DNA of 64,000 nt from Candidatus Accumulibacter necessarius (GTDB lineage Bacteria; Pseudomonadota; Gammaproteobacteria; Burkholderiales; Rhodocyclaceae), in assembly GCA_017302435.1 (NCBI GenBank), contig JAFLDL010000024.1, positions 1 to 64,000 of the forward strand, read 5' to 3'. The notes beneath the pieces are model-generated. The model did not search any database. It was not told where the DNA came from and was given only the letters and a program-made list of their open reading frames with translations. A program made the position numbers and the translations under genes. Every line of letters begins with the position of its first letter. The first letter of the stretch is position 1. This document shows positions 1-64,000 of this stretch, piece by piece.

Positions 1-1017
1 GTGCATCCAGAGGGGATCCGAAAATGGCAGCGACGCGGCCTCGGTCTCGTTCAGGATGCCGAGAATCTGGGCAGAGGCGATCGCCCCCGAGCTGGGCGGG
101 GGAAAGCCGCAGATCAGGTACGCCCGTTGGGGTACCACTTTTTCCGGGAGATAGGTGCTGCACAGGGGAGTGCGCCGCTGCGGCCGGTAGGCTGCCATGT
201 CGGCCATGCTCAGCTGGCCGGGGTTGCCCGGATGCCGCTGCACCTTGTCGACGATCGCCTGCGCGATCTCGCCGGTGTACAAGGCCTGTGATCCTTCCCG
301 GGCAATCCGGCGCAGGACGCTGGCCAGCTCGGGGTTGCGCAGTAGGTGACCGACAGCCAGTGGCTGACCGTCCTGGTCGTAGAAATAGGCCGCGGCCGGC
401 GCGTCTTTCCGCAGGTGTGGATCGGTGCTGAGCAGGGTGTGCAGACGCTGGCCGACCGGGAAGCCGTCCTCGGCCAGCCGGATCGCCGGCTCGAAGAGGG
501 TCGCCCAGGGTAGCCGGCCATACTCGGCATGCGCCATCTCGAGCATCCGCACGACGCCGGGTACACCCACGGCGCGGCCACCGACGACGGCCTCATGAAA
601 CGCCATCGCCTTGCCGTCCGCCTTGATGAACAGTCGCTCGTCGACCGACGCCGGCGCCGTCTCTCGCCCGTCGAAGGCGACCGTTGCGCGGCCATCGTGG
701 TAGAGCAGGAAGGCGCCGCCGCCAATCCCGCTCGACTGCGGCTCGACCAGGCCGAGCACCATCTGGGCGCCGATTGCCGCGTCGATCGCCGTCCCGCCAG
801 CTCGGAGCAAGGCCACACCGGCTTCGCTGGCCAGTGGATGCGCCGTCGCCACGGCAAACTTCCGCCCCTGCCAGCCAGTCTGAACGGTGCGCTCCGAGGT
901 ACCCTCTGGCTGGCGCGTGTCGGTCGCGCTGACGGCAGGTGGTCGGGTGGTCGACGGGAGGTGACCGCAGCTGGTGGCCAGCAATGCCGTGACCAGGGCG
1001 AGGCAGAGGACTTTCAT
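1..1017 (-). CDS. ggt: Gamma-glutamyltranspeptidase, N-terminal part (cut by window edge)
   Basis: Reading the minus strand from the ATG at 1017 gives 339 codons with no stop before the window edge, so the C-terminal half is missing. The product begins MKVLCLALVTALLATSC, a signal peptide with a possible lipid-attachment Cys17. It continues with the classic GGT N-terminal block (AHPLASEAG, GGTAIDAAIGAQ, VEPQSSGIGGGAF). GGT is a periplasmic N-terminal nucleophile hydrolase that cleaves gamma-glutamyl bonds, for example in glutathione. The autoprocessing site and catalytic Thr lie beyond position 1, so activity cannot be judged. Family assignment is firm. The lipoprotein call is tentative because the -3 residue is Ala. 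Confidence 0.9.
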   Translation of the reverse strand, partial: MKVLCLALVTALLATSCGHLPSTTRPPAVSATDTRQPEGTSERTVQTGWQGRKFAVATAHPLASEAGVALLRAGGTAIDAAIGAQMVLGLVEPQSSGIGGGAFLLYHDGRATVAFDGRETAPASVDERLFIKADGKAMAFHEAVVGGRAVGVPGVVRMLEMAHAEYGRLPWATLFEPAIRLAEDGFPVGQRLHTLLSTDPHLRKDAPAAAYFYDQDGQPLAVGHLLRNPELASVLRRIAREGSQALYTGEIAQAIVDKVQRHPGNPGQLSMADMAAYRPQRRTPLCSTYLPEKVVPQRAYLICGFPPPSSGAIASAQILGILNETEAASLPFSDPLWMH

Positions 1018-1141
1018 GGCTGGACTCCGATGGGCAGACCCCGGCTTTGTCTCATTCAGGTCGCCCGGGCGTCAAGAAAAAATTCGCTCGCCGATCTCGA
1101 TTGCTGGCCGCCGGTCCTTGTATTCGCAGGTATATCAGTAT

Positions 1142-2176
1142 ATGCTTATGGACATGTCAAACAATCCACAGGTGCGATCGAGAAAATGGCCGGCGCTGGT
1201 TGCCGGTCTGGCCGCCGCCGCTTCCCTTGCCGTACAGGCGCAGACACTTCCGGACAGGGTGGTGCAGTCGCATCTCGTCGATTTGACGCTGCCGGTGGAA
1301 GCGCTGGTCGAGGCGGTCAATCAGGCGACGCTGGCGGCGCAGGTCTCGGGCCGGGTCGTCGAAGTGCATGTCGACGCCGGGCAGGCAGTGAACAAAGGTG
1401 ATCTGCTGATGAAGATCGACGCCCGTGAAGCGAGCGAGGTGGCGGCCGGCGCCTCGGCACAGTATGTGAATGCCCGCGCCCACTACCAGCGAATGCTCAG
1501 CCTGCGTCAGCAAGGCTTCGTCAGCCCGGCCGCGGTGGACAAGGCGAAAGCGGATCTCGATGCGGCGCAGGCGACGCAGGGGCAGACGACGGTTGGCGTC
1601 GGCCACGCGACAGTGCGCGCACCCGTGTCCGGTATCGTCGCGGAGCGCTTCACCGAGCTTGGTGAAATGGCGGTTCCCGGCAAGCCGCTGCTGTCGATCT
1701 ACGAACCTGGTAGCCTGCGGGTCACCGGCAGCATCCCGCAGTACCGGCTGGCACAAATGCGCTCGGTACGGCAGGCCAAGGTCGAGTTTCCAGAACTGGG
1801 AAGATGGGTCGACGCAACCACCGTCAGTGTTCTGCCGACCGCAGATGCGGCGACACATGTCTCGTCGGTGCGCGTCGGTTTGCCGGCCGGAATCGCCGGG
1901 GTTGTTCCCGGCATGCACGCGCGGGCGCACTTCGTGATCGGTCGCGCCAACAAGCTGACCGTACCGCAGACAGCCGTTGTCCGGCGTGGTGAGGTCGCTG
2001 CGGTCTATGTGCAGGACGCGCAGGGGGTGCTGAGCCTGCGCCAGTTGCGTCTCGGCGAAGTGGTCGCGGCCGGCGAGGTTGAGGTGCTGGCCGGGCTGCA
2101 GGCTGGCGAGCGTGTGGTTCTCGACCCGGTGAAAGCTGCTATCCAGATCAAATCCGCGCGGCAGCAGGGCAAGTAG
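1142..2176 (+). CDS. RND efflux periplasmic adaptor (membrane fusion protein, HlyD-like)
   Basis: About 344 residues. The N-terminus holds a signal peptide (hydrophobic WPALVAGLAAAASLAVQAQ). A biotinyl-lipoyl-like hairpin follows (AQVSGRVVEVHVDAGQAV, then ATVRAPVSGIVAERF) around an alpha-helical coiled hairpin, then beta-barrel and membrane-proximal domains. It would link the inner-membrane RND pump encoded 4 bases downstream to an outer-membrane channel. No TolC-type gene is present nearby. The start is uncertain: in-frame ATGs at 1142, 1148 and 1154 all precede the signal peptide, and the reading frame stays open upstream to 974. The Shine-Dalgarno is weak. The substrate is not evident. Confidence 0.85.
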   Translation: MLMDMSNNPQVRSRKWPALVAGLAAAASLAVQAQTLPDRVVQSHLVDLTLPVEALVEAVNQATLAAQVSGRVVEVHVDAGQAVNKGDLLMKIDAREASEVAAGASAQYVNARAHYQRMLSLRQQGFVSPAAVDKAKADLDAAQATQGQTTVGVGHATVRAPVSGIVAERFTELGEMAVPGKPLLSIYEPGSLRVTGSIPQYRLAQMRSVRQAKVEFPELGRWVDATTVSVLPTADAATHVSSVRVGLPAGIAGVVPGMHARAHFVIGRANKLTVPQTAVVRRGEVAAVYVQDAQGVLSLRQLRLGEVVAAGEVEVLAGLQAGERVVLDPVKAAIQIKSARQQGK

Positions 2177-2180
2177 CGCG

Positions 2181-5100
2181 ATGGGCATTTCCGGCCGCAT
2201 TGCCCGCTTCTTCGCCAGTTCGCAAATGACCCCGCTGCTGGCGCTCGTGGCGCTGTTGCTGGGCGTGTTCGCGACGCTGATCACACCGCGTGAGGAAGAG
2301 CCGCAGATCGACGTGACCATGGCCGACGTGCTGATTCCCTTTCCCGGCGCGTCGGTGCGCGATGTCGAGAACCTGGTCGCGACGCCGGCTGAACAGGTGC
2401 TGTCGCGCATGTCGGGAATCGAGCATGTCTATTCGGTGTCGCGGCCGGGGCTGGCGGTGGTGACCGTGCAGTTCGCCGTTGGCGTCAAGTATGCCGATGC
2501 CGTCGTTCGCCTCTACGATACGGTGCATTCGCACCGCGACTGGCTGGCGCCGAACCTCGGCGTGCTCGAGCCGACGGTCAAGCCGAGAGGTATCGACGAC
2601 GTGCCGATCGTTTCGCTGACTTTCTGGACCGCCGACCCGGGGCGTTCCGCCTTCGACCTCCAGCAGGTGGCGCGCGCCGCCGAGACCGAATTGAAGCGTG
2701 TCAAGGGAACCCGTGATGTGTCTACGCTGGGTGGCCCCGATCACGTCGTGCGGGTGTTGATGGACAGCGAGCGGATGAATGCCCACGGTGTGACGCCGCA
2801 GGATCTGGCGGTGGCGCTGCGCGTCGGCAACGTACTGCAGTCCTCCGGCAGCCTGGTCGCCGGCAACCGCGAAGTCCTCGTCGAGACTGGTACCTACCTG
2901 GAATCAGCGGCGGACGTCAGGCAACTGGTGGTCGCCGTGCGCGGCAACCCCGGCGAGCGGAAGCCGGTGTTCATGGGCGATGTCGCGCGTGTCGAGGATG
3001 GGCCGGATCAGCCAGGCCGCTACGTCTGGCTGGGCAACCGTGATGGCGAGTTTCCGGCAGTGACCGTGCAGATCTCCAAAAAGCCGGGCGTCAACGCTGC
3101 CGACGTCGCCAACGCCGTGATCGAGCGCGTCGAATCGCTCAAGGGCACCTTGATTCCCGAGGGAATCGAGGTCACGGTGACCCGTAACTACGGCCAGACG
3201 GCGACCGACAAGGCGCAGAAGCTGATCGGCAAGCTGGTCTTCGCCACTGCTTTTGTCGTCGTGCTGGTCTTCTTTGCGCTCGGACGGCGCGAGGCGTTGA
3301 TCGTCGGCGTCGCGGTCACCCTGACGCTCTCGGCGACGCTGTTTGCCTCCTGGGCCTGGGGATTCACACTCAATCGCGTCTCGCTGTTCGCGCTGATCTT
3401 TTCGATCGGCATCCTGGTCGACGACGCTATCGTCGTCGTGGAAAACATTCACCGCTGGCAGATACTGCAGCCCGGTAAGCCGTTGCTCGAAATCATCCCG
3501 CTGGCGGTTGACGAAGTGGGCGGGCCGACGATTCTTGCCACCTTCACCGTGATCGCCGCACTGTTGCCGATGGCTTTCGTGACCGGCCTGATGGGGCCGT
3601 ACATGAGCCCGATTCCGATCAACTCTTCGCTGGGGATGTTCATTTCGCTGGCCATTGCCTTTGTCGTGACGCCGTGGCTGGCGGCACGCCTGCTGGCCAG
3701 CCCGGCGCACGCGGCGGCGCATGATGCCGCCGCTGGCTCGCCCGCCGCTGGCCGGCTCGACCGCCTGTTCCGTCGCCTGCTGTCGCCCTTCCTCGACCCG
3801 CAGCACGGCCAGAAGGCGCGCCGCTGGCTGCTGCTTGCCATCCTGCTGTTGATCCTTGGCTCCGTATCGCTCGCCGCGTGGAAGCTGGTCGTGCTCAAGA
3901 TGCTGCCCTTCGACAACAAGAGCGAGTTCCAGATTGTTCTCGACATGCCGGTCGGTACGCCGCTCGAGGAAACCGCGCGGGTCTTGCGGGAAATCGGCAG
4001 CGAGGTGGTCAAGGTCCCGGAAGTGAGCGATTACCAGGCTTATGCCGGGACCGCCAGCCCGATCAACTTCAATGGCCTGGTGCGTCAGTACTACCTGCGG
4101 GCGGCCCCGGAACTTGGCGACCTGCAGGTGAACCTGGTGGACCACAGGCAGCGCTCGCGGCAGAGTCACGAAATTGCCACGTCAGTGCGCGATGCGGTTG
4201 AGGCGATTGGTCGCCGCGCCGGCGGCAACGCCAAGGTGGTCGAAGTCCCGCCCGGGCCACCGGTTCTGTCGCCGATCGTCGCCGAGGTGTATGGGCCGGA
4301 CTACCGCGGCCAGATCGCGGTGGCCGGAGAAGTGCGCCGGGTGTTCGAGGCAGATCCGGATCTGGTGGCGATCGACGATTCGGTCACCGCCGACGGCAGC
4401 AAGACGATTCTGCATGTCTTGCAGAACAAGGCGGCGCTGCTCGACGTCGCACAGAGCGACATCGTCGACGTGGTCCGCATGGGCTTGGCCGGCGAAGACG
4501 TCACGCCGGTGCATAACACCGATTCGAAGTTCGAAATTCCGGTACGGTTGACCTTGCCCGCCGAGCAGCAGAGTTCGCTCGACGCGTTGCTGAAGCTGCG
4601 CGTCCGCTCGCGCGACGGCCACCTGGTCCCGGTCTCGGAGCTGGTCGAAGTGCGCGAGCTGCCGCGAGAGAAAGTGATCTACCACAAGGACCTGCTGCCG
4701 GTGGTCTACGTTGTCGCCGACATGGGCGGCAAGCTTGATTCACCGCTTTACGGCATGTTTGCTGCACGCGGCGACATCGTTGGCCGGCCGCTCGACGGCC
4801 TCGAAGGCGGTGCCGGTACGCTTGGCGAATACTTCATCCGCCAGCCGGCCGCTCCCGACGCCGGCTACAGCATCAAGTGGGACGGCGAGTGGCAGATCAC
4901 CTACGAGACCTTCCGCGACATGGGCATTGCCTACGGCGTCGGCCTGATCCTGATCTACCTGCTCGTCGTCGCCCACTTCAAGAGCTATCTGGTGCCGCTG
5001 ATCATCATGGCGCCGATCCCACTGACCATCATCGGCGTCATGCCGGGGCACGCGCTGCTTGGCAGTCAATACACCGCGACCTCGATGATCGGCATGATCG

Positions 5101-5396
5101 CACTCGCCGGAATCATCGTCCGCAACTCGATCCTGCTGGTCGATTTCATCCGCCAGCAGCTCGCCGAGGGAGTCGACCTGCGCGAAGCGATCATCCAGTC
5201 CGCCGCCGTGCGCGCCAAGCCGATCGCGCTGACCGCGCTGGCGGCGATGCTCGGTGCGCTGTTCATCCTCGACGACCCGATCTTCAACGGGCTGGCGATC
5301 AGCCTGATCTTCGGCATTTTCGTCTCCACCCTGCTGACGCTGGTGGTGATCCCGGTGTTGTACTACGCAGCCTTCAGAAAGGAGTACCCAGCATGA
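2181..5396 (+). CDS. RND efflux transporter permease (AcrB/HAE-type)
   Basis: 1071 residues, the usual length for an RND permease. TM1 is near residue 15, followed by a large periplasmic loop and a TM2-TM6 block. TM4 carries the proton-relay motif GILVDDAIVVVENIHRW around residue 414. A second periplasmic loop and the TM7-TM12 block (MIGMIALAGIIVRNSILLVDF) complete it. It should export a small hydrophobic or organic substrate by proton antiport, working with the adaptor just upstream. The paired acidic residues resemble drug-type (HAE) pumps more than metal pumps, but the substrate is unknown. Its stop overlaps the start of the DUF2892 gene (ATGA), which supports one operon. Confidence 0.93.
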   Translation: MGISGRIARFFASSQMTPLLALVALLLGVFATLITPREEEPQIDVTMADVLIPFPGASVRDVENLVATPAEQVLSRMSGIEHVYSVSRPGLAVVTVQFAVGVKYADAVVRLYDTVHSHRDWLAPNLGVLEPTVKPRGIDDVPIVSLTFWTADPGRSAFDLQQVARAAETELKRVKGTRDVSTLGGPDHVVRVLMDSERMNAHGVTPQDLAVALRVGNVLQSSGSLVAGNREVLVETGTYLESAADVRQLVVAVRGNPGERKPVFMGDVARVEDGPDQPGRYVWLGNRDGEFPAVTVQISKKPGVNAADVANAVIERVESLKGTLIPEGIEVTVTRNYGQTATDKAQKLIGKLVFATAFVVVLVFFALGRREALIVGVAVTLTLSATLFASWAWGFTLNRVSLFALIFSIGILVDDAIVVVENIHRWQILQPGKPLLEIIPLAVDEVGGPTILATFTVIAALLPMAFVTGLMGPYMSPIPINSSLGMFISLAIAFVVTPWLAARLLASPAHAAAHDAAAGSPAAGRLDRLFRRLLSPFLDPQHGQKARRWLLLAILLLILGSVSLAAWKLVVLKMLPFDNKSEFQIVLDMPVGTPLEETARVLREIGSEVVKVPEVSDYQAYAGTASPINFNGLVRQYYLRAAPELGDLQVNLVDHRQRSRQSHEIATSVRDAVEAIGRRAGGNAKVVEVPPGPPVLSPIVAEVYGPDYRGQIAVAGEVRRVFEADPDLVAIDDSVTADGSKTILHVLQNKAALLDVAQSDIVDVVRMGLAGEDVTPVHNTDSKFEIPVRLTLPAEQQSSLDALLKLRVRSRDGHLVPVSELVEVRELPREKVIYHKDLLPVVYVVADMGGKLDSPLYGMFAARGDIVGRPLDGLEGGAGTLGEYFIRQPAAPDAGYSIKWDGEWQITYETFRDMGIAYGVGLILIYLLVVAHFKSYLVPLIIMAPIPLTIIGVMPGHALLGSQYTATSMIGMIALAGIIVRNSILLVDFIRQQLAEGVDLREAIIQSAAVRAKPIALTALAAMLGALFILDDPIFNGLAISLIFGIFVSTLLTLVVIPVLYYAAFRKEYPA

Positions 5397-5620
5397 CGAC
5401 CGATCGTGCCGTACGCATCATGGCCGGCAGTTTCATCCTGATTTCACTCGCCCTCGGCGTGCCGGAGAGCCCGCTCTTCGTCTCGAAGCATTTCCTCTGG
5501 TTTACCGCCTTCGTCGGGGCGAACCTGTTCCAGAGCGGTTTCACCCGTTTTTGCCCGGCCGAGAGCATCATGGTCAAACTCGGTATCAAGCGCCTCGACG
5601 AGTCGTCCTGCGGGCGCTGA
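5393..5620 (+). CDS. DUF2892 family small membrane protein
   Basis: 75 residues starting at the ATG that overlaps the permease stop codon by four bases. The sequence MTTDRAVRIMAGSFILISLA, a second hydrophobic stretch (FLWFTAFVGANLFQSGF), and the ending FCPAESIMVKLGIKR match the YgaP-like transmembrane domain (DUF2892). In other proteins this domain follows rhodanese modules or stands alone. It probably forms a two-helix hairpin in the inner membrane. Its overlap with the RND gene suggests translational coupling. Its role is unknown. The CPAE motif is typical of the family. Confidence 0.8.
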   Translation: MTTDRAVRIMAGSFILISLALGVPESPLFVSKHFLWFTAFVGANLFQSGFTRFCPAESIMVKLGIKRLDESSCGR

Positions 5621-5676
5621 CGCGCCAGCCAGACTCGGTCCAGCAGGACTGGGTTGCAGACCGCTTGCTCGGGGTA

Positions 5677-5704
5677 TTCCGAACACCTTTTCACGGTGTC
5701 GGAA
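5677..5704. terminator. Hairpin between convergent RND and LysE/cbb units
   Basis: A left arm TTCCGAACACC (one bulged A) pairs with GGTGTCGGAA across the loop TTTTCAC. It lies in the 178-base gap between the converging DUF2892 and LysE genes. It lacks a clear U-tract on either strand, so it may be a weak or bidirectional terminator. Confidence 0.4.
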
Positions 5705-5798
5705 CGGGCTTCACCCGGCCGATCACGAGGCGCGTTCCCGACCCGGCTCGGTTGAGAAGTATTCGCCGACGCAAGGCGTAAGATTCGGTAACATGGGC

Positions 5799-6431
5799 TC
5801 AGCGATTGCTCACCGTGCTCAGGGCAATACCCGCAGCCATGAACGATCCGCCCGCAAGCCGGTTGATCAGGCGCTGTCGCCGCGGGCTGGTCAGCCATAG
5901 CCGGAGCGCGGCACCCCCGTAGACGTAGGCCAGTTGCCAGCTGCTCTCGATGACGTAGAAAGTGACGGCCAGAGCCAGCCATTGTGGCAGTTGCGGCATG
6001 TCGGCGCGGGTGAATTGCGGAAAGAGGGCGGCAAAAAACACAAAGGCCTTCGGGTTGCTCATCGCCACCAGAAAGCCCGTTCGAAAGCGTTGCCCGCCAC
6101 TGATCGGTTCATCCACGATGGCAACGGGGGTGCAGGCGGTTTCCCCGACCGGCGCGAACCAGGCTTGATAGCCCAGCCATACCAAGTATGCGGCACCGGC
6201 GTACTTGACCAGAGCAAACACCGTCTCCGACGCCGCCAGCAAGGCACCCAGCCCGGCAACCGAGGCAGCCATGATCAGGCCCAGCGCGCACAACAGACCC
6301 GCCATCGTGGGCAAGGCGCCACGCACGCCAAACCGTATGCCATGGCTCATCGCCAGCAGCATGTTGGGGCCGGGGGTGGCGGAGACAAAAAATACGGTGA
6401 CGACGAAAAGTAGCCAGGTGTTCAGATGCAC
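5799..6431 (-). CDS. LysE/RhtB family amino-acid exporter
   Basis: 210 residues with about six hydrophobic segments. It has the family's N-terminal signature (FVSATPGPNMLLAMSHGIRFG) and the conserved NPKAFVFFAALFPQF block in the middle. Members of this family export amino acids or derivatives such as homoserine, threonine or lysine. The substrate cannot be told from sequence. The gene starts 32 bases after the cbbO stop on the same strand, so it may be read through from the cbbM-cbbQ-cbbO transcript. A functional link to carbon fixation is not established. Confidence 0.88.
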   Translation of the reverse strand: MHLNTWLLFVVTVFFVSATPGPNMLLAMSHGIRFGVRGALPTMAGLLCALGLIMAASVAGLGALLAASETVFALVKYAGAAYLVWLGYQAWFAPVGETACTPVAIVDEPISGGQRFRTGFLVAMSNPKAFVFFAALFPQFTRADMPQLPQWLALAVTFYVIESSWQLAYVYGGAALRLWLTSPRRQRLINRLAGGSFMAAGIALSTVSNR

Positions 6432-6463
6432 GCACTTCTCCTTGCTATGGCGCAGGCAGCAGT

Positions 6464-8767
6464 CTACCGCGTCAGCGCCATGAACAGCTCGGGCAGCCTC
6501 TCCGGCAGCCGCTCGATGTTGTCGATCACCGCGTATCGCCCGCCGAAGATATCATGCACGTACTCGTCGGCCTTGCGGTCGAGGCTGATGCAGTAGGTGA
6601 ATATTCCCTGCTGCTCGAGTTCGCCGACAGACTTGCGGGCGTCTTCGATCAGCAGGCGTTCGTCCTGAACATCGACGTCCGAAGGTTGCCCGTCGGTCAG
6701 GATCAACATCAGCTTCTTCGCGGCTGGCTGCGCCGCGAGATAATGCGCCGCGTGGCGCATGGCGGCGCCCATTCGCGTCGAATAGCCGGCCTGCATGGCG
6801 GCGAGCCGGCGCTTGACGGGGTCGCCCCAGCCCTCGCTGAAGCCTTTGAGATGCAGGTAACGCACGTCGTGCCGGGTGTCCGAGTGAAAGCCCGCAATCG
6901 CCAACGGGTCGCCAAGCTGCTCGATGGCCCAGGCCAGCAGGGATACCGCCTCCTGACTCAGTTCGAGCACCGTCTGCTCGCCGTTGCCAACCCTGACCTT
7001 GTCGCCCAGCGACTCGGAGAGGTCAAGCAACAGCAGCACGGCCAGGTTGCGCCCGTTCGTACGGTGGCTCATGTTGATCCGCGGGTCGGGAGTGGCGCCG
7101 CTCTTGAAGTCGATCAGCGAGCGGATGGCGATGTCCAGGTCCAGTTCGCTGCCATCTTCCTGGTAGCGGACGCGCACCCTGTCCTGCGGGCGCAGCAGAT
7201 CGAGCAGGCGCTTCAGACGCCGCGCCAGCGCCGCGTGCTTGTCTAAAAGGCGATCGATCAGCGCGGCCTCCCCCGACGGATGCAGCGATTCGTAGAGGCT
7301 GACCCAGTCGGGGCGGTAGCTCTGGCTCTGATAGTCCCACTCAGGGTAGTGGCGCGGTGGCAGTCGGTCGACTTCGGCCGCCGCGGCCGTTGGTCGCAGG
7401 TCGAACATCTCCTCGTCGTCGCTGAGTTCGTGGAATCGCCAGAGGTGACGGTTATCGTCGCGGTAGGCGATCACCGTATCCGCGAAATGGACGTTCGCCA
7501 GCTGGTCGCTCTGCCGGCGGGTGCGCGCGACATAGGCGAGCGCGAGCGTGGCGACCGCCTCGCTGCTTGCTTCGCCGCTGGCCATCGTCTGCACGAAGCG
7601 CTCGACAAACTCGCGTAGCGCCGCGTCCTGGTAGCCGTGCGCGGGGTCGAGCAGTGCGCGCGAGAGCATTGCCAGTCGGTGGCGGAGGCAGGAATGCGTG
7701 GCCGGGTTACAGGCGCCTTCAGCAGGTGTGGGGTGCAGGGCGAGAAAAATGTGGCGCAGCGCCGGGTAGTGCCGCAGGATCAGCGTTTCGATGCGGCTGT
7801 CTTCGAAGATCTCGATCGCCATGCGCTGCATCGGGCTGAAGTTGTCGGCGAACAGCGGTGTGCTCCAGCGCCGGTGGCCGGCGATGTGCGCCAGGCTCGC
7901 CCGGTAGCGGTCGATTCCGCTCACTCCCAGGGCGTCGTCGAGGACGTCAGGCAGGCGAATTCCGGACGCGTCGTAGTAGGGCAGCAAAGGGGTAGACGCA
8001 TCCGCCTGCGCCGAATGGCCGGCCGGGTCAGTACTGCTGGCGTAGGGTACCAGCTGGGCGCTATCACCCCAGAGTCCCCGCAGGTAGAGATCGAGGAGGC
8101 GCTCGTGATCGACCAGCAACGTCCCGTGTCGTTCACGCTGAAACACCGCGCGGCTGTCGGCTGACTGCAGGCTGAAGTAGGCGCGCTGGCGCTCCGGGTG
8201 GTTGCCGTAGTTGCGGATTCCGTAGTCGACCCAGTTCTGCAGTCCACCGATCGCCAGGCGGTTGAGCAGGGTTGGTGCCTGCTCAAGGAAGTCGGGCAGG
8301 CCGGGGCTGGCGAAGCTCTTGTGAATCCCGTGAATCGAGCCGCTGGTGCGCTCCATCAGTTTTAGCGTGAGATCGAGGTAGTGCTGCATCTGCTCGCGCG
8401 AGGGAAGCCGGCGGGCTACCGCGGCCAGCGTCTGAAGGAAGGGGGTGATTGCCTTGCCATTCGGCGATTTCCAGATCACCTGGAGGGTGTGATTGATCGC
8501 CGGCAGCGCGTCTTCGCCAAGGATGCCGGCGGTCGACGGCCATTCTTCGAGGAAGGCGAGTAGCGGTTCGACGCCACGCCCCATGCGGCCGAGGAAGCGC
8601 CCGCAGTCGATGTAGGCGCTGACGCCTGCGGGCGAGAGTACGCGCAGCGCGTCGATCAGGCAGGCTTCGAAGACTTCACCGACTTGCGGGAAACGGCAGT
8701 CGAGTTGCGCGCGGTATGCCGCCAGGCGTTCGGGCCAGGCGGCATCCGGGCTCTCCGGGGAGGGCAT
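6464..8767 (-). CDS. cbbO: RuBisCO activase subunit CbbO (VWA protein)
   Basis: 767 residues from the ATG at 8767, 16 bases after the cbbQ stop. An upstream in-frame ATG at 8878 would overlap cbbQ by about 95 bases and adds non-conserved sequence, so I rejected it. The C-terminal third is a von Willebrand A domain with a complete MIDAS: DLSES near residue 579 and TDGQPSD near residue 690. In characterised systems CbbO binds the CbbQ hexamer. Through its VWA domain it targets inhibited RuBisCO, so that ATP hydrolysis by CbbQ frees bound sugar phosphates. Pairing with form II RuBisCO suggests the Q2O2 type. Confidence 0.93.
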   Translation of the reverse strand: MPSPESPDAAWPERLAAYRAQLDCRFPQVGEVFEACLIDALRVLSPAGVSAYIDCGRFLGRMGRGVEPLLAFLEEWPSTAGILGEDALPAINHTLQVIWKSPNGKAITPFLQTLAAVARRLPSREQMQHYLDLTLKLMERTSGSIHGIHKSFASPGLPDFLEQAPTLLNRLAIGGLQNWVDYGIRNYGNHPERQRAYFSLQSADSRAVFQRERHGTLLVDHERLLDLYLRGLWGDSAQLVPYASSTDPAGHSAQADASTPLLPYYDASGIRLPDVLDDALGVSGIDRYRASLAHIAGHRRWSTPLFADNFSPMQRMAIEIFEDSRIETLILRHYPALRHIFLALHPTPAEGACNPATHSCLRHRLAMLSRALLDPAHGYQDAALREFVERFVQTMASGEASSEAVATLALAYVARTRRQSDQLANVHFADTVIAYRDDNRHLWRFHELSDDEEMFDLRPTAAAAEVDRLPPRHYPEWDYQSQSYRPDWVSLYESLHPSGEAALIDRLLDKHAALARRLKRLLDLLRPQDRVRVRYQEDGSELDLDIAIRSLIDFKSGATPDPRINMSHRTNGRNLAVLLLLDLSESLGDKVRVGNGEQTVLELSQEAVSLLAWAIEQLGDPLAIAGFHSDTRHDVRYLHLKGFSEGWGDPVKRRLAAMQAGYSTRMGAAMRHAAHYLAAQPAAKKLMLILTDGQPSDVDVQDERLLIEDARKSVGELEQQGIFTYCISLDRKADEYVHDIFGGRYAVIDNIERLPERLPELFMALTR

Positions 8768-8783
8768 GGCAGCCGTTTGCGGC

Positions 8784-9587
8784 TCAGGCGAACGTGGCGT
8801 CGATCGCGTGATCGAGCGTGTCGCGGATGTCGCGGTCGTCGGTGATCGGTCGCACCAGTGCCATCCGGCAGGCGTCATGCGGGGTGACGCCGCCCTTGAT
8901 CAGCGTTGCCGCGTAGACCAGGAGGCGTGTCGAGATGCCTTCGTCGAGGCCGTGCCCGCGCAAGCGGCGGGCGACAGCGCCGATGCTCACGAGTTGCGCA
9001 GCGGTGGTCGCATCGATGCCGCTTTCGCTGACCAGGATCGTCGTTTCGAGGGCAGCATCGGGGTAGTCGAACTCGAAGGCGGCGAAGCGCTGCTTGGTCG
9101 ACTGCTTGAGGTCTTTCATCAGGCTCTGGTAGCCCGGGTTGTACGAGATGACCAGCTGGAAGTCGGCGTGGGCGTGGATCAGTTCGCCCTTCTTGTCGAG
9201 CGGCAGCGTCCGTCGGTGGTCGGTCAGCGGGTGAATGACCACCGTCGTGTCCTGACGCGCTTCGACGATTTCGTCCAGGTAGCAGATCGCGCCGATACGG
9301 GCAGCGGTGGTCAAAGGGCCATCGAGCCAGCGGGTGCCGTTGGCTTCCAGCAGGTAGCGGCCGACGAGATCGGAGGCGGTCATGTCTTCGTTGCAGGCAA
9401 CCGTGATCAGCGGCTTGCCGAGTTTCCAGGCCATGTATTCGATAAAGCGCGACTTGCCGCAGCCGGTCGGTCCCTTGACCATCACGGGCAACCGCGCTGC
9501 ATAGGCGGCCTCATAGAGCGCCACCTCATTCCGCTGCGGCTGGTAGAAAGGTGCTTGAAAAACCTTGAACTGCTCCCTGTCGGTCAT
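8784..9587 (-). CDS. cbbQ: RuBisCO activase AAA+ ATPase CbbQ (MoxR family)
   Basis: 267 residues. Walker A is GPTGCGKS at residues 39-46, Walker B ends in LDE at about 104-106, and a sensor-like region includes VISYNPGYQ. It matches the short MoxR-type AAA+ CbbQ/NorQ/GvpN group. Its position between cbbM and cbbO identifies it as CbbQ rather than NorQ. Hexameric CbbQ hydrolyses ATP to remodel inhibited RuBisCO together with CbbO. The gene follows cbbM after 106 bases containing a hairpin, which probably lowers its expression relative to RuBisCO. Confidence 0.94.
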   Translation of the reverse strand: MTDREQFKVFQAPFYQPQRNEVALYEAAYAARLPVMVKGPTGCGKSRFIEYMAWKLGKPLITVACNEDMTASDLVGRYLLEANGTRWLDGPLTTAARIGAICYLDEIVEARQDTTVVIHPLTDHRRTLPLDKKGELIHAHADFQLVISYNPGYQSLMKDLKQSTKQRFAAFEFDYPDAALETTILVSESGIDATTAAQLVSIGAVARRLRGHGLDEGISTRLLVYAATLIKGGVTPHDACRMALVRPITDDRDIRDTLDHAIDATFA

Positions 9588-9607
9588 TGCCTGTCCCTGT
9601 CTGCAGT

Positions 9608-9636
9608 AGCGGTGGAGAGCGTACTCCGCCACCGCT
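9608..9636 (-). terminator. Hairpin in the cbbM-cbbQ intergenic gap
   Basis: AGCGGTGG at 9608-9615 pairs perfectly with CCACCGCT at 9629-9636, with additional AG/CT pairing further in. There is no U-tract. A structure here could stabilise the cbbM 3' end or attenuate read-through into cbbQ, in line with the need for far more RuBisCO than activase. That role is inference. Confidence 0.45.
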
Positions 9637-9693
9637 GTTCCCGGCGAACCGCCTCTTGCCGCTTGCGCCCCTGAACCTGAGGCCTGTCCGCCC

Positions 9694-11073
9694 CTAGCGA
9701 TGGACGCCGAGCTTCTCGCGCCAGCCCGGATAAAGCATGTCGGCGTCGCCCGGGAAGGACTCGAAGGCACGGGCAAATTCCTTGTGCTGCCTGGCCCACT
9801 CGATCGGGTCGGCACCCGCCTTCCAGCACTCGTAGGCCTGACGCAGCGAAATGGCCCCTGCCGCCGGGCTGTCGATGTGACCGTAAGAACCGCCGCCGGA
9901 GGTGTTGATGACGTTGCCGTGGCCAAGGTTGGCAAAGAAGCCGGGCAGGCGAAGCGCGTTCATACCGCCTGAGATGATCGGTGTTGTCGGCTTCATGCCG
10001 TACCACTTCTGATGGTAAGCCGGACCCTGGTACTCGTCACGCTCGATGACGTAAGCGATCGCCCGGTCATCGGCGCTGCCTTCCATCTTGCCGTAACCCA
10101 TCGTACCGACGTGAATTCCCGAAGCACCCTGGAGGCGCGACATCTTGGCCAGCACGTAGGCATCGTAACCGCGCCTGGAACTCGGCGAGGTGACCGCGCC
10201 ATGGCCGGCACGGTGGTAATGCAGGTACTGGTTCGGATATTGCCGGCGCGCGGTGGTCACCATGCCGGGGCCGCCGACGTAGCCGTCGACCAGGAAGGCG
10301 ACCTTGTCGGCGTCGGGGCCAAAGGTCTCGAGAATATAGTCGGCACGCGCGCACATCTCGTAGTGGTCGTCGGCGGTGATGTTGGCCGAGAACAGCTTGG
10401 CTTCTCCGGTTTCATCCTGTGCCCGCTTCATTGCGTCGTACACCAGGGGCATGACCTTCTTCATCGGGGCAAACACCTGGTTGCCTTGCGGTTCGTCATT
10501 CTTGATGAAGTCGCCGCCGAGCCAGAACTGATAGGCAGCCTTGGCGAAGGGCTCCGGCCGCAGGCCGAGCTTGGGTTTGATGATCGTTCCGGCGATGTAA
10601 CCGCCGTCCTTGATCGGGCGACCAAGAATCCGCCACATGTCGGAGATATCCTTGGCCGGGCCGTCGAAGAGCTGAATGGCGCGTTCGGGCATGTAGAAAT
10701 CGTAGATCTTGGCGTGCTCGATGTCGCCCATGCCCTGGTTGTTGCCGATGACCAGCGTCAGGAAGGAAACGATCATCATCCGCCCGTCGGTGACATTGCG
10801 GTCGAAGAGATCGAGCGGATAGGCGATGCGCATCTCTTCACTCGGTTCGTCGATCAGATAGACCAGTGCGTCGACGCCGCGGGTGAAATCGTCGGTGGTG
10901 CATACCTCGACATTGGTCCCGGTGGACGACTCGGCGGCAAAGTGGGCGGCGGCCTGCAGATAGTCATAGCCAGCTTTCGGCTTCATCTTGTAAGCCACCA
11001 GGATGTGCTTGCCACCCTTGATCAGGTCTTCTTCCCTGAGGCTGAGGTCGGCGTAACGATTCGATTGGTCCAT
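9694..11073 (-). CDS. cbbM: Ribulose-1,5-bisphosphate carboxylase/oxygenase, form II
   Basis: 459 residues from the ATG at 11073, preceded by CGGAGA. A longer frame up to 11178 has no conserved sequence. All signature positions fall at the same numbers as in the Rhodospirillum form II enzyme: Lys166 (GTIIKPKLG), the carbamylated Lys191 with Asp193/Glu194 (FIKNDEP), His287, and loop-6 Lys329 ([10 protein letters not shown]). It fixes CO2 onto RuBP in the Calvin cycle. Form II enzymes have low CO2/O2 specificity, which suits high-CO2 or low-oxygen conditions. No small subunit is expected or present. The partners cbbQ and cbbO follow downstream. Confidence 0.98.
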
Positions 11074-11190
11074 GCTTGTCTCCGAGTTAATGAGGGTGAA
11101 GAGGCTGCCTTGCCGGGTCGTGCGACAAGTTGCCCTTCTGAAGTCATCCCGTTCGCGTTGCAAGTTCAGTTGAGACAAGTGTAGGCAGCG

Positions 11191-11217
11191 TTATAGATTA
11201 TTAAAAGTTAAACTTTT
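11191..11217. promoter_or_regulatory. AT-rich operator-like site between cbbM and tkt
   Basis: The 336-base divergent gap (11074-11409) is GC-rich except here. A perfect palindrome with 7-base arms, AAAAGTT-A-AACTTTT, lies at 11203-11217. Just before it is TTA-N7-TTA (11191-11203), which fits the TNA-N7/8-TNA half-site described for the LysR-type regulator CbbR. The position is right for control of both the cbbM and tkt units. Binding by CbbR is inferred, and no cbbR gene lies in this window. Confidence 0.5.
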
Positions 11218-11335
11218 TTCTGCAGACCGTTAGCTTTGGTTTATGTTATGAGTGGTCAAGGACGGGCGGGCCCGGATCCTGCTCGTTGCGGCCTGGCGCT
11301 GCTCGGTAGCCACCTCGACGGCACGGTAACGGGGA

Positions 11336-11365
11336 GTGGCAAACCGCCCTGTTTTAGCGGATAAT
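11336..11365 (+). promoter_or_regulatory. Possible sigma70 promoter for tkt
   Basis: GTGGCA at 11336-11341 (4 of 6 to TTGACA) and GATAAT at 11360-11365 (5 of 6 to TATAAT) are 18 bases apart, about 45 bases before the tkt GTG. This is a weak pattern-based call. Confidence 0.35.
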
Positions 11366-11409
11366 TTGGCCATGCAACCAAACTTCCTTCCACGGACTGG
11401 CGAATCATC

Positions 11410-14414
<3,005 letters not shown>

Positions 14415-14420
14415 CCAGCC

Positions 14421-14442
14421 AGGGGCGCCTTCGGGCGCCCCT
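14421..14442 (+). terminator. UUCG-loop hairpin after gap
   Basis: AGGGGCGCC and GGCGCCCCT pair perfectly around a TTCG tetraloop, starting 7 bases after the gap stop codon. No T-run follows, so it could be a stable 3' end or a partial terminator before pyk. The remaining stretch to 14681 contains no recognisable gene. Confidence 0.6.
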
Positions 14443-14681
14443 GATGCGCTCGCTTCCCGATCGCGCGTTGGCCGCGTCGCATCGTTGGCAGATTCTTCCG
14501 GTATTTTCTGCGTTGATGGAAACTACCGTACTTGCGCCCCTCCGGTTGGGCTCATAGAATCCGAAACCCACTGAAGCATTGCCGCAGAAGCAGACCGTGC
14601 ACTCCCCGCTTTTTCGCGCTGACCAGGGCCGTGACCACCCCCACCGCCCGCTCGAGGGAGTTCTGCAGGAATAGGAAACCC

Positions 14682-16121
14682 ATGTATCGAGATACCAAGA
14701 TCGTTGCCACCCTCGGTCCGGCGTCATCCAGCGCCGAAGTGCTGGAGCGCATGTTTCGCGCCGGCGTCGATGTCGTTCGCCTCAACTTTTCTCATGGCAA
14801 GCCGGAGGACCATGTCGCGCGAGCACGACTCGTACGTGAGGTGGCCGCACGTATCGGGCGGCCAGTTGGCATTCTCGCCGATCTCCAGGGGCCCAAGATC
14901 CGCGTCGGGAAATTCGCCGACGGCAAGACCTGGCTTGAGCAAGGCGCTCACTTCATTCTCGATGCCCGATGCGATCTGGGCAATAACGAGCGCGTCGGTC
15001 TCGACTACAAGGACCTGACCCGTGACGTCTCGGCCGGCAGCGTCCTGCTGCTTGACGATGGTCGCATCGTGCTTGATGTGCAGCGGGTCGTCGGCTCGGA
15101 GATCTTCACCGTCGTTCGCCACGGTGGTGAACTCTCGGACAACAAGGGCATCAATCGCCAGGGAGGTGGCCTCTCGGCACCGGCGCTGACCGCCAAGGAC
15201 ATGGAAGACATCCGCACGGCAGCCAGCATCGAGGTTGATTTTGTCGCTGTCTCCTTCCCCAAGAGTGCGGCCGACATGTACATGGCCAAGCAACTGATCC
15301 ATGCCGCCGGGGGGCAGGCGCAGACCATTGCCAAGATCGAGCGCGTCGAAGCCGTGGCGGCTCTCGAAGAGATCATTGCTTCCTCGGACGGCATCATGGT
15401 GGCGCGTGGGGACCTCGCGGTCGAAGTCGGTGATGCCGCCGTGCCTGCTCTACAGAAGCGCATGATTCACCTGGCGCGCGAAAAGAACAAGCTGGCGATC
15501 ACGGCAACCCAGATGATGGAGTCGATGATTCTCTCGCCGGCCCCGACGCGAGCCGAGGTCTCGGATGTCGCCAACGCCGTGCTCGACGGAACGGACGCCG
15601 TCATGCTCTCCGCCGAAACAGCTTCCGGCAGGTATCCCGTTGAAACGGTCGAAGCGATGGCGCGGATCTGCCAGGCGGCAGAGCGGTCGGCTGAAGTGAC
15701 GCTCGACAGCGCGTTTCTCAATCAGGTGTTCACGCGCATCGACCAGACCATCTCCCTGGCAGCGATCTGGACCGCGCATCACCTCAAGGTCAAGGCCATC
15801 GCCGCGCTCACCGAGTCGGGTGCGACCGCCCTGTGGATGAGCCGTCTCAACTGTGGCGTTCCGGTTTACGCACTGACCCCGCGATCTGATGCAGTGACCA
15901 GGATGAGCCTTTATCGGGCGGTGTTCCCCTTGTTCATGACCCAGCGTCCGACCACCCGCGATGAACTGCTGCACGACGCGGAGCAACTGCTGATGAATGC
16001 GGGAATCGTCGAAAAGGGAGATTTCATCGTGCTCACCGCCGGGGATCCGATGGGCACCAGCGGCGGCACCAATACGCTCAAGATCGTTCGCGTTGGCGAT
16101 CAACAGCCCTACAAGGTCTAG
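14682..16121 (+). CDS. pyk: Pyruvate kinase
   Basis: 479 residues from the ATG at 14682, preceded by GCAGGA at about 11 bases. The longer open frame from 14532 adds a non-conserved arginine-rich stretch. Family hallmarks are present: [20 protein letters not shown], the active-site strand [13 protein letters not shown], and ATQMMESMI. It converts phosphoenolpyruvate and ADP to pyruvate and ATP. Placement between gap and fba follows the common betaproteobacterial order minus pgk. Confidence 0.96.
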
Positions 16122-16240
16122 GCCGAAAGCGGGGCGAGCGACCTGATCGCCCGGCTGTTGGCCAGAAATGCAGTTTTTGGGAAGCAGCGCCAGCCGCTTC
16201 CCGCGCTCGGGCAACCGGGCAATTACTGGAGAAAACACTC

Positions 16241-17305
16241 ATGCCAATCGTATCGATGCGTCAATTGCTGGACCACGCCGCCGAGAACGGCTATGGTCTG
16301 CCCGCTTTCAACGTCAACAACATGGAACAGGTATGGGCCATCATGGAAGCCGCCGCTGAAGTCGACGCGCCGGTGATCATGCAGGCTTCCGCCGGTGCCC
16401 GCAAGTACGCCGGCGAGCCCTTCCTGCGCCACCAGATCTTGGCCGCGCTCGAAGCCTACCCTCAGATCCCGATCGTCATGCACCAGGATCATGGCCAGTC
16501 GCCCGCGGTTTGCATGAGCGCGATCCGCTCCGGCTTCTCGTCAGTGATGATGGATGGATCCCTCATGGCTGACGGCAAGAGCGTCGCCTCTTATGAATAC
16601 AACGTCGACGTCACCCGCAAGGTGGTCGAATTCGCGCATGCCATCGGCGTCTCCGTCGAAGGTGAACTGGGGGTCCTTGGTTCGCTGGAAACCATGCGCG
16701 GCGACAAGGAAGATGGTCACGGCGCCGAAGGTCACATGACGCGTGAGCAACTGCTGACGGATGTCGAGCAGGCAGCAGACTTTGTCAAACTGACGCAGTG
16801 CGATGCGCTGGCAATCGCCATCGGCACCTCGCATGGCGCCTACAAGTTCACCAAGAAGCCGACCGGCGATATCCTCGCCATCGAACGCATCAAGGAGATT
16901 CACCAGCGTATCCCGAATTGCCACCTGGTGATGCACGGATCTTCATCGGTGCCGCAGGAACTGCTCGCCGAGATTCGCGAGTTTGGCGGCGACATGAAGG
17001 AGACCTACGGCGTCCCGGTCGAAGAGATCGTCACCGGCATCAAGCACGGCGTGCGCAAGGTGAACATCGACACCGACATCCGTCTGGCAATGACCGGTGC
17101 CATCCGCCGTTACTTTGCCGAGAACCCGTCGAAGTTCGATCCGCGCGACTACCTCAAGCCGGCTCGCGAGGCAGCCAAGAAGATCTGCCGCGCCCGTTTC
17201 GAGGCTTTCGGTACGGCCGGCCAGGCCAGCAAGATCAAGGTGATCCCGCTCGACAAGATGGCCGAGCGTTACAACAGCGGCGAGCTGAAGCAGACCGTTC
17301 GCTGA
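16241..17305 (+). CDS. fba: Fructose-bisphosphate aldolase, class II
   Basis: 354 residues of the Calvin-type (CbbA) class II group. Zinc-ligand regions are visible as [14 protein letters not shown] and MHGSSS, and the C-terminal [16 protein letters not shown] block is conserved. It condenses DHAP with GAP to give FBP, and can also form sedoheptulose bisphosphate in the Calvin cycle. GGAG lies 10 bases before the ATG. It closes the central-carbon unit that begins with tkt. The 119-base gap after pyk contains no gene. Confidence 0.96.
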
Positions 17306-17360
17306 TCGTTTGCCAGAGGCCGCGGCGCGCCAGCAGGGTGTCGCGGCCACTCCTCTATCC

Positions 17361-18683
17361 ATGGTGAACAACGCCGTCCACCCGAGAGTCGAACTCGCCG
17401 CACATCCACTGCGCGAGCTACTGAACGACGAGTTTCACGCCCGCCCGCCATTGCCGCTGACCAGTCCGGTGCTGGTTTCGCACCTGGTGTTAACGCAGGA
17501 CCCGGCGGTATTGGCGGGCGAGCGGAACCGGCTCTGCCGACTCGCCCAGACCCATGCCGGCAAGCTGCTCACCAGTTCCGACACCTGCCTGGTTTTCGAT
17601 GGCGGACCTTTCCTGCTCCGCTGGGAACTGCACACCGAGTTTTCAAGCTACACTGTTTTTCGTTCGCTGCCGCCCGGCGAGCCGCGGAATGCCGAAGCAA
17701 CCGCGCTCGACGTGCTGCCGACCGAGTGGCTGCGGACACTGCCGGGGCAGATGATCGTCGCTACCCATGTCGAGTTGCGTTCGAGCGGTGAGTTGTCCCC
17801 GCAATCGGTCACCGCCTCCCTGACGCCGACAGGGCGCCAGATGGTCGCCGCGCAGGTGGCTGACCGAGCCGCCTGGGTATTCACCGACTTCATTTTCGAC
17901 CAGGGCTTTTCGCGCTTCGTCGTGCTCGATGTTTCACTGACGCAAAGGCAGGGCGGTCGGACGGTGCAGCGGCTGCTGGAAATCGAGACCTATCGCCTGC
18001 TGGCCCTGCTCGCGCTGCCGGTTGCCAAGGAAGTCGGCGGCTGGCTGACCGGTGCTGAACAGCAGCTGGCCGAAATGGTTGACCATATCGGTCAGGCCAA
18101 CTCGCCCGGCGATGAACGCGAGGTGCTGGCCGATCTGACCCGACTCGCCGCCGAGGTCGAGCACTCGGTCGCCCGGACCACATTCCGCTTTGGCGCGGCA
18201 CGCGCCTACCATGATCTGGTAATGCAGCGCATCGACGAACTGCGCGAGATTCGTGTTGTCGGCTGCCCGACCTTTCACGAAATCATGCAGCGCCGCCTGC
18301 TGCCGGCGATGCACACCTGCATCGCGATGGCCAACCGCCAGGACGACCTGTCCGACCGTCTGGCGCGCACCAGCCAGCTCTTGCGAACCCGGGTCGACGT
18401 TGAACTCGAACGCCAGAATCAGGAGCAGCTGACGCAGATGAACCGGCGTGCCAGACTGCAGTTGCGCCTGCAGGAGACCGTCGAGGGTCTGTCGGTGGTC
18501 GCCATCACCTACTATGCCTCGCAACTCGTGCACTATCTTGCCAAGGGCGGCAAGATGCTGTTCCCGGAGATCTCGCCGGAAACCGCTGCCGCCGTCTCGA
18601 TCCCGCTGATTGCCGGTTTTTTGATGCTCGGTATCCGGCGGATGCGCAGGAGACTGCGCCAGGCGGAAGACAGCGAACACTGA
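17361..18683 (+). CDS. DUF3422 family membrane-anchored protein
   Basis: 440 residues from the ATG at 17361; a TTG at 17310 would extend it by 17 non-conserved residues. The N-terminus (HPLRELLNDEFHARPP) and central part (RQMVAAQVADRAAWVFTDFIFDQGFSRF) match the DUF3422 family, which is widespread in proteobacteria and uncharacterised. A helical, Arg-rich region near residues 300-370 precedes a membrane-associated C-terminus (VSIPLIAGFLMLGIRRMRRR). This suggests inner-membrane anchoring with most of the protein cytoplasmic. No function is assigned. Confidence 0.8.
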   Translation: MVNNAVHPRVELAAHPLRELLNDEFHARPPLPLTSPVLVSHLVLTQDPAVLAGERNRLCRLAQTHAGKLLTSSDTCLVFDGGPFLLRWELHTEFSSYTVFRSLPPGEPRNAEATALDVLPTEWLRTLPGQMIVATHVELRSSGELSPQSVTASLTPTGRQMVAAQVADRAAWVFTDFIFDQGFSRFVVLDVSLTQRQGGRTVQRLLEIETYRLLALLALPVAKEVGGWLTGAEQQLAEMVDHIGQANSPGDEREVLADLTRLAAEVEHSVARTTFRFGAARAYHDLVMQRIDELREIRVVGCPTFHEIMQRRLLPAMHTCIAMANRQDDLSDRLARTSQLLRTRVDVELERQNQEQLTQMNRRARLQLRLQETVEGLSVVAITYYASQLVHYLAKGGKMLFPEISPETAAAVSIPLIAGFLMLGIRRMRRRLRQAEDSEH

Positions 18684-18712
18684 GCACTGGTGGCCAATGG
18701 GGTCAAGGCCCA

Positions 18713-18740
18713 CCGACCGGGCAGCGATCTGCCCTATAAT
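18713..18740 (+). promoter_or_regulatory. Putative purC promoter
   Basis: A consensus -10 box TATAAT lies at 18735-18740, 54 bases before the purC GTG. The matching -35 is poor (CCGACC at 18713-18718, 16-base spacer). The region lies just after the DUF3422 stop. Confidence 0.45.
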
Positions 18741-18793
18741 CGCAGCGCTCCCGCCCCCTCTCTGAATTTCCTTTCTCTCAACGGATCAAGCAC

Positions 18794-19732
18794 GTGACCG
18801 TAGCCCTCTTTGAATCGACGATCGCCAGTCTGCCTCTGCTCGGCCGCGGCAAGGTGCGAGATATCTATGCGATCGGCACCGACCGGCTGCTGATCGTGAC
18901 CAGCGATCGAATTTCGGCCTTTGACGTCATTCTGCCGGACCCGGTGCCGGGCAAGGGCAAGGTGCTGACCCGGCTGGCCAGCTTCTGGTTCAGCAAGCTT
19001 GCCGCCATCGTCCCCAATCAGCTGACCGGCATCGATCCGGAAACGGTGGTCGCTGCCGGCGAGCGTGAGCAGGTGCGTGGCCGGGCTCTGGTCGTCAAGC
19101 GACTGCGGCCGCTGCCGATGGAGGCGGTGGTTCGTGGCTATCTGATCGGCTCGGGGTGGAACGACTACCAGGCCAGCGGCAGCGTTTGCGGAATCCGTCT
19201 GCCGGCAGGACTCCGCCTGGCGAGCCGGCTGCCGCAACCGATCTTCACCCCGGCGACCAAGGCGGCAATCGGCGATCACGATGAGAACATCTCCTTCGCG
19301 CGCGCGCAGGCCGACTGCGCGGCTGTGCTCGCCGACCTTCTGGCGGCCAGTGGCAAGAGCGGCGAGGCGGTCGCCACGCAGGCGCGCGACGCCGCCATCG
19401 CACTGTACACCGCTGCCGCCGGGCATGCCGCTGCGCGCGGCATCATCATCGCCGACACCAAGTTCGAGTTCGGCCTCGACGCTGCCGGTACGCTGCACCT
19501 GATCGATGAAGCGCTGACCCCGGATTCGTCGCGTTTCTGGCCGGCTGACGCCTATCATGAAGGCAGCAATCCGCCGTCCTACGACAAGCAGTACCTGCGC
19601 GACTATCTGGAGACGCTTGACTGGAACAAGCAGGCGCCAGGTCCCCGGCTGCCACCCGCGGTGCTTGCCGGAACCCGTGCCAGGTATGTCGAGGCCTGCG
19701 AGCGCCTGACTGGCGAAACCTTCGTCGATTGA
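18794..19732 (+). CDS. purC: Phosphoribosylaminoimidazole-succinocarboxamide synthase
   Basis: 312 residues, GTG start. Signatures include [13 protein letters not shown] and [12 protein letters not shown]-like ([15 protein letters not shown]), [15 protein letters not shown], and [12 protein letters not shown] with [12 protein letters not shown]. It belongs to the longer (about 300 residue) SAICAR synthase group. It ligates aspartate to CAIR in de novo purine synthesis using ATP. It stands alone here rather than in a pur cluster and appears to have its own promoter. Confidence 0.96.
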
Positions 19733-19792
19733 ACGGCTTGCCAGTGCCACTACCACGAGACGTCCATCCACACCCCTCAGCAAGGAGAACGC

Positions 19793-20566
19793 ATGGGTCT
19801 GGAGCCAACTCCCCCTGACCGCGGTCACGCGCCGCCCAAAGTCCGCAGCGTCTCGGTGGGTCGACCATTTGTCTGGTTGGCGGCCGGCTGGCGTGATCTT
19901 CGCGCCAACCCGATTGCCAGTCTGGCCTACGGTCTCCTGTTCGCGATTGCCGGCGACCTGATCACGATTTTCGCCTGGCGCAATGGACATTGGTTCATTG
20001 TCGCAACGTCGGGCTTTTTCCTGATTGCCCCGCTGCTGGCCGGCGGACTTTACGAGATCAGCCGGCGACTCGAAGCTGGACAGTCGTCGACCTTCTTCGT
20101 CTCGCTGGCCGGTGGCCGGCGAAACAGCGTGGAGCTGGCCAAGCTCGGGCTGCTGTTGGGGGTCATTGGCATCGCCTGGGAACGCATCTCGACGATGCTG
20201 TTCGCTTTCCTCGCACCGAACATTGCCCCCGATCTGCTCGCACTGCTGGCCGAGGTCCACCTGTCCACGGACCACCGCGACCTGCTGTTGATCTGGATCC
20301 TGACCGGTGGCACGCTGGCGCTGATGGTCTTTGCCATCACGGTAGTCTCGGTACCCCTGCTGCTCGATCGCAAGACCGACTTCATCACCGCCATGCGCAC
20401 CAGTCTGCGCACCGTTGATGCCAACCTTCTGGTCATGATTTTCTGGGGTGCGATCGTGGTCACGCTGACCGCAATCGGTTTTCTCACCCTCTTCTTCGGA
20501 CTGATCGTTCTCATGCCGCTGATCGGCCACGCTTCATGGCACGCCTATCGCGACCTTGTAGAATAG
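19793..20566 (+). CDS. DUF2189 family integral membrane protein
   Basis: 257 residues with roughly six hydrophobic segments, beginning after a short polar N-terminus (PFVWLAAGWRDLRANPIASLAYG). The arrangement and the FFVSLAGGRRNSVELAKLGL region fit DUF2189, a family of inner-membrane proteins often near cytochrome or housekeeping genes. The function is unknown. It lies 60 bases after purC and 43 bases before prlC on the same strand. Confidence 0.75.
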   Translation: MGLEPTPPDRGHAPPKVRSVSVGRPFVWLAAGWRDLRANPIASLAYGLLFAIAGDLITIFAWRNGHWFIVATSGFFLIAPLLAGGLYEISRRLEAGQSSTFFVSLAGGRRNSVELAKLGLLLGVIGIAWERISTMLFAFLAPNIAPDLLALLAEVHLSTDHRDLLLIWILTGGTLALMVFAITVVSVPLLLDRKTDFITAMRTSLRTVDANLLVMIFWGAIVVTLTAIGFLTLFFGLIVLMPLIGHASWHAYRDLVE

Positions 20567-20609
20567 GCGCAAAGCCGTGCTCCGCTCTTCTCAAACCACG
20601 GACTCCCCG

Positions 20610-22715
20610 ATGACCGTCAACCAACTGCAAGAAACTCCACTGCTGAACCCGCTGCTCGACTTCGCCGGCCTGCCTCGCTTCGACGCGATTGTCCCGAGCG
20701 ACGTGCAACCGGCGATTAGCCAGTTGCTCGATCACTGCCGCGCCCTTGTGGCTCGCCTGAGCTCCGACGCCGTTGCTGCGACCTGGGCTGATTTCGCCGC
20801 GCCACTGGGCGATGGCTTTGAGCAATTGTCGCGCGCCTGGGGAATCGTCGGTCATGTTCACTCGGTCAACGACGTCCCGGCGTGGCGCGACGCCTACAAC
20901 GGCATGCTGCCCGAGGTGTCCCGCTTCTACGCCGAGGTCGGCCAGAACGTCAAGCTCTTCGCGAAGTACAAGGCGATCGCCGGGAGCGCGGAATACGCTG
21001 GTTTGTCGGCCGCCCAGCGTCGGGTCATCGAAAACGAGCTGCGCGATTTTCGCCTCAGCGGAGCGGAACTGGCCGAGGACAGCAAGCCGCGCTTTCAGGC
21101 GATTTCCGAGGAGCTGGCGCAGCTTTCGGCCAAGTTCTCCGAGAACCTGCTCGACGCCACTAACGCCTTTGCCGAACAGGTGACCGACGAGGCCGAACTT
21201 GCAGGCTTGCCTGACGATGCTCGGCAAGCCGCCCGCGAGGCCGCAGAACAGGAGGGCAAGAGTGGCTGGAAGTTTACCCTGCACATGCCTTCCTACCTGC
21301 CGGTGATGCAATACGCCGACAGTCGACGCCTGCGCGCTGCGATGTACCGGGCGTACGCGACACGCGCCGCCGAATTCGGCGCCGTCGAACTCGACAATAC
21401 GCCGCTGATCCGCCGGATTCTTGAACTGCGCCGGGAGCAGGCGCAGCTGCTCGGCTACGCCAACTTTGCCGAAGTCTCACTGGTGCCGAAGATGGCCGAA
21501 TCGGTGCCGCAGGTGCTGGGTTTCCTGCGCGATCTGGCGGTCAGGGCGAGGCCCTTTGCCGAGAAGGACGTTGCCGACCTGCGTGCCTTCGCCCGAGACC
21601 AGCTCGCTCTCGAGACGATGGAGCCTTGGGATATCGGCTACGTTTCCGAAAAGTTGCTGCAGGCACGTTATGCCTTCTCCGAGCAGGAAGTGAAGCAGTA
21701 CTTCACTGAGGACAAGGTTCTCGCCGGATTATTCAGCGTCATCGAAAGCCTGTTCGGCGTTCACCTCAAGCCTGACTGCGCGCCGGTATGGCACGAAGAC
21801 GTCCGCTTCTTCCGCATCGAAACGCCCGCCGGTGAGCTGGTCGGACAGTTTTACCTCGACCTCTACGCCCGTCCAACGAAGCGTGGCGGTGCCTGGATGG
21901 ACGAGGCGATTGGTCGCCGCAGAATCAGACAAGAGTCGCTCGCTACCAGCAGTGAAGGCATTCAGAAACCGGTCGCCTACCTCAATTGCAACTTCTCACG
22001 ACCAATCGGCGAAAAGGATGGCAAACCGCAGCCTGCAATCTTCACACACGACGAAGTCAGTACGCTCTTCCACGAGACCGGGCATGGCCTGCACCACCTG
22101 CTGACGCAGGTCGACGAACTGGGCGTCGCCGGCATCCATGGCGTCGAGTGGGATGCCGTTGAGTTGCCATCGCAATTCATGGAGAACTACTGCTGGGAGT
22201 GGCGTGTTCTGGAGGGCATGACCGGCCATATCGATACCGGCCAGCCGCTGCCACGCGCCCTGTTCGACAAGATGCTGGCGGCGAAGAACTTCCAGAGCGG
22301 CCTGCAGTCGCTCCGCCAGGTGGAGTTTTCGCTCTTCGACTTGCTGTTGCACAGCGACTACGATCCGGCGGGCGAACGCAGCGTGCTCGAACTGCTGGCC
22401 GATGTCCGGCGCGAAGTGGCCGTCCTGGTACCACCCGAATGGCACCGCTTCCCGAACAGCTTCGCGCACATCTTCGCCGGGGGTTACGGCGCCGGCTACT
22501 ACAGCTACAAGTGGGCCGAGGTCCTTTCGGCCGACTGCTACGGCGCTTTTGAGGACGCCGGCAACCCGTTCGATCAGGCCACCGGGCGGCGCTTCCTGAG
22601 TGAGATACTTTCGGTCGGCGGCAGCCGTTCGGCGATCGACAGCTTCCGTGCCTTCCGCGGTCGCGAGCCCCAGGTCGACGCCTTGCTCCGACACAGCGGC
22701 ATGATCACTGCCTGA
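20610..22715 (+). CDS. prlC: Oligopeptidase A (M3 metallopeptidase)
   Basis: 701 residues from the ATG at 20610; a GTG at 20577 is an alternative adding 11 residues. The zinc-binding motif is HETGH at residues 488-492, in the context STLFHETGHGLHHLL, with the conserved downstream EWDAVELPSQFMENY. Oligopeptidase A degrades short cytoplasmic peptides, including released signal peptides. Its length is close to the E. coli enzyme. The next gene begins 18 bases later. Confidence 0.94.
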   Translation: MTVNQLQETPLLNPLLDFAGLPRFDAIVPSDVQPAISQLLDHCRALVARLSSDAVAATWADFAAPLGDGFEQLSRAWGIVGHVHSVNDVPAWRDAYNGMLPEVSRFYAEVGQNVKLFAKYKAIAGSAEYAGLSAAQRRVIENELRDFRLSGAELAEDSKPRFQAISEELAQLSAKFSENLLDATNAFAEQVTDEAELAGLPDDARQAAREAAEQEGKSGWKFTLHMPSYLPVMQYADSRRLRAAMYRAYATRAAEFGAVELDNTPLIRRILELRREQAQLLGYANFAEVSLVPKMAESVPQVLGFLRDLAVRARPFAEKDVADLRAFARDQLALETMEPWDIGYVSEKLLQARYAFSEQEVKQYFTEDKVLAGLFSVIESLFGVHLKPDCAPVWHEDVRFFRIETPAGELVGQFYLDLYARPTKRGGAWMDEAIGRRRIRQESLATSSEGIQKPVAYLNCNFSRPIGEKDGKPQPAIFTHDEVSTLFHETGHGLHHLLTQVDELGVAGIHGVEWDAVELPSQFMENYCWEWRVLEGMTGHIDTGQPLPRALFDKMLAAKNFQSGLQSLRQVEFSLFDLLLHSDYDPAGERSVLELLADVRREVAVLVPPEWHRFPNSFAHIFAGGYGAGYYSYKWAEVLSADCYGAFEDAGNPFDQATGRRFLSEILSVGGSRSAIDSFRAFRGREPQVDALLRHSGMITA

Positions 22716-22733
22716 TTATCGAGGACTTGCAGC

Positions 22734-23261
22734 ATGTTCACTTCAGCTCCCACGCGCGTCGCCGGAATGGCCGCACTTGCAGCTCTCCTACTGGCCAGCC
22801 CGGCCGTCAGCGCCGAGACCACTTACCGCTGGACCGACCCAAACACGGGCCGCACAGTGATCTCCGACCTGCCACCGCCGCCGGGAGTCAGGCAGGTCAC
22901 CAAGTACACGACGACCATCGGCGGTGGCGAGCGGCAACCCTCGTATGCCGTTCGCCAGGCGAGCGAGAAGTTCCCGGTGGTGCTCTATACCAGTGCCGGT
23001 TGCGGCGATCCGTGCAAGCAGGCGCGTGCCCTGCTCAATGCCCGTGGCGTTCCTTTCGCCGAGAAAGTACTGGAGAGCGAGGAGGATCTGACGGACCTCG
23101 GCCGGCAACTCGGCGGGGAAGCCCAGCTACCCAGTATCAGCGTCGGCCGGCAAAGCGCTCGGGGCTTCGAACCCACGAAATGGAACGATCTCCTTGACGC
23201 AGCCACCTATCCGGCCTCCGCTCCCTATCGCGCCAGGACCCCGGAAAAGCGTCCTGAGTGA
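22734..23261 (+). CDS. Secreted DUF4124-glutaredoxin-like protein
   Basis: 175 residues. A signal peptide (AALAALLLASPAVSAET) is followed by a DUF4124-like segment (TTYRWTDPNTGRTVISDLPPPPG). A thioredoxin-fold glutaredoxin domain comes next, from about residue 80 (FPVVLYTSAGCGDPCKQARALL), with LPSISVG as the cis-Pro loop. The redox pair is spaced CX3C instead of the usual CX2C. It is probably a periplasmic thiol-disulfide protein. It is likely co-transcribed with prlC. Confidence 0.75.
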   Translation: MFTSAPTRVAGMAALAALLLASPAVSAETTYRWTDPNTGRTVISDLPPPPGVRQVTKYTTTIGGGERQPSYAVRQASEKFPVVLYTSAGCGDPCKQARALLNARGVPFAEKVLESEEDLTDLGRQLGGEAQLPSISVGRQSARGFEPTKWNDLLDAATYPASAPYRARTPEKRPE

Positions 23262-23409
23262 TTTTTCTCCCTTGAAACATGAGGCAACACGATTGAATCA
23301 GGGCGGAGAAGGCGCGCGATCCCGCACTGCAACTGTACGCGGCAGCTGAGCGGTCTCAAACGTGGTTTTCTAGCGCTCGGCGCCACTGCAAAAGCCCTGG
23401 CAGCAAATG

Positions 23410-23443
23410 AAACGGCCCGGAAGCATGCGCTCCCGGGCCGTTT
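23410..23443. terminator. Bidirectional terminator between convergent units
   Basis: An 11-base perfect stem (AAACGGCCCGG at 23410-23420, complement at 23433-23443) flanks a 12-base loop. A/T-rich edges lie on both sides, and it falls between the converging glutaredoxin and actP genes. It fits a factor-independent terminator working in either direction. The rest of 23262-23473 has no gene. Confidence 0.75.
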
Positions 23444-23473
23444 GCCGATCAGGCCGTCGGAAGTAACTCTTGC

Positions 23474-25201
23474 TTAGTGACCCGATGCCGAGGAAGAGCC
23501 AACGCCCGTTTCCGAACGAACCTTCTGCGCCGGATAGAGCGAGCGCTCAAGCTGGGCCTGCTTGCTGTTGTCCATCTTGGAAACCAGATAGATCACCAGG
23601 AAAGCTGCCGTCATCGAGAACAGGGCCGGTGAAGAGTAGGGGAACAGCGCGCTGCCCTTCGGGTTGTGGAGGACCGCTTCCCAAACCGAGGCGGAAAGGA
23701 TGGTCAGTACTACCGAAGCCACCAGGCCGACAATGCCACCCGCTACTGCACCCTTGGTCGTGCAATCCTTCCAGAGGACGGACATGAACAGGACCGGGAA
23801 GTTGGCCGAGCAGGCAATGGCGAAGGCCAGCATCACCATGTAGGCGACGTTTTCCTTTTCGAACGCGATTCCGAGGAACACCGCGACGATGCCGAGGCAC
23901 ACCGTGGTGATCTTTGAAACGCGTAGTTCGGCAGCGGAGTCGGCGTTACCCTTCTTGAACACCGTCGCGTAAAGGTCGTGCGAAACCGCCGAGGCGCCGG
24001 ACAGCGTCAGGCCGGCCACCACGGCCAGGATGGTCGCGAAGGCCACCGCCGAGATGAAGCCGAGGAAGACGTTGCCGCCGACCGCGTTGGACAGGTGGAT
24101 GGCGGCCATGTTGCCACCGCCCTTGAGGCCATCCCAAACCAGCTTCCCGTCAGCGCCAACGGCTTGCACACCATCTACCATCTTCGGCACATAGTAGGCC
24201 TCCGGGTTCTGCGTCAGCATGACGATGGCGCCAAAACCGATGATGAAGGTCAGGATGTAGAAGTAGCCGATCCAGGTCGTTGCCCAGCCAACCGACTTGC
24301 GTGCTTCCTTCGCGCTCGGTACGGTGAAGAAGCGCATCAGGATGTGTGGCAGACCGGCGGTACCGAACATCAAGGCCATGCCGACCGAGATCGCCGAAAT
24401 CGGATCCTTGATCAGAGCACCCGGGGACATGATTGCCAGATGCTTGGGATGGACCTCGACCGCCTTGGCGAACAGCGCGTTGGGGTTGAAGCCAAACTGC
24501 CAGAGCACGGCCAGGGCCATGAAGGTCGCACCGGTGAGCAGCATGATCGCCTTGATGATCTGCACCCAGGTGGTGGCCGTCATGCCGCCGAAGAGCACGT
24601 AACACATCATCAGCACGCCGACGATGATCACGGCGTAGATGTACTCCATCCCGAACAGCACCTTGATCAACTGACCGGCACCGACCATCTGGGCGATCAT
24701 GTAGAAAGCAACCACAACCAGCGAGCCGGTGGCAGCAAAGCTTCGCATCGGCGTCTGTGAAAAACGGTAGGCAGCGACGTCAGCAAAGGTGAACTTGCCC
24801 AGGTTGCGCAGACGCTCGGCCATCAGGAAGGTGATCACCGGCCAGCCAACCAACCAGCCGATCGAGAAGATCAGTCCGTCAAAGCCGTTGGCAAACACCA
24901 GACCCGAGATCCCGAGGAAGGACGCTGCGGACATGTAGTCGCCGGCAATCGCCAGGCCATTCTGAAAACCGGTAATGCCACCGCCGGCGGTGTAGAAGTC
25001 GGCAGCGGACTTGGTTCTCGCCGCGGCCCACTTGGTGATCCCCAGGGTGACCGCGACGAAGATCGCAAACATCGCGATCGCCACCCAGTTGGTCGCCTGT
25101 TTCGTCGTATTCCCAAGGTCGGCGCCGGCAGCGAGGGCGCTACCGGCAGCGAGCAGGCCGAGAGCGAGGCCGATAATGTTACGCGTGGATTTGCTGATCA
25201 T
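23474..25201 (-). CDS. actP: Cation/acetate symporter ActP
   Basis: 575 residues of the sodium:solute symporter family, with a cleavable-looking N-terminus ([21 protein letters not shown]) and about 13 transmembrane segments. Signatures include [33 protein letters not shown] and [14 protein letters not shown]. The ATG at 25201 overlaps the stop of the upstream DUF485 gene (ATGA), so the pair is translationally coupled. ActP imports acetate and related short carboxylates. No acetyl-CoA synthetase gene is adjacent, unlike the E. coli acs-yjcH-actP operon. Longer upstream frames are antisense artefacts of the DUF485 gene. Confidence 0.93.
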
Positions 25202-25515
25202 TTCTTGCTGGCCTCCCTGATGACCTCGGCACTCATGTCGTCGAACTCGGTATTGGCCTTGCGGACATAGACGTTGGTAATGACGATCGTGAAGATGATG
25301 ACACCGACCCCCAGCGGGATGCCTATCGTCGTCACCACATCTGGCGTGAGCGGCGTACCCAGCCACTCCTTGTTGAAGGCAATCAACAGGATGTAGCCGT
25401 AATAGGCGATGATCATCAGGATGGACATGATTATGCTGTAACTGGAGCGCTTTCGGACCAGTTCGTGGTACTTGGGATTGGCCTCAATCCGTGCAACGAT
25501 GTCATCGGTAGCCAT
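25198..25515 (-). CDS. DUF485 family inner-membrane protein (YjcH-like)
   Basis: 105 residues with two transmembrane helices ([21 protein letters not shown] and a second near residues 60-80). It has the family's N-terminal polar segment ([16 protein letters not shown]). DUF485 proteins are nearly always encoded directly upstream of ActP-type symporters and probably assist them. The Shine-Dalgarno GGAGGAAAG is strong. This gene opens the two-gene acetate-uptake operon. Confidence 0.9.
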
Positions 25516-25543
25516 TTCTTTCCTCCAGAATGAATGGATATTG

Positions 25544-25560
25544 AGTCATTTATCATGACT
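25544..25560 (-). promoter_or_regulatory. Inverted repeat upstream of DUF485-actP
   Basis: AGTCAT and ATGACT, separated by five bases, form a dyad 29 bases before the DUF485 start codon. It could be an operator or leader structure. No regulator is identified. The remaining gap to 25669 shows no gene. Confidence 0.35.
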
Positions 25561-25669
25561 AGCCGCCGATCATAATGGCCATTACTTACTTGTCGCTTAC
25601 GGGGCGGAACGAACCCGTGCGGCGAGCCCGTTGGCAACGGCCTGCCTTGTTGCCGCTATTGCCCCCGCC

Positions 25670-26569
25670 TCAGGGCAGCTCCTCAACCTGTAACCAGACG
25701 CTGCGCCGGTCGCTGGCCTGACTGCTCCCGCTGTGCAGATTGCCGCGCTCGCCGAAGTTGGTCTGCTGGCTGCTGCCGCCCAGTTCGAGCCACTCGCCCA
25801 GGCGACCCGACACGGTGGTTGACAGTCGCTGGGTTTCGATACTGCCGTAGCCCTGTTTGCCGGGCGAATCGAACTGCGGGCTGATCTCCAGTGTCACCCG
25901 ATCACCGATCACCCGGGGTGCGGCGTAAAAACCCTGACCGAGATCACGGTAGACGATGCCTTCACTGACCACCGCGCCGCGCGGTCCGAATGCCATCTGT
26001 CGCAGCGGGATCGGCAGCGACTGCCCGACGTGGATCAGGGCGCGCCCGCCTTCGACCACCTGCACCATCTGTGTGCTGCCGCTGCTCTCCGTGCCCTGCC
26101 GGTCGTGGGCCTGAGCCGTGATGCTTGAAGCCCCGCGCCGGACCTCTATGCGCGTGTTTCCCTGGGTGCCGGACGACGGCTGGGTGATCCGCCCCCGCTG
26201 GTCAATGACGATTTGCCCGGCCACCTCAGAGCCCTGCTGCCGGCTCTGTGCGTCACGGTTCTGGCTGACGCGGATCAGCAGGCGTCGCGCCGGGGTATCG
26301 ATCGCAGCGAGCGCCTGTTTGATCTGTTCCCGGTTACGCCGCGAGGCACGCAGGATCAACTGGTCGTTCATCCCGGAAAGGCTGCCACCGGCTTCGAGCA
26401 GCGGCTGCAGGGCGGGCAGCACCTGGTCGAGCGTGCGATGCCGGAGGGCGATGATCTCCATCTCCTGCTGCGCAAGAGCGGACGCCGGCAGACAGGCGAA
26501 AAGCAGGGTCAGCAGCAGGCAGCGCCTGATGGCCGCGGTGTTGAACCAGGCCCTGCTTCTGCCCATCAT
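25670..26569 (-). CDS. Secretin-like periplasmic protein (N-domain plus secretin-related domain)
   Basis: 299 residues with a signal peptide (CLLLTLLFACLPASALAQ). Residues about 35-105 resemble a NolW/secretin short domain (MEIIALRHRTLDQVLPALQPLL, NREQIKQALAAIDTP). The C-terminal part (VEGGRALIHVGQSLPIPLRQ, GDRVTLEISPQFDS, TTVSGRLGEWLELGG) resembles the core of type II/III secretins. It is far shorter than a full secretin and no secretion genes are near. It lies 19 bases after zapE, probably in the same operon. The function is unknown. Confidence 0.7.
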   Translation of the reverse strand: MMGRSRAWFNTAAIRRCLLLTLLFACLPASALAQQEMEIIALRHRTLDQVLPALQPLLEAGGSLSGMNDQLILRASRRNREQIKQALAAIDTPARRLLIRVSQNRDAQSRQQGSEVAGQIVIDQRGRITQPSSGTQGNTRIEVRRGASSITAQAHDRQGTESSGSTQMVQVVEGGRALIHVGQSLPIPLRQMAFGPRGAVVSEGIVYRDLGQGFYAAPRVIGDRVTLEISPQFDSPGKQGYGSIETQRLSTTVSGRLGEWLELGGSSQQTNFGERGNLHSGSSQASDRRSVWLQVEELP

Positions 26570-26574
26570 CGACG

Positions 26575-26590
26575 GAGCGACGCGTCGCTC
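26575..26590. repeat. 16-base perfect palindrome in the zapE/secretin-like junction
   Basis: GAGCGACGCGTCGCTC reads the same on both strands. It occupies almost the whole gap between the zapE stop and the next start. It could be an RNA hairpin or a protein-binding site. Confidence 0.5.
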
Positions 26591-27701
26591 ATGACAGGTG
26601 CGGCAGGCCGAGATACTCGCGCGAGCGCATCTCGGTCAGGCGGCTGGCCGTACGAAAGAACTCGCTGGCCTGCGTGCCCTGCGTGTACAGGCCGTCCGGG
26701 CCGCAGTCGGCGGTGGCGATCAGCTTGACCTTGTGGTCGTAGAAGATGTCGACCAGCCAGGTGAAACGCCTCGCCTCGGAGGACATGCTCGCCGACATCC
26801 GGGGAATCGCCGAGAGCAGCACGGTGTGATAGCCGCGCGCCAGCTCCAGGTAGTCGTTCTGCGAACGCGGCCCACCACACAGCGCCTTGAAGTCGAACCA
26901 GATGACGCCGTGACCGCGACGCTGCGTCGGAATCTCGCGCCCGAGAATCTCGATGCTGCCGCCCTGCATCCCCTCGCCGCCGTCCATGGCGCTGAAGTAC
27001 TCGGCCATCTTGATTTCGGCCGCGGCATCCGCCGGGAAATGAAAAATCTCGACCTGCTCGAGCGTCCGCAAGCGATAGTCGATGCCGGCGTCAATCTCCA
27101 GCACGTCCAGCCGCGACTTGATGAGGGCAATCGTCGGCAGGAAGTTCTCCCGCTGCAGACCGTTCGGATAGAGTCGGTCGGGCGGGTAATTCGAAGTCAT
27201 CACGAACACCACCCCGCGCGCGAAGAGTGCTTCGAGCAGGCGACCGAGGATCATCGCATCGGCGATGTCGGAGACGTGAAATTCGTCAAAACAGAGCAGC
27301 CGCACTTCGCTGGCCAGCCGTTCGGCCACCTTCAGGAGGGGATCGCTCTCGCCCTTGAGTTCGTTCAACTGGCGATGGACGCCATGCATGAAGGCGTGAA
27401 AGTGGATACGCCGTTTGCGACGGTAGGGCACCGCGTCAAAGAAGCAGTCCATCAGGAAGCTCTTGCCGCGCCCGACGCCGCCCCAGAAATAAACGCCACG
27501 CGGCACTGCCGGCGCAGCGAAAATGCGCCGCAGGGCACTGCGACGCCCGACCTTGAACGAGAGCAGATCGTAGTAAAGGCGTTGCAGACGCTCGGCAGCC
27601 GCGCGCTGCGCCGCGTCAGCCTTGAAATTGCGTGCCGCGAGCAGGCCCTCGTAGGCATCGATCATGCCCCGCTCGGGGACTTTGAGAACTCTATGAGGCA
27701 T
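26589..27701 (-). CDS. zapE: Cell division protein ZapE (AFG1-like ATPase)
   Basis: 370 residues from the ATG at 27701. Extending to 27842 adds non-conserved Arg-rich sequence. Walker A is GGVGRGKSFLMD, Walker B is LLCFDEFHVSDIADAM, and MTSNYPPDRLYPNGLQRENFLP is characteristic of the AFG1/ZapE group. In E. coli ZapE associates with the Z-ring late in division. The mitochondrial homologue AFG1 supports membrane protein quality control. It has an upstream gap of 122 bases and reads into the secretin-like gene. Confidence 0.92.
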   Translation of the reverse strand: MPHRVLKVPERGMIDAYEGLLAARNFKADAAQRAAAERLQRLYYDLLSFKVGRRSALRRIFAAPAVPRGVYFWGGVGRGKSFLMDCFFDAVPYRRKRRIHFHAFMHGVHRQLNELKGESDPLLKVAERLASEVRLLCFDEFHVSDIADAMILGRLLEALFARGVVFVMTSNYPPDRLYPNGLQRENFLPTIALIKSRLDVLEIDAGIDYRLRTLEQVEIFHFPADAAAEIKMAEYFSAMDGGEGMQGGSIEILGREIPTQRRGHGVIWFDFKALCGGPRSQNDYLELARGYHTVLLSAIPRMSASMSSEARRFTWLVDIFYDHKVKLIATADCGPDGLYTQGTQASEFFRTASRLTEMRSREYLGLPHLS

Positions 27702-27823
27702 CAGCGTCTTTCCGCTATTCGGGCAAAAATCCTCGTCCTGTGGTGGTTGGCGGGTGAGGCCGGCTGACCAGAATTGCTGCCTGGGCCGAGCCGCCCGCCG
27801 CTCACGGCAGCGATGCCGATATT

Positions 27824-28633
27824 CTAGACGATCGCCGGCCAAACGTCAGAATCGACCGGCGGTTGCAGCACTTGCGGGAGCGGCAGCAGGCTGACCCCCG
27901 AAGCAAGCAGCGAAGCACGAATCGCGGTCGCCGCTGCGACTGCCTGCGGTCCATCGCCATGCACGCAGATGCTGTGAAACTCGGTCGGGATGACCTGCCC
28001 ACCGGCGCTCACGAGGCCGCCCGCGTCGAGCATGCGCTGCACATGCGCCACGCATTCGTCGGCGGTCTGCAGAACCGCGCCGGGCTGACCGCGCGCGACC
28101 AGATTGCCGGCATTGGTGTAGGCGCGGTCAGCAAAGATCTCGGCCGCCACGCGCAGCCCGGCTGCCGCCCCGGCCAACGCCAGCTCCGACAGCGCTGGCG
28201 CGAGCAGGATCAGCGATGGATCGAGGCTGCTGATGGCTGCCACCACGCTCCTTGCCAGTACCGCATCCGCGCAAGCCATGTTGTTCAGCGCGCCGTGCGG
28301 TTTGACGTGCGTCAGCCGACCGCCTTCGGCCTGCGCCATGCCGGCCAGGGCGCCGATCTGGTAGATTAGCAGCGCCTCCAGCTCGGCGGCGGGAAAATGC
28401 ATCGCCCGCCGGCCGAAACCCTGCAGATCGGGAAATGAGGGATGCGCCCCGAGGCTGACGCCGGCGGCCAGCGCCTGCACCACCGTACGGCGCATCAGTA
28501 GCGGGTCGCCGGCATGAAAGCCGCAGGCGATGTTGGCCGCGCCGACAATTCGCAATAGCTCGTTGTCGCTGCCCGTTTGCCAAGCGCCGGAGCTTTCGCC
28601 GAGATCAGCGTTGAGATTGATCCTGCGCACCAT
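27824..28633 (-). CDS. pxpA: 5-oxoprolinase subunit PxpA (LamB/YcsF family)
   Basis: 269 residues starting at the ATG at 28633, which has GGGAGAAAC directly upstream and overlaps the pxpC stop (TGATG). An ATG at 28648 is possible but would contain the ribosome site. Family motifs are INLNADLGES, ANIACGFHAGDP, GAHPSFPD and HVKPHGALNNM. With PxpB and PxpC it hydrolyses 5-oxoproline (pyroglutamate) to glutamate using ATP. It is the last gene of pxpB-pxpC-pxpA. Confidence 0.94.
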   Translation of the reverse strand: MVRRINLNADLGESSGAWQTGSDNELLRIVGAANIACGFHAGDPLLMRRTVVQALAAGVSLGAHPSFPDLQGFGRRAMHFPAAELEALLIYQIGALAGMAQAEGGRLTHVKPHGALNNMACADAVLARSVVAAISSLDPSLILLAPALSELALAGAAAGLRVAAEIFADRAYTNAGNLVARGQPGAVLQTADECVAHVQRMLDAGGLVSAGGQVIPTEFHSICVHGDGPQAVAAATAIRASLLASGVSLLPLPQVLQPPVDSDVWPAIV

Positions 28634-29703
28634 CAGTTTCTCTCCCATGAGTAAGGCGCTGACGAGATCGGCGGCTCCTCGCTGCGCGCATCAACCACGC
28701 CACTGACCAGATTGACGGCGTAGATCGCCTGCAGATCGAGCGCACCCGCCTCCGCCAGCGGCCCGATGTCGGCGATCAGCGCTCGCAATGTCGCCGCGCG
28801 CGCCCGTGCTGCCTGCTCGGCGGCTACCACTGATACTGCCGCAAAGCGAACGATCTGCCCCGGTGCCATCACTGCCAGGCGCGGCAGATCGGCCGAGATC
28901 ACCGTCGCGATCTTTGGATACCCGCCGGCGGTCTGGCCGTCGGCAAGCAGCACGATCGGCTGGCCTTGGCCCGGCACCTGCATCGAGCCCGGCACGGTCG
29001 CGTCCGAAATGATCTCGCTGCCCTTCTCGGGGCGATGCCTGAGCAGCGGGCCGTCAAGGCGCATGCCCATGCGATCGGCGGCGGCGAGAACCTCGTAAGG
29101 CTCGCTCAGGAGGCGGGCGATCGAGCCGGCGTCGAAGTAATTATCCTGCGGTCCGAGGACGACGCGAATTGCTGCCTTGGCATCAACCGGCAGCGTCCGC
29201 AGCCTCTTCTCGCCATGGCTGCCCGCGGTCGCGAGCAGCTGCGCTGCCGGTGTGAGCAGCCGGCCGTCGAGACCACCGAGGCGTGCGCGCGCATAGGTCG
29301 AAGCGCTGCCGAGCTGCTGCGGCACGCGGATCCCAGCCAGCGCGACATAGCCGACCCGGCCAGCCGACAGCATGCCGCAGCGCAGCGTCTCGCCGGGCGC
29401 CAGGGTGACGCTGCGCCACGACTCCACGCGGCGCTGCCCGTCGGCGCCTGTCAGTGCAGCCGCAAAATGACCCGCCAGAGCGATCTGTACCGGCAACTCC
29501 CGCGCCCGCAGCACCAGGCCGCCGGCCAGGAATTCGATCGCCGGCGCATCTTCGGCATTACCCAGCAGGGCGTTGGCCAGCCGCAGCCAGCCAGGCTCCA
29601 GCGCGCCGGCATGCGGGACGCCGACCCGGCGCAGTCCTGGCCGGCCGAGATCCTGGATCGAAGCCATCGCGCCCGGGCTGACGACTTCCAGGACGGCTCT
29701 CAT
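28633..29703 (-). CDS. pxpC: 5-oxoprolinase subunit PxpC (KipA-like, carboxyltransferase-type domain)
   Basis: 356 residues. The start MRAVLEVVSPGAMASIQDLGRPGLRRVGVPHAGALEP is typical of the biotin-dependent carboxyltransferase/KipA family. A later block (LLADGQTAGGYPKIATVISADLPRLAVMAPGQ) is also conserved. It overlaps pxpB by four bases and pxpA by three bases, which indicates tight coupling. It forms the ATP-dependent 5-oxoprolinase together with both neighbours. Confidence 0.93.
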   Translation of the reverse strand: MRAVLEVVSPGAMASIQDLGRPGLRRVGVPHAGALEPGWLRLANALLGNAEDAPAIEFLAGGLVLRARELPVQIALAGHFAAALTGADGQRRVESWRSVTLAPGETLRCGMLSAGRVGYVALAGIRVPQQLGSASTYARARLGGLDGRLLTPAAQLLATAGSHGEKRLRTLPVDAKAAIRVVLGPQDNYFDAGSIARLLSEPYEVLAAADRMGMRLDGPLLRHRPEKGSEIISDATVPGSMQVPGQGQPIVLLADGQTAGGYPKIATVISADLPRLAVMAPGQIVRFAAVSVVAAEQAARARAATLRALIADIGPLAEAGALDLQAIYAVNLVSGVVDARSEEPPISSAPYSWERN

Positions 29704-30467
29704 CGCGGCGCCTCGTCAGTCAGCAGGAAAGCGCCAGGCGGCAGCGGCGAAGCGCTCATCGCCGGCATCGCCTCGCTCAGCGAGTGATACTCGGCGGCGT
29801 CAATTGGCCGCCAGCAGACCCGGTCGCCGGGTAGCAGCAGTGCCGCCTGCGGCCAGGCGACCGAAAACAGCGGCAACGGGCAGGCGCCGATCAGGTGCCA
29901 GCCGCCGGGGCTTTCCCAGGGATAGATCGCGGTCAGTGTTCCCGCCATGGCCACACTGCCCGCCGGCACCCGCACCCGCGGCTCGCTGCGGCGCGGGCGC
30001 GCGAGCACCTCCGGCAGATCGCCCATGAACGGAAAACCGGGCAGGAAGCCGAGCATGTAGACCTCGTAGGTGCCGGTCGAATGCAGGCGAACCACTTCTG
30101 CCGGTGTCAAGTCACAGGCTTCCGCCAGCGCTTCGAGATCAGGTCCGCAGGTGGCGATCTGGTCGCCGTAACACACGGGCAGCTGCCACAGTCGCCCACG
30201 ACGTACACTCACCGCAACAGCAGCGGCAATTGCCGCCCGGATACCTGGCTCGATCTCGGCCCGACTGGTCAGCAGGGGATCATAGATGACGGTCAGCGAG
30301 CGGAAGGTCGGCACCGTTTCGACGATGCCTGGCAGGTAACCGCCGGCGATTGCCTTCGCCAGCGCCTCATCGACTGCCGTCACTGCTGCCAGCAGGTGGC
30401 GGTCGAGACGATCGCCAAGCTCGATGGTCAGCGCCGTATCGCCAGCGTCCAGGATGCGAAAGTCCAT
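29700..30467 (-). CDS. pxpB: 5-oxoprolinase subunit PxpB (KipI-like)
   Basis: 255 residues with the allophanate-hydrolase subunit 1 signature: DTALTIELGD at the N-terminus, then EVYMLGFLPGFPFMGDLPEVLARPRR and AGSVAMAGTLTAIYPWESPGGWHLIG. It is the first gene of the pxpBCA operon. B. subtilis KipI inhibits a sporulation kinase, but in this operon context the 5-oxoprolinase role is more likely. Confidence 0.93.
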   Translation of the reverse strand: MDFRILDAGDTALTIELGDRLDRHLLAAVTAVDEALAKAIAGGYLPGIVETVPTFRSLTVIYDPLLTSRAEIEPGIRAAIAAAVAVSVRRGRLWQLPVCYGDQIATCGPDLEALAEACDLTPAEVVRLHSTGTYEVYMLGFLPGFPFMGDLPEVLARPRRSEPRVRVPAGSVAMAGTLTAIYPWESPGGWHLIGACPLPLFSVAWPQAALLLPGDRVCWRPIDAAEYHSLSEAMPAMSASPLPPGAFLLTDEAPR

Positions 30468-30562
30468 GCCACCATCCGATCCAGTTCAGATTTCCGCGTC
30501 GACCGCCCGGTTGGGTGTCTGCTTGCCAGGCCACTGACATGCGCAGCTGAACTCGCACGACG

Positions 30563-31006
30563 CTATTCGCGCATCGCCTCCGCCCAGCAGTTGGGCGTTT
30601 CGTAGAGACGCAGACGCTCGAGCCGCAAATGATTGCCGTAGGTATCACGATACACCGCGTCGAGAATCGCGAACGCCTTCCGGGCAAGGTTTTCGGCGGT
30701 CGGCACACAATCGAGCAACACCGTTTTGTGATCCGGCAAGGATTGCAGGAAGTTTACCACCGGCAGGTCACCGGCATAGGCCAGGAAGGCATGATCCCAG
30801 GCATCGACCAGATGCGCCATAGCCAGCGTCTTGACGTCCGAAAAATCCATGACCATGCCGTTGGCCGGGTCGCCATCCTGCCGGATGATATCCCCTGCCA
30901 GCGTGATCTCGATCGCATAGCGATGCCCGTGCAGGTGACGACATTGACTCCCGTGGTCGGGAATGCGGTGACCAGCGTCGAACTCGAGGCGGCGGGTAAT
31001 GAGCAT
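30563..31006 (-). CDS. queD: 6-carboxy-5,6,7,8-tetrahydropterin synthase (QueD)
   Basis: 147 residues of the PTPS family. The zinc histidines are in AGHRIPDHGSQCRHLHGHRYAIEI, which also contains the catalytic Cys of the QueD group. DFSDVKTL and LVDAWDHAFLAY supply further active-site positions, and the C-terminal LRLYETPNCWAEA region is conserved. QueD makes carboxytetrahydropterin from dihydroneopterin triphosphate in queuosine (preQ0) synthesis. No other que gene is in the window. An extended -10 promoter lies directly upstream. Confidence 0.9.
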   Translation of the reverse strand: MLITRRLEFDAGHRIPDHGSQCRHLHGHRYAIEITLAGDIIRQDGDPANGMVMDFSDVKTLAMAHLVDAWDHAFLAYAGDLPVVNFLQSLPDHKTVLLDCVPTAENLARKAFAILDAVYRDTYGNHLRLERLRLYETPNCWAEAMRE

Positions 31007-31030
31007 CGGCAGGGCAGAGGCGAAAGAGGC

Positions 31031-31046
31031 GCGATTATATCATCGC
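31031..31046 (-). promoter_or_regulatory. Extended -10 promoter of queD inside an inverted repeat
   Basis: On the minus strand, TGATATAAT (TGN plus a consensus TATAAT) sits about 28 bases before the queD start. It is framed by GCGAT and ATCGC arms. The -35 is poor, as is common for extended -10 promoters. The arms could be a repressor site. Confidence 0.45.
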
Positions 31047-31125
31047 GGCTCTCGGCTCCTCCGGCCGCGCCGAATCCGCCCTGGGGGGGATGTCAGGAAA
31101 CGTTCGCTGGTCCAGCGCAACCCGC

Positions 31126-31824
31126 TCACTTGAGAACGCTGACCGGCAGAAAGACGCTGGTGGCCACCGCATGGGCCAGCCGTGAGGCCCCGCGGCCGTT
31201 ACGATCGGCGACGACTACCGCCATGAAGTCGAGCAGGCCCATCAGCCGGCCAAATTGGCGCTCGAAGGAGAGATTGCGGTTCTCCGGGTCAAGCTCGTTG
31301 GAAAATAGATAGAGCTCGCCGGCGGCGTTGCGGTCGTGGCCAAGCTTCCAGACGGCAATATCCATGTTGCGGGCGCAGTTGAAGAGTTTTCTTTCGTCGA
31401 GGCTGTCGAGAACGTAGAACTCTTCCTTGTGCTCAAAGGCGGCGTCAACCATCGTCAGCAAGCCGAAGATCAACGCTGCGACACGATCGCCAGTGTAGGT
31501 CTCGCTGAAAGCCAACGCCGCTGCCGTCCCTTCACGCCGATCGCCCAGTTCTGGCGGGCTGCGCCGGCTCCGCAGCCCCTCCAGCGCCCGCTCGCGGCTG
31601 GCCAGGCCGGTCTTTTTCCACTCGTTCGGATTGCGCTTGTAGAGCTTGTCAGCAATGAGTAGCAAGCCGTCAACCACCTCGGCGCGATTGGTATCGGCAA
31701 TGCGGTCCACGTCGGATTTGGCCAGGTACTTGAGGTCGAAAGTCGTTTCGGTGCGGCCATCCCGGCTCAGTCGGGTGGTGCACGCAGCGAGTGCCAGCAC
31801 CAGTACCACGGCCAGCCAGCGCAT
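31126..31824 (-). CDS. Lipoprotein of unknown family
   Basis: 232 residues from the ATG at 31824, chosen because it places the lipobox correctly: MRWLAVVLVLALAACTTR, with Cys15 after LAA. The mature part is mostly helical and charged (TTFDLKYLAKSDVDRIADTNRAEVV, then NRNLSFERQFGRLMGLLDF). I do not recognise the family. It likely resides on the inner or outer membrane facing the periplasm. It lies 72 bases after the PLP decarboxylase gene on the same strand and could be co-transcribed. Confidence 0.7.
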   Translation of the reverse strand: MRWLAVVLVLALAACTTRLSRDGRTETTFDLKYLAKSDVDRIADTNRAEVVDGLLLIADKLYKRNPNEWKKTGLASRERALEGLRSRRSPPELGDRREGTAAALAFSETYTGDRVAALIFGLLTMVDAAFEHKEEFYVLDSLDERKLFNCARNMDIAVWKLGHDRNAAGELYLFSNELDPENRNLSFERQFGRLMGLLDFMAVVVADRNGRGASRLAHAVATSVFLPVSVLK

Positions 31825-31896
31825 CAGCCGGCCAGGCCTGCGCGACTGCCGGTTCCGGCGCCAAGGCAGCAAGCTGGCGTGCGGTCAGGCAAAGGA

Positions 31897-33321
31897 TCAC
31901 TCCAGGCGGCTGATGTGCTCGACGGAGGCCCGCAATCGGCCAACGTCGTCGGGTGTGGTTTGCCAGTTGTCGAATGCGGCGCGGATGGCGGCGTGGCCAT
32001 TCCAGATCGTTCCGGTCACGAAGGCGCGGCCATCGGCCTGGATTGCGCCAACCGCCATGCGGTTCAGTGCGTCGGTCGCAGCGTCGTCCAAGCCCTTGCG
32101 AACGACGCGAAAGCAGACGATGTTGAGCGGGGCCGGGTTCATCAACTCGAGGCCGGGTGTCCGCTCGATCCAGCGCGCAAAGGCGGCAGCGTTGTCGGTG
32201 CAGCGCTCGACGACGGTGCGATAACCCTCCCGGCCGAAGGCCTTGAGCGTGCACCAGGCGGCAAGCCCGCGAAAGCGACGAGACATCTCCGGCACGTGGG
32301 TGTAGGGATCCCAGCCGGCGCTGCCGAGGACGTAGGCGCCGCCGGCAGCAAATGCCTCGCGCAGGATTGCGCCGTCGCGCACGAAGGCGAAGCCGCTGTC
32401 GTAGGGCACGTTCAGCCACTTGTGCGCGTCCGACGCGACCGAGTCGGCGCGCTCGATGCCGCGATTCAGGTGCGCCAGCCGGGGTGACGCCGAGGCGAAG
32501 AGGCCGAAAGCGGCATCGACATGCAGCCAGGCGCCGCCTGGATGGGCATCACGCAGATCGGCCAGCGAAGCGAGGTCGTCGAAGTGCCCGCTGTTCACCT
32601 CGCCGGCATTGCCCACGATGATGACCGGTCCCGCGATCTCGCGCAGCACTCGCGCCAGAGCGGCGACGTCGACCGAACCACCCGGTGCCGGCGCCTTGCG
32701 GACCTGATTGCGGCCAAGGCCGAGCGTGCCCAGACACTTGAGGGCGCTGAGGTGGATCTCGGTGCTTGACGCCACCACGATCGGTGGCTGACCTGCCAGA
32801 CCATCAGCCGACGCGTCGAAGCCGAGTCGCCGGCCGGCCCACTGCCGCGCTGCAATCAGTCCGACGAGATTGGCCATCGTTGCGCCGCTGGTCAGGGCAC
32901 CGGACCATGCCGCCGGCAGTCCGAAGAGCTCCTTCAGCCAGCGCAGGACGACCAGTTCGGTCTGCGCCGCCGCCGGACTGCTTGCCCACAGCCCCGCGTT
33001 CTGGTCAATTGCCGATGCCAGCCAATCCCCGGCGAGGGCGGCTGGCGTGACGCCGCCGGTGACGAAGCCGAAGAAGCGGGGTCCCGGCGATGCGGTAATG
33101 CCGCGTTCGGCGCGAGCGAACCAGTCATCAAGGACGGCGGCTGGATCGCTGCCGGTCTCCGGCAGCGCTTCGTCGAGCGCCGCCGCCATCTCCTCGGGCG
33201 AGGGCACATGACTGACCGGGCGCTCCGGCAGCGACGCCAGAAAGGCGCTGGCCAGCGCGTGCGCGCGTGCGAGAGCCCGTTCGGTCGTGGGGATGGGGGT
33301 CGAATCGATTGCCTGGTTCAT
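31897..33321 (-). CDS. Pyridoxal-phosphate-dependent decarboxylase (group II)
   Basis: 474 residues from the ATG at 33321; upstream in-frame ATGs up to 33498 overlap a neighbouring gene and are not conserved. The PLP lysine lies in SVASDAHKWLNVPYDSGF, and LHVDAAFG supplies the Asp and His that hold the cofactor. The domain order matches group II decarboxylases of the glutamate/aromatic-L-amino-acid type. The substrate (tyrosine, tryptophan, glutamate or other) cannot be told from sequence alone. No amine transporter lies beside it. Confidence 0.85.
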   Translation of the reverse strand: MNQAIDSTPIPTTERALARAHALASAFLASLPERPVSHVPSPEEMAAALDEALPETGSDPAAVLDDWFARAERGITASPGPRFFGFVTGGVTPAALAGDWLASAIDQNAGLWASSPAAAQTELVVLRWLKELFGLPAAWSGALTSGATMANLVGLIAARQWAGRRLGFDASADGLAGQPPIVVASSTEIHLSALKCLGTLGLGRNQVRKAPAPGGSVDVAALARVLREIAGPVIIVGNAGEVNSGHFDDLASLADLRDAHPGGAWLHVDAAFGLFASASPRLAHLNRGIERADSVASDAHKWLNVPYDSGFAFVRDGAILREAFAAGGAYVLGSAGWDPYTHVPEMSRRFRGLAAWCTLKAFGREGYRTVVERCTDNAAAFARWIERTPGLELMNPAPLNIVCFRVVRKGLDDAATDALNRMAVGAIQADGRAFVTGTIWNGHAAIRAAFDNWQTTPDDVGRLRASVEHISRLE

Positions 33322-33367
33322 GATCGAGGAGTCACCCGTGCAAGAGCCCGAAGGAGTCCGGGCAGGA

Positions 33368-33886
33368 TTACCAACAGTCGCGCGCCGATGATCCGCCAGG
33401 TCGGCGGTAGTCATCGCTGATCCAGGCGTTGACAGTGGTGGCGCTGAACCTGAATCCCGCATCGACGCGCACCCGGGCCAGTGCTTCGCCATTGCCATCG
33501 TAGGCTGTCAGCAGGGCATGGGGATCGTCTTCGTCGGCCACGATGTCGAAGGTCACCCTGACCCGACCCGCCGGCCCGTTCACGGTGAGCGTCTTGTGGT
33601 ACGTCGCCTGCAGCTGTTGTTCGTGACGTCGCCGAACCTCTGCGGCGGTCTTGACGAGTGTGTTGAAGGCGGCTGCGTCCAGCGGCTTCGGGTTCTTCTT
33701 GTCACGGCCCATCGTCCAGGGGCCGACCAGCGCAGGTTCTGATTCGCCGTCCTTGATCATCTCCACGGCCCATCCGTCGTCGTCTTCGTTCTTGACGACG
33801 CGCGCCTGCCAGCCCTTGTTGATCCAAAGGCGAGGCTCATTCACTGCGGTGGGCGGATCGGCCTCGTTCGCCACGTTCGATGTCAT
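33368..33886 (-). CDS. Conserved hypothetical protein
   Basis: 172 residues, acidic and soluble, no signal peptide or membrane segment. The middle reads as a compact beta-rich domain (RLWINKGWQARVVKNEDDDG, VGPWTMGRDKKNPKPLD) followed by a helix and another beta segment. Codon use and composition match the neighbours. I do not recognise a family. It lies 46 bases upstream of the decarboxylase gene on the same strand. Confidence 0.6.
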   Translation of the reverse strand: MTSNVANEADPPTAVNEPRLWINKGWQARVVKNEDDDGWAVEMIKDGESEPALVGPWTMGRDKKNPKPLDAAAFNTLVKTAAEVRRRHEQQLQATYHKTLTVNGPAGRVRVTFDIVADEDDPHALLTAYDGNGEALARVRVDAGFRFSATTVNAWISDDYRRPGGSSARDCW

Positions 33887-34027
33887 GCCGAATTCTACCT
33901 TCCGCCGAGGCGCTGCCGTGCGACATTTTCGATCGCGGTCAACAAGCGGGCGGTCTGGCCCCGCTTCGAGCCACCTGCCGGCGCCCTTGCCCCTGGCCAG
34001 AACCCGGGCGCAGGTGGCCGGGGGAGC

Positions 34028-34891
34028 TCAGTCCTCACCCAGCCGCTCGTATTCCGAGATCACCTGAGCGCCAAGGAGAACCACCGTTGCCGCGAGTTCC
34101 ATACTGAACAGCGCCACCACGGCTGTCGCCAGCGGCCCGTAGACGACACTCGCCTTCGACAGCGTGGTAAAGAACCACACCAGGATGTGGCGGATCACTT
34201 CCCAGATGACGGCGGCAGTCACGCCGCCAAACAAGGCGTGGCGCAGGCGCAGATGCCCAACCGGCATGACGAGGTAGATCGCTGTCAGGATGAAGACCTC
34301 TGCGCTCAGACCGAGCAGGTAGAGCAGGTTGCCGGACAGGCCGCTGAGCGACCAGTCCCGGCCCAGAAAATGCAGGCTTTCCTTGGCAACTGCCTGCAGG
34401 GCGATGGACGCGATGGTCACGCCGAGCAGGGCAATGCACAGGAAGAGAACGAAACAATAAGGGAGAACGGCAGAGGTCAGGAAGTGACGGTGTTCAACGG
34501 CTGCGCGGTGGGCAAAGATCACCGCCATGGCCTTCTCCAGCACCGAAAAGGCCAGCGAACTGAAAAACAGCATCGTTGCCAGGAGGAAGGCGCCAATGGC
34601 GGCGCGGTTTTCGAGAAACACGGACACTTCTCCGAGAAATGCCCTCGATTGGCTCGGCACGACCCATTCCAGGTAGTGCCCAAGGGTGGCCAGCAACTCT
34701 GCCTGGGCAACCAGTTGGGAAAGCGCCAGTACCGAGAGGATCAGCAGAGGCACCACTGACAGTAGCGCGTAATAGGCGATGGCAGCTGCCAGCAGAAAGC
34801 CCTGATTCCGGTTGAAGGCCCTGAGTGTTTGCCGGGCAAAGGCGGCTGGGTGTTTGATGACCTGTCGGGTCGATGGACTGAGGATTGGCAT
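34028..34891 (-). CDS. YihY/BrkB family membrane protein
   Basis: 287 residues with about six transmembrane segments and the family's LLAAAIAYYALLSVVPLLI start, LPYCFVLFLCIALLG centre and PLATAVVALFSMELAATVVLLGAQVISEYE end. These proteins were once called ribonuclease BN, but the tRNase activity belongs to a different gene. Their true role is unknown, possibly transport. The gene diverges from nudF across a 264-base gap. Confidence 0.85.
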   Translation of the reverse strand: MPILSPSTRQVIKHPAAFARQTLRAFNRNQGFLLAAAIAYYALLSVVPLLILSVLALSQLVAQAELLATLGHYLEWVVPSQSRAFLGEVSVFLENRAAIGAFLLATMLFFSSLAFSVLEKAMAVIFAHRAAVEHRHFLTSAVLPYCFVLFLCIALLGVTIASIALQAVAKESLHFLGRDWSLSGLSGNLLYLLGLSAEVFILTAIYLVMPVGHLRLRHALFGGVTAAVIWEVIRHILVWFFTTLSKASVVYGPLATAVVALFSMELAATVVLLGAQVISEYERLGED

Positions 34892-35056
34892 GCTGTAAGC
34901 GGACCTCGTCTTGCGTGGACGCTATTGACCGAAAAGCCAGAGGCACCGATCCGAGTATGCCTCACTATCGTGCGCTTCGTCAGTGCCTGCTGCAGCCTGC
35001 CTTCGGTCGAGGCCATGGGCGCCTGAACTGACGCCTGCGCGTGCGGCGGCCACCAG

Positions 35057-35115
35057 CAGAATGGCGTCGCGCCGAGCTGAAAGCCCTCACCTGAAACGCT
35101 GACCACTGTCGATTG
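35057..35115 (-). repeat. Dispersed repeat, family 1, copy 1
   Basis: This 59-base stretch between yihY and nudF aligns without gaps to 38417-38475. Both start with CAGAA and, exactly 26 bases on, share the core GCCCTCACCYGAAASGCTGAYCA; both end in GATTG. In the other orientation both start ORF-like MxSxSGEG peptides, but I see no gene. It lies just upstream of nudF. Confidence 0.55.
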
Positions 35116-35155
35116 CCTTGGGCTACACTGAACAGGCTAGCGGAAGGAGATGCGC

Positions 35156-35767
35156 ATGAGCCAAAGAGAGGTCGAGATCCTCGATCGCGAGGTCTGCTAC
35201 CAGGGCTTCTATCGCCTGGAGAGATTGCGGTTGCGTCACCGCTTGTTCGCCGGCGACATGAGCCCACCGATCGTGCGCGAGGTGATCGAGAAGGGAGACG
35301 TCGCGGCGGTGCTGCTTTATGACCCGAAGCGCGACGAAGTGGTGATGATCGAGCAGTTTCGCATCGGTGCCCGCGACGACCCGCGCGGACCATGGTTGCT
35401 GGAGATCGTCGCCGGCCTGATCGAGCCCGGCGAGACCCCGGGGCAGGTGGCGCGCCGAGAGGCGATGGAGGAGGCCGGCTGCGCGGTGATCGATCTGCTG
35501 CCGATCAGCACCTTCTACACCAGCCCGGCGAAGACCTCGCAGCGCACCCATCTCTACCTGGGCCGGGTGGACAGTTCCAGCGCGGGTGGGATTCACGGCC
35601 TGGCCGACGAAGGCGAGGATATCCGCGTCGTCTGCCTGGCCGCCGAACAGGCGGTCAAGCTGGCGGAGGAGGGGCGGACGGACTCGGCCTGGCCACTGCT
35701 TGCGCTCTTCTGGTTCGCCCGCCACCGCGATCAGGTGCGCGACCGCTGGCTGACAGGGACTGCGTAA
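35156..35767 (+). CDS. nudF: Nudix hydrolase, probable ADP-ribose pyrophosphatase
   Basis: 203 residues. The Nudix box runs from Gly88: GLIEPGETPGQVARREAMEE, including the metal-binding Glu residues REAMEE. The length and flanking sequence (VVMIEQFRIGARDD upstream, FYTSPAKTSQRTHLYL downstream) fit the NudF/ADP-ribose group. It would hydrolyse ADP-ribose to AMP and ribose-5-phosphate. The ATG at 35156 is chosen over 35150 because GGAAGGAG ends six bases before it. Confidence 0.9.
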   Translation: MSQREVEILDREVCYQGFYRLERLRLRHRLFAGDMSPPIVREVIEKGDVAAVLLYDPKRDEVVMIEQFRIGARDDPRGPWLLEIVAGLIEPGETPGQVARREAMEEAGCAVIDLLPISTFYTSPAKTSQRTHLYLGRVDSSSAGGIHGLADEGEDIRVVCLAAEQAVKLAEEGRTDSAWPLLALFWFARHRDQVRDRWLTGTA

Positions 35768-35881
35768 TCCGAGCGTACTCGGCACCGTCAACGGAAAAGA
35801 GACGAATGGCTCAGGCACTTACAAAATGACCAACAAGCGCAAGAATAGGGCTCTAGTTGACCACTTGAAAGGATTCACATC

Positions 35882-36112
35882 ATGAAAACGGCGACGATTG
35901 CCGATACCAAGTCGCATTTGTCGGCGCTGCTGGCGGAGATCGCGACCGGGGGGGAGATCGTCATCACTCGCCGGGGAAAGCCTGTCGCCCGTCTGGTTGC
36001 CGAGCCGCAAGCGACCACTTTTGAGTGGTCCGACCTGCATGAATGGGTTGCTGCCGCGCCTCCAGCCGGTGGGCTGACCGTAGCCGAGATGCGCGAGCAG
36101 GAGCTGCTGTGA
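35882..36112 (+). CDS. Type II antitoxin, Phd/YefM family
   Basis: 76 residues with the family's N-terminal DNA-binding fold (MKTATIADTKSHLSALLAEI, then GGEIVITRRGKPVARLV) and a variable toxin-binding C-terminus. AAAGGA lies about nine bases before the ATG. Its stop overlaps the GTG start of the PIN toxin (GTGA), the classic arrangement. It should neutralise the toxin and repress the operon. Confidence 0.9.
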   Translation: MKTATIADTKSHLSALLAEIATGGEIVITRRGKPVARLVAEPQATTFEWSDLHEWVAAAPPAGGLTVAEMREQELL

Positions 36113-36531
36113 TCTATCTCGACACCTCACTATTGGCGGCGATCTTCTTCCGCGAAGCCAACGCCGTCGAGCTCGTTGCGCGGATCGAGCACATGCGGCA
36201 GCAGAGGCTGATGATCTCTGCCTCGACCTTGACCGAAATGGCCAGCGTTGGCGGCATCAAAGAGCGAACCGGTGTAGTCGATGCCGTCACACGCCGAACG
36301 GCGCTGGCCACCTTTCAGCGTTTCGTCTCGGCCAAACTTGGGTTGGTGGAGATCGAGCCGGGAGATTTTCGCACCGCGGCCGTTCTCATTGACACGCCCG
36401 TTGCGCTGCGAGCCGGAGACGCGTTGCACCTGGCTGTTATCCGCCGTCTGAACGCCCGGCTGGCCAGCCTTGATCGTCGGCTATGCGAAGCGACCGACCG
36501 CCTGGGTATCGGCCGCGTCGAACTGGCATAG
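36109..36531 (+). CDS. vapC: PIN-domain toxin (VapC family)
   Basis: 140 residues from a GTG at 36109. All four PIN acidic residues are present: Asp5 (MIYLDTS), Glu43 (STLTEMASV), Asp104 (RAGDALHLA) and Asp122 (LASLDRRL). The nuclease is therefore probably active. VapC toxins cleave specific tRNA or rRNA sites, and the target here is unknown. It is coupled to a Phd-type antitoxin rather than a VapB/AbrB-type one. Confidence 0.9.
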   Translation: MIYLDTSLLAAIFFREANAVELVARIEHMRQQRLMISASTLTEMASVGGIKERTGVVDAVTRRTALATFQRFVSAKLGLVEIEPGDFRTAAVLIDTPVALRAGDALHLAVIRRLNARLASLDRRLCEATDRLGIGRVELA

Positions 36532-36637
36532 GCGCTGCTGCAATTCTGCGGACAGTAAATGTAATTGCTCGTTTGGTGGACTGACGCCGACAGGCATCAG
36601 GACTGACGGGCGCAGCAAGCAGGGCGCACGCCCACGC

Positions 36638-36994
36638 CTACTTCGTTCGCGACGCTGGCGCTGCCGGGGTGTCCGCATCGTCGAGTACATAAGCATCTGC
36701 GACGTAACCCGGCCCTTTCATCACCATCACGATGAAGGCACCGATCGCCACGGTGAACACCACCGTCCAGTGAAGGACGAGGACACTGATCGCATAGATG
36801 TCCACCAGGGTAATGCGCGCGGCGACTTCGGCTGTGGCACTGTCCCAGAACACCAGTCGGGCGAGCAGCGGCGGTAAGGCCATCAGCAGCGTACCGAGCA
36901 GCAACAAGCGCGGCAGCAGGCGGAGAATGGTCCGTTCGAGCCCGGGCGGGGTTTCCACGAAGCCGGGCAATTTATTGAAGAGGTTCATTTTCAC
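36638..36994 (-). CDS. Small integral membrane protein, unknown
   Basis: 118 residues with two clear transmembrane helices (LLPRLLLLGTLLMALPPLLARLVF and LVDIYAISVLVLHWTVVFTVAIGAFIVMVM) and a short cytoplasmic tail rich in Ala and Asp. I do not recognise the family with certainty. It lies 63 bases after the SDR gene on the same strand and could be co-transcribed with it. Confidence 0.65.
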   Translation of the reverse strand: MKMNLFNKLPGFVETPPGLERTILRLLPRLLLLGTLLMALPPLLARLVFWDSATAEVAARITLVDIYAISVLVLHWTVVFTVAIGAFIVMVMKGPGYVADAYVLDDADTPAAPASRTK

Positions 36995-37057
36995 TCCTTC
37001 CTTTCGCCGACAGGCGATGCTTATCCTACGGGACCGACAAGCGCTAACTGATTACGT

Positions 37058-37798
37058 TCATTTGATCAAGGGCCGAATCGAGGAGAAGCCGCCGTCGATT
37101 GACCACACCTGGCCGGTCACACGGGCGGCGTGCTGTGAGAGCAGCCAGACGATCAGTTCCGCCAGTTCATCAGGCGAGCCGATGCCGGGCAGCGGATACT
37201 GGCGTGCCGCCGCTTCCCGGCCGCTGGCCGTGGCGAGGATGGCAGCCGCGGCAGGCGTCTCCATGATACCGGGGGCGACGGCGTTGACCCGGATCCCGGC
37301 GGCCGCATAGGTGGCAGCGGCACCGCGCACCAGCCCTTCGACGCCGGCCTTGGCAGCCGCCACGGCCTCGTGGTTGGGGGTGCCGATGCGCGCGGCGGCC
37401 GACGATACCAGTACCGCAGCGCCGCCGCAGCGAGCTTCGCGCAGGCCTGCGACAAAGGCGGCCAGGGTGTGGAAGGCGCTGATCAGGTTGGCGCTCAGGC
37501 ACTCGCTGAAGTCGGCCTCCGGCATGCGATGCAGGGCGCCGAGGCGGATGTTGCCGACGCAATGGGCAAGCGCGGTGGGTAGCAGTTCATGCGCTTTGGC
37601 GGCATCGATGATCTGCCGCGCTCCGGCAACGGTCGAGCAGTCGGCTGTCACCTGCAGGTGGTCGCCACCGTAAACGTGGGCCAGCCGATCACTGTCCCGG
37701 CTGACCACGATGAGTTGCCAGCCGGCTTCGGCCAACCGCTTGGCGACCGATCGGCCGAGACCTCCGGCCGCGCCGGTGATCAGAGCTACCTTTTCCAT
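37058..37798 (-). CDS. SDR-fold protein lacking the catalytic tyrosine
   Basis: 246 residues from the ATG at 37798, preceded by AGGAGAGG. The NAD(P)-binding motif TGAAGGLG is at residues 8-15 and the family's VNAVAPGIMETP is intact. The active-site region reads VSSAAARIGTPNHEAVAAAK, so the Ser and Lys150 are present but the usual Tyr four residues before Lys is Val146. It may therefore not be a normal oxidoreductase. Alternatives are a cofactor-binding sensor or a different general acid (His143 or Glu144). Confidence 0.85.
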   Translation of the reverse strand: MEKVALITGAAGGLGRSVAKRLAEAGWQLIVVSRDSDRLAHVYGGDHLQVTADCSTVAGARQIIDAAKAHELLPTALAHCVGNIRLGALHRMPEADFSECLSANLISAFHTLAAFVAGLREARCGGAAVLVSSAAARIGTPNHEAVAAAKAGVEGLVRGAAATYAAAGIRVNAVAPGIMETPAAAAILATASGREAAARQYPLPGIGSPDELAELIVWLLSQHAARVTGQVWSIDGGFSSIRPLIK

Positions 37799-38416
37799 GA
37801 CCTCTCCTGTCTCACTTTTGGTGGGCACAATTGGCAACACGCGTGGAATCTAAGGCATATCTTCTGTTATAGACAATTACGTATGCGCAATCGTTTCGCA
37901 GATCAAGGGCCGGGACTGAAAAAGCCTAGCAAGGTCCTCGCGGTCTTTTCGGCTTGCGTGGAAAGCTTAGTTCCCGCCTCATGTTTTGGCTTGTCTGGCA
38001 TCTGCCGAAGCCGATGAGCGGGTATGGCCTATTCAGGTTTTCGATCGCGTCAGCACGTCTGTGATGCCACCCCTGCGAGCGATGTTTGTCCAGGACAAAT
38101 AGACGCCAAAGCGAACGTGTCCGGCGCAGCAGGACTCGCTGTGGAGGCCACTCTCCCGGAGGCTTCACGGCCTCGGCAAGCCAATTCGCAGCTTGCCGTG
38201 ATCGGCGCCGGCAGCGTCGCTGAAACTCTCCTGCACGCCTTCATACAACTGGGCGGCAGACTGCTGGCGCCATGCCGACACTGAATTGCCCGTCGGCGGG
38301 GGGTGCGCCTGGGATGCGCAGTTCGGCTGGGGTCTCTGTCGCGACTGGATCAATGGCGGAAGGGTGCAGGGCACCTGGCTCAGCGGCCGGCAACTGGCGC
38401 TCCAGGTAGTAGCAGG
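37799..38416. other. Gene-free interval upstream of the SDR gene
   Basis: About 620 bases in which no reading frame looks coding: candidate frames are short, arginine- or proline-rich and unlike any family. The SDR promoter probably lies near 37850, where the sequence turns AT-rich. The rest could be a decayed gene. Confidence 0.5.
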
Positions 38417-38475
38417 CAGAAGTGCTCCGTTTCGATCAGCGGGCCCTCACCCGAAAGGCTGATCATTTCTGATTG
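38417..38475 (-). repeat. Dispersed repeat, family 1, copy 2
   Basis: Matches the copy at 35057-35115 with the same internal spacing and the core GCCCTCACCCGAAAGGCTGATCA. It overlaps the stop codon and last codons of the lipoprotein gene that ends the kinase operon. It may act as a 3' end signal. Confidence 0.55.
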
Positions 38476-39017
38476 ATGACCACCAGACTCACGCTGCGCT
38501 GAAACTGCAACGTGCCACCCGAAAAAGCGACTTCCACAGCATATACACCAGGTGGCGCCGCCGCCGGGATGCCGATGAATGCGTCGAGCTGCCACTTGCC
38601 GGGCTTCAGCTCGAAACGACGTGAAACGTCCTCGAAGACCGTATTACCCTTCAACGTGATGCGGCGGGAAAGGTCACCGATTACCACTTCTCCTGTGCGC
38701 AGTGGGCACATCGAATAGACCATGCGGTGACTGAACTCGTCGCCAGCGGTGACCCGCGGTGGCAGTACCTCGTTCAAGTCAATGTCGACGAAGGGACGTT
38801 GCAGCTTGGCGCACTGGCGCTCTTTCCAGACTACGTCGGGATGGCTGACAAGCTTCTCACCGGGCTTGCGCATCCCCTTTTCCATGCGCCAGAGCCAGGA
38901 CTGGACAGTGTCAGCCGGGCCAAGGCCCTGTCCAGTGGCACAGGCGGCGAGCAGCACGGCGCTGGAACTGACCAGCAGAGTACGCCATGGCGAGTTGGTT
39001 GCGGAAGCGCTGTTCAT
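38463..39017 (-). CDS. Lipoprotein ending the kinase/phosphatase operon, unknown family
   Basis: 184 residues from the ATG at 39017, which overlaps the kinase stop codon (ATGA). The signal peptide ends in VLLAACATG, a good lipobox. The mature region looks beta-rich (GEVVIGDLSRRITLKGNTVF, RRFELKPGKWQLDAFIGIP, GVYAVEVAFSGGTLQFQRSV), like an Ig or beta-sandwich domain, and has two cysteines (RQCAKL, YSMCPL) that could form a disulfide. I do not recognise a family. Translational coupling to the kinase suggests it is the periplasmic component of this signalling unit. Confidence 0.75.
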   Translation of the reverse strand: MNSASATNSPWRTLLVSSSAVLLAACATGQGLGPADTVQSWLWRMEKGMRKPGEKLVSHPDVVWKERQCAKLQRPFVDIDLNEVLPPRVTAGDEFSHRMVYSMCPLRTGEVVIGDLSRRITLKGNTVFEDVSRRFELKPGKWQLDAFIGIPAAAPPGVYAVEVAFSGGTLQFQRSVSLVVINQK

Positions 39018-40429
39018 TTTCGTATGGTCCATCCTCCCGCCGAACCGGACTCGTCACGCTTGACCACCGGCGGGTTTGGGTCGGTGCGGACACTGGGCTG
39101 TTGCGGAGGTGCGGCCTTTGCTCGTGACTTTGCCGCCACCTTTTCTTGCGAAACAGAACTGGCGTGCTCGGTCACGCGCTCGCGAGCCGCGGGCGCCGGG
39201 GGCGGCAAGGGGATCGCGGCCGGCACCGACAGGGAGGCACTGGCCGGTGGAATCGGATCGCGCACCGCTGGCCCACTGAGGGCAGGTGCCGGTGAAGGTT
39301 GGGGCGACGGGGGCGCGGGCGGGACGCTCGCCTGAGGCTGCTGCGCCGGGCTGGCACGCACTTCTGCCGGTGGGGCCGGAGTCTTGCTACCGCTCCACCA
39401 GGCCAGACCACCGAGCACCAGCAGCGCGCAAACCAGCGCAACGACGCCCGGGTATTTCTTCCAAATCGCCTGTCCGGGCAAAGCGCCGAGGGTTTCCGTT
39501 GCTGCCACCGGCGGCACAACGCTGCCGTTTGTCGCGGTGACCGTTCCGCTCGGCGGGGTGATCATTCGTGTCTCTGGGACGGCACGGGGAGCCACGTCAC
39601 CCACCGGCGCAGCGTTGGCGAGAACCCCGTCGAGCGCGCTGCGAAACGCGCTGGCGTCCGGGTAGCGTTGCGCGGGATCCTTCGCCAGCGCTCGCGACAG
39701 GATATTCTCAAGCACTGGCGGAACGTCACCCACGAGCTGGCGCAGCGGTGGCGGTGGCGCCTCGATCTGCGCTTTCATGATTTCAAAGTCGGTCCCCTCG
39801 GCGAAGGGGACTCGCCCGGTCACCAGTTCGAAAAGGACGACGGCCAGCGAGTAAAGGTCCGAGCGGGCGTCGACATCCCGGCCTTGAACCTGTTCAGGCG
39901 ACATGTACTCCAGCGTCCCGATCAGGTGCCCGCTGCGTGTCAGGCGCATCTTCTCGAGAATTCGCGCGATGCCGAAATCCATCAACTTCAGCGATCCGTC
40001 CACTGCCACCATCATGTTTGCGGGCTTGATGTCGCGGTGTACGACGCCGGCGTGGTGCGCGTGTTCAAGCCCGCTCAATGCCGCGATTCCGTAGCGTATG
40101 GCTTCCTGCCACGGCAGCGCGCCGCGGCGGGTGACGAGCTGGTCAAGCGTTTCGCCGGCGACAAATTCCATCACCATGTAGTACTGGTCGCCGTGGCGGA
40201 AGAAACGATAGACACCAGCGATGTTCGGATGATTGAGGCGAGCCAGAGCGACGGCCTCAGTTCGAAACCGCTCGAGGATATCTGCGCGCGCAGCAAGTTC
40301 CGGGCGCAGCGACTTGATCGCGACATCTCGCTCCAGCATCGAGTCGCGGCCCTTGAAGACCTCGCCCATGCCGCCCTCGCCAATCTTGGCAACAAGTTCG
40401 AAATCACCGATCACCTGATTGCCCATCAT
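39014..40429 (-). CDS. Transmembrane Ser/Thr protein kinase (Hanks type)
   Basis: 471 residues. The kinase domain occupies about 10-270: glycine loop IGEGGMGEV, Lys39 (VAIK), HRDIKPANMM at 131-140, DFG at 151-153, and APE replaced by SPEQ. A transmembrane helix follows near 327-346, then a proline/alanine-rich periplasmic tail with no recognised sensor domain. All catalytic residues are present. It shares start/stop overlaps with the PP2C gene upstream and the lipoprotein downstream. Substrates are unknown, but the FHA protease of the same operon is the obvious candidate (inference). Confidence 0.94.
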   Translation of the reverse strand: MMGNQVIGDFELVAKIGEGGMGEVFKGRDSMLERDVAIKSLRPELAARADILERFRTEAVALARLNHPNIAGVYRFFRHGDQYYMVMEFVAGETLDQLVTRRGALPWQEAIRYGIAALSGLEHAHHAGVVHRDIKPANMMVAVDGSLKLMDFGIARILEKMRLTRSGHLIGTLEYMSPEQVQGRDVDARSDLYSLAVVLFELVTGRVPFAEGTDFEIMKAQIEAPPPPLRQLVGDVPPVLENILSRALAKDPAQRYPDASAFRSALDGVLANAAPVGDVAPRAVPETRMITPPSGTVTATNGSVVPPVAATETLGALPGQAIWKKYPGVVALVCALLVLGGLAWWSGSKTPAPPAEVRASPAQQPQASVPPAPPSPQPSPAPALSGPAVRDPIPPASASLSVPAAIPLPPPAPAARERVTEHASSVSQEKVAAKSRAKAAPPQQPSVRTDPNPPVVKRDESGSAGGWTIRK

Positions 40430-41259
40430 TTGCCCTCCATCTGGCCAGCGAGCATCTCCCGTGTCACCGGCACCGGCTTCTCCCCTGCATTGGCGGGTCG
40501 AACGGCAACGACGCCGACGGAAATGTTGTCGCTGCCGTCCCGCTCGCGCGCAAGCTCGATCAGCCGCCGACAGGCAGCCTGGGGGTCAGAGGATTCCACC
40601 ACCTGGGCAATCTCGCTCGGCTCGATACTGTCGTACAGGCCATCGGAGCAGAGCACGAAGCAGTCGCCGACCTCCGGCCGGTCGCTGCTCTGGGCGGTGA
40701 CAATCAGATCGGGGCGGGTGCCCAGGGAACGTAGCAGCACACTGCGCTCCGGGTGATGGCGTGCCTGCTCAGCCGTGATCAGCCCATCGCTCACCATCTG
40801 TTGCACGAGCGAGTCATCCCTGGTCAGTTGCGTTACCCGGCCATCAGAAAGCCGGTAAAGGCGGCTGTCACCCACATGCACAAACAACACCCGCTGCCCG
40901 ACCAGAACCAGGGCCGTGACCGTGGTCCCCATCCCCATAAGCGTCTCGTTCGCCTCAGCCGCGCAAAAAACCGCCGCATTGGCTTTGCGAAGCGCTCCTT
41001 CGATCGCCCGCTGAGGATCGTCATCCGGCGTGGCGAAGTATTCACGGCAGATCGTCTCCACCGCCAGTCTGCTCGCCACCTCGCCGCCGTTATGCCCGCC
41101 CATGCCATCCGCCACCACCGCCAGCACGCCTCGCCGATGACGTTCGTCGTGATTGCCGGGGGAAACGAAAGCGATCGCGTCCTGGTTGCCGGTTCGCACG
41201 CAGCCGATGTCCGTGGCCATGCAGGTCTCGACAGTGTAATACGCCGGTGCCTCCGTCAT
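40426..41259 (-). CDS. PP2C-family Ser/Thr phosphatase
   Basis: 277 residues from the ATG at 41259, 7 bases after the preceding kinase stop; longer starts at 41310 or 41352 would overlap that kinase. PP2C motifs are complete: GCVRTGNQDA, VVADGMGGHNGGEVAS, FVHVGDSRLYR, LCSDGLYD and SDNISV. It would remove phosphate from Ser/Thr residues placed by the flanking kinases. It is soluble, without a membrane segment. The order kinase-phosphatase-kinase with overlapping junctions indicates a single regulatory unit. Confidence 0.95.
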   Translation of the reverse strand: MTEAPAYYTVETCMATDIGCVRTGNQDAIAFVSPGNHDERHRRGVLAVVADGMGGHNGGEVASRLAVETICREYFATPDDDPQRAIEGALRKANAAVFCAAEANETLMGMGTTVTALVLVGQRVLFVHVGDSRLYRLSDGRVTQLTRDDSLVQQMVSDGLITAEQARHHPERSVLLRSLGTRPDLIVTAQSSDRPEVGDCFVLCSDGLYDSIEPSEIAQVVESSDPQAACRRLIELARERDGSDNISVGVVAVRPANAGEKPVPVTREMLAGQMEGK

Positions 41260-41266
41260 CGACGGC

Positions 41267-42523
41267 TCACTGTCGCCCTGTCGGTCGGAGCTGCCAGGCC
41301 AGAAACTCATTACCGATCTGGCGAACCTCGAACTCCACGTGTTCATCTTCATGCCCCTCTCGCTTGAGGATCAATGCAACATGGGCGCCTACCGGATACC
41401 GCTTTTCGAACACGATCGCCGTCGTGCCAAGCAGCTTTCCATCTTCGTAGATATCTGCCGGGCCGTCTATGGTACCGATGCGCACCAACCTCAGCGAGGC
41501 ACCCTGGGGCTCGGCAGGGAGCGCTTGCTCGGCGTTTGCCTTGGGCGGGGAGTCCGTCGCGGGATCCGGACGCAACTTCCAGAAGAACCCGGCCAGCACC
41601 ACGCCGGCCAGCAGCAGTCCGGCGCCAAGCAGAGGCCAGTTTTCCGGCAAGGCCGACCGCGAGTCTGATCGAAGCCGGCTCTCCACCGGGGTACGGGCCG
41701 GCGGTGACCGACCCGGTGTCGGGAGATCGTCGAGCAGTGCACGGGCGTCAGCATAGCGCTCGGCAGCATCGCGGCGAAGGCAGCGCCCGACAATGCGCAT
41801 CAGATCGCCCGACAGCGGCGACGACAGAGTCGGGGTACGGTACTCTGCCCGGGTGATGCGATCGCAGAGTACACCCACCGAGTCGGCTGCGAACGGCATG
41901 TTCGCAGTCAGCATCTCGTAGAACAGCACGCCCAGTGACCAGACATCCGCTCGCGCATCAGCCGACTTGCCCCTGATCTGTTCGGGAGCTAGGTAATCCA
42001 TCGTGCCGACGCAGCCGCCGACCATCGTCAGCTGCCTGCTGCTGGGATCCCTGGCAATGCCAAAGTCGAGCAGCTTGACCTGTCCACTCGAACCCAGCTT
42101 GATGTTCGACGATTTGATGTCCCGATGGAGAATGCCGCGCTCGTGGAGATAGGCGATCGCTTCAACCACGGAACGAAAGACGGCGAGCGCTTCGTCCCCC
42201 GGCAGGCCGGCGCGAGTCTGCTGTATGCGATCATGGAGGGAAATGCCGTCAACGTACTCCATGATGATGCACGGACGCCCTTCAAACTCTACGAAATCAT
42301 AGAGTTCGGCAATATGGGGATGGTGCAGCCCGGCCTGGATTCGCGCCTCGTTGACGAAGCGCTCGGCCAGGCGCAGCCCGGGCTCGACACGCGCGAGTAT
42401 CTTGATGGCAACGACACGCCCGATCCTCGAGTGAACCGCACGGTATACCTCGCCCATGCCACCTGCCCCGAGCGATTCGAGTAGACGGTACTCGCCGATC
42501 ACGGCGTTGGCGAGAGTCGTCAT
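41267..42523 (-). CDS. Transmembrane Ser/Thr protein kinase with PEGA-like C-terminus
   Basis: 418 residues. The glycine loop is LGAGGMGEVYRA, Lys41 is in VAIK, HRDIKSSN is at 133-140, DFG at 153-155 and LAPEQ at the activation-loop end. A transmembrane helix spans about 297-316. The periplasmic tail contains a PEGA-like segment (ADIYEDGKLLGTTAI, YPVGAHVALILKREGHEDE), a fold often linked to envelope sensing or binding. It is distinct in sequence from the other kinase of the operon, so the pair is not a recent duplication. It begins 29 bases after the FHA protease gene. Confidence 0.94.
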   Translation of the reverse strand: MTTLANAVIGEYRLLESLGAGGMGEVYRAVHSRIGRVVAIKILARVEPGLRLAERFVNEARIQAGLHHPHIAELYDFVEFEGRPCIIMEYVDGISLHDRIQQTRAGLPGDEALAVFRSVVEAIAYLHERGILHRDIKSSNIKLGSSGQVKLLDFGIARDPSSRQLTMVGGCVGTMDYLAPEQIRGKSADARADVWSLGVLFYEMLTANMPFAADSVGVLCDRITRAEYRTPTLSSPLSGDLMRIVGRCLRRDAAERYADARALLDDLPTPGRSPPARTPVESRLRSDSRSALPENWPLLGAGLLLAGVVLAGFFWKLRPDPATDSPPKANAEQALPAEPQGASLRLVRIGTIDGPADIYEDGKLLGTTAIVFEKRYPVGAHVALILKREGHEDEHVEFEVRQIGNEFLAWQLRPTGRQ

Positions 42524-42552
42524 GAGCCGTCGGCGCCCGCGCAGTCAATTGC

Positions 42553-44667
42553 TTACTGGATCACGGCCTTGACTTCCATCAGATCCTTGGCGAACTTGAT
42601 GGGCACCGCGAAGGTAATGGTCGGGTTACCGGCATAAAAGATCCCGACCACCCGACCGCGTTCGTCAAAAACCGGACCGCCGCTGTTGCCCGGACCGGTG
42701 GCGTTGGCAGTCAGCTGATAGGAATCGGACTCGCTGTAGTAATCACCTGTTGCACCGCCAGTCCGGGTCACCGTGCCGCGTATCACCTTGCCGATCGCCC
42801 CTGGCGTGACGGTCGGTACCGGTATGTCCACGATGGTCACGCCCGGATCGAGCATGTCCCTCGATTTGCCGGCAAAGAAAACCTTGGGGGACACCCCCGG
42901 GTAGCCGAGTACGGTGATCGGGTCGCCCGGTTTGACGCCACCATCGCCGCCCGACTCGGGTGCCAGCGGCGTGGGTTTGACCGCCGCCGGCGTGTCCACC
43001 TTGATCAGGGCCACGTCGTGCTCGTCCGAGACCCTGGCGAGTTTGGCAGGGATGCGCAGCTTGTTGTTGGCGAAAGTGACCTCCAGCCGGTCATGCCGTC
43101 CGGCAACCGGCTTCTGCTCACCGAGGGGCGTTTGCGACCAGACGCTTTGTTCCGGATACCAGCGGTGCTCGGGAACCTTCTCGACGGCGACCAGTTCCTT
43201 CTTCTGGTTGAATTCGAGCCGCACGCCCGCCGGTAGCACATGGGCGGTCTTCCACGGGGCAGCGACATGCCGATTGGTCAGGATGAAGCCATTCTCGGTC
43301 ACGGCGAATCCCGATCCGGAGTGGCTGCCGCCGATCGGCACGCTGTTCTTCTGCGCCTGGGGTGTCAATACCGGCTCCAGGTCACCTTTCGGCGTCCGCA
43401 CGTAGGCCGGCTTGCCTTGCCAGGATTGGTGATACAGCGGTTGCCCCGAAGCAAGGTCAATCAGCTTCCAGCTCACTTCGATGTATACCGTCGATCCTGA
43501 ATAGGCCGCGGCAATTTCCTTCGGCGTCATGACATCCTGCATTGCCTTGACTTTCGACGCGGTCGCCTCCGATTGCGATTTTGCGGCCTGGACCTGCGAA
43601 CTGGTCGCCTCGATCTTTTTGTCCGTCTCCCGGCCGATGAAGATGAAAGCGCCGACCACGACGGCTACCAGCGCCAGCACCCCTGCCACGATGTTGACCA
43701 TCGACTTGCGCGATTCCACCTTGGTCTCCGTGATCAGCCGTTCAACCGTCTCCTTGCCCACTCCGCGCACGCCGGGCGTCATCGCCGAGGCACCGGCTGT
43801 CTCGCTGCCGGTGTTTGCAGCCGCGGCCGGGGCGACCGTCGCCTCCCGCGTCTTCGCTGCCTCGCGCAGATCGAACTGACGCGTCGCCCGCAGCGCGTCG
43901 GCAGGCGGCGGATCGAGCTGGAACGTGAGCTCTGGCCCACCAGCGCCGAACTGAATGAGGTCACCATGGTGCAGTGTGAGACTGTCGCGGATCCGCGCGC
44001 CGTTGACGAATACGCCGTTTCGACTGTTGAGGTCGACGAGCGTAAACCCCTTCTGCTGCGAATCGCGCTTGATCGTCGCATGGTTGCGGCTCACCGTATC
44101 GTCGCGCTCGGCGTCGTAGGAGACGCTGGCAGCAGGGTCGCGTCCGAAGGTGATCTCGGTTGTCGGCGCAACCGGGAAGCTCACCTCCTGGTTCGCTTTC
44201 GAGCCGGTCATGTGCCGGAGTACCACGCGTTGCGGCCGTACATCGGCGCTCGCCGCCGTCCCCAGCGAAATCTCCCGGGTGGGTGTTCCCTGCCTGAGAT
44301 CAATCTGGCGTGTCGCCTTCGGCGTCAGGGCAGGCGGCGGGTCCATCTGGAAGCTGAATTCCGGGCCCCCGGCTCCCAGCTGAACGACGTCGCCGTGATG
44401 CAGCGCTGTGCTGCCGGCTATCCGCGACTGGTTGACGAAGACCCCGTTGCGGCTGCCCAGATCGGTGAGAATGAAGACCGTGTTCTGTGCAGGATCACGA
44501 GTGATTCTGGCATGGTTGCGACTGACCGCATCGTCACGCTCCATGTCGTAGGCGACGGTCGATGCCGCGTCTCGACCAAGCGAGATCTCCGGCACCTGGT
44601 CGAGGGGAAAACTGACCTCCTGGTTTGCTTTCGAGCCCGAAAGGTGCTTGATGACGACACGTTCCAT
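42553..44667 (-). CDS. Tandem-FHA, membrane-anchored trypsin-like serine protease
   Basis: 704 residues. Two FHA domains (about 4-105 and 147-250) carry the phosphothreonine-binding pattern: GRD, SRNHA, and (D/N)L(G/N)SRNG. A linker leads to a transmembrane helix at about 325-344, a short coiled region, and a trypsin/DegP-type domain with His467 (LTNRHV), Asp551 (DEHDVALIKVD) and Ser662 (GNSGGP). The topology should place the FHA domains in the cytoplasm and the protease in the periplasm. No PDZ domain follows. As the first gene of the operon with two kinases and a phosphatase, it is probably controlled by phosphorylation. Start supported by GGGAGG eight bases upstream. Confidence 0.93.
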   Translation of the reverse strand: MERVVIKHLSGSKANQEVSFPLDQVPEISLGRDAASTVAYDMERDDAVSRNHARITRDPAQNTVFILTDLGSRNGVFVNQSRIAGSTALHHGDVVQLGAGGPEFSFQMDPPPALTPKATRQIDLRQGTPTREISLGTAASADVRPQRVVLRHMTGSKANQEVSFPVAPTTEITFGRDPAASVSYDAERDDTVSRNHATIKRDSQQKGFTLVDLNSRNGVFVNGARIRDSLTLHHGDLIQFGAGGPELTFQLDPPPADALRATRQFDLREAAKTREATVAPAAAANTGSETAGASAMTPGVRGVGKETVERLITETKVESRKSMVNIVAGVLALVAVVVGAFIFIGRETDKKIEATSSQVQAAKSQSEATASKVKAMQDVMTPKEIAAAYSGSTVYIEVSWKLIDLASGQPLYHQSWQGKPAYVRTPKGDLEPVLTPQAQKNSVPIGGSHSGSGFAVTENGFILTNRHVAAPWKTAHVLPAGVRLEFNQKKELVAVEKVPEHRWYPEQSVWSQTPLGEQKPVAGRHDRLEVTFANNKLRIPAKLARVSDEHDVALIKVDTPAAVKPTPLAPESGGDGGVKPGDPITVLGYPGVSPKVFFAGKSRDMLDPGVTIVDIPVPTVTPGAIGKVIRGTVTRTGGATGDYYSESDSYQLTANATGPGNSGGPVFDERGRVVGIFYAGNPTITFAVPIKFAKDLMEVKAVIQ

Positions 44668-44730
44668 CTGACCATCCTCCCTGTGAGTGCCATTGAAAGT
44701 CGTTGACTACGGATACCCCACCCGCGAGCG

Positions 44731-44759
44731 AGTGTAACCCAAGGTTCATCGACCTTCAA
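44731..44759 (-). promoter_or_regulatory. Sigma70-like promoter of the FHA protease/kinase operon
   Basis: On the minus strand TTGAAG and TACACT are separated by exactly 17 bases, about 60 bases before the protease ATG. Each hexamer matches the consensus at four of six positions. The 315-base gap (44668-44982) otherwise has no gene. It also contains a short palindrome GTGTCGACAC at 44786-44795, upstream of the promoter. Confidence 0.55.
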
Positions 44760-44982
44760 CTGTACGCCAAGAGCGGTTGGCACGCGTGTCGACACAGAGA
44801 GGGAGCGCGCGAATCCACTGATTTGATGCCTGTTTGCCGGTAGTACGACGGCAGTTCTCCGAACTCACCTGGCATCGTGTCTTCCCGATCAGCACTGACG
44901 ACCATTACGAACGTATGCGACCTGGCGAGACGTTACAGGCGCGACCTGCCTGTACGCCAGGCGGACGGAGATTCAAAGGATG

Positions 44983-45705
44983 TCAATCAAACGATTCCTT
45001 TCCTGGCAACGCTGGCCCTACGGATCCCGTGACGCTGTGCGGTTTGCCTTGGCTCCGTCCCCGGCGCAGGTCAACACGGTTGGGCGAACGCCGGCCCGTC
45101 CTGACGCGCGCACTGCCGGACTCGCTGCTCTGCTGCCATTCGGAGATTGACAGTGCCCCACGCTCGCGTAACAGTCGCAGATGGTCGGGCCGCCGCCTGC
45201 CGTACTTCACCGCTAGCCGGTCCAGGTAGCGAAGCCATGCATCGATGTCGGCCCGATCTGCCATTGTCGCTTCCTCGGGCAGCTTGACATTCCAGACCTC
45301 TTGCCGGTAGACGAAGTGGGCCCAGTCGTATAGCAGCTCGTTCCTGGCGCGCATTCCGACTGCATTGGGATTGGCGCCGGCATCCAATAGAATGCGCACC
45401 ATCTCGGCGTCCATGTTCAGGACGGCAATGAGAAGTGGGGTTGAACCATCCTCACTGAGACCTTGCGGATCAGCGCCAAGCCGCAACATCTCGCGGATCA
45501 CCTCGTACTTGCGCGTGGTCGGGAAGAGCTCCAGGTCGCTGATGACCCGCTCGAGCATCGTGTCGCCGAAGCGATCCTTGCCATTCAGGTCAAAGCCGCC
45601 CACGACCTGAGCCCGCATCGCCTCGATGTCGCCCCCGCAAGCGCTCGACAAGAAGAGTCGAGCGCGCTCTTCGACGTCACGGTACGGCTGTCTGTTCTCC
45701 TCCAT
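44983..45705 (-). CDS. Ankyrin-repeat protein
   Basis: 240 residues, Shine-Dalgarno AAGGAG eight bases before ATG. The recognisable repeat is DGSTPLLIAVLNMDAEMVRILLDAGANPNAVG at about 85-117, preceded by weaker repeats (FGDTMLERVISDLE, VIREMLRLGADPQGL). The C-terminal 50 residues are basic and low-complexity. Ankyrin repeats bind proteins. It is soluble, with no signal peptide. It lies upstream of the FHA-kinase operon on the same strand but is separated by that operon's promoter, so it may be an independent unit. Confidence 0.75.
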   Translation of the reverse strand: MEENRQPYRDVEERARLFLSSACGGDIEAMRAQVVGGFDLNGKDRFGDTMLERVISDLELFPTTRKYEVIREMLRLGADPQGLSEDGSTPLLIAVLNMDAEMVRILLDAGANPNAVGMRARNELLYDWAHFVYRQEVWNVKLPEEATMADRADIDAWLRYLDRLAVKYGRRRPDHLRLLRERGALSISEWQQSSESGSARVRTGRRSPNRVDLRRGRSQGKPHSVTGSVGPALPGKESFD

Positions 45706-45778
45706 CCGAAACTCCTTCCTTGATAATCGCCAGGGTTCCAGGCCGCATCGACCAGACCTCGGCTGTCATGCCATCCCG

Positions 45779-46348
45779 TCAGGGTGTTGCGAAGGCCGCT
45801 CGCCCAAGCCCGGAAGGCTGCGCCGCGTTTCGTCCCTGGCAGGGAAGAGGGTCCGCGGTCAGGCATCTCCCCGCAGCAGTCAATTTGCGGTTCGCGACCG
45901 GGGATCTCTGACGCCAGGAAGACGCCGATACCCGCGCGATTGCACGCTGTGCGGCCCGAAAATCGGGCCGTCCTGCAAGCGCTGACTGGAATGCGCTGAT
46001 GGCTTGCTGATAACGTCGCAGGCGGAACAGCACAACTCCGAGGTCATACCAGGCGGCAGCCACGGTCGACCCCGGAACACGCGCTGCGCGCAGACACTGG
46101 GCCGAGGCGCGCAAGCGGCTGTCGACGTGGAGGTGACTGTCGCGATCGAGGCCTCGGCATGCCGCCGTGTTGAATGCCTCGATAGCCTCTTCGCGGCGCC
46201 CGGTGCGGTAATACACCAGACCGAGAAACTGCAGCGATACGAGGTCATCGGGGATCGCCTCCAGGATGCGGCAGGCAATCCGTTCGGCCTGCAGGAAATT
46301 GCCCGCCTGATAGAAGGTGCCGAAAAGCTCCAGCAGGGCATCGATCAT
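45779..46348 (-). CDS. TPR-repeat protein
   Basis: 189 residues with two or three tetratricopeptide repeats (NFLQAERIACRILEAIPDD, LGLVYYRTGRREEAIEAFN, WYDLGVVLFRLRRYQQAISAFQSAL). The C-terminus is basic and unstructured. TPRs mediate protein contacts. No enzyme domain is visible. The final residues are low-complexity, so the true 3' end may differ if a frameshift exists. It lies 73 bases upstream of the ankyrin gene, and the two may be co-transcribed. Confidence 0.65.
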   Translation of the reverse strand: MIDALLELFGTFYQAGNFLQAERIACRILEAIPDDLVSLQFLGLVYYRTGRREEAIEAFNTAACRGLDRDSHLHVDSRLRASAQCLRAARVPGSTVAAAWYDLGVVLFRLRRYQQAISAFQSALAGRPDFRAAQRAIARVSASSWRQRSPVANRKLTAAGRCLTADPLPCQGRNAAQPSGLGRAAFATP

Positions 46349-46697
46349 CGGCAGGCCCCCGGGGAGGCGGAAGGCCGCCGCCTCGCCGTTGCCGCCGGGC
46401 TGAAAGTCAAGGCGATAGTGGCCGGCGAGCCAATAGCCGGATGCTCACGGTGTATCCGGCGAACCTCCGCATGCGCGACGGCAACCATCGGCAACGGACT
46501 CTCCTCCCTGTCGGGCGGCGTCCGGGTCATTGAGCGATGCGTTGCAAGGCAAGCTTGACGCGTTGAAAGGGATGTCAGGATAAAGCGGTTTGCTGCTGCG
46601 CTGGCTGTCCTGCCTGCCATGATGACACCTCCATCGATCGATTATGTGCCCGCATTCTGCTGCGCAGGCCACCAGGTGGCCAGTGGAAAGTCTCCCG
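46349..46697. other. Gene-free interval holding a long repeat
   Basis: No frame here looks coding. The right half contains one copy of the 135-base direct repeat and the left arm of the 43-base palindrome. It separates the GGDEF-EAL gene from the TPR gene. Confidence 0.5.
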
Positions 46698-46719
46698 TCA
46701 TGGGCGGGAAATTTTCCCG
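46579..46719 (+). repeat. Direct repeat, family 2, copy at the 3' side of the GGDEF-EAL gene
   Basis: Shares GATAAAGCGGT at its left end, CTGCCTGCC, and a 66-base ungapped tract from ATTCTG to TTTCCCG (46654-46719) with the copy at 48739-48871. About 46 of 66 bases match by hand alignment. Both copies have the same orientation, and the gene lies between them. Confidence 0.6.
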
Positions 46720-46733
46720 CCCATGACGGGAGA
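46691..46733. repeat. Perfect 43-base palindrome over the GGDEF-EAL stop codon
   Basis: Two 21-base arms (46691-46711 and 46713-46733) are exact reverse complements around a single T. The minus-strand stop codon of the GGDEF-EAL gene (46698-46700) lies inside the arm, so the last codons are part of the hairpin. It may act as a terminator, an mRNA-stabilising structure or a binding site. Confidence 0.85.
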
Positions 46734-48596
46734 GCCGCTGCCGCGGCAGGCGAACGAGTGACGCCATGTCTCGAAGGCGGGTGCCCCGTGTTGATGTCCT
46801 GCCGCGGTCAACACCGCCGAATCGTGGTAAGGCAGGCGTTCGTGCCGCGCGGTCCAGGCGGCTGCCGGCTGCCATGAGCCTAACCAGCGGGGCAGCTCCG
46901 CGCCCGGCATCGGACAGGCAATGCCGTAGCCCTGCGCCAGCTCGCACCCGAGCCGAAGCAACAATTCACCCTGGGCGATGGTTTCCACGCCCTGGGCGAT
47001 CACCTGACGGCGAAAAGCCCTGGCCAGGCGTACTCCCGCTTCGACGATGGCCACTCCATCCGGGTCGTTGAGGATGTCGCGCACAAGGCCCTGGTCGAGC
47101 TTCAGCAAGTCCACTGGCAGGCCCCGGAGAGAGGTGAACGAGTAGAAGCCGCTGCCGAAGCCGTCCAGAGCCCAGCGTACGCGCATCGCGCGGCAGGCAT
47201 GCATGACCCGGGAGAGGTGTGCCAAGCGCCCAATCGTGATCGTCTCGGGGACTTCGAGTTCCAGGCAGCAGGGGTCAACATCAGGGTGGACGGCGAGCAG
47301 CGCGAACAGGTTCTGCGCGAAGTCGTCCTGCTGCAGCTGACAGGCGCCAACGTTCACACTGACCGGTACGCTCAGCCCGGCACTACGCCATTCGGCCATC
47401 TGGCTCAGCGCCGTGTCGATCACCCATTCACCCAGCTCGATGCTGAGCGAATGGTCCTCGATGATGGGCAGGAAGGCTGCGGGCGGCAGCAAGCCTCGTG
47501 CGGGGTTCTGCCAGCGGATCAGTGCTTCGGCGCCAATGACCTGGCCGGTTTTCATGTTCACCTTGGGCTGGTAATACAGGACGAACTCGCGCCGGTCGAG
47601 GGCCAGGCGCACAGCCTCCAGTTTTTCGCGCCGGGTCTCGCGCCGGGTCGTCACCACCGCCTCCTGTCTCTCCTCGAACAGGCAGCAACGGTTCTTGCCC
47701 GCCTGCTTGGCCCGATACATGGCCTGGTCGGCACGGCGCAGCAGCAGCTCAACCTCGGTCCCGTCCCGCGGATAGATCGCCACGCCAATGCTGGAGGAAA
47801 CCTGCACGACCTGGTGCTCTGCCGTTACTGGTTCTGCAGCGGCCTGCAACAAGCGTTCGAGCACCGGCTCCCCGTCGTCGGGACATTCCAGATCGACCAG
47901 CAGGGCGACGAACTCGTCGCCACCGATACGGGCCAGCGTGTCACCCTCTCGCAGGGCTGTCTTCATGCGTTGCGCAACGGCGATCAGCAGTGCATCGCCG
48001 ACATCATGCCCGTGGAGGTCGTTGACCTCCTTGAAGCCGTCGAGATCAATATAGGCCACCGCCAGGGAGCGGGCGCGCCGCTGGTTCTGGGCCATGGCCT
48101 GACGCAGACGGTCGGCCAGAAGCAGACGGTTGGGCAGGCTGGTCAATCCATCGTAGTAGGCCGCACGTTCAAGCTGTTGCTCGCGTACCTTCATGGGCGT
48201 GATGTCGATCAACAGGGCAACATGGTTCCGCACCGTTCCGTCAGCATTGCGCAGAGTCGTGACGGTCAGCATTTCCGCATAAACCTCGCCGTTCTTGCGC
48301 TGCTTCCAGACTTCTCCGGACCAGTGACCGGAGGCGACGAGAGCCTGTGACATTTCGCTGAGGCAATCCGGCTGTCGACCGGACTGGAGCATGAGCAGCT
48401 GCCGTCCGATGACTTCTTCGCGGCTGTAGCCGGTGATGCGGGTAAACGCTTCGTTCACGGCGACGATGGTGTGGGCAGCATCGGTGATCATGATGCCCTC
48501 GCGGGCATGCGCGAACACACCGGCGGCAAGTGGCTGCTGTCGATCTGCTGCGGACCAGCACAGCTGGCTGATCGATCTCGATGCGTCAGCTTTCAT
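46698..48596 (-). CDS. PAS-GGDEF-EAL cyclic-di-GMP signalling protein
   Basis: 632 residues from the ATG at 48596, which has GGAG seven bases upstream; longer starts at 48608 and 48752 exist. A PAS domain (about 25-135) precedes GGDEF at 225-229 (intact, so cyclase activity is plausible) and an EAL domain (E357-A-L). In the EAL part two conserved acidic positions are altered: the usual DDFG is LDGF at 477-480 and AEGVE is AQGVE (Gln535). Phosphodiesterase activity may be lost. It lacks membrane segments. The C-terminal 60 residues are not conserved and end in the palindrome. Confidence 0.93.
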   Translation of the reverse strand: MKADASRSISQLCWSAADRQQPLAAGVFAHAREGIMITDAAHTIVAVNEAFTRITGYSREEVIGRQLLMLQSGRQPDCLSEMSQALVASGHWSGEVWKQRKNGEVYAEMLTVTTLRNADGTVRNHVALLIDITPMKVREQQLERAAYYDGLTSLPNRLLLADRLRQAMAQNQRRARSLAVAYIDLDGFKEVNDLHGHDVGDALLIAVAQRMKTALREGDTLARIGGDEFVALLVDLECPDDGEPVLERLLQAAAEPVTAEHQVVQVSSSIGVAIYPRDGTEVELLLRRADQAMYRAKQAGKNRCCLFEERQEAVVTTRRETRREKLEAVRLALDRREFVLYYQPKVNMKTGQVIGAEALIRWQNPARGLLPPAAFLPIIEDHSLSIELGEWVIDTALSQMAEWRSAGLSVPVSVNVGACQLQQDDFAQNLFALLAVHPDVDPCCLELEVPETITIGRLAHLSRVMHACRAMRVRWALDGFGSGFYSFTSLRGLPVDLLKLDQGLVRDILNDPDGVAIVEAGVRLARAFRRQVIAQGVETIAQGELLLRLGCELAQGYGIACPMPGAELPRWLGSWQPAAAWTARHERLPYHDSAVLTAAGHQHGAPAFETWRHSFACRGSGSPVMGGKISRP

Positions 48597-49118
48597 GTCT
48601 TTCTCCATGGCTTCCCGAGTCAAGCACCCGGGTGGCGGTAGGCGATCGGTTTGCCTGTTGAGCAGCGCATGGCACCCGCCGGTGCGCCGTCCCAGCCCGC
48701 CGCCGTCGTCGACGCCATCTGCGCAATCAGTATCTGGCGATAAAGCGGTCATGCCTGCCTGCCGGGGATCCTGATCAGCACGGTACCGCGGAACACCCTG
48801 CGTGGATTCTGTCGCGCCGCCAATGCAGTGGATAGCGGAAAACCTCCCGGCGGTAGCGGGAAACTTTCCCGGCCGAGGTCGCGTTGACGCGCTCGCCGCT
48901 TCTCAGGCAGCCTGAAGTTTCCGCGCCATTCGGTGGCTGGCGGGTTGCTGGCGACTCTTTGAGCCTGCCGGTGTTTGCGCAATAATGACGCCTGTGACGC
49001 CGCCGCCCACCAGACACCTTGCACACGTGCTGTGCGCTCTCACCCTGTTGGAAGTCGGAGAGGGGAGCGACAGCTGCCCCTGCTCGGGCGCCGGGAGGTT
49101 CGCAACGGGAATGGCCAG
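48597..49118. other. Divergent non-coding region between GGDEF-EAL and histidine kinase
   Basis: About 520 bases without a convincing gene; frames present are Arg/Pro-rich and unsupported. It holds the second copy of the direct repeat (48739-48871) and must contain the promoters of both divergent genes, which I cannot place with confidence. Confidence 0.45.
48739..48871 (+). repeat. Direct repeat, family 2, copy at the 5' side of the GGDEF-EAL gene
   Basis: Begins GATAAAGCGGTCATGCCTGC and runs to GCGGGAAACTTTCCCGG, where a smaller palindrome (CGGGAAA-C-TTTCCCG) corresponds to the centre of the 43-base palindrome in the other copy. Its overall length differs from that copy by an 8-base indel. 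Confidence 0.6.
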
Positions 49119-50954
49119 ATGAACGCAGTAATGGACTCGTCCTGCGATTCGATCGCCGTGCTCGACGCTGATGGCGTCATCGTCGTCGTTAACCAGGTTT
49201 GGCGGGCCTTCGCTGAAAGCAACGGCGGCAGCGCTGCGCTGGCAACCGGCATCGGCATCGACTACCTGGCGGCGGTGCGACGTGCAGCGGCGACCGATGC
49301 ACTGGCCGCTGCGGCCCTGCAAGGCTGCGAAGAGATTCTCGCCGGACAGCAGACGCTCTTCTCGCTTGAGTATCCCTGCAACTCTCCGGTTTGCGAACGC
49401 TGGTTCGAACTGCACGCCACGCCGTTGGCAGGATCTGTCAAAGGGATGGTCGTTGGTCATCGGGACGTCACCGCGCGCAAGTTGGCCGAGCGCGCGCTCG
49501 ATCAGTGCACCGTCGAACTGCGCGATCACGAGCATCAGCTGACGGCGGTGCTGAACAGCGTTGCGTCGATGATTGGTTACTGGGATTGCAATCTGCGCAA
49601 CCGCTTCGCGAACCATGCCTATCGCGACTGGTTCGGGGTCGATCCGGCAACGATTCCGGGCAAGCATATTCGCGAGGTCATCGGCGAGGAACGTTACCGG
49701 CTCAACCTGCCCTACATCGAGGCTGTTCTGACGGGTGCGCCACAGCAGTTCGAGCGTGCGATTCCGTCACCGGATGGCCGTTCGGTGCGCTATGCGCTGG
49801 CCCGCTACATTCCTGATGTCGTCGACGGTGAGGTAAAGGGATTCTTTGTCGAGATCATGGACGTCACCTCGATCAAGCGGAGCGAGCAGGCCTTGCAGCG
49901 TGCCCAGGAGATCGGCAGGCTCGGCAGCTACATCACCGAGCTGCCGTCAGGGGCCTGGGTTGGCAGCCCCATGCTGGATCGGATCATGGGCATCGGCCCG
50001 GAGTATGAACATACCACCGAGGGCTGGGGTCGTTTGCTGCATCCCGCTGATCGTCAGGGGGCGCTGGCTTACGCCAGTCAGGTGCGCGCTGAGGGTGGTA
50101 GGTTCGACAGGGAATACCGGATCGTGCGGCCCAGCGACGGCGCAGTCCGCTGGCTGCACGGCCTCGGTGAGACCGAGTATGGCGAGGAGGGAACCCCCCT
50201 GCGCATGGTCGGCACGGTCCAGGACATCACCGAACGCAAGGTGGCCGAGGAGGGGAAGCGGATACTGCTGGGCGAGAACACCCGCCTGGTGCGACAGCTG
50301 ATTGCCTTACAGGAGCGCGAGCGGGCGGATCTGGCGCGCGAACTGCACGACGAACTGGCGCAGCATCTGACGGCCATCCGCGCCTTCGCCGGGGCCATGC
50401 AGCGCGATAGCGCGCCAGACCGCGAGCGCGTCAGGGCCATCGCCCAGGCCATCGAGGATTCCGCACGCGCGATCTACGAGGTGTCGCACCGCCTGATGGA
50501 GGGCTTGCATCCGAACATCCTCGACGCTGGCGGTATCGGCGAGGCGGTGGGCTCCCTGCTCGAGGTCTGGGGGCAACAGCATCCGGAAATCGAGTGGCGA
50601 GCCTCACTGGATCGGGATCTGGTCTGCAACGAGGAGCAGGTACGGGTGGCCGTCTATCGCATCGTGCAGGAATGCCTGAGCAATGTCGCTCGTCATGCGA
50701 GCGCCCACCGGCTCCGGCTGATCCTCGCCAGGCGGCAGTGGCCGCACGCCGGAACCTTGCGCCTGGTCGTCCGGGACGATGGCATCGGGATCGACGACGA
50801 CACGCAGCACGCGGGTTTCGGCCTGCTCGGGATGCGTGAACGCGTCCTGAGCCTGGGTGGCTTGCTGCAAGTCAGCCGCCCACGCGGCGGTGGCACCCGT
50901 GTGCGGGTGATCCTCCCGAACGACGGAGCCGCGCCCAAAACGGGCGTCGACTGA
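49119..50954 (+). CDS. Multi-PAS sensor histidine kinase (NarL/HisKA_3 type)
   Basis: 611 residues from the ATG at 49119; the frame upstream to 48975 is not conserved. Three PAS-like domains cover roughly 1-390. The dimerisation/phosphoacceptor segment has His410 in ERADLARELHDELAQHLTAI, followed by the ATPase domain (VQECLSNVARHASA, VRDDGIGID, GFGLLGMRERV). No transmembrane segment is evident, so it senses a cytoplasmic signal. It faces the response regulator gene, with only four bases between the stop codons. Confidence 0.93.
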   Translation: MNAVMDSSCDSIAVLDADGVIVVVNQVWRAFAESNGGSAALATGIGIDYLAAVRRAAATDALAAAALQGCEEILAGQQTLFSLEYPCNSPVCERWFELHATPLAGSVKGMVVGHRDVTARKLAERALDQCTVELRDHEHQLTAVLNSVASMIGYWDCNLRNRFANHAYRDWFGVDPATIPGKHIREVIGEERYRLNLPYIEAVLTGAPQQFERAIPSPDGRSVRYALARYIPDVVDGEVKGFFVEIMDVTSIKRSEQALQRAQEIGRLGSYITELPSGAWVGSPMLDRIMGIGPEYEHTTEGWGRLLHPADRQGALAYASQVRAEGGRFDREYRIVRPSDGAVRWLHGLGETEYGEEGTPLRMVGTVQDITERKVAEEGKRILLGENTRLVRQLIALQERERADLARELHDELAQHLTAIRAFAGAMQRDSAPDRERVRAIAQAIEDSARAIYEVSHRLMEGLHPNILDAGGIGEAVGSLLEVWGQQHPEIEWRASLDRDLVCNEEQVRVAVYRIVQECLSNVARHASAHRLRLILARRQWPHAGTLRLVVRDDGIGIDDDTQHAGFGLLGMRERVLSLGGLLQVSRPRGGGTRVRVILPNDGAAPKTGVD

Positions 50955-50958
50955 CCGG

Positions 50959-51624
50959 TCAGGGTTCGACGAGACCCTGCCGAATGGCCATCCTTGCCAT
51001 TTCGGCAGGACTGGAGACACCCAGCTTGGCCCTGATCTGAGTGAAATGATTGCTGACAGTCTTGGGACTCAAGTGGAGGGTACTCGCGCACTCTGGCAGG
51101 GTGTGGCCCTCGCTGAGCAGCTTGAAGACCTGAAACTCGCGCTGGGTCAGCCGGTTGAACCGGGATATGCCTGACGAGCCGTGGCGGTCGAGCAGCGCCG
51201 GTACCATGTCGGAGCTGACGAAGGACTCCCCACGTGCCACCTTCTTCAGTCCCAGCAACAGGGCATCGACGTTGCTGCCCTTGGTGACGAAGCCAAGGGC
51301 GCCGGCCTCGAGCGCCCGCTCGAGCAGCACCTGGGAATTGTGCACCGTATAGACCAGAATGCCCGCCCGCGGGTCAATCTCACGGATACGCCGGATGGCT
51401 TCGATGCCACCAAAGCCTTCCATGCTGAGATCCATGACCACGGCGTCCGGACGGTGGCTGCGATACGCGGTGTAGGCCTCCTCGCCACTGGCCGCTTGCT
51501 GCAATACGCGCAGGGCGGGATCGGAGCCGATCAGGCTGCACAGACCGGCGCGTAGGGCAGGGTGGTCGTCCACCACCATCACCGTGACTGGCTGCAGCTT
51601 GCCATCGAACGTGCTGCCCGGCAT
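50959..51624 (-). CDS. NarL/LuxR-family response regulator
   Basis: 221 residues. The receiver has the acidic pair VVDDH, phosphoacceptor Asp65 (VVMDLSMEG), Thr93 and Lys115 (FVTKGS). The LuxR-type helix-turn-helix occupies about 155-215 (LTQREFQVFKLLSEGHTLPE, LHLSPKTVSNHFTQIRAKLGV). It is the likely partner of the adjacent NarL-type kinase despite convergent orientation. Targets are unknown; the GGDEF-EAL gene beyond the kinase is a candidate. Confidence 0.93.
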   Translation of the reverse strand: MPGSTFDGKLQPVTVMVVDDHPALRAGLCSLIGSDPALRVLQQAASGEEAYTAYRSHRPDAVVMDLSMEGFGGIEAIRRIREIDPRAGILVYTVHNSQVLLERALEAGALGFVTKGSNVDALLLGLKKVARGESFVSSDMVPALLDRHGSSGISRFNRLTQREFQVFKLLSEGHTLPECASTLHLSPKTVSNHFTQIRAKLGVSSPAEMARMAIRQGLVEP

Positions 51625-51784
51625 GCCGAGATACCCCCCTTGTTTCTGCTATGGGCGCTGAAGGATTGCACTGGCTGCCATTGCTGAAGCTCTGGGCTCC
51701 CGTTCGCACAGTGTCAGTCGCCCCTTCCGCGGCTATGGCATTATATCCGTTGCCGCAGACTCAAGACAGATTGCTCGCTCGCGC

Positions 51785-53800
51785 TCACTTCAAAATTCCC
51801 AGGAGATTCGAAAAGCCATCGGTCCATACCGCAAACCCGGGGCGCGGAGCGAGCCTTTCGGCCTTCTTTACCTGCTTCAGCAGCTTGGCCGCAGGCTCCG
51901 GTTGGGCAATGAGTGCCCAGACCGAACGGCGGCAGAAGGCATCACCGTCGTCGGGATCGAGGTCCACGATCAGGGCGGTCATGCCAAGCTGCTGCGCGGC
52001 TGCCGCCACGACCGGCCGTAAATCGAGATAGCGGTTGGTAATGTGGACGGCGAGCACGCCGTCGCTTTTCAGGTGACGCAGATAGGCCTGCATGGCTTCG
52101 ATGGTCAGCAGATGCGTCGGGATCGAGTCACCCGAGAAGGCGTCGATTGCCAGCAGGTCAAAGTTCTGGACCGCTTCGCTTTCGAGCATCAGGCGGCCAT
52201 CGCCGAGCACCGGCACGATGCGCGCTGCGCTGTCCCCCAGGTAGCTGAAGTCGTTGCGCGCCACGTCGAGCACCTGTTCATTGATTTCATACATCCGCAT
52301 CTCGTCTCCCGGCTGGCCATAGGTGGCCAGCGTGCCGGCGCCAAGACCAAGCACGCCGATCTTTCGCGGCGGGTTGCTGGCGAGGCCCAGCAGGGCCTGG
52401 CCAATGCCTGACTGCTCGCAATAGTAGGCCGTTGGTCGCCGGCGATAATCTGGCGAGATGAACTGCTCGCCGTGATTGATGCGACCGTGCAGAATCGTGC
52501 GCTTGATGCCCAGCTTTTCGTCACTGACGTCGTGGACCCGTAGTTGCCCGTAGAAATTGCGCAGCACGCGCCGGTAATCCTCGACGTAGTCGACCGAGAT
52601 CCCTGCCAGGCGGTAGCCGTAGGCGAGCAGGGCGACAACCAGAAGCCAGCGCCAGATCGGCTTGACTTCGCGCCAGAGAACGATGACCACCAGCAGCGCG
52701 CAGAGGAAGAGACCGATGGGCAGTTCGAAGTAGGCGTTGAACACCGCCGGGGCGAGCAGGCCGACGAAGCTGCCGCCGAGAGCACCGCCGATCGAGAGCA
52801 TCAGGTAGAACAGGGTCAGATGGCGAACCGGCGGTCGCCGCCTGACCAGTTCACCGTGACAGACCATGCAGAAGATGAACAGGGATACCGACAGCAGCGT
52901 GACGAGTACCGGCACCGGCATGCCCACCCCGTCGACCACTTGGTCGAGGGCGACAAAGGCGATTGGCAGCGCGACGAGGAATCCCGGCCGGTAGTAGTAG
53001 CGCGGGGCATCGAAGCAGAGGATGAAGCTCAGCAGGTAGATGCTCAGCGGCAACACCCACAGGAAAGGGACCGGCGCGACGTCCTGCGTCAGATGACGCG
53101 TCAGCGCCAGCAGCAGGATCGAGGCGGTCATCGCCAGCCCGACCCACAACAGACACTCGCTCAATGGCGGCCGCGGCGTCGCTTCGGCGCTGGTGTTCGT
53201 CCGTTCAAGCTCGCTTGATACCCCTTGCCACGACTGCCTGGCGCTGGCGAAACAGGCCAGCACGAAGAGGGCATAGGCGGCTGACCAGGCCCAGGCTTGC
53301 TCGAGTACCGGAAAAAAGGGTTCGACGAGCACCGGATAACTCAGCAGTGCGAGCATGGATGCGAGGTTCGAGAGGGCGTAAAGCCGATAGGGCACCATGC
53401 TATTGAACGAGCGCGCATACCACGCCTGCATCAGCGGCCCGGTGGTCGACAGCAGCAGGTAGGGCATGCCGACAGCCAGGGCCAGCACGACGAGCACGTT
53501 CCAGGTCGGGTGCTCGAATGCCGCCTCCTTCCATGCCGGATCGGCAACCACCGGCAGGGTCGCCAGGCTCAACGCCAGCAGCACGCAATGGACCACGTTC
53601 TGGCGACGGGGAGGGAGCCACTCGTGCAGCAGGTGAACATAGAGATAGCCGAGAAGGAGTGTGGCCTGGAAGAAGACCAGGCAGGTACTCCACACCGAAG
53701 AAGAACCGCCGAACCACGGCAGGATCATTTTGGCAATGATCGGCTGGATCTGAAACAACAGAAACGCCGACAGGAAGACGGTCACGGCAAAGCTGATCAT
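51785..53800 (-). CDS. Fused MFS-like transporter/spermidine synthase-like protein
   Basis: 671 residues. The N-terminal 400 or so residues hold about 12 transmembrane segments (SFAVTVFLSAFLLFQIQPII, LLLGYLYVHLL). The C-terminus is a spermidine-synthase-like methyltransferase fold with the nucleotide motif KIGVLGLGAGTLATYG and FDLLAIDAFSGDSIPTHLLT. Such fusions are common in proteobacteria and their substrate is unproven. Polyamine synthesis at the membrane is one idea. No speD or speE is nearby. Confidence 0.88.
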   Translation of the reverse strand: MISFAVTVFLSAFLLFQIQPIIAKMILPWFGGSSSVWSTCLVFFQATLLLGYLYVHLLHEWLPPRRQNVVHCVLLALSLATLPVVADPAWKEAAFEHPTWNVLVVLALAVGMPYLLLSTTGPLMQAWYARSFNSMVPYRLYALSNLASMLALLSYPVLVEPFFPVLEQAWAWSAAYALFVLACFASARQSWQGVSSELERTNTSAEATPRPPLSECLLWVGLAMTASILLLALTRHLTQDVAPVPFLWVLPLSIYLLSFILCFDAPRYYYRPGFLVALPIAFVALDQVVDGVGMPVPVLVTLLSVSLFIFCMVCHGELVRRRPPVRHLTLFYLMLSIGGALGGSFVGLLAPAVFNAYFELPIGLFLCALLVVIVLWREVKPIWRWLLVVALLAYGYRLAGISVDYVEDYRRVLRNFYGQLRVHDVSDEKLGIKRTILHGRINHGEQFISPDYRRRPTAYYCEQSGIGQALLGLASNPPRKIGVLGLGAGTLATYGQPGDEMRMYEINEQVLDVARNDFSYLGDSAARIVPVLGDGRLMLESEAVQNFDLLAIDAFSGDSIPTHLLTIEAMQAYLRHLKSDGVLAVHITNRYLDLRPVVAAAAQQLGMTALIVDLDPDDGDAFCRRSVWALIAQPEPAAKLLKQVKKAERLAPRPGFAVWTDGFSNLLGILK

Positions 53801-53924
53801 CGGGACTTTCTGCGAAGACAGGAGAAGGTATCGGTGCTCGTGCCGACCATCTGGAATTCCCGGCCGGTCGGGCGATGAAACCAGGTGGTCAGGACTCGGG
53901 AGGCGGGCGAACTATTCCCCGGGA

Positions 53925-55565
53925 TCAGGCCTGTGGTGGAGCGACATCCGGCGTTGCCGGTGGCGCGTGCCATTGCTCGCGCGGTACCACCACGTTGTTG
54001 CCAGGCTGCATGACGAAATGCGGCGACATGATCTGTACCCCGTAGGTATTGAACTGGTCCTGAATGTTGGCGTGCAGTGCCGACAATACCGGCACTCGCT
54101 CGAGTGGTTTATCCATGTGGGCGAAGAGTTCATACTCGACGTACCAGTCGGACAGGCCGCGCTGGTAGACGAAGGGCTTCGGGGTGGTCCGCAGGCCAGG
54201 CGTCTGCTCGGCGGCCGCAATCAGCATGGCATGCACCTGGCGCCACGGCGTGTCGTAACCGATGGTCACCTGGGTGGATACCAGGGTGCCGCGCGCGCCA
54301 GCCAGTCGCGAGTAGTTCTTGATCGAGCTGCCGACAAGCACCGCGTTGGGAATCGTCACTTCCTCGTTGCGCATGTTGATGATCTTGGTTGACAAGGCGC
54401 CGACCTCGCTGACCACGCCGACGGTCTCGCCGAGATCGACGAAGTCACCGACCGAAAGCGCCCGTGAATAGACCAGCACCAGGCCGCTCATCAACTGGTT
54501 GACGATTCCGGCCGAGCCGAGCGTCAGCATGAAACCGAACATCACCGACAGGCCCCTGAAGGCATCGCTGTCGGACATCGGAATGAAGGGGTAGGCGACG
54601 GCGATGCCGAGTCCCCAGACGATGATGGTGACGATCCGGTGGGTGGCGTTTACCGTCTCCGGATGCAGGCCGGGCACCTGCACCCGACCGGCGCGGGCGG
54701 CTTTGAAGAAATTGCCGATCGCGTCGTTGAAGGCCTTGGTCAGGAAGAGGATGACGACGGCCGTGGTCAGCGCCGGGATGGCGCCGAGGATGCCCGAGCC
54801 GAGGGTGTCGAGCAAGCCGAACAGGAAGTCGGTGAGGCGGTCGCCCAGGGGCTCGGTGAGCGGAAAGCGCGCCAGCACGAAGGTCAACCAGAGGTAGGCG
54901 ACGCTCAACCACAGGAAACCCATCAGCAGTTGCGCGACACGCTGCACCAGCAACCAGGCGTAACGCGCCCAGCGGAAAGCGCTCGACTCGGGATGCGCCT
55001 CGATCGCCTGCTGAAAGTGACCGACCATCCATGCGGTTGCCCGACGAATCAGCCAGAGAAGGACCAGCGCCAGCGCCGTCGCCAGCAGCGACAGCCCGAC
55101 ACCCGTCAACACCACCACCGGACGCCGCTGCGCGCTGGCTGCCTGCAGGGCTGCGCCCAGCTCTCCGGCACTGCGACGGGCCAGCTCCTCGAGCGAGATC
55201 TTCTCCTCCGGGTCGAGATCACCTTCAAGGACGTTGAACAGAACCCACTCGCCAATATGCAGGTTGATGCCGCGGCTGTTCTCGATTGAGAACGGCGTTT
55301 GCTCGATCGCCAGCTCCATCGGGCCGGGTGGCAGGGCATCGATCCGGCTCAGTGCCCGCTGCACGCGGCGTTCGGGTGTTGCTCCGACGAAGCTCGCGCG
55401 GAAGGTGACAATCGGCCGGAAGTGGTAATGGAGAGTCGCCTCCGGCGGGCGTGCTTCGTCGGCGGCGAGGGCGGGTGCGCCCGTGCCGGCCAGAAACAGA
55501 CAAACAACAAGCAGCAGCCATGCGAGTGGCGCGGAGAATTTCGGGCAACGACGGGTCAGGATCAT
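53925..55565 (-). CDS. MscS-family mechanosensitive channel with periplasmic N-terminal domain
   Basis: 546 residues. A signal peptide (PLAWLLLVVCLFLAGTGAPALAA) is followed by a periplasmic region to about residue 155, then several transmembrane helices. The MscS pore/beta-domain includes FGFMLTLGSAGIVNQLMSGL, SVGDFVDLGETVGVVSEVGAL and IPNAVLVGSSIKNYSR. The C-terminus (YELFAHMDKPLERVPVLSALHANIQDQFNTYGVQIMSPH) is typical. It would release solutes on hypo-osmotic shock. Confidence 0.92.
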   Translation of the reverse strand: MILTRRCPKFSAPLAWLLLVVCLFLAGTGAPALAADEARPPEATLHYHFRPIVTFRASFVGATPERRVQRALSRIDALPPGPMELAIEQTPFSIENSRGINLHIGEWVLFNVLEGDLDPEEKISLEELARRSAGELGAALQAASAQRRPVVVLTGVGLSLLATALALVLLWLIRRATAWMVGHFQQAIEAHPESSAFRWARYAWLLVQRVAQLLMGFLWLSVAYLWLTFVLARFPLTEPLGDRLTDFLFGLLDTLGSGILGAIPALTTAVVILFLTKAFNDAIGNFFKAARAGRVQVPGLHPETVNATHRIVTIIVWGLGIAVAYPFIPMSDSDAFRGLSVMFGFMLTLGSAGIVNQLMSGLVLVYSRALSVGDFVDLGETVGVVSEVGALSTKIINMRNEEVTIPNAVLVGSSIKNYSRLAGARGTLVSTQVTIGYDTPWRQVHAMLIAAAEQTPGLRTTPKPFVYQRGLSDWYVEYELFAHMDKPLERVPVLSALHANIQDQFNTYGVQIMSPHFVMQPGNNVVVPREQWHAPPATPDVAPPQA

Positions 55566-55721
55566 GGCGAGGGTGGATTGAGGATAAACCAGCGCCCGAT
55601 TATAGTCTTCGCAAGGCTTGGCATCCCCTGCGGGCGAGCGCTTCTCCAGTCATCGTGTTCCCCAGAATCCCTCAGAGCGACCAACGACCCGTCTATCCGG
55701 CCAGATCAGGATGATGGCCAG

Positions 55722-57173
<1,452 letters not shown>

Positions 57174-57208
57174 TGACTTTCCATGGTTGGTGCGGTGTGG
57201 GCTGTGGC

Positions 57209-58054
57209 TCACATGACGCGGTGTCTGAGTGCCGGCAGGCTGGCCCGGATTTCGGCCAGGCGACCGCGCTCGAGGTCGCCGATGACGACGCCTGGTCCCT
57301 TCAGCTTGCGGTCGATGATCGTGCCCCAGGGATCGATAAGCATGCTGTTGCCATGCGTTTCACGCCCGTTTTCGTGCCGGCCACCCTGGGCGACGGCCAG
57401 CACGTAACATTGATTCTCGATCGCCCGTGCACGCAGCAGGATCTCCCAGTGTGCCCGCCCGGTGGTCTCGGTAAAGGCGGCCGGGATCACCAGCAAGTCT
57501 GTGACACCGAGCGCACGATAAAGCTCCGGAAAGCGGAGGTCGTAGCAGATCGACAGGCCGACGCGACCAAAAGGCGTGCTGAAGGCGACCGGCTGTCGAC
57601 CCGCCTCGATGGTCGCACTCTCGTCGTAGGCCTCGGCCCCCTGGCGGAAGCCGAACAGGTGAATCTTGTCGTAGCGCGCCACGCACTGACCGTGGGGATC
57701 GTATACCAGGCTTGAATTGAGAACCTTGTCGGGACTGTCGGCCCACAGGGGAAGCGAGCCGCCGATCAGCCACACCCCGTGTTCGCGGGCGCTTGCTGCC
57801 AGGAAATCCTGGATCAGGCCGTGGCCCACGTGCTCGCGCACGCGGACCTTGTCCCGGTCACTCATGCCCATGATCGCAAAGTATTCCGGCAGCGCCAGCA
57901 ACGCTGCTCCCTGCGCCACGGCCTCGCGCATCAGGGCTGCGGCGGTCCGAAGGTTCTCGTCGACGCGTGGCGTCGAAACCATCTGCAGGGCAGCAACCCG
58001 CAACGTGGGGACAGGCTGCGACGCGGCTGTCAGCTCACTACTGGACGGGGGCAT
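57209..58054 (-). CDS. Carbon-nitrogen hydrolase (nitrilase superfamily, Nit-type amidase)
   Basis: 281 residues from the ATG at 58054, which overlaps the end of yhdP by 17 bases. The Glu-Lys-Cys triad is visible: [18 protein letters not shown] and [13 protein letters not shown]. Its length and sequence match the Nit1-like group, whose members include deaminated-glutathione amidase. That specificity is a reasonable guess but not proven. The overlap with yhdP indicates co-translation. Confidence 0.9.
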
Positions 58055-61000
58055 GGCTTGCTCCGGTGGGGTTGGCGGCGTTGATCTCGGGCGCTGCTCC
58101 GGGGACCGTCGAGCGAGTGATTCGCTCGACCTTGGGGTCGTCCCACTTGCCGGTGACCAGATACTCGAAACTGAAAACCTTGTTGAGCGGGCCCTGCAGG
58201 ATCTTGTCCGCCAGCAGGGTAGCAATGCCGGCCAGCGGATTGATGATGGCGACACCCAAAGCGGCACTGGCGCCCAGATCGGGCTGCACGGTCACATTGA
58301 GATGCTGGGTTTCATTCTTCAGGTCGGCTTCGCCGCGCATCACGACGCGCGCAGAGGGGCCGTCAATCTGCAGGCGATCGGTGCGCATCACGCCGCTCTT
58401 CACGATCATGCTGCCACTGATGCTGTCGAAAGCAAAACCCTGGCTGAAGACATCGCCGAAATCAAGCGTGAAGCGACGCGGCAGGCTCTGCAAACTGATC
58501 AGGCCGAGCAGCTTGCCCGCCCCGGGGTCAATCTTCAGAAACTGCCCCTTGCTCGCTTCGAGCTTCATTTCGCCACTCAAGGTCGCGTAGTCCAGTCGAC
58601 TCGGTGGCCCGTTCCAGCCGATCTTTCCCTGCAAGGTCGCGCGGCCGGCACGCACGGCACCGACGTAGCCGAGCCGCTCAAGCAGTTTGCCGACATCGCT
58701 GCTGTCAAGCGTGAAATCGAGTTGCGTGCGGTTGGCCGCGCTGATCTGCCACTGACCACTGCCGGACAGGTTGCCATAAGGGTTGCGCAGGTCGACCCGG
58801 TCAATCCGCCAGATACCGCCATCGTTATGGGCCTGCACGTCCAGACGCCCGAAGCGATGATCGCCGACCGAAAAATCGTCGACCACGATGTCGAGCGCCG
58901 GCAGTTCCTTGAGCGCTTCGGCGGGCCCCACTTCCTCGCCCACCGCCTCCGGACGGCGCCATTTCCTGAACTGCGCCTTCAGCTTGCCGGCCCCCGAGCC
59001 ATCCCAGAGAAAGCTGCCCACCGCCTGATCCGACTGCACCGTACCCCGCCACAGGGAAGTCGCGCCCGAAGCGCCGACGCTGACGCCAGTGTAGGAGCCG
59101 CCGAGCAGGACGACTTCGTCGGCCTTGAGATCGACCGAGACCGGAACGTCGGCGGCGGATCCAGCGCTGCCTTCCTTGCCACGGCTGCCGAGTATTTTCT
59201 GCCAGTAGTCAGCATTCAGCTTCCTGGCGGTGATCCCGACTGTGATGCCACGTTCCGGCAATGGCGCCAGCGGCCGACCAATCATGATCGCACCACGTTC
59301 GGGATGAGTGTCCTTTCCCTGCTTGCGCCGGATCATTTGCATGCTCAATACATTGCCGAGAGTGGCGCGCAACTGGTCGCGAACGATTGCCTGGCCGCCA
59401 CGCGGCGCGGGCGTTGGCAGCAGTGAGCTCTCGAAACGCAGCGGCATCGCTTCGCCGGCATTCTTGCCCAGCGGCTCCGGCAGGGTGGAAGCGACGCCAA
59501 CCAGATTCGAGTCCAGCAACAGTTCAACGTCGCGCTTCTGCACCCGCACCTCGGCGCGATAGGGCGTCGTCCCGGAGAGACTGTCGAGCAACGGCATTTC
59601 CAGGCGTCGCCGCAAGTCGTCGATGGCCAGCGTACCGTTGGCGGTGATCAGCACCTTGCCGCCCTGCGTTGCCCCCTTGATCCTGACCGGGCCGCCAAAC
59701 AGCAGCGCGTTGATCTCCGGTACGCGCAGATCCTTCTCGGAGAACTGCAGGCTGCCCTTGACCTGCCGCAGCGGCGGCAGCGCCGGATCGACGGTCACCT
59801 CGTTGGCCAGAAAGGTATAGGTGCCATCGATCCTGGAATCGCCCAGCCGTGCCTCCTCGAGCGGAATGACCAGCGCAATGTCGAGGCGACCCTTGCCGCT
59901 GGCACGCATGTTTTCGGTGAAGTGGTCAATCTGGGCCGCGACCGGGCTCTGTTCAATGAACTTGAGGAACTCCGAAGTCTCTCCCTCGGCGCGGCCCTTG
60001 ACCTTCAGAGTGGATACCGGGGCATCGAAGTCGGGAATCTCGGCGCTGGTCTGTGACAGCGTGGCGCCCAGAATCGATCCGCGCTTCGCCTGTACCACCA
60101 TGCCCACGCCCTCGAAACGCAGATCGGCGTCGAGGTCGCTGATCACCGGCCAGCCGGTGCCGTAGTCCAGGGTGACGCCCTGTGCCTTGACGGTGACGAG
60201 GAACTGGCCCTGTTTGCGGTCGAGAAAGGGAAAGTTGGCCAGATCTCCCTTCAGGATCAGCCTGGCCTCGCTGGCTGTCCCCTCCTTGAGTGCGTCACGA
60301 ACCCAATGCCGGGCATCGGCGTTGATTGCCGCCGGCAGGTAGCGCCAGACGCCACGCGCGTCGGCGCGGGTCAGCGTCGCCGTCAGGTCGATGTGGCCTG
60401 GTCCCTCACCGCCGTTGCGGTAAGTTCCCTGTGCCGAGCCAGCCGCGTCGGGGCCGGCGAACTCGGCGCGCGACAACTCGGCGGCCAGCGCTCCCTGGTG
60501 GATCTTCCACTTGGTCTGCGCATTCAAGGTGTCGAGCGCGATCGAGGATTCGGGAAAGACGTCGGGCAGGTCGACGCTCACCTGCTGCGAGCGAAGCTGC
60601 GCAGTACCTCCTTGTTCGCTGGCCTCAAGTGAGCCGGACAAGCCCGTGACGCCCGGGAAACCTCTGCCGGGCTTGAACGCCAGGTCATCAAAACGGCTCT
60701 TCAGCGAATAGGTCTGCAGGGCTTCTGCGTCGCCCTGCCAACTGGCACGCAGTTCGCTGACTTGGCCGCGCGGTGCGTAGTCGTTCAGCAACTGGCGCGA
60801 ACCCGCATCGAGCGGCAGGTAGGCAGCAAGGCTCGCCAGTGCGCCCAGTTCCAGGGCGCTGGCGGTGGCACTGCCGCGGACCGACTTGCTGCCAGCCGTC
60901 TGGGGCTGCCACTCCAGGTGAAAATCAGTCGGTTCAATGCGGATGCTCTGCACTGGGGCCTCGGTACTCCGCCCAGGCCGCCGCGTCACCAGTTCGACGC

Positions 61001-62093
61001 GACGTCCGTCAACCCGCACCCCCGAAGGCGAAAAGCGCGCGCCAATGCGTCCGGACAGATGATCCAGCTCAAGCGCCGGCAGGTTCTTCGCCAGGCGAAG
61101 ATTGACGTCGTCGAGCGAGACGTCGGCCGTCAGCTCCTGCAAGCCACCATCCGCAAACCCCACCCAGGCCCGCACCGCGCCCCGACCATGCGGCAAGGCC
61201 ACCGGGTAATCGATCCAGGCGCGCCAGACGGCCAGATCGGCGTAGTCGATCTGGGCGAAGGCCTGGCCCTTCCAGGAGGCGGCGTCCGACATCGACCGGC
61301 CGTGAAAATCACCCCGCAGGTCCAGCTTCGAGGCGAGTTCGGCCGGTGGCAGGGCAGTCAGGCCGAAACGGTGCTTGCGTCCATTGTTGTCGAGGGCCAG
61401 GTTCAGATCCTCGAGGATCAGCGGCGGCGCATTTCGCCTGGCGTCCTCCCAGACCACCGTTGCGCCATTGATGCGAATGCGCTTCTGGGCCAGCACCCAG
61501 TCGGCAACATCGTTGTCGCTGCCCTGCTGGTTGACCGCGATCCCCGCGACATAGAACTGGCCGTCGACGTCGCGGCGCAGGTGGAGCGTTGGTTCGTCGA
61601 GGCGCAGCAGACTCAGCCGCAATTGCAGCCGCGGCAGTGACGACCAGGAAAGGACGCTCTCGACGCGGCTGAAGGCCAGTGCCGGCTGTCCTTGCGCATC
61701 GGCGATCCGGACATCGGACAGAATCAGGTCAGGATTGAGTCCCTGCCAACTGGCCTCGATGCCCCCGATGCCGACCGACAGCCCGAGTGCCTGACTGACC
61801 TGGCGCTCGATCTCGGGCCGATAGCTCTCGATGTTCGGCAGGATCAGATAGCGCAACGCCAGAATCAGCAGCACGAAAGCAAAATAGAGCAGCAGCAGGC
61901 CACGCAGCGCAAGGCGCCCGATCAAACGCGCCGTCGGATGCGAAATCACCGGCACCAGATAGTGCAAGCGATGGTAGAGCGCCGGGCGCAGTTCCTCGTT
62001 GCGCATCAGATTGGGCCAGCGCAGCGAGACTTTTGCCAACAGTCGGTGAGCGTCACTAGAATGTCGGGATACCCGGTCGGACGATTGAACCAC
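58038..62093 (-). CDS. yhdP: YhdP family AsmA-like envelope protein
   Basis: 1351 residues with one N-terminal transmembrane helix (GLLLLYFAFVLLILALRYLIL) and a very long periplasmic part of the DUF3971/AsmA type, mostly beta-strand. YhdP-like proteins are thought to bridge the envelope and move phospholipids toward the outer membrane. The annotated start is a GTG at 62093; an ATG at 62006 (MRNEELRP) is an alternative that still precedes the helix. It starts 78 bases from the divergent glnE and overlaps the amidase gene downstream. Confidence 0.9.
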   Translation of the reverse strand: MVQSSDRVSRHSSDAHRLLAKVSLRWPNLMRNEELRPALYHRLHYLVPVISHPTARLIGRLALRGLLLLYFAFVLLILALRYLILPNIESYRPEIERQVSQALGLSVGIGGIEASWQGLNPDLILSDVRIADAQGQPALAFSRVESVLSWSSLPRLQLRLSLLRLDEPTLHLRRDVDGQFYVAGIAVNQQGSDNDVADWVLAQKRIRINGATVVWEDARRNAPPLILEDLNLALDNNGRKHRFGLTALPPAELASKLDLRGDFHGRSMSDAASWKGQAFAQIDYADLAVWRAWIDYPVALPHGRGAVRAWVGFADGGLQELTADVSLDDVNLRLAKNLPALELDHLSGRIGARFSPSGVRVDGRRVELVTRRPGRSTEAPVQSIRIEPTDFHLEWQPQTAGSKSVRGSATASALELGALASLAAYLPLDAGSRQLLNDYAPRGQVSELRASWQGDAEALQTYSLKSRFDDLAFKPGRGFPGVTGLSGSLEASEQGGTAQLRSQQVSVDLPDVFPESSIALDTLNAQTKWKIHQGALAAELSRAEFAGPDAAGSAQGTYRNGGEGPGHIDLTATLTRADARGVWRYLPAAINADARHWVRDALKEGTASEARLILKGDLANFPFLDRKQGQFLVTVKAQGVTLDYGTGWPVISDLDADLRFEGVGMVVQAKRGSILGATLSQTSAEIPDFDAPVSTLKVKGRAEGETSEFLKFIEQSPVAAQIDHFTENMRASGKGRLDIALVIPLEEARLGDSRIDGTYTFLANEVTVDPALPPLRQVKGSLQFSEKDLRVPEINALLFGGPVRIKGATQGGKVLITANGTLAIDDLRRRLEMPLLDSLSGTTPYRAEVRVQKRDVELLLDSNLVGVASTLPEPLGKNAGEAMPLRFESSLLPTPAPRGGQAIVRDQLRATLGNVLSMQMIRRKQGKDTHPERGAIMIGRPLAPLPERGITVGITARKLNADYWQKILGSRGKEGSAGSAADVPVSVDLKADEVVLLGGSYTGVSVGASGATSLWRGTVQSDQAVGSFLWDGSGAGKLKAQFRKWRRPEAVGEEVGPAEALKELPALDIVVDDFSVGDHRFGRLDVQAHNDGGIWRIDRVDLRNPYGNLSGSGQWQISAANRTQLDFTLDSSDVGKLLERLGYVGAVRAGRATLQGKIGWNGPPSRLDYATLSGEMKLEASKGQFLKIDPGAGKLLGLISLQSLPRRFTLDFGDVFSQGFAFDSISGSMIVKSGVMRTDRLQIDGPSARVVMRGEADLKNETQHLNVTVQPDLGASAALGVAIINPLAGIATLLADKILQGPLNKVFSFEYLVTGKWDDPKVERITRSTVPGAAPEINAANPTGASHAPVQ

Positions 62094-62171
62094 GCATTGT
62101 AACGGCTTTGCTGTGGGTCTTCAGTTCCGGCAGCACAGGCCCGATCGAGCAGATCACCCGACGAGACACTC

Positions 62172-64000
62172 ATGGAACCCCACATCGATCCCCGCGGCGC
62201 CGATCCCGGCGCGCTTCATTCACCCTGGCAGACCGCCCAGACTCACAGCCGCTACCTGCGCCAGCTGCTTGCGGCCCGCCCGCAGATCGCGAACTGGCTT
62301 GGCGAGCATGCCGCGCAGCCGGTTACCGCGGCGCAGATGAGCGACTTTCTCGCGCAGGCCGCGCCAGCCAGCGACGAGAGCCTGAAGCGCGCCCTGCGGC
62401 AGTTACGCCAGCGCGTGATGGCCACCCTGATCGTGCGTGATCTCGGCGACTTGGCGCCGTTGAGCGAAGTTGTCGAAAGCATGACCCAGCTCGCCGATGT
62501 GACCACCAACTTCGCGCTCGACTTCTTCCATCGGCAGCTGAGCGAGCTGTTCGGCGAACCGCTCGACAGCCGCGGCCAGCCGCAGCGGCTGCTGGTCATC
62601 GGCATGGGCAAGCTCGGCGGCCGCGAGCTGAACGTCTCGTCCGATGTCGATTACATTTTCGTCTATCCCGAGGAGGGGCAGACTGGCGGCAAGGGTCGTC
62701 GGCTAGACAACTACGATTTCTTCCTGCGCCTCGGCAAGCGCCTGATCAGCGCCCTGGGGGACCTCAGCGAAGACGGTCAGGTTTTCCGGGTCGACATGCG
62801 CCTGCGACCGAACGGCGACTCCGGAGCGCTGGTCGGCTCGCTCGGTTCGCTGGAAAACTACTTCATCACGCAAGGCCGCGAATGGGAACGTTACGCCTGG
62901 ATCAAGGCCCGGGTGATGAACGAAGGCGTCAACCTGCAGCCGGAATGGGTCACGGCCCTCCAGAGCATCGGCCGCCCGTTTGTCTTCCGCAAGTATCTGG
63001 ACTTTGGCGCGATCAATGCCATGCGCGACCTGCATGCCCAGATTCGCCGCGAGGTCGCGCGCAAGGACATGGCCGATCACATCAAGCTCGGTCCGGGCGG
63101 CATTCGCGAAATCGAGTTCATCGCCCAGGTCTTCCAGCTGATCCGCGGCGGTCGCGAACCGGCATTGCAGACCCGGCCGACACTGCAGGTTCTCGCCCTG
63201 CTCGCCGAACGTCGTCTGCTACCGACGGAGACCGAGCGCGAGCTGGCAGCCGCCTATGAGTTCCTGCGCCGCCTCGAGCACCGTCTGCAATACGTGGATG
63301 ATGCCCAGACGCATCGCCTGCCGGGCTCTGACGCAGAGCGCCAGCAGATCGCCGCTTCGATGGGCTGCGCCGACTGGCAAGGGTTTCTGCTCGTTCTCGA
63401 CGGCCACCGGACGACCGTCGCCCGCCATTTCGAGCAGGTCTTCTCGGAGCCGGAGGAGGGCCGGCATCCGCTGGCCGGAATCTGGGACGACCCGGTGACC
63501 GGCGACGATTCGCTCGAGCGCTTGTCCACGCTGGGTTTCCGCCAGCCACAGGCAATGCTCGAACGTCTGCAGAGCTTCCGCCAGAGCGGCCGCTACCTGC
63601 AGTTGCCGGCGAGCAACCGCGAGCGCCTCGATGCCCTCGGGCCACGCCTGATCGACGCCGCTGCGGCCACCGGCAACGCTGACGCGACCTGGCAGCGCGG
63701 CCTCGATTTCCTCGATACGATCAGCCGGCGCGGCGCCTATCTGGCCCTGCTGCAGCAGTATCCGCAGGCGCTGATGAAGCTCGCCGAACTGATCGGCAGC
63801 TCGTCGTGGGCCGCCGACTACCTGACCCGGCACCCGATTCTGCTCGACGAACTGCTCGATTCGCGCATCTTTGATGTCACCACCGACTGGCAGCGATTCC
63901 GCCAGGATCTGCACTCGCGCCTGGCCCTGCACGTCGACGACATTGAGCGCGAAATGGACATCCTGCGTGAAACGCACCACGCGCAGGTTTTCCACTTCCT
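62172..64000 (+). CDS. glnE: Glutamine synthetase adenylyltransferase/adenylyl-removase, N-terminal part (cut by window edge)
   Basis: 609 codons are visible with no stop before the window edge. The N-terminal nucleotidyltransferase domain has GMGKLGGRELNVSSDVDYIFVY, the active-site G-G-x-E and SDxD residues, followed by GPGGIREIEFIAQVFQLIRGG. The visible part is the adenylyl-removase half and the start of the linker. The adenylylating half lies outside. GlnE controls glutamine synthetase in response to nitrogen through PII. It diverges from yhdP. Confidence 0.95.
   Translation, partial: MEPHIDPRGADPGALHSPWQTAQTHSRYLRQLLAARPQIANWLGEHAAQPVTAAQMSDFLAQAAPASDESLKRALRQLRQRVMATLIVRDLGDLAPLSEVVESMTQLADVTTNFALDFFHRQLSELFGEPLDSRGQPQRLLVIGMGKLGGRELNVSSDVDYIFVYPEEGQTGGKGRRLDNYDFFLRLGKRLISALGDLSEDGQVFRVDMRLRPNGDSGALVGSLGSLENYFITQGREWERYAWIKARVMNEGVNLQPEWVTALQSIGRPFVFRKYLDFGAINAMRDLHAQIRREVARKDMADHIKLGPGGIREIEFIAQVFQLIRGGREPALQTRPTLQVLALLAERRLLPTETERELAAAYEFLRRLEHRLQYVDDAQTHRLPGSDAERQQIAASMGCADWQGFLLVLDGHRTTVARHFEQVFSEPEEGRHPLAGIWDDPVTGDDSLERLSTLGFRQPQAMLERLQSFRQSGRYLQLPASNRERLDALGPRLIDAAAATGNADATWQRGLDFLDTISRRGAYLALLQQYPQALMKLAELIGSSSWAADYLTRHPILLDELLDSRIFDVTTDWQRFRQDLHSRLALHVDDIEREMDILRETHHAQVFHF

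Follow-up and report, generated by a model that had tools for sequence, protein, structure and literature searches.

The threonine phosphorylation pathway of type VI secretion systems (T6SS) comprises PpkA, PppA, Fha and the TagQ lipoprotein, i.e. a membrane Hanks kinase, a PP2C phosphatase, an FHA protein and an outer-membrane lipoprotein. The same kinds of proteins are encoded by a five-gene operon distinguished within a 64,000-nucleotide stretch of DNA (here called the window) of Candidatus Accumulibacter necessarius, a member of a genus known for phosphorus removal in wastewater plants, whose draft genome comprises 4.56 Mb in 88 contigs. Unlike in the T6SS pathway, the FHA protein of this operon carries a transmembrane (TM) helix and a trypsin-like domain. 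The similar parts list and a weak match of the FHA region to the TagH/Fha-type model (TIGR03354, 55.7 bits) would suit a remnant or relative of this pathway. However, the score is far below the cut-off (120.25), the C-terminal domain of the FHA protein is a trypsin fold, and TssC/VipB, the single T6SS marker searched for, was not found in this one draft genome, while the control search in E. coli was positive. A T6SS link was largely rejected for this genome on these grounds, and we regard such a relationship as very improbable. The initial annotation of the sequence had likewise reported no T6SS genes, which holds for the one marker searched.

The operon protease shares a trypsin-like domain with a His-Asp-Ser triad with the HtrA/Deg proteases, and its best matches among solved structures were HTRA1 protease domains (2.2e-13). 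It differs from them in having FHA domains before a TM helix, in the lack of a PDZ match (Pfam, E 0.01) and in scores far below the NCBIfam HtrA cut-offs; the earlier label “DegP-like” thus suits the HtrA-like trypsin fold, but is otherwise loose. MarP combines a membrane anchor with a periplasmic trypsin fold and, to our knowledge, has no FHA domain. The operon protease is similarly membrane-anchored, with a presumably periplasmic trypsin fold, but scores 28.2 bits against the MarP cut-off of 250.

In the PknB-FhaA precedent, an FHA protein docks on a phosphorylated juxtamembrane segment (PMC12077195). An FHA protein reading a Hanks kinase would be common to both systems, except that in the operon the FHA protein is a protease. 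Neither operon kinase gave a Pfam match to PASTA repeats, and their PASTA-kinase scores (256.5 and 331.9) are below the cut-off of 450.

Two Ser/Thr kinases and a PP2C phosphatase, adjacent in one operon and accompanied by an FHA domain, are also typical for KKP modules. In KKP, the kinase is fused to a cold shock domain in PfkA and to an FHA domain in PfkB, and temperate phage genomes account for more than 90% of the modules (PMC11341870). Compared with this description, the operon kinases are membrane proteins devoid of cold shock and FHA domains, the gene order is kinase, PP2C, kinase, and FHA is located on a separate protease. Trypsin, kinase, PP2C and FHA parts are also listed for conflict systems, but not in this combination within the accessible part of that source (PMC7159879). 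No description of an FHA-protease signalling operon was found among the papers listed by a literature search with most subscription papers outside its range, and none of the literature searched linked Accumulibacter with “forkhead-associated” or “threonine protein kinase”.

Gene order and protein components

The operon (38463..44667) consists of five genes, all on the minus strand, encoding the FHA protease, kinase STPK1, PP2C, kinase STPK2 and a lipoprotein (ORF list). The ORF coordinates give gaps of 29 bases (protease/STPK1) and 7 bases (STPK1/PP2C) and overlaps of 4 bases (PP2C/STPK2) and 19 bases (STPK2/lipoprotein); the PP2C start was taken at 41259, the same frame being listed from an upstream ATG at 41352. 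They bear out the arrangement proposed in the initial annotation, i.e. five same-strand genes with 29- and 7-base gaps and two start/stop overlaps. Its assignment of the products (tandem FHA plus trypsin-like domains, two Ser/Thr kinases, PP2C and lipoprotein) was confirmed by Pfam and, for the lipoprotein, by the lipobox.

The first gene (42553..44667, minus strand) encodes a 704-aa protein with a predicted FHA-FHA-linker-TM-trypsin organization, based on ORF, Pfam, hydropathy and residue alignment data. Pfam detected FHA in two stretches (1.3e-37), FHA 1 at 44371..44589 and FHA 2 at 43945..44154, and Trypsin_2 (3e-20) at 42598..43332, while hydropathy analysis revealed one TM stretch (43630..43707, approximate ends), all on the minus strand. 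FHA 1 would be placed on the cytoplasmic side, and the trypsin-like domain, with the triad H467, D551 and S662, in the periplasm.

Eleven protease homologs (those of the window, L013-L018, L027 and L086-L088; further loci carrying these genes belong to genomes already represented) share 31-89% identity with the window's protein. Residues G175, R176, S193, R194, H196, N217 and G218 of the membrane-proximal FHA 2 are invariant in all of them. These form the G-R, S-R-x-H and N-G positions that we take to matter for phosphothreonine reading, so in the alignment this domain keeps the conserved residues of a phosphothreonine reader throughout (11/11).

The linker between FHA 2 and the TM helix is poorly conserved overall; nonetheless, T262-R263, within the motif ATRQF (43873..43887, minus strand), is invariant in 11/11 homologs, which makes T262 a concrete candidate phosphosite. 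The residues following TR differ (QA, EA) in L018, L086 and L087. A second TR occurs after T262-R263 in 10/11 homologs, a juxtamembrane G-x-x-T-x-E-R block including T307 is invariant across the 11, and a motif similar to ATRQF, ATRQI, is located after FHA 1 (44302..44316, minus strand). As estimated by shuffling, a given lineage would have TR by chance among its first 14 linker residues with a probability of 0.06-0.16; the product over five lineages is ~2e-5 if these are independent, as was assumed, with TR picked after viewing the alignment. A stricter motif (TR, then Q or an aliphatic residue, then a hydrophobic one) was absent from all five other kinase ORFs read in this genome. It was found once, in a cyclase domain, among six ORFs read at other FHA loci; these six included a neighbouring PP2C but not L008, a weak kinase match.

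Both STPK1 (41267..42523, minus strand) and STPK2 (39014..40429, minus strand) contain a Pkinase domain (Pfam, 3.4e-56 and 9.1e-54 for the two kinases), with catalytic residues invariant in 5/5 and 7/7 aligned sequences, respectively. By hydropathy, STPK1 has one TM stretch; the two found in STPK2 overlap and were treated as a single one. STPK2 carries the proline-rich tail noted initially, and this presumably periplasmic tail is variable among orthologs. The STPK1 tail is short and PEGA-like at best: of the five STPK1 orthologs one was matched by the PEGA model, but not the window's own.

The juxtamembrane segment of STPK2 includes the motif ETRMI (39560..39574, minus strand), similar to the one in the protease linker. 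All five full-operon orthologs (5/5) have M or L after TR in this segment; the segment is gapped in L018 and L027, no counterpart was seen by eye in L086 and L087, and the L088 kinase has TR only at the end of the kinase domain. In the kinase activation loops, too, a Thr precedes Arg or Lys (LTRSG, LTKTG and TTRTG), which fits such sites being kinase targets and proves nothing.

The PP2C phosphatase (40426..41259, minus strand; PP2C_2, 1e-18) can be assigned to the Stp1 family, as its NF033484 score (237.7 bits) exceeds the curated NCBIfam cut-off of 230. Its aspartates D51, D131, D206 and D244 are invariant in 8/8 sequences; L086-L088 were left out of both this alignment and the seven-sequence alignment of kinase 2. 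The catalytic and metal-binding roles of the protease, kinase and PP2C residues are those we take to be general for their families.

The last gene (38463..39032, minus strand; ORF, Pfam and alignment) encodes a predicted lipoprotein with the lipobox LLAAC and Ala at position +2, the L-L-x-A-C-A sequence being invariant in 5/5 orthologs. Under the Lol rule, as we understand it, Ala at +2 presumably indicates sorting to the outer membrane. No Pfam family was matched by this protein, and the best hit in a search of solved structures had an E of 0.38.

Conserved core and accessory genes

A protease search of genome contigs revealed four loci, in Candidatus Accumulibacter contiguus, A. vicinus, an Accumulibacter MAG and a short Actinomycetota-labelled contig. 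All five genes, in the same order and on the same strand, were identified in the window, L013, L014, L015 and L017, so that 5 of the 28 Accumulibacter genomes carry the complete block. A sixth Accumulibacter genome, G518, contains a divergent core (FHA protease, PP2C and kinase 2), and a core of this composition was also found in four genomes (G472, G1297, G1357 and G1308) out of 125 searched from another family of the order. In each of these five genomes PP2C and one kinase directly follow the protease gene, and kinase 1 is absent.

Conserved synteny in relatives had been set beforehand as a test of the initial proposal, and it is borne out by the five full operons and by the adjacency of protease, PP2C and kinase in 11/11 protease-encoding loci, in one of which (L016) a kinase 1 remnant lies in between. 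Because they occur together in all 11 loci, the FHA protease, PP2C and kinase 2 genes were defined as the core. Kinase 1 is accessory: it is missing from 5/11 loci and is reduced in a sixth, L016, to a tail fragment that separates the protease gene from PP2C. L016, a 4 kb contig whose record is labelled Actinomycetota, was counted as a locus and not as a genome of the genus; this contig and L027 end within the kinase gene, placing the downstream genes outside the data.

No homolog of the window-type lipoprotein was found by tblastn in L018, L086, L087 or L088. In the first three of these loci a glycine-zipper lipoprotein is encoded after the kinase instead. An ORF reading (by eye) like an OmpA-type lipoprotein lies ~230 bases before the L088 protease gene.

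At the DNA level (blastn), with positions counted from the first ATG, similarity between the window and L013 spans -92 to +6192, and that between the window and L015 extends, in pieces, from -2 to +6102; the flanks compared gave no match in either case. The other loci resemble the window only within the operon, and its flanks are common to none of them. L014 and L017 align collinearly for 15 kb, pieces of their upstream side recur in L013, and the flanks of L015 have just one piece (343 bases, upstream) in common with those of L013. From these flank comparisons, the five-gene block therefore lies in at least two, and probably three, genomic contexts. Were the genes chance neighbours without shared function, the null expectation at the outset, neither a conserved order within different flanks nor the adjacency of the core in every locus would be expected; this explanation was rejected by synteny and we consider it extremely unlikely. 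Moreover, the kinase 2 junctions recur in four orthologous operons (overlaps of 1-4 bases with PP2C and 19 with the lipoprotein), and dN/dS values were 0.08-0.26 in 15/15 comparisons (five genes, 3 of 10 possible genome pairs). The operon genes are under purifying selection. Judged by these comparisons, the operon is real, conserved and, to the extent searched, undescribed, and apparently joins STPK/PP2C/FHA signalling to an unusual effector.

Putative switch mechanism and direction of signalling

We propose, with confidence just short of even, that the operon encodes a transmembrane phosphothreonine module, the effector of which is a membrane-anchored periplasmic trypsin-like protein gated inside-out by kinase 2 and PP2C. 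Kinase 2 would autophosphorylate and then phosphorylate the Thr preceding Arg in the cytoplasmic protease linker, i.e. T262, found in every homolog examined, and T119, located after the first FHA in the tandem form; the kinase's own juxtamembrane motif could perhaps be a further target. These phosphothreonines may be recognised by the FHA domains in cis, on another protease copy or on the kinase. Such binding would cluster or reorient the TM helices and so change the state of the periplasmic domain, and PP2C would reset the switch. In the Accumulibacter clade, kinase 1 might add a second sensing input, and the outer-membrane lipoprotein could act as an adaptor, inhibitor or substrate. We infer the topology, phosphorylation, FHA binding, signalling direction and substrates from sequence features, and on this basis a protease switch of this kind seems plausible.

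A related mechanism had been suggested in the initial annotation. It is partly supported, by the synteny, by the intact FHA, kinase and PP2C residues and by TssC/VipB not being found in the draft genome. Against its strict form speak the loci without an intact kinase 1, the four searchable loci with no homolog of the window-type lipoprotein, and the loss of the whole protease triad in L088.

The catalytic triad is intact in 10/11 homologs, a count which takes in L087, whose gene is frame-broken with the Ser in the second piece. In L088 the triad residues H, D and S are replaced by D, A and N, respectively, and FHA, PP2C and kinase are all kept. Proteolysis is therefore presumably not always the output, and the L088 alignment speaks against it as a universal one. 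The alternative favoured by this locus is an outside-in sensor: the trypsin fold would mainly bind peptides or cleave ligands in the periplasm, its occupancy or self-cleavage would be signalled via the TM helix to the FHA domains, and these would recruit or release the kinase, the output being cytoplasmic phosphorylation of other targets. The variable periplasmic tail of kinase 2 is consistent with this, as are the unrelated lipoproteins that accompany the module (the window kind, the glycine-zipper kind of L018, L086 and L087, and the OmpA-type-like ORF of L088). However, catalysis is usually kept, as the remaining ten triads indicate, and the operon encodes no cytoplasmic target, so we view the sensor as possible, though doubtful. 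Gating and sensing would rely on identical components and differ in which way the signal travels.

If the inside-out gating applies, or the outside-in route does, phosphothreonine reading would be joined to a protease across the inner membrane, representing a new output, or input, of Hanks kinases. The switch could be tested at a single threonine, a single FHA arginine and a single catalytic serine, and a variant that naturally lacks the catalytic residues is at hand as a reference. Somewhat more tentatively than the gating itself, we suggest that FHA-TM-trypsin proteins may constitute a new transmembrane signalling class and form a self-contained module together with PP2C and a Hanks kinase. 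The periplasmic protease domain would be gated by phosphothreonine in the protein's own linker, and in some lineages this domain would have become a pseudoprotease sensor.

Distribution and upstream region

Full-length protease genes were detected in 6/28 genomes of the genus, in 2/150 of the family draw, 2/369 of the class draw, 2/399 of the order draw and 2/398 of the phylum draw, and in 4/125 genomes of the second family, one of the four being frame-broken. These draws overlap, and those of the genus, family, class, order and phylum each include the window's own genome; 2-7 candidates per genome were scored in the large draws, which makes their misses less certain than those of the genus search. 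Some match at 1e-6 was present in 25/28 genomes of the genus, of which only the 6 were full-length. Four trypsin-only partials of the phylum draw (G019, G1037, G1082 and G1159), weaker HtrA-like matches of the genus and phylum searches and the FHA-only G250 from the class draw were not counted as homologs. Within these draws, which cover this one phylum, the module is rare and patchily distributed.

Recent transfer as a cause of this patchiness was not supported by a comparison of operon and recA identities, which, with one core gene, is a weak test. Identity to the window over the longest blastn piece of the operon was 80.4% for G522, 79.6% for G541, 79.1% for G018 and 74.8% for G538, the respective recA values being 85.4, 86.6, 85.3 and 83.7%. 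G538 is the furthest from the window by both measures; the remaining three have similar values and rank differently in the two comparisons. The protease copy of G518 (38-40% protein identity, single FHA) does not seem to fit the recA of its genome (84.5%) and may represent a separate subfamily.

A patchy distribution would also suit a KKP-type kinase-phosphatase module with a toxin-antitoxin or antiphage role, in which the protease would be an additional effector. Two kinases and one PP2C in one operon, strong matches to the PADLOC kinase models (PD-T4-6) and transposase ORFs near L013 and L018 point in the same direction. However, these models overlap Hanks kinases generally, to judge from the many models matched, no phage gene was identified by Pfam among five neighbours in the window and ten elsewhere (two without a family), and both kinases have a TM stretch and, by Pfam, neither a cold shock nor an FHA domain. 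With the defining kinase fusions missing, KKP membership was rejected, and a module of this type is improbable. Searches of plasmids with the protease and lipoprotein queries returned one FHA-only match and otherwise none, and a search of phages with PP2C returned 28 records, all below 60% identity.

Terminator-like sites numbered 9 in comparison with 4.6 expected (sd 2.3), 6/9 being on the coding strand within operon genes; they were given no weight, although some may be genuine.

A single promoter-like site had been proposed upstream of the operon in the initial annotation. A sigma-70 scan found no site at 9/12 or more consensus matches, so the claim survives only in part, as a conserved 29-base element (44731..44759, minus strand). 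With TTGAAG, 17 bases and TACACT, it has 8/12 matches to the sigma-70 consensus by our count and looks like a weak promoter of this type. A search pattern derived from the sequences of the five full operons themselves has one match in the window and none in 100 shuffles. It was not found on L016. A counterpart of the element is located 81-93 bases upstream of the protease start codon in all five full operons, and it is kept in L015 too, where the rest of the upstream region has diverged.

Kinase 2 tail and the 3′ border of the operon

Alignment of the five full operons revealed that PNPPVVKR, located near the end of the kinase 2 periplasmic tail (window 39056-39079), is mostly retained, being replaced by IPPVVRR in locus L015, and that the rest of the tail is variable. 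The codons of this stretch precede the overlap of kinase 2 with the lipoprotein start. It is possible that PNPPVVKR serves as a ligand or substrate peptide.

Approximately 55 bases past the operon end there is a decayed stretch (window 38249-38408). Of 14 other loci retrieved with the short-chain dehydrogenase gene, 5 carry similar DNA 5′ of that same gene, and the operon therefore appears to adjoin a truncated gene remnant.

Protease homologs with altered reading frames or catalytic residues

In the FHA-TM-trypsin homolog of locus L088 (2238-3872), all three catalytic residues are substituted; PP2C and kinase genes are still adjacent. Judged from its sequence, this protein is a natural pseudoprotease. 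The protease gene of locus L087 occupies two overlapping frames (5515-7220), a split reflecting either sequencing error or decay.

Neighbouring genes and a related contig

Two loci carry a DUF4062-type gene after the one for the glycine-zipper lipoprotein: L018 (4756-5148; assigned by Pfam) and L087 (1053-2498; N-terminus similar to that of L018, by eye).

The kinase 2 fragment encoded by the short contig L016 shares 96% identity with its window counterpart across 113 residues. The contig, whose record is labelled Actinomycetota, probably belongs to Accumulibacter and was wrongly binned.

A PP2C ORF adjoins another FHA gene of the window's genome (locus L076, G000:C5).
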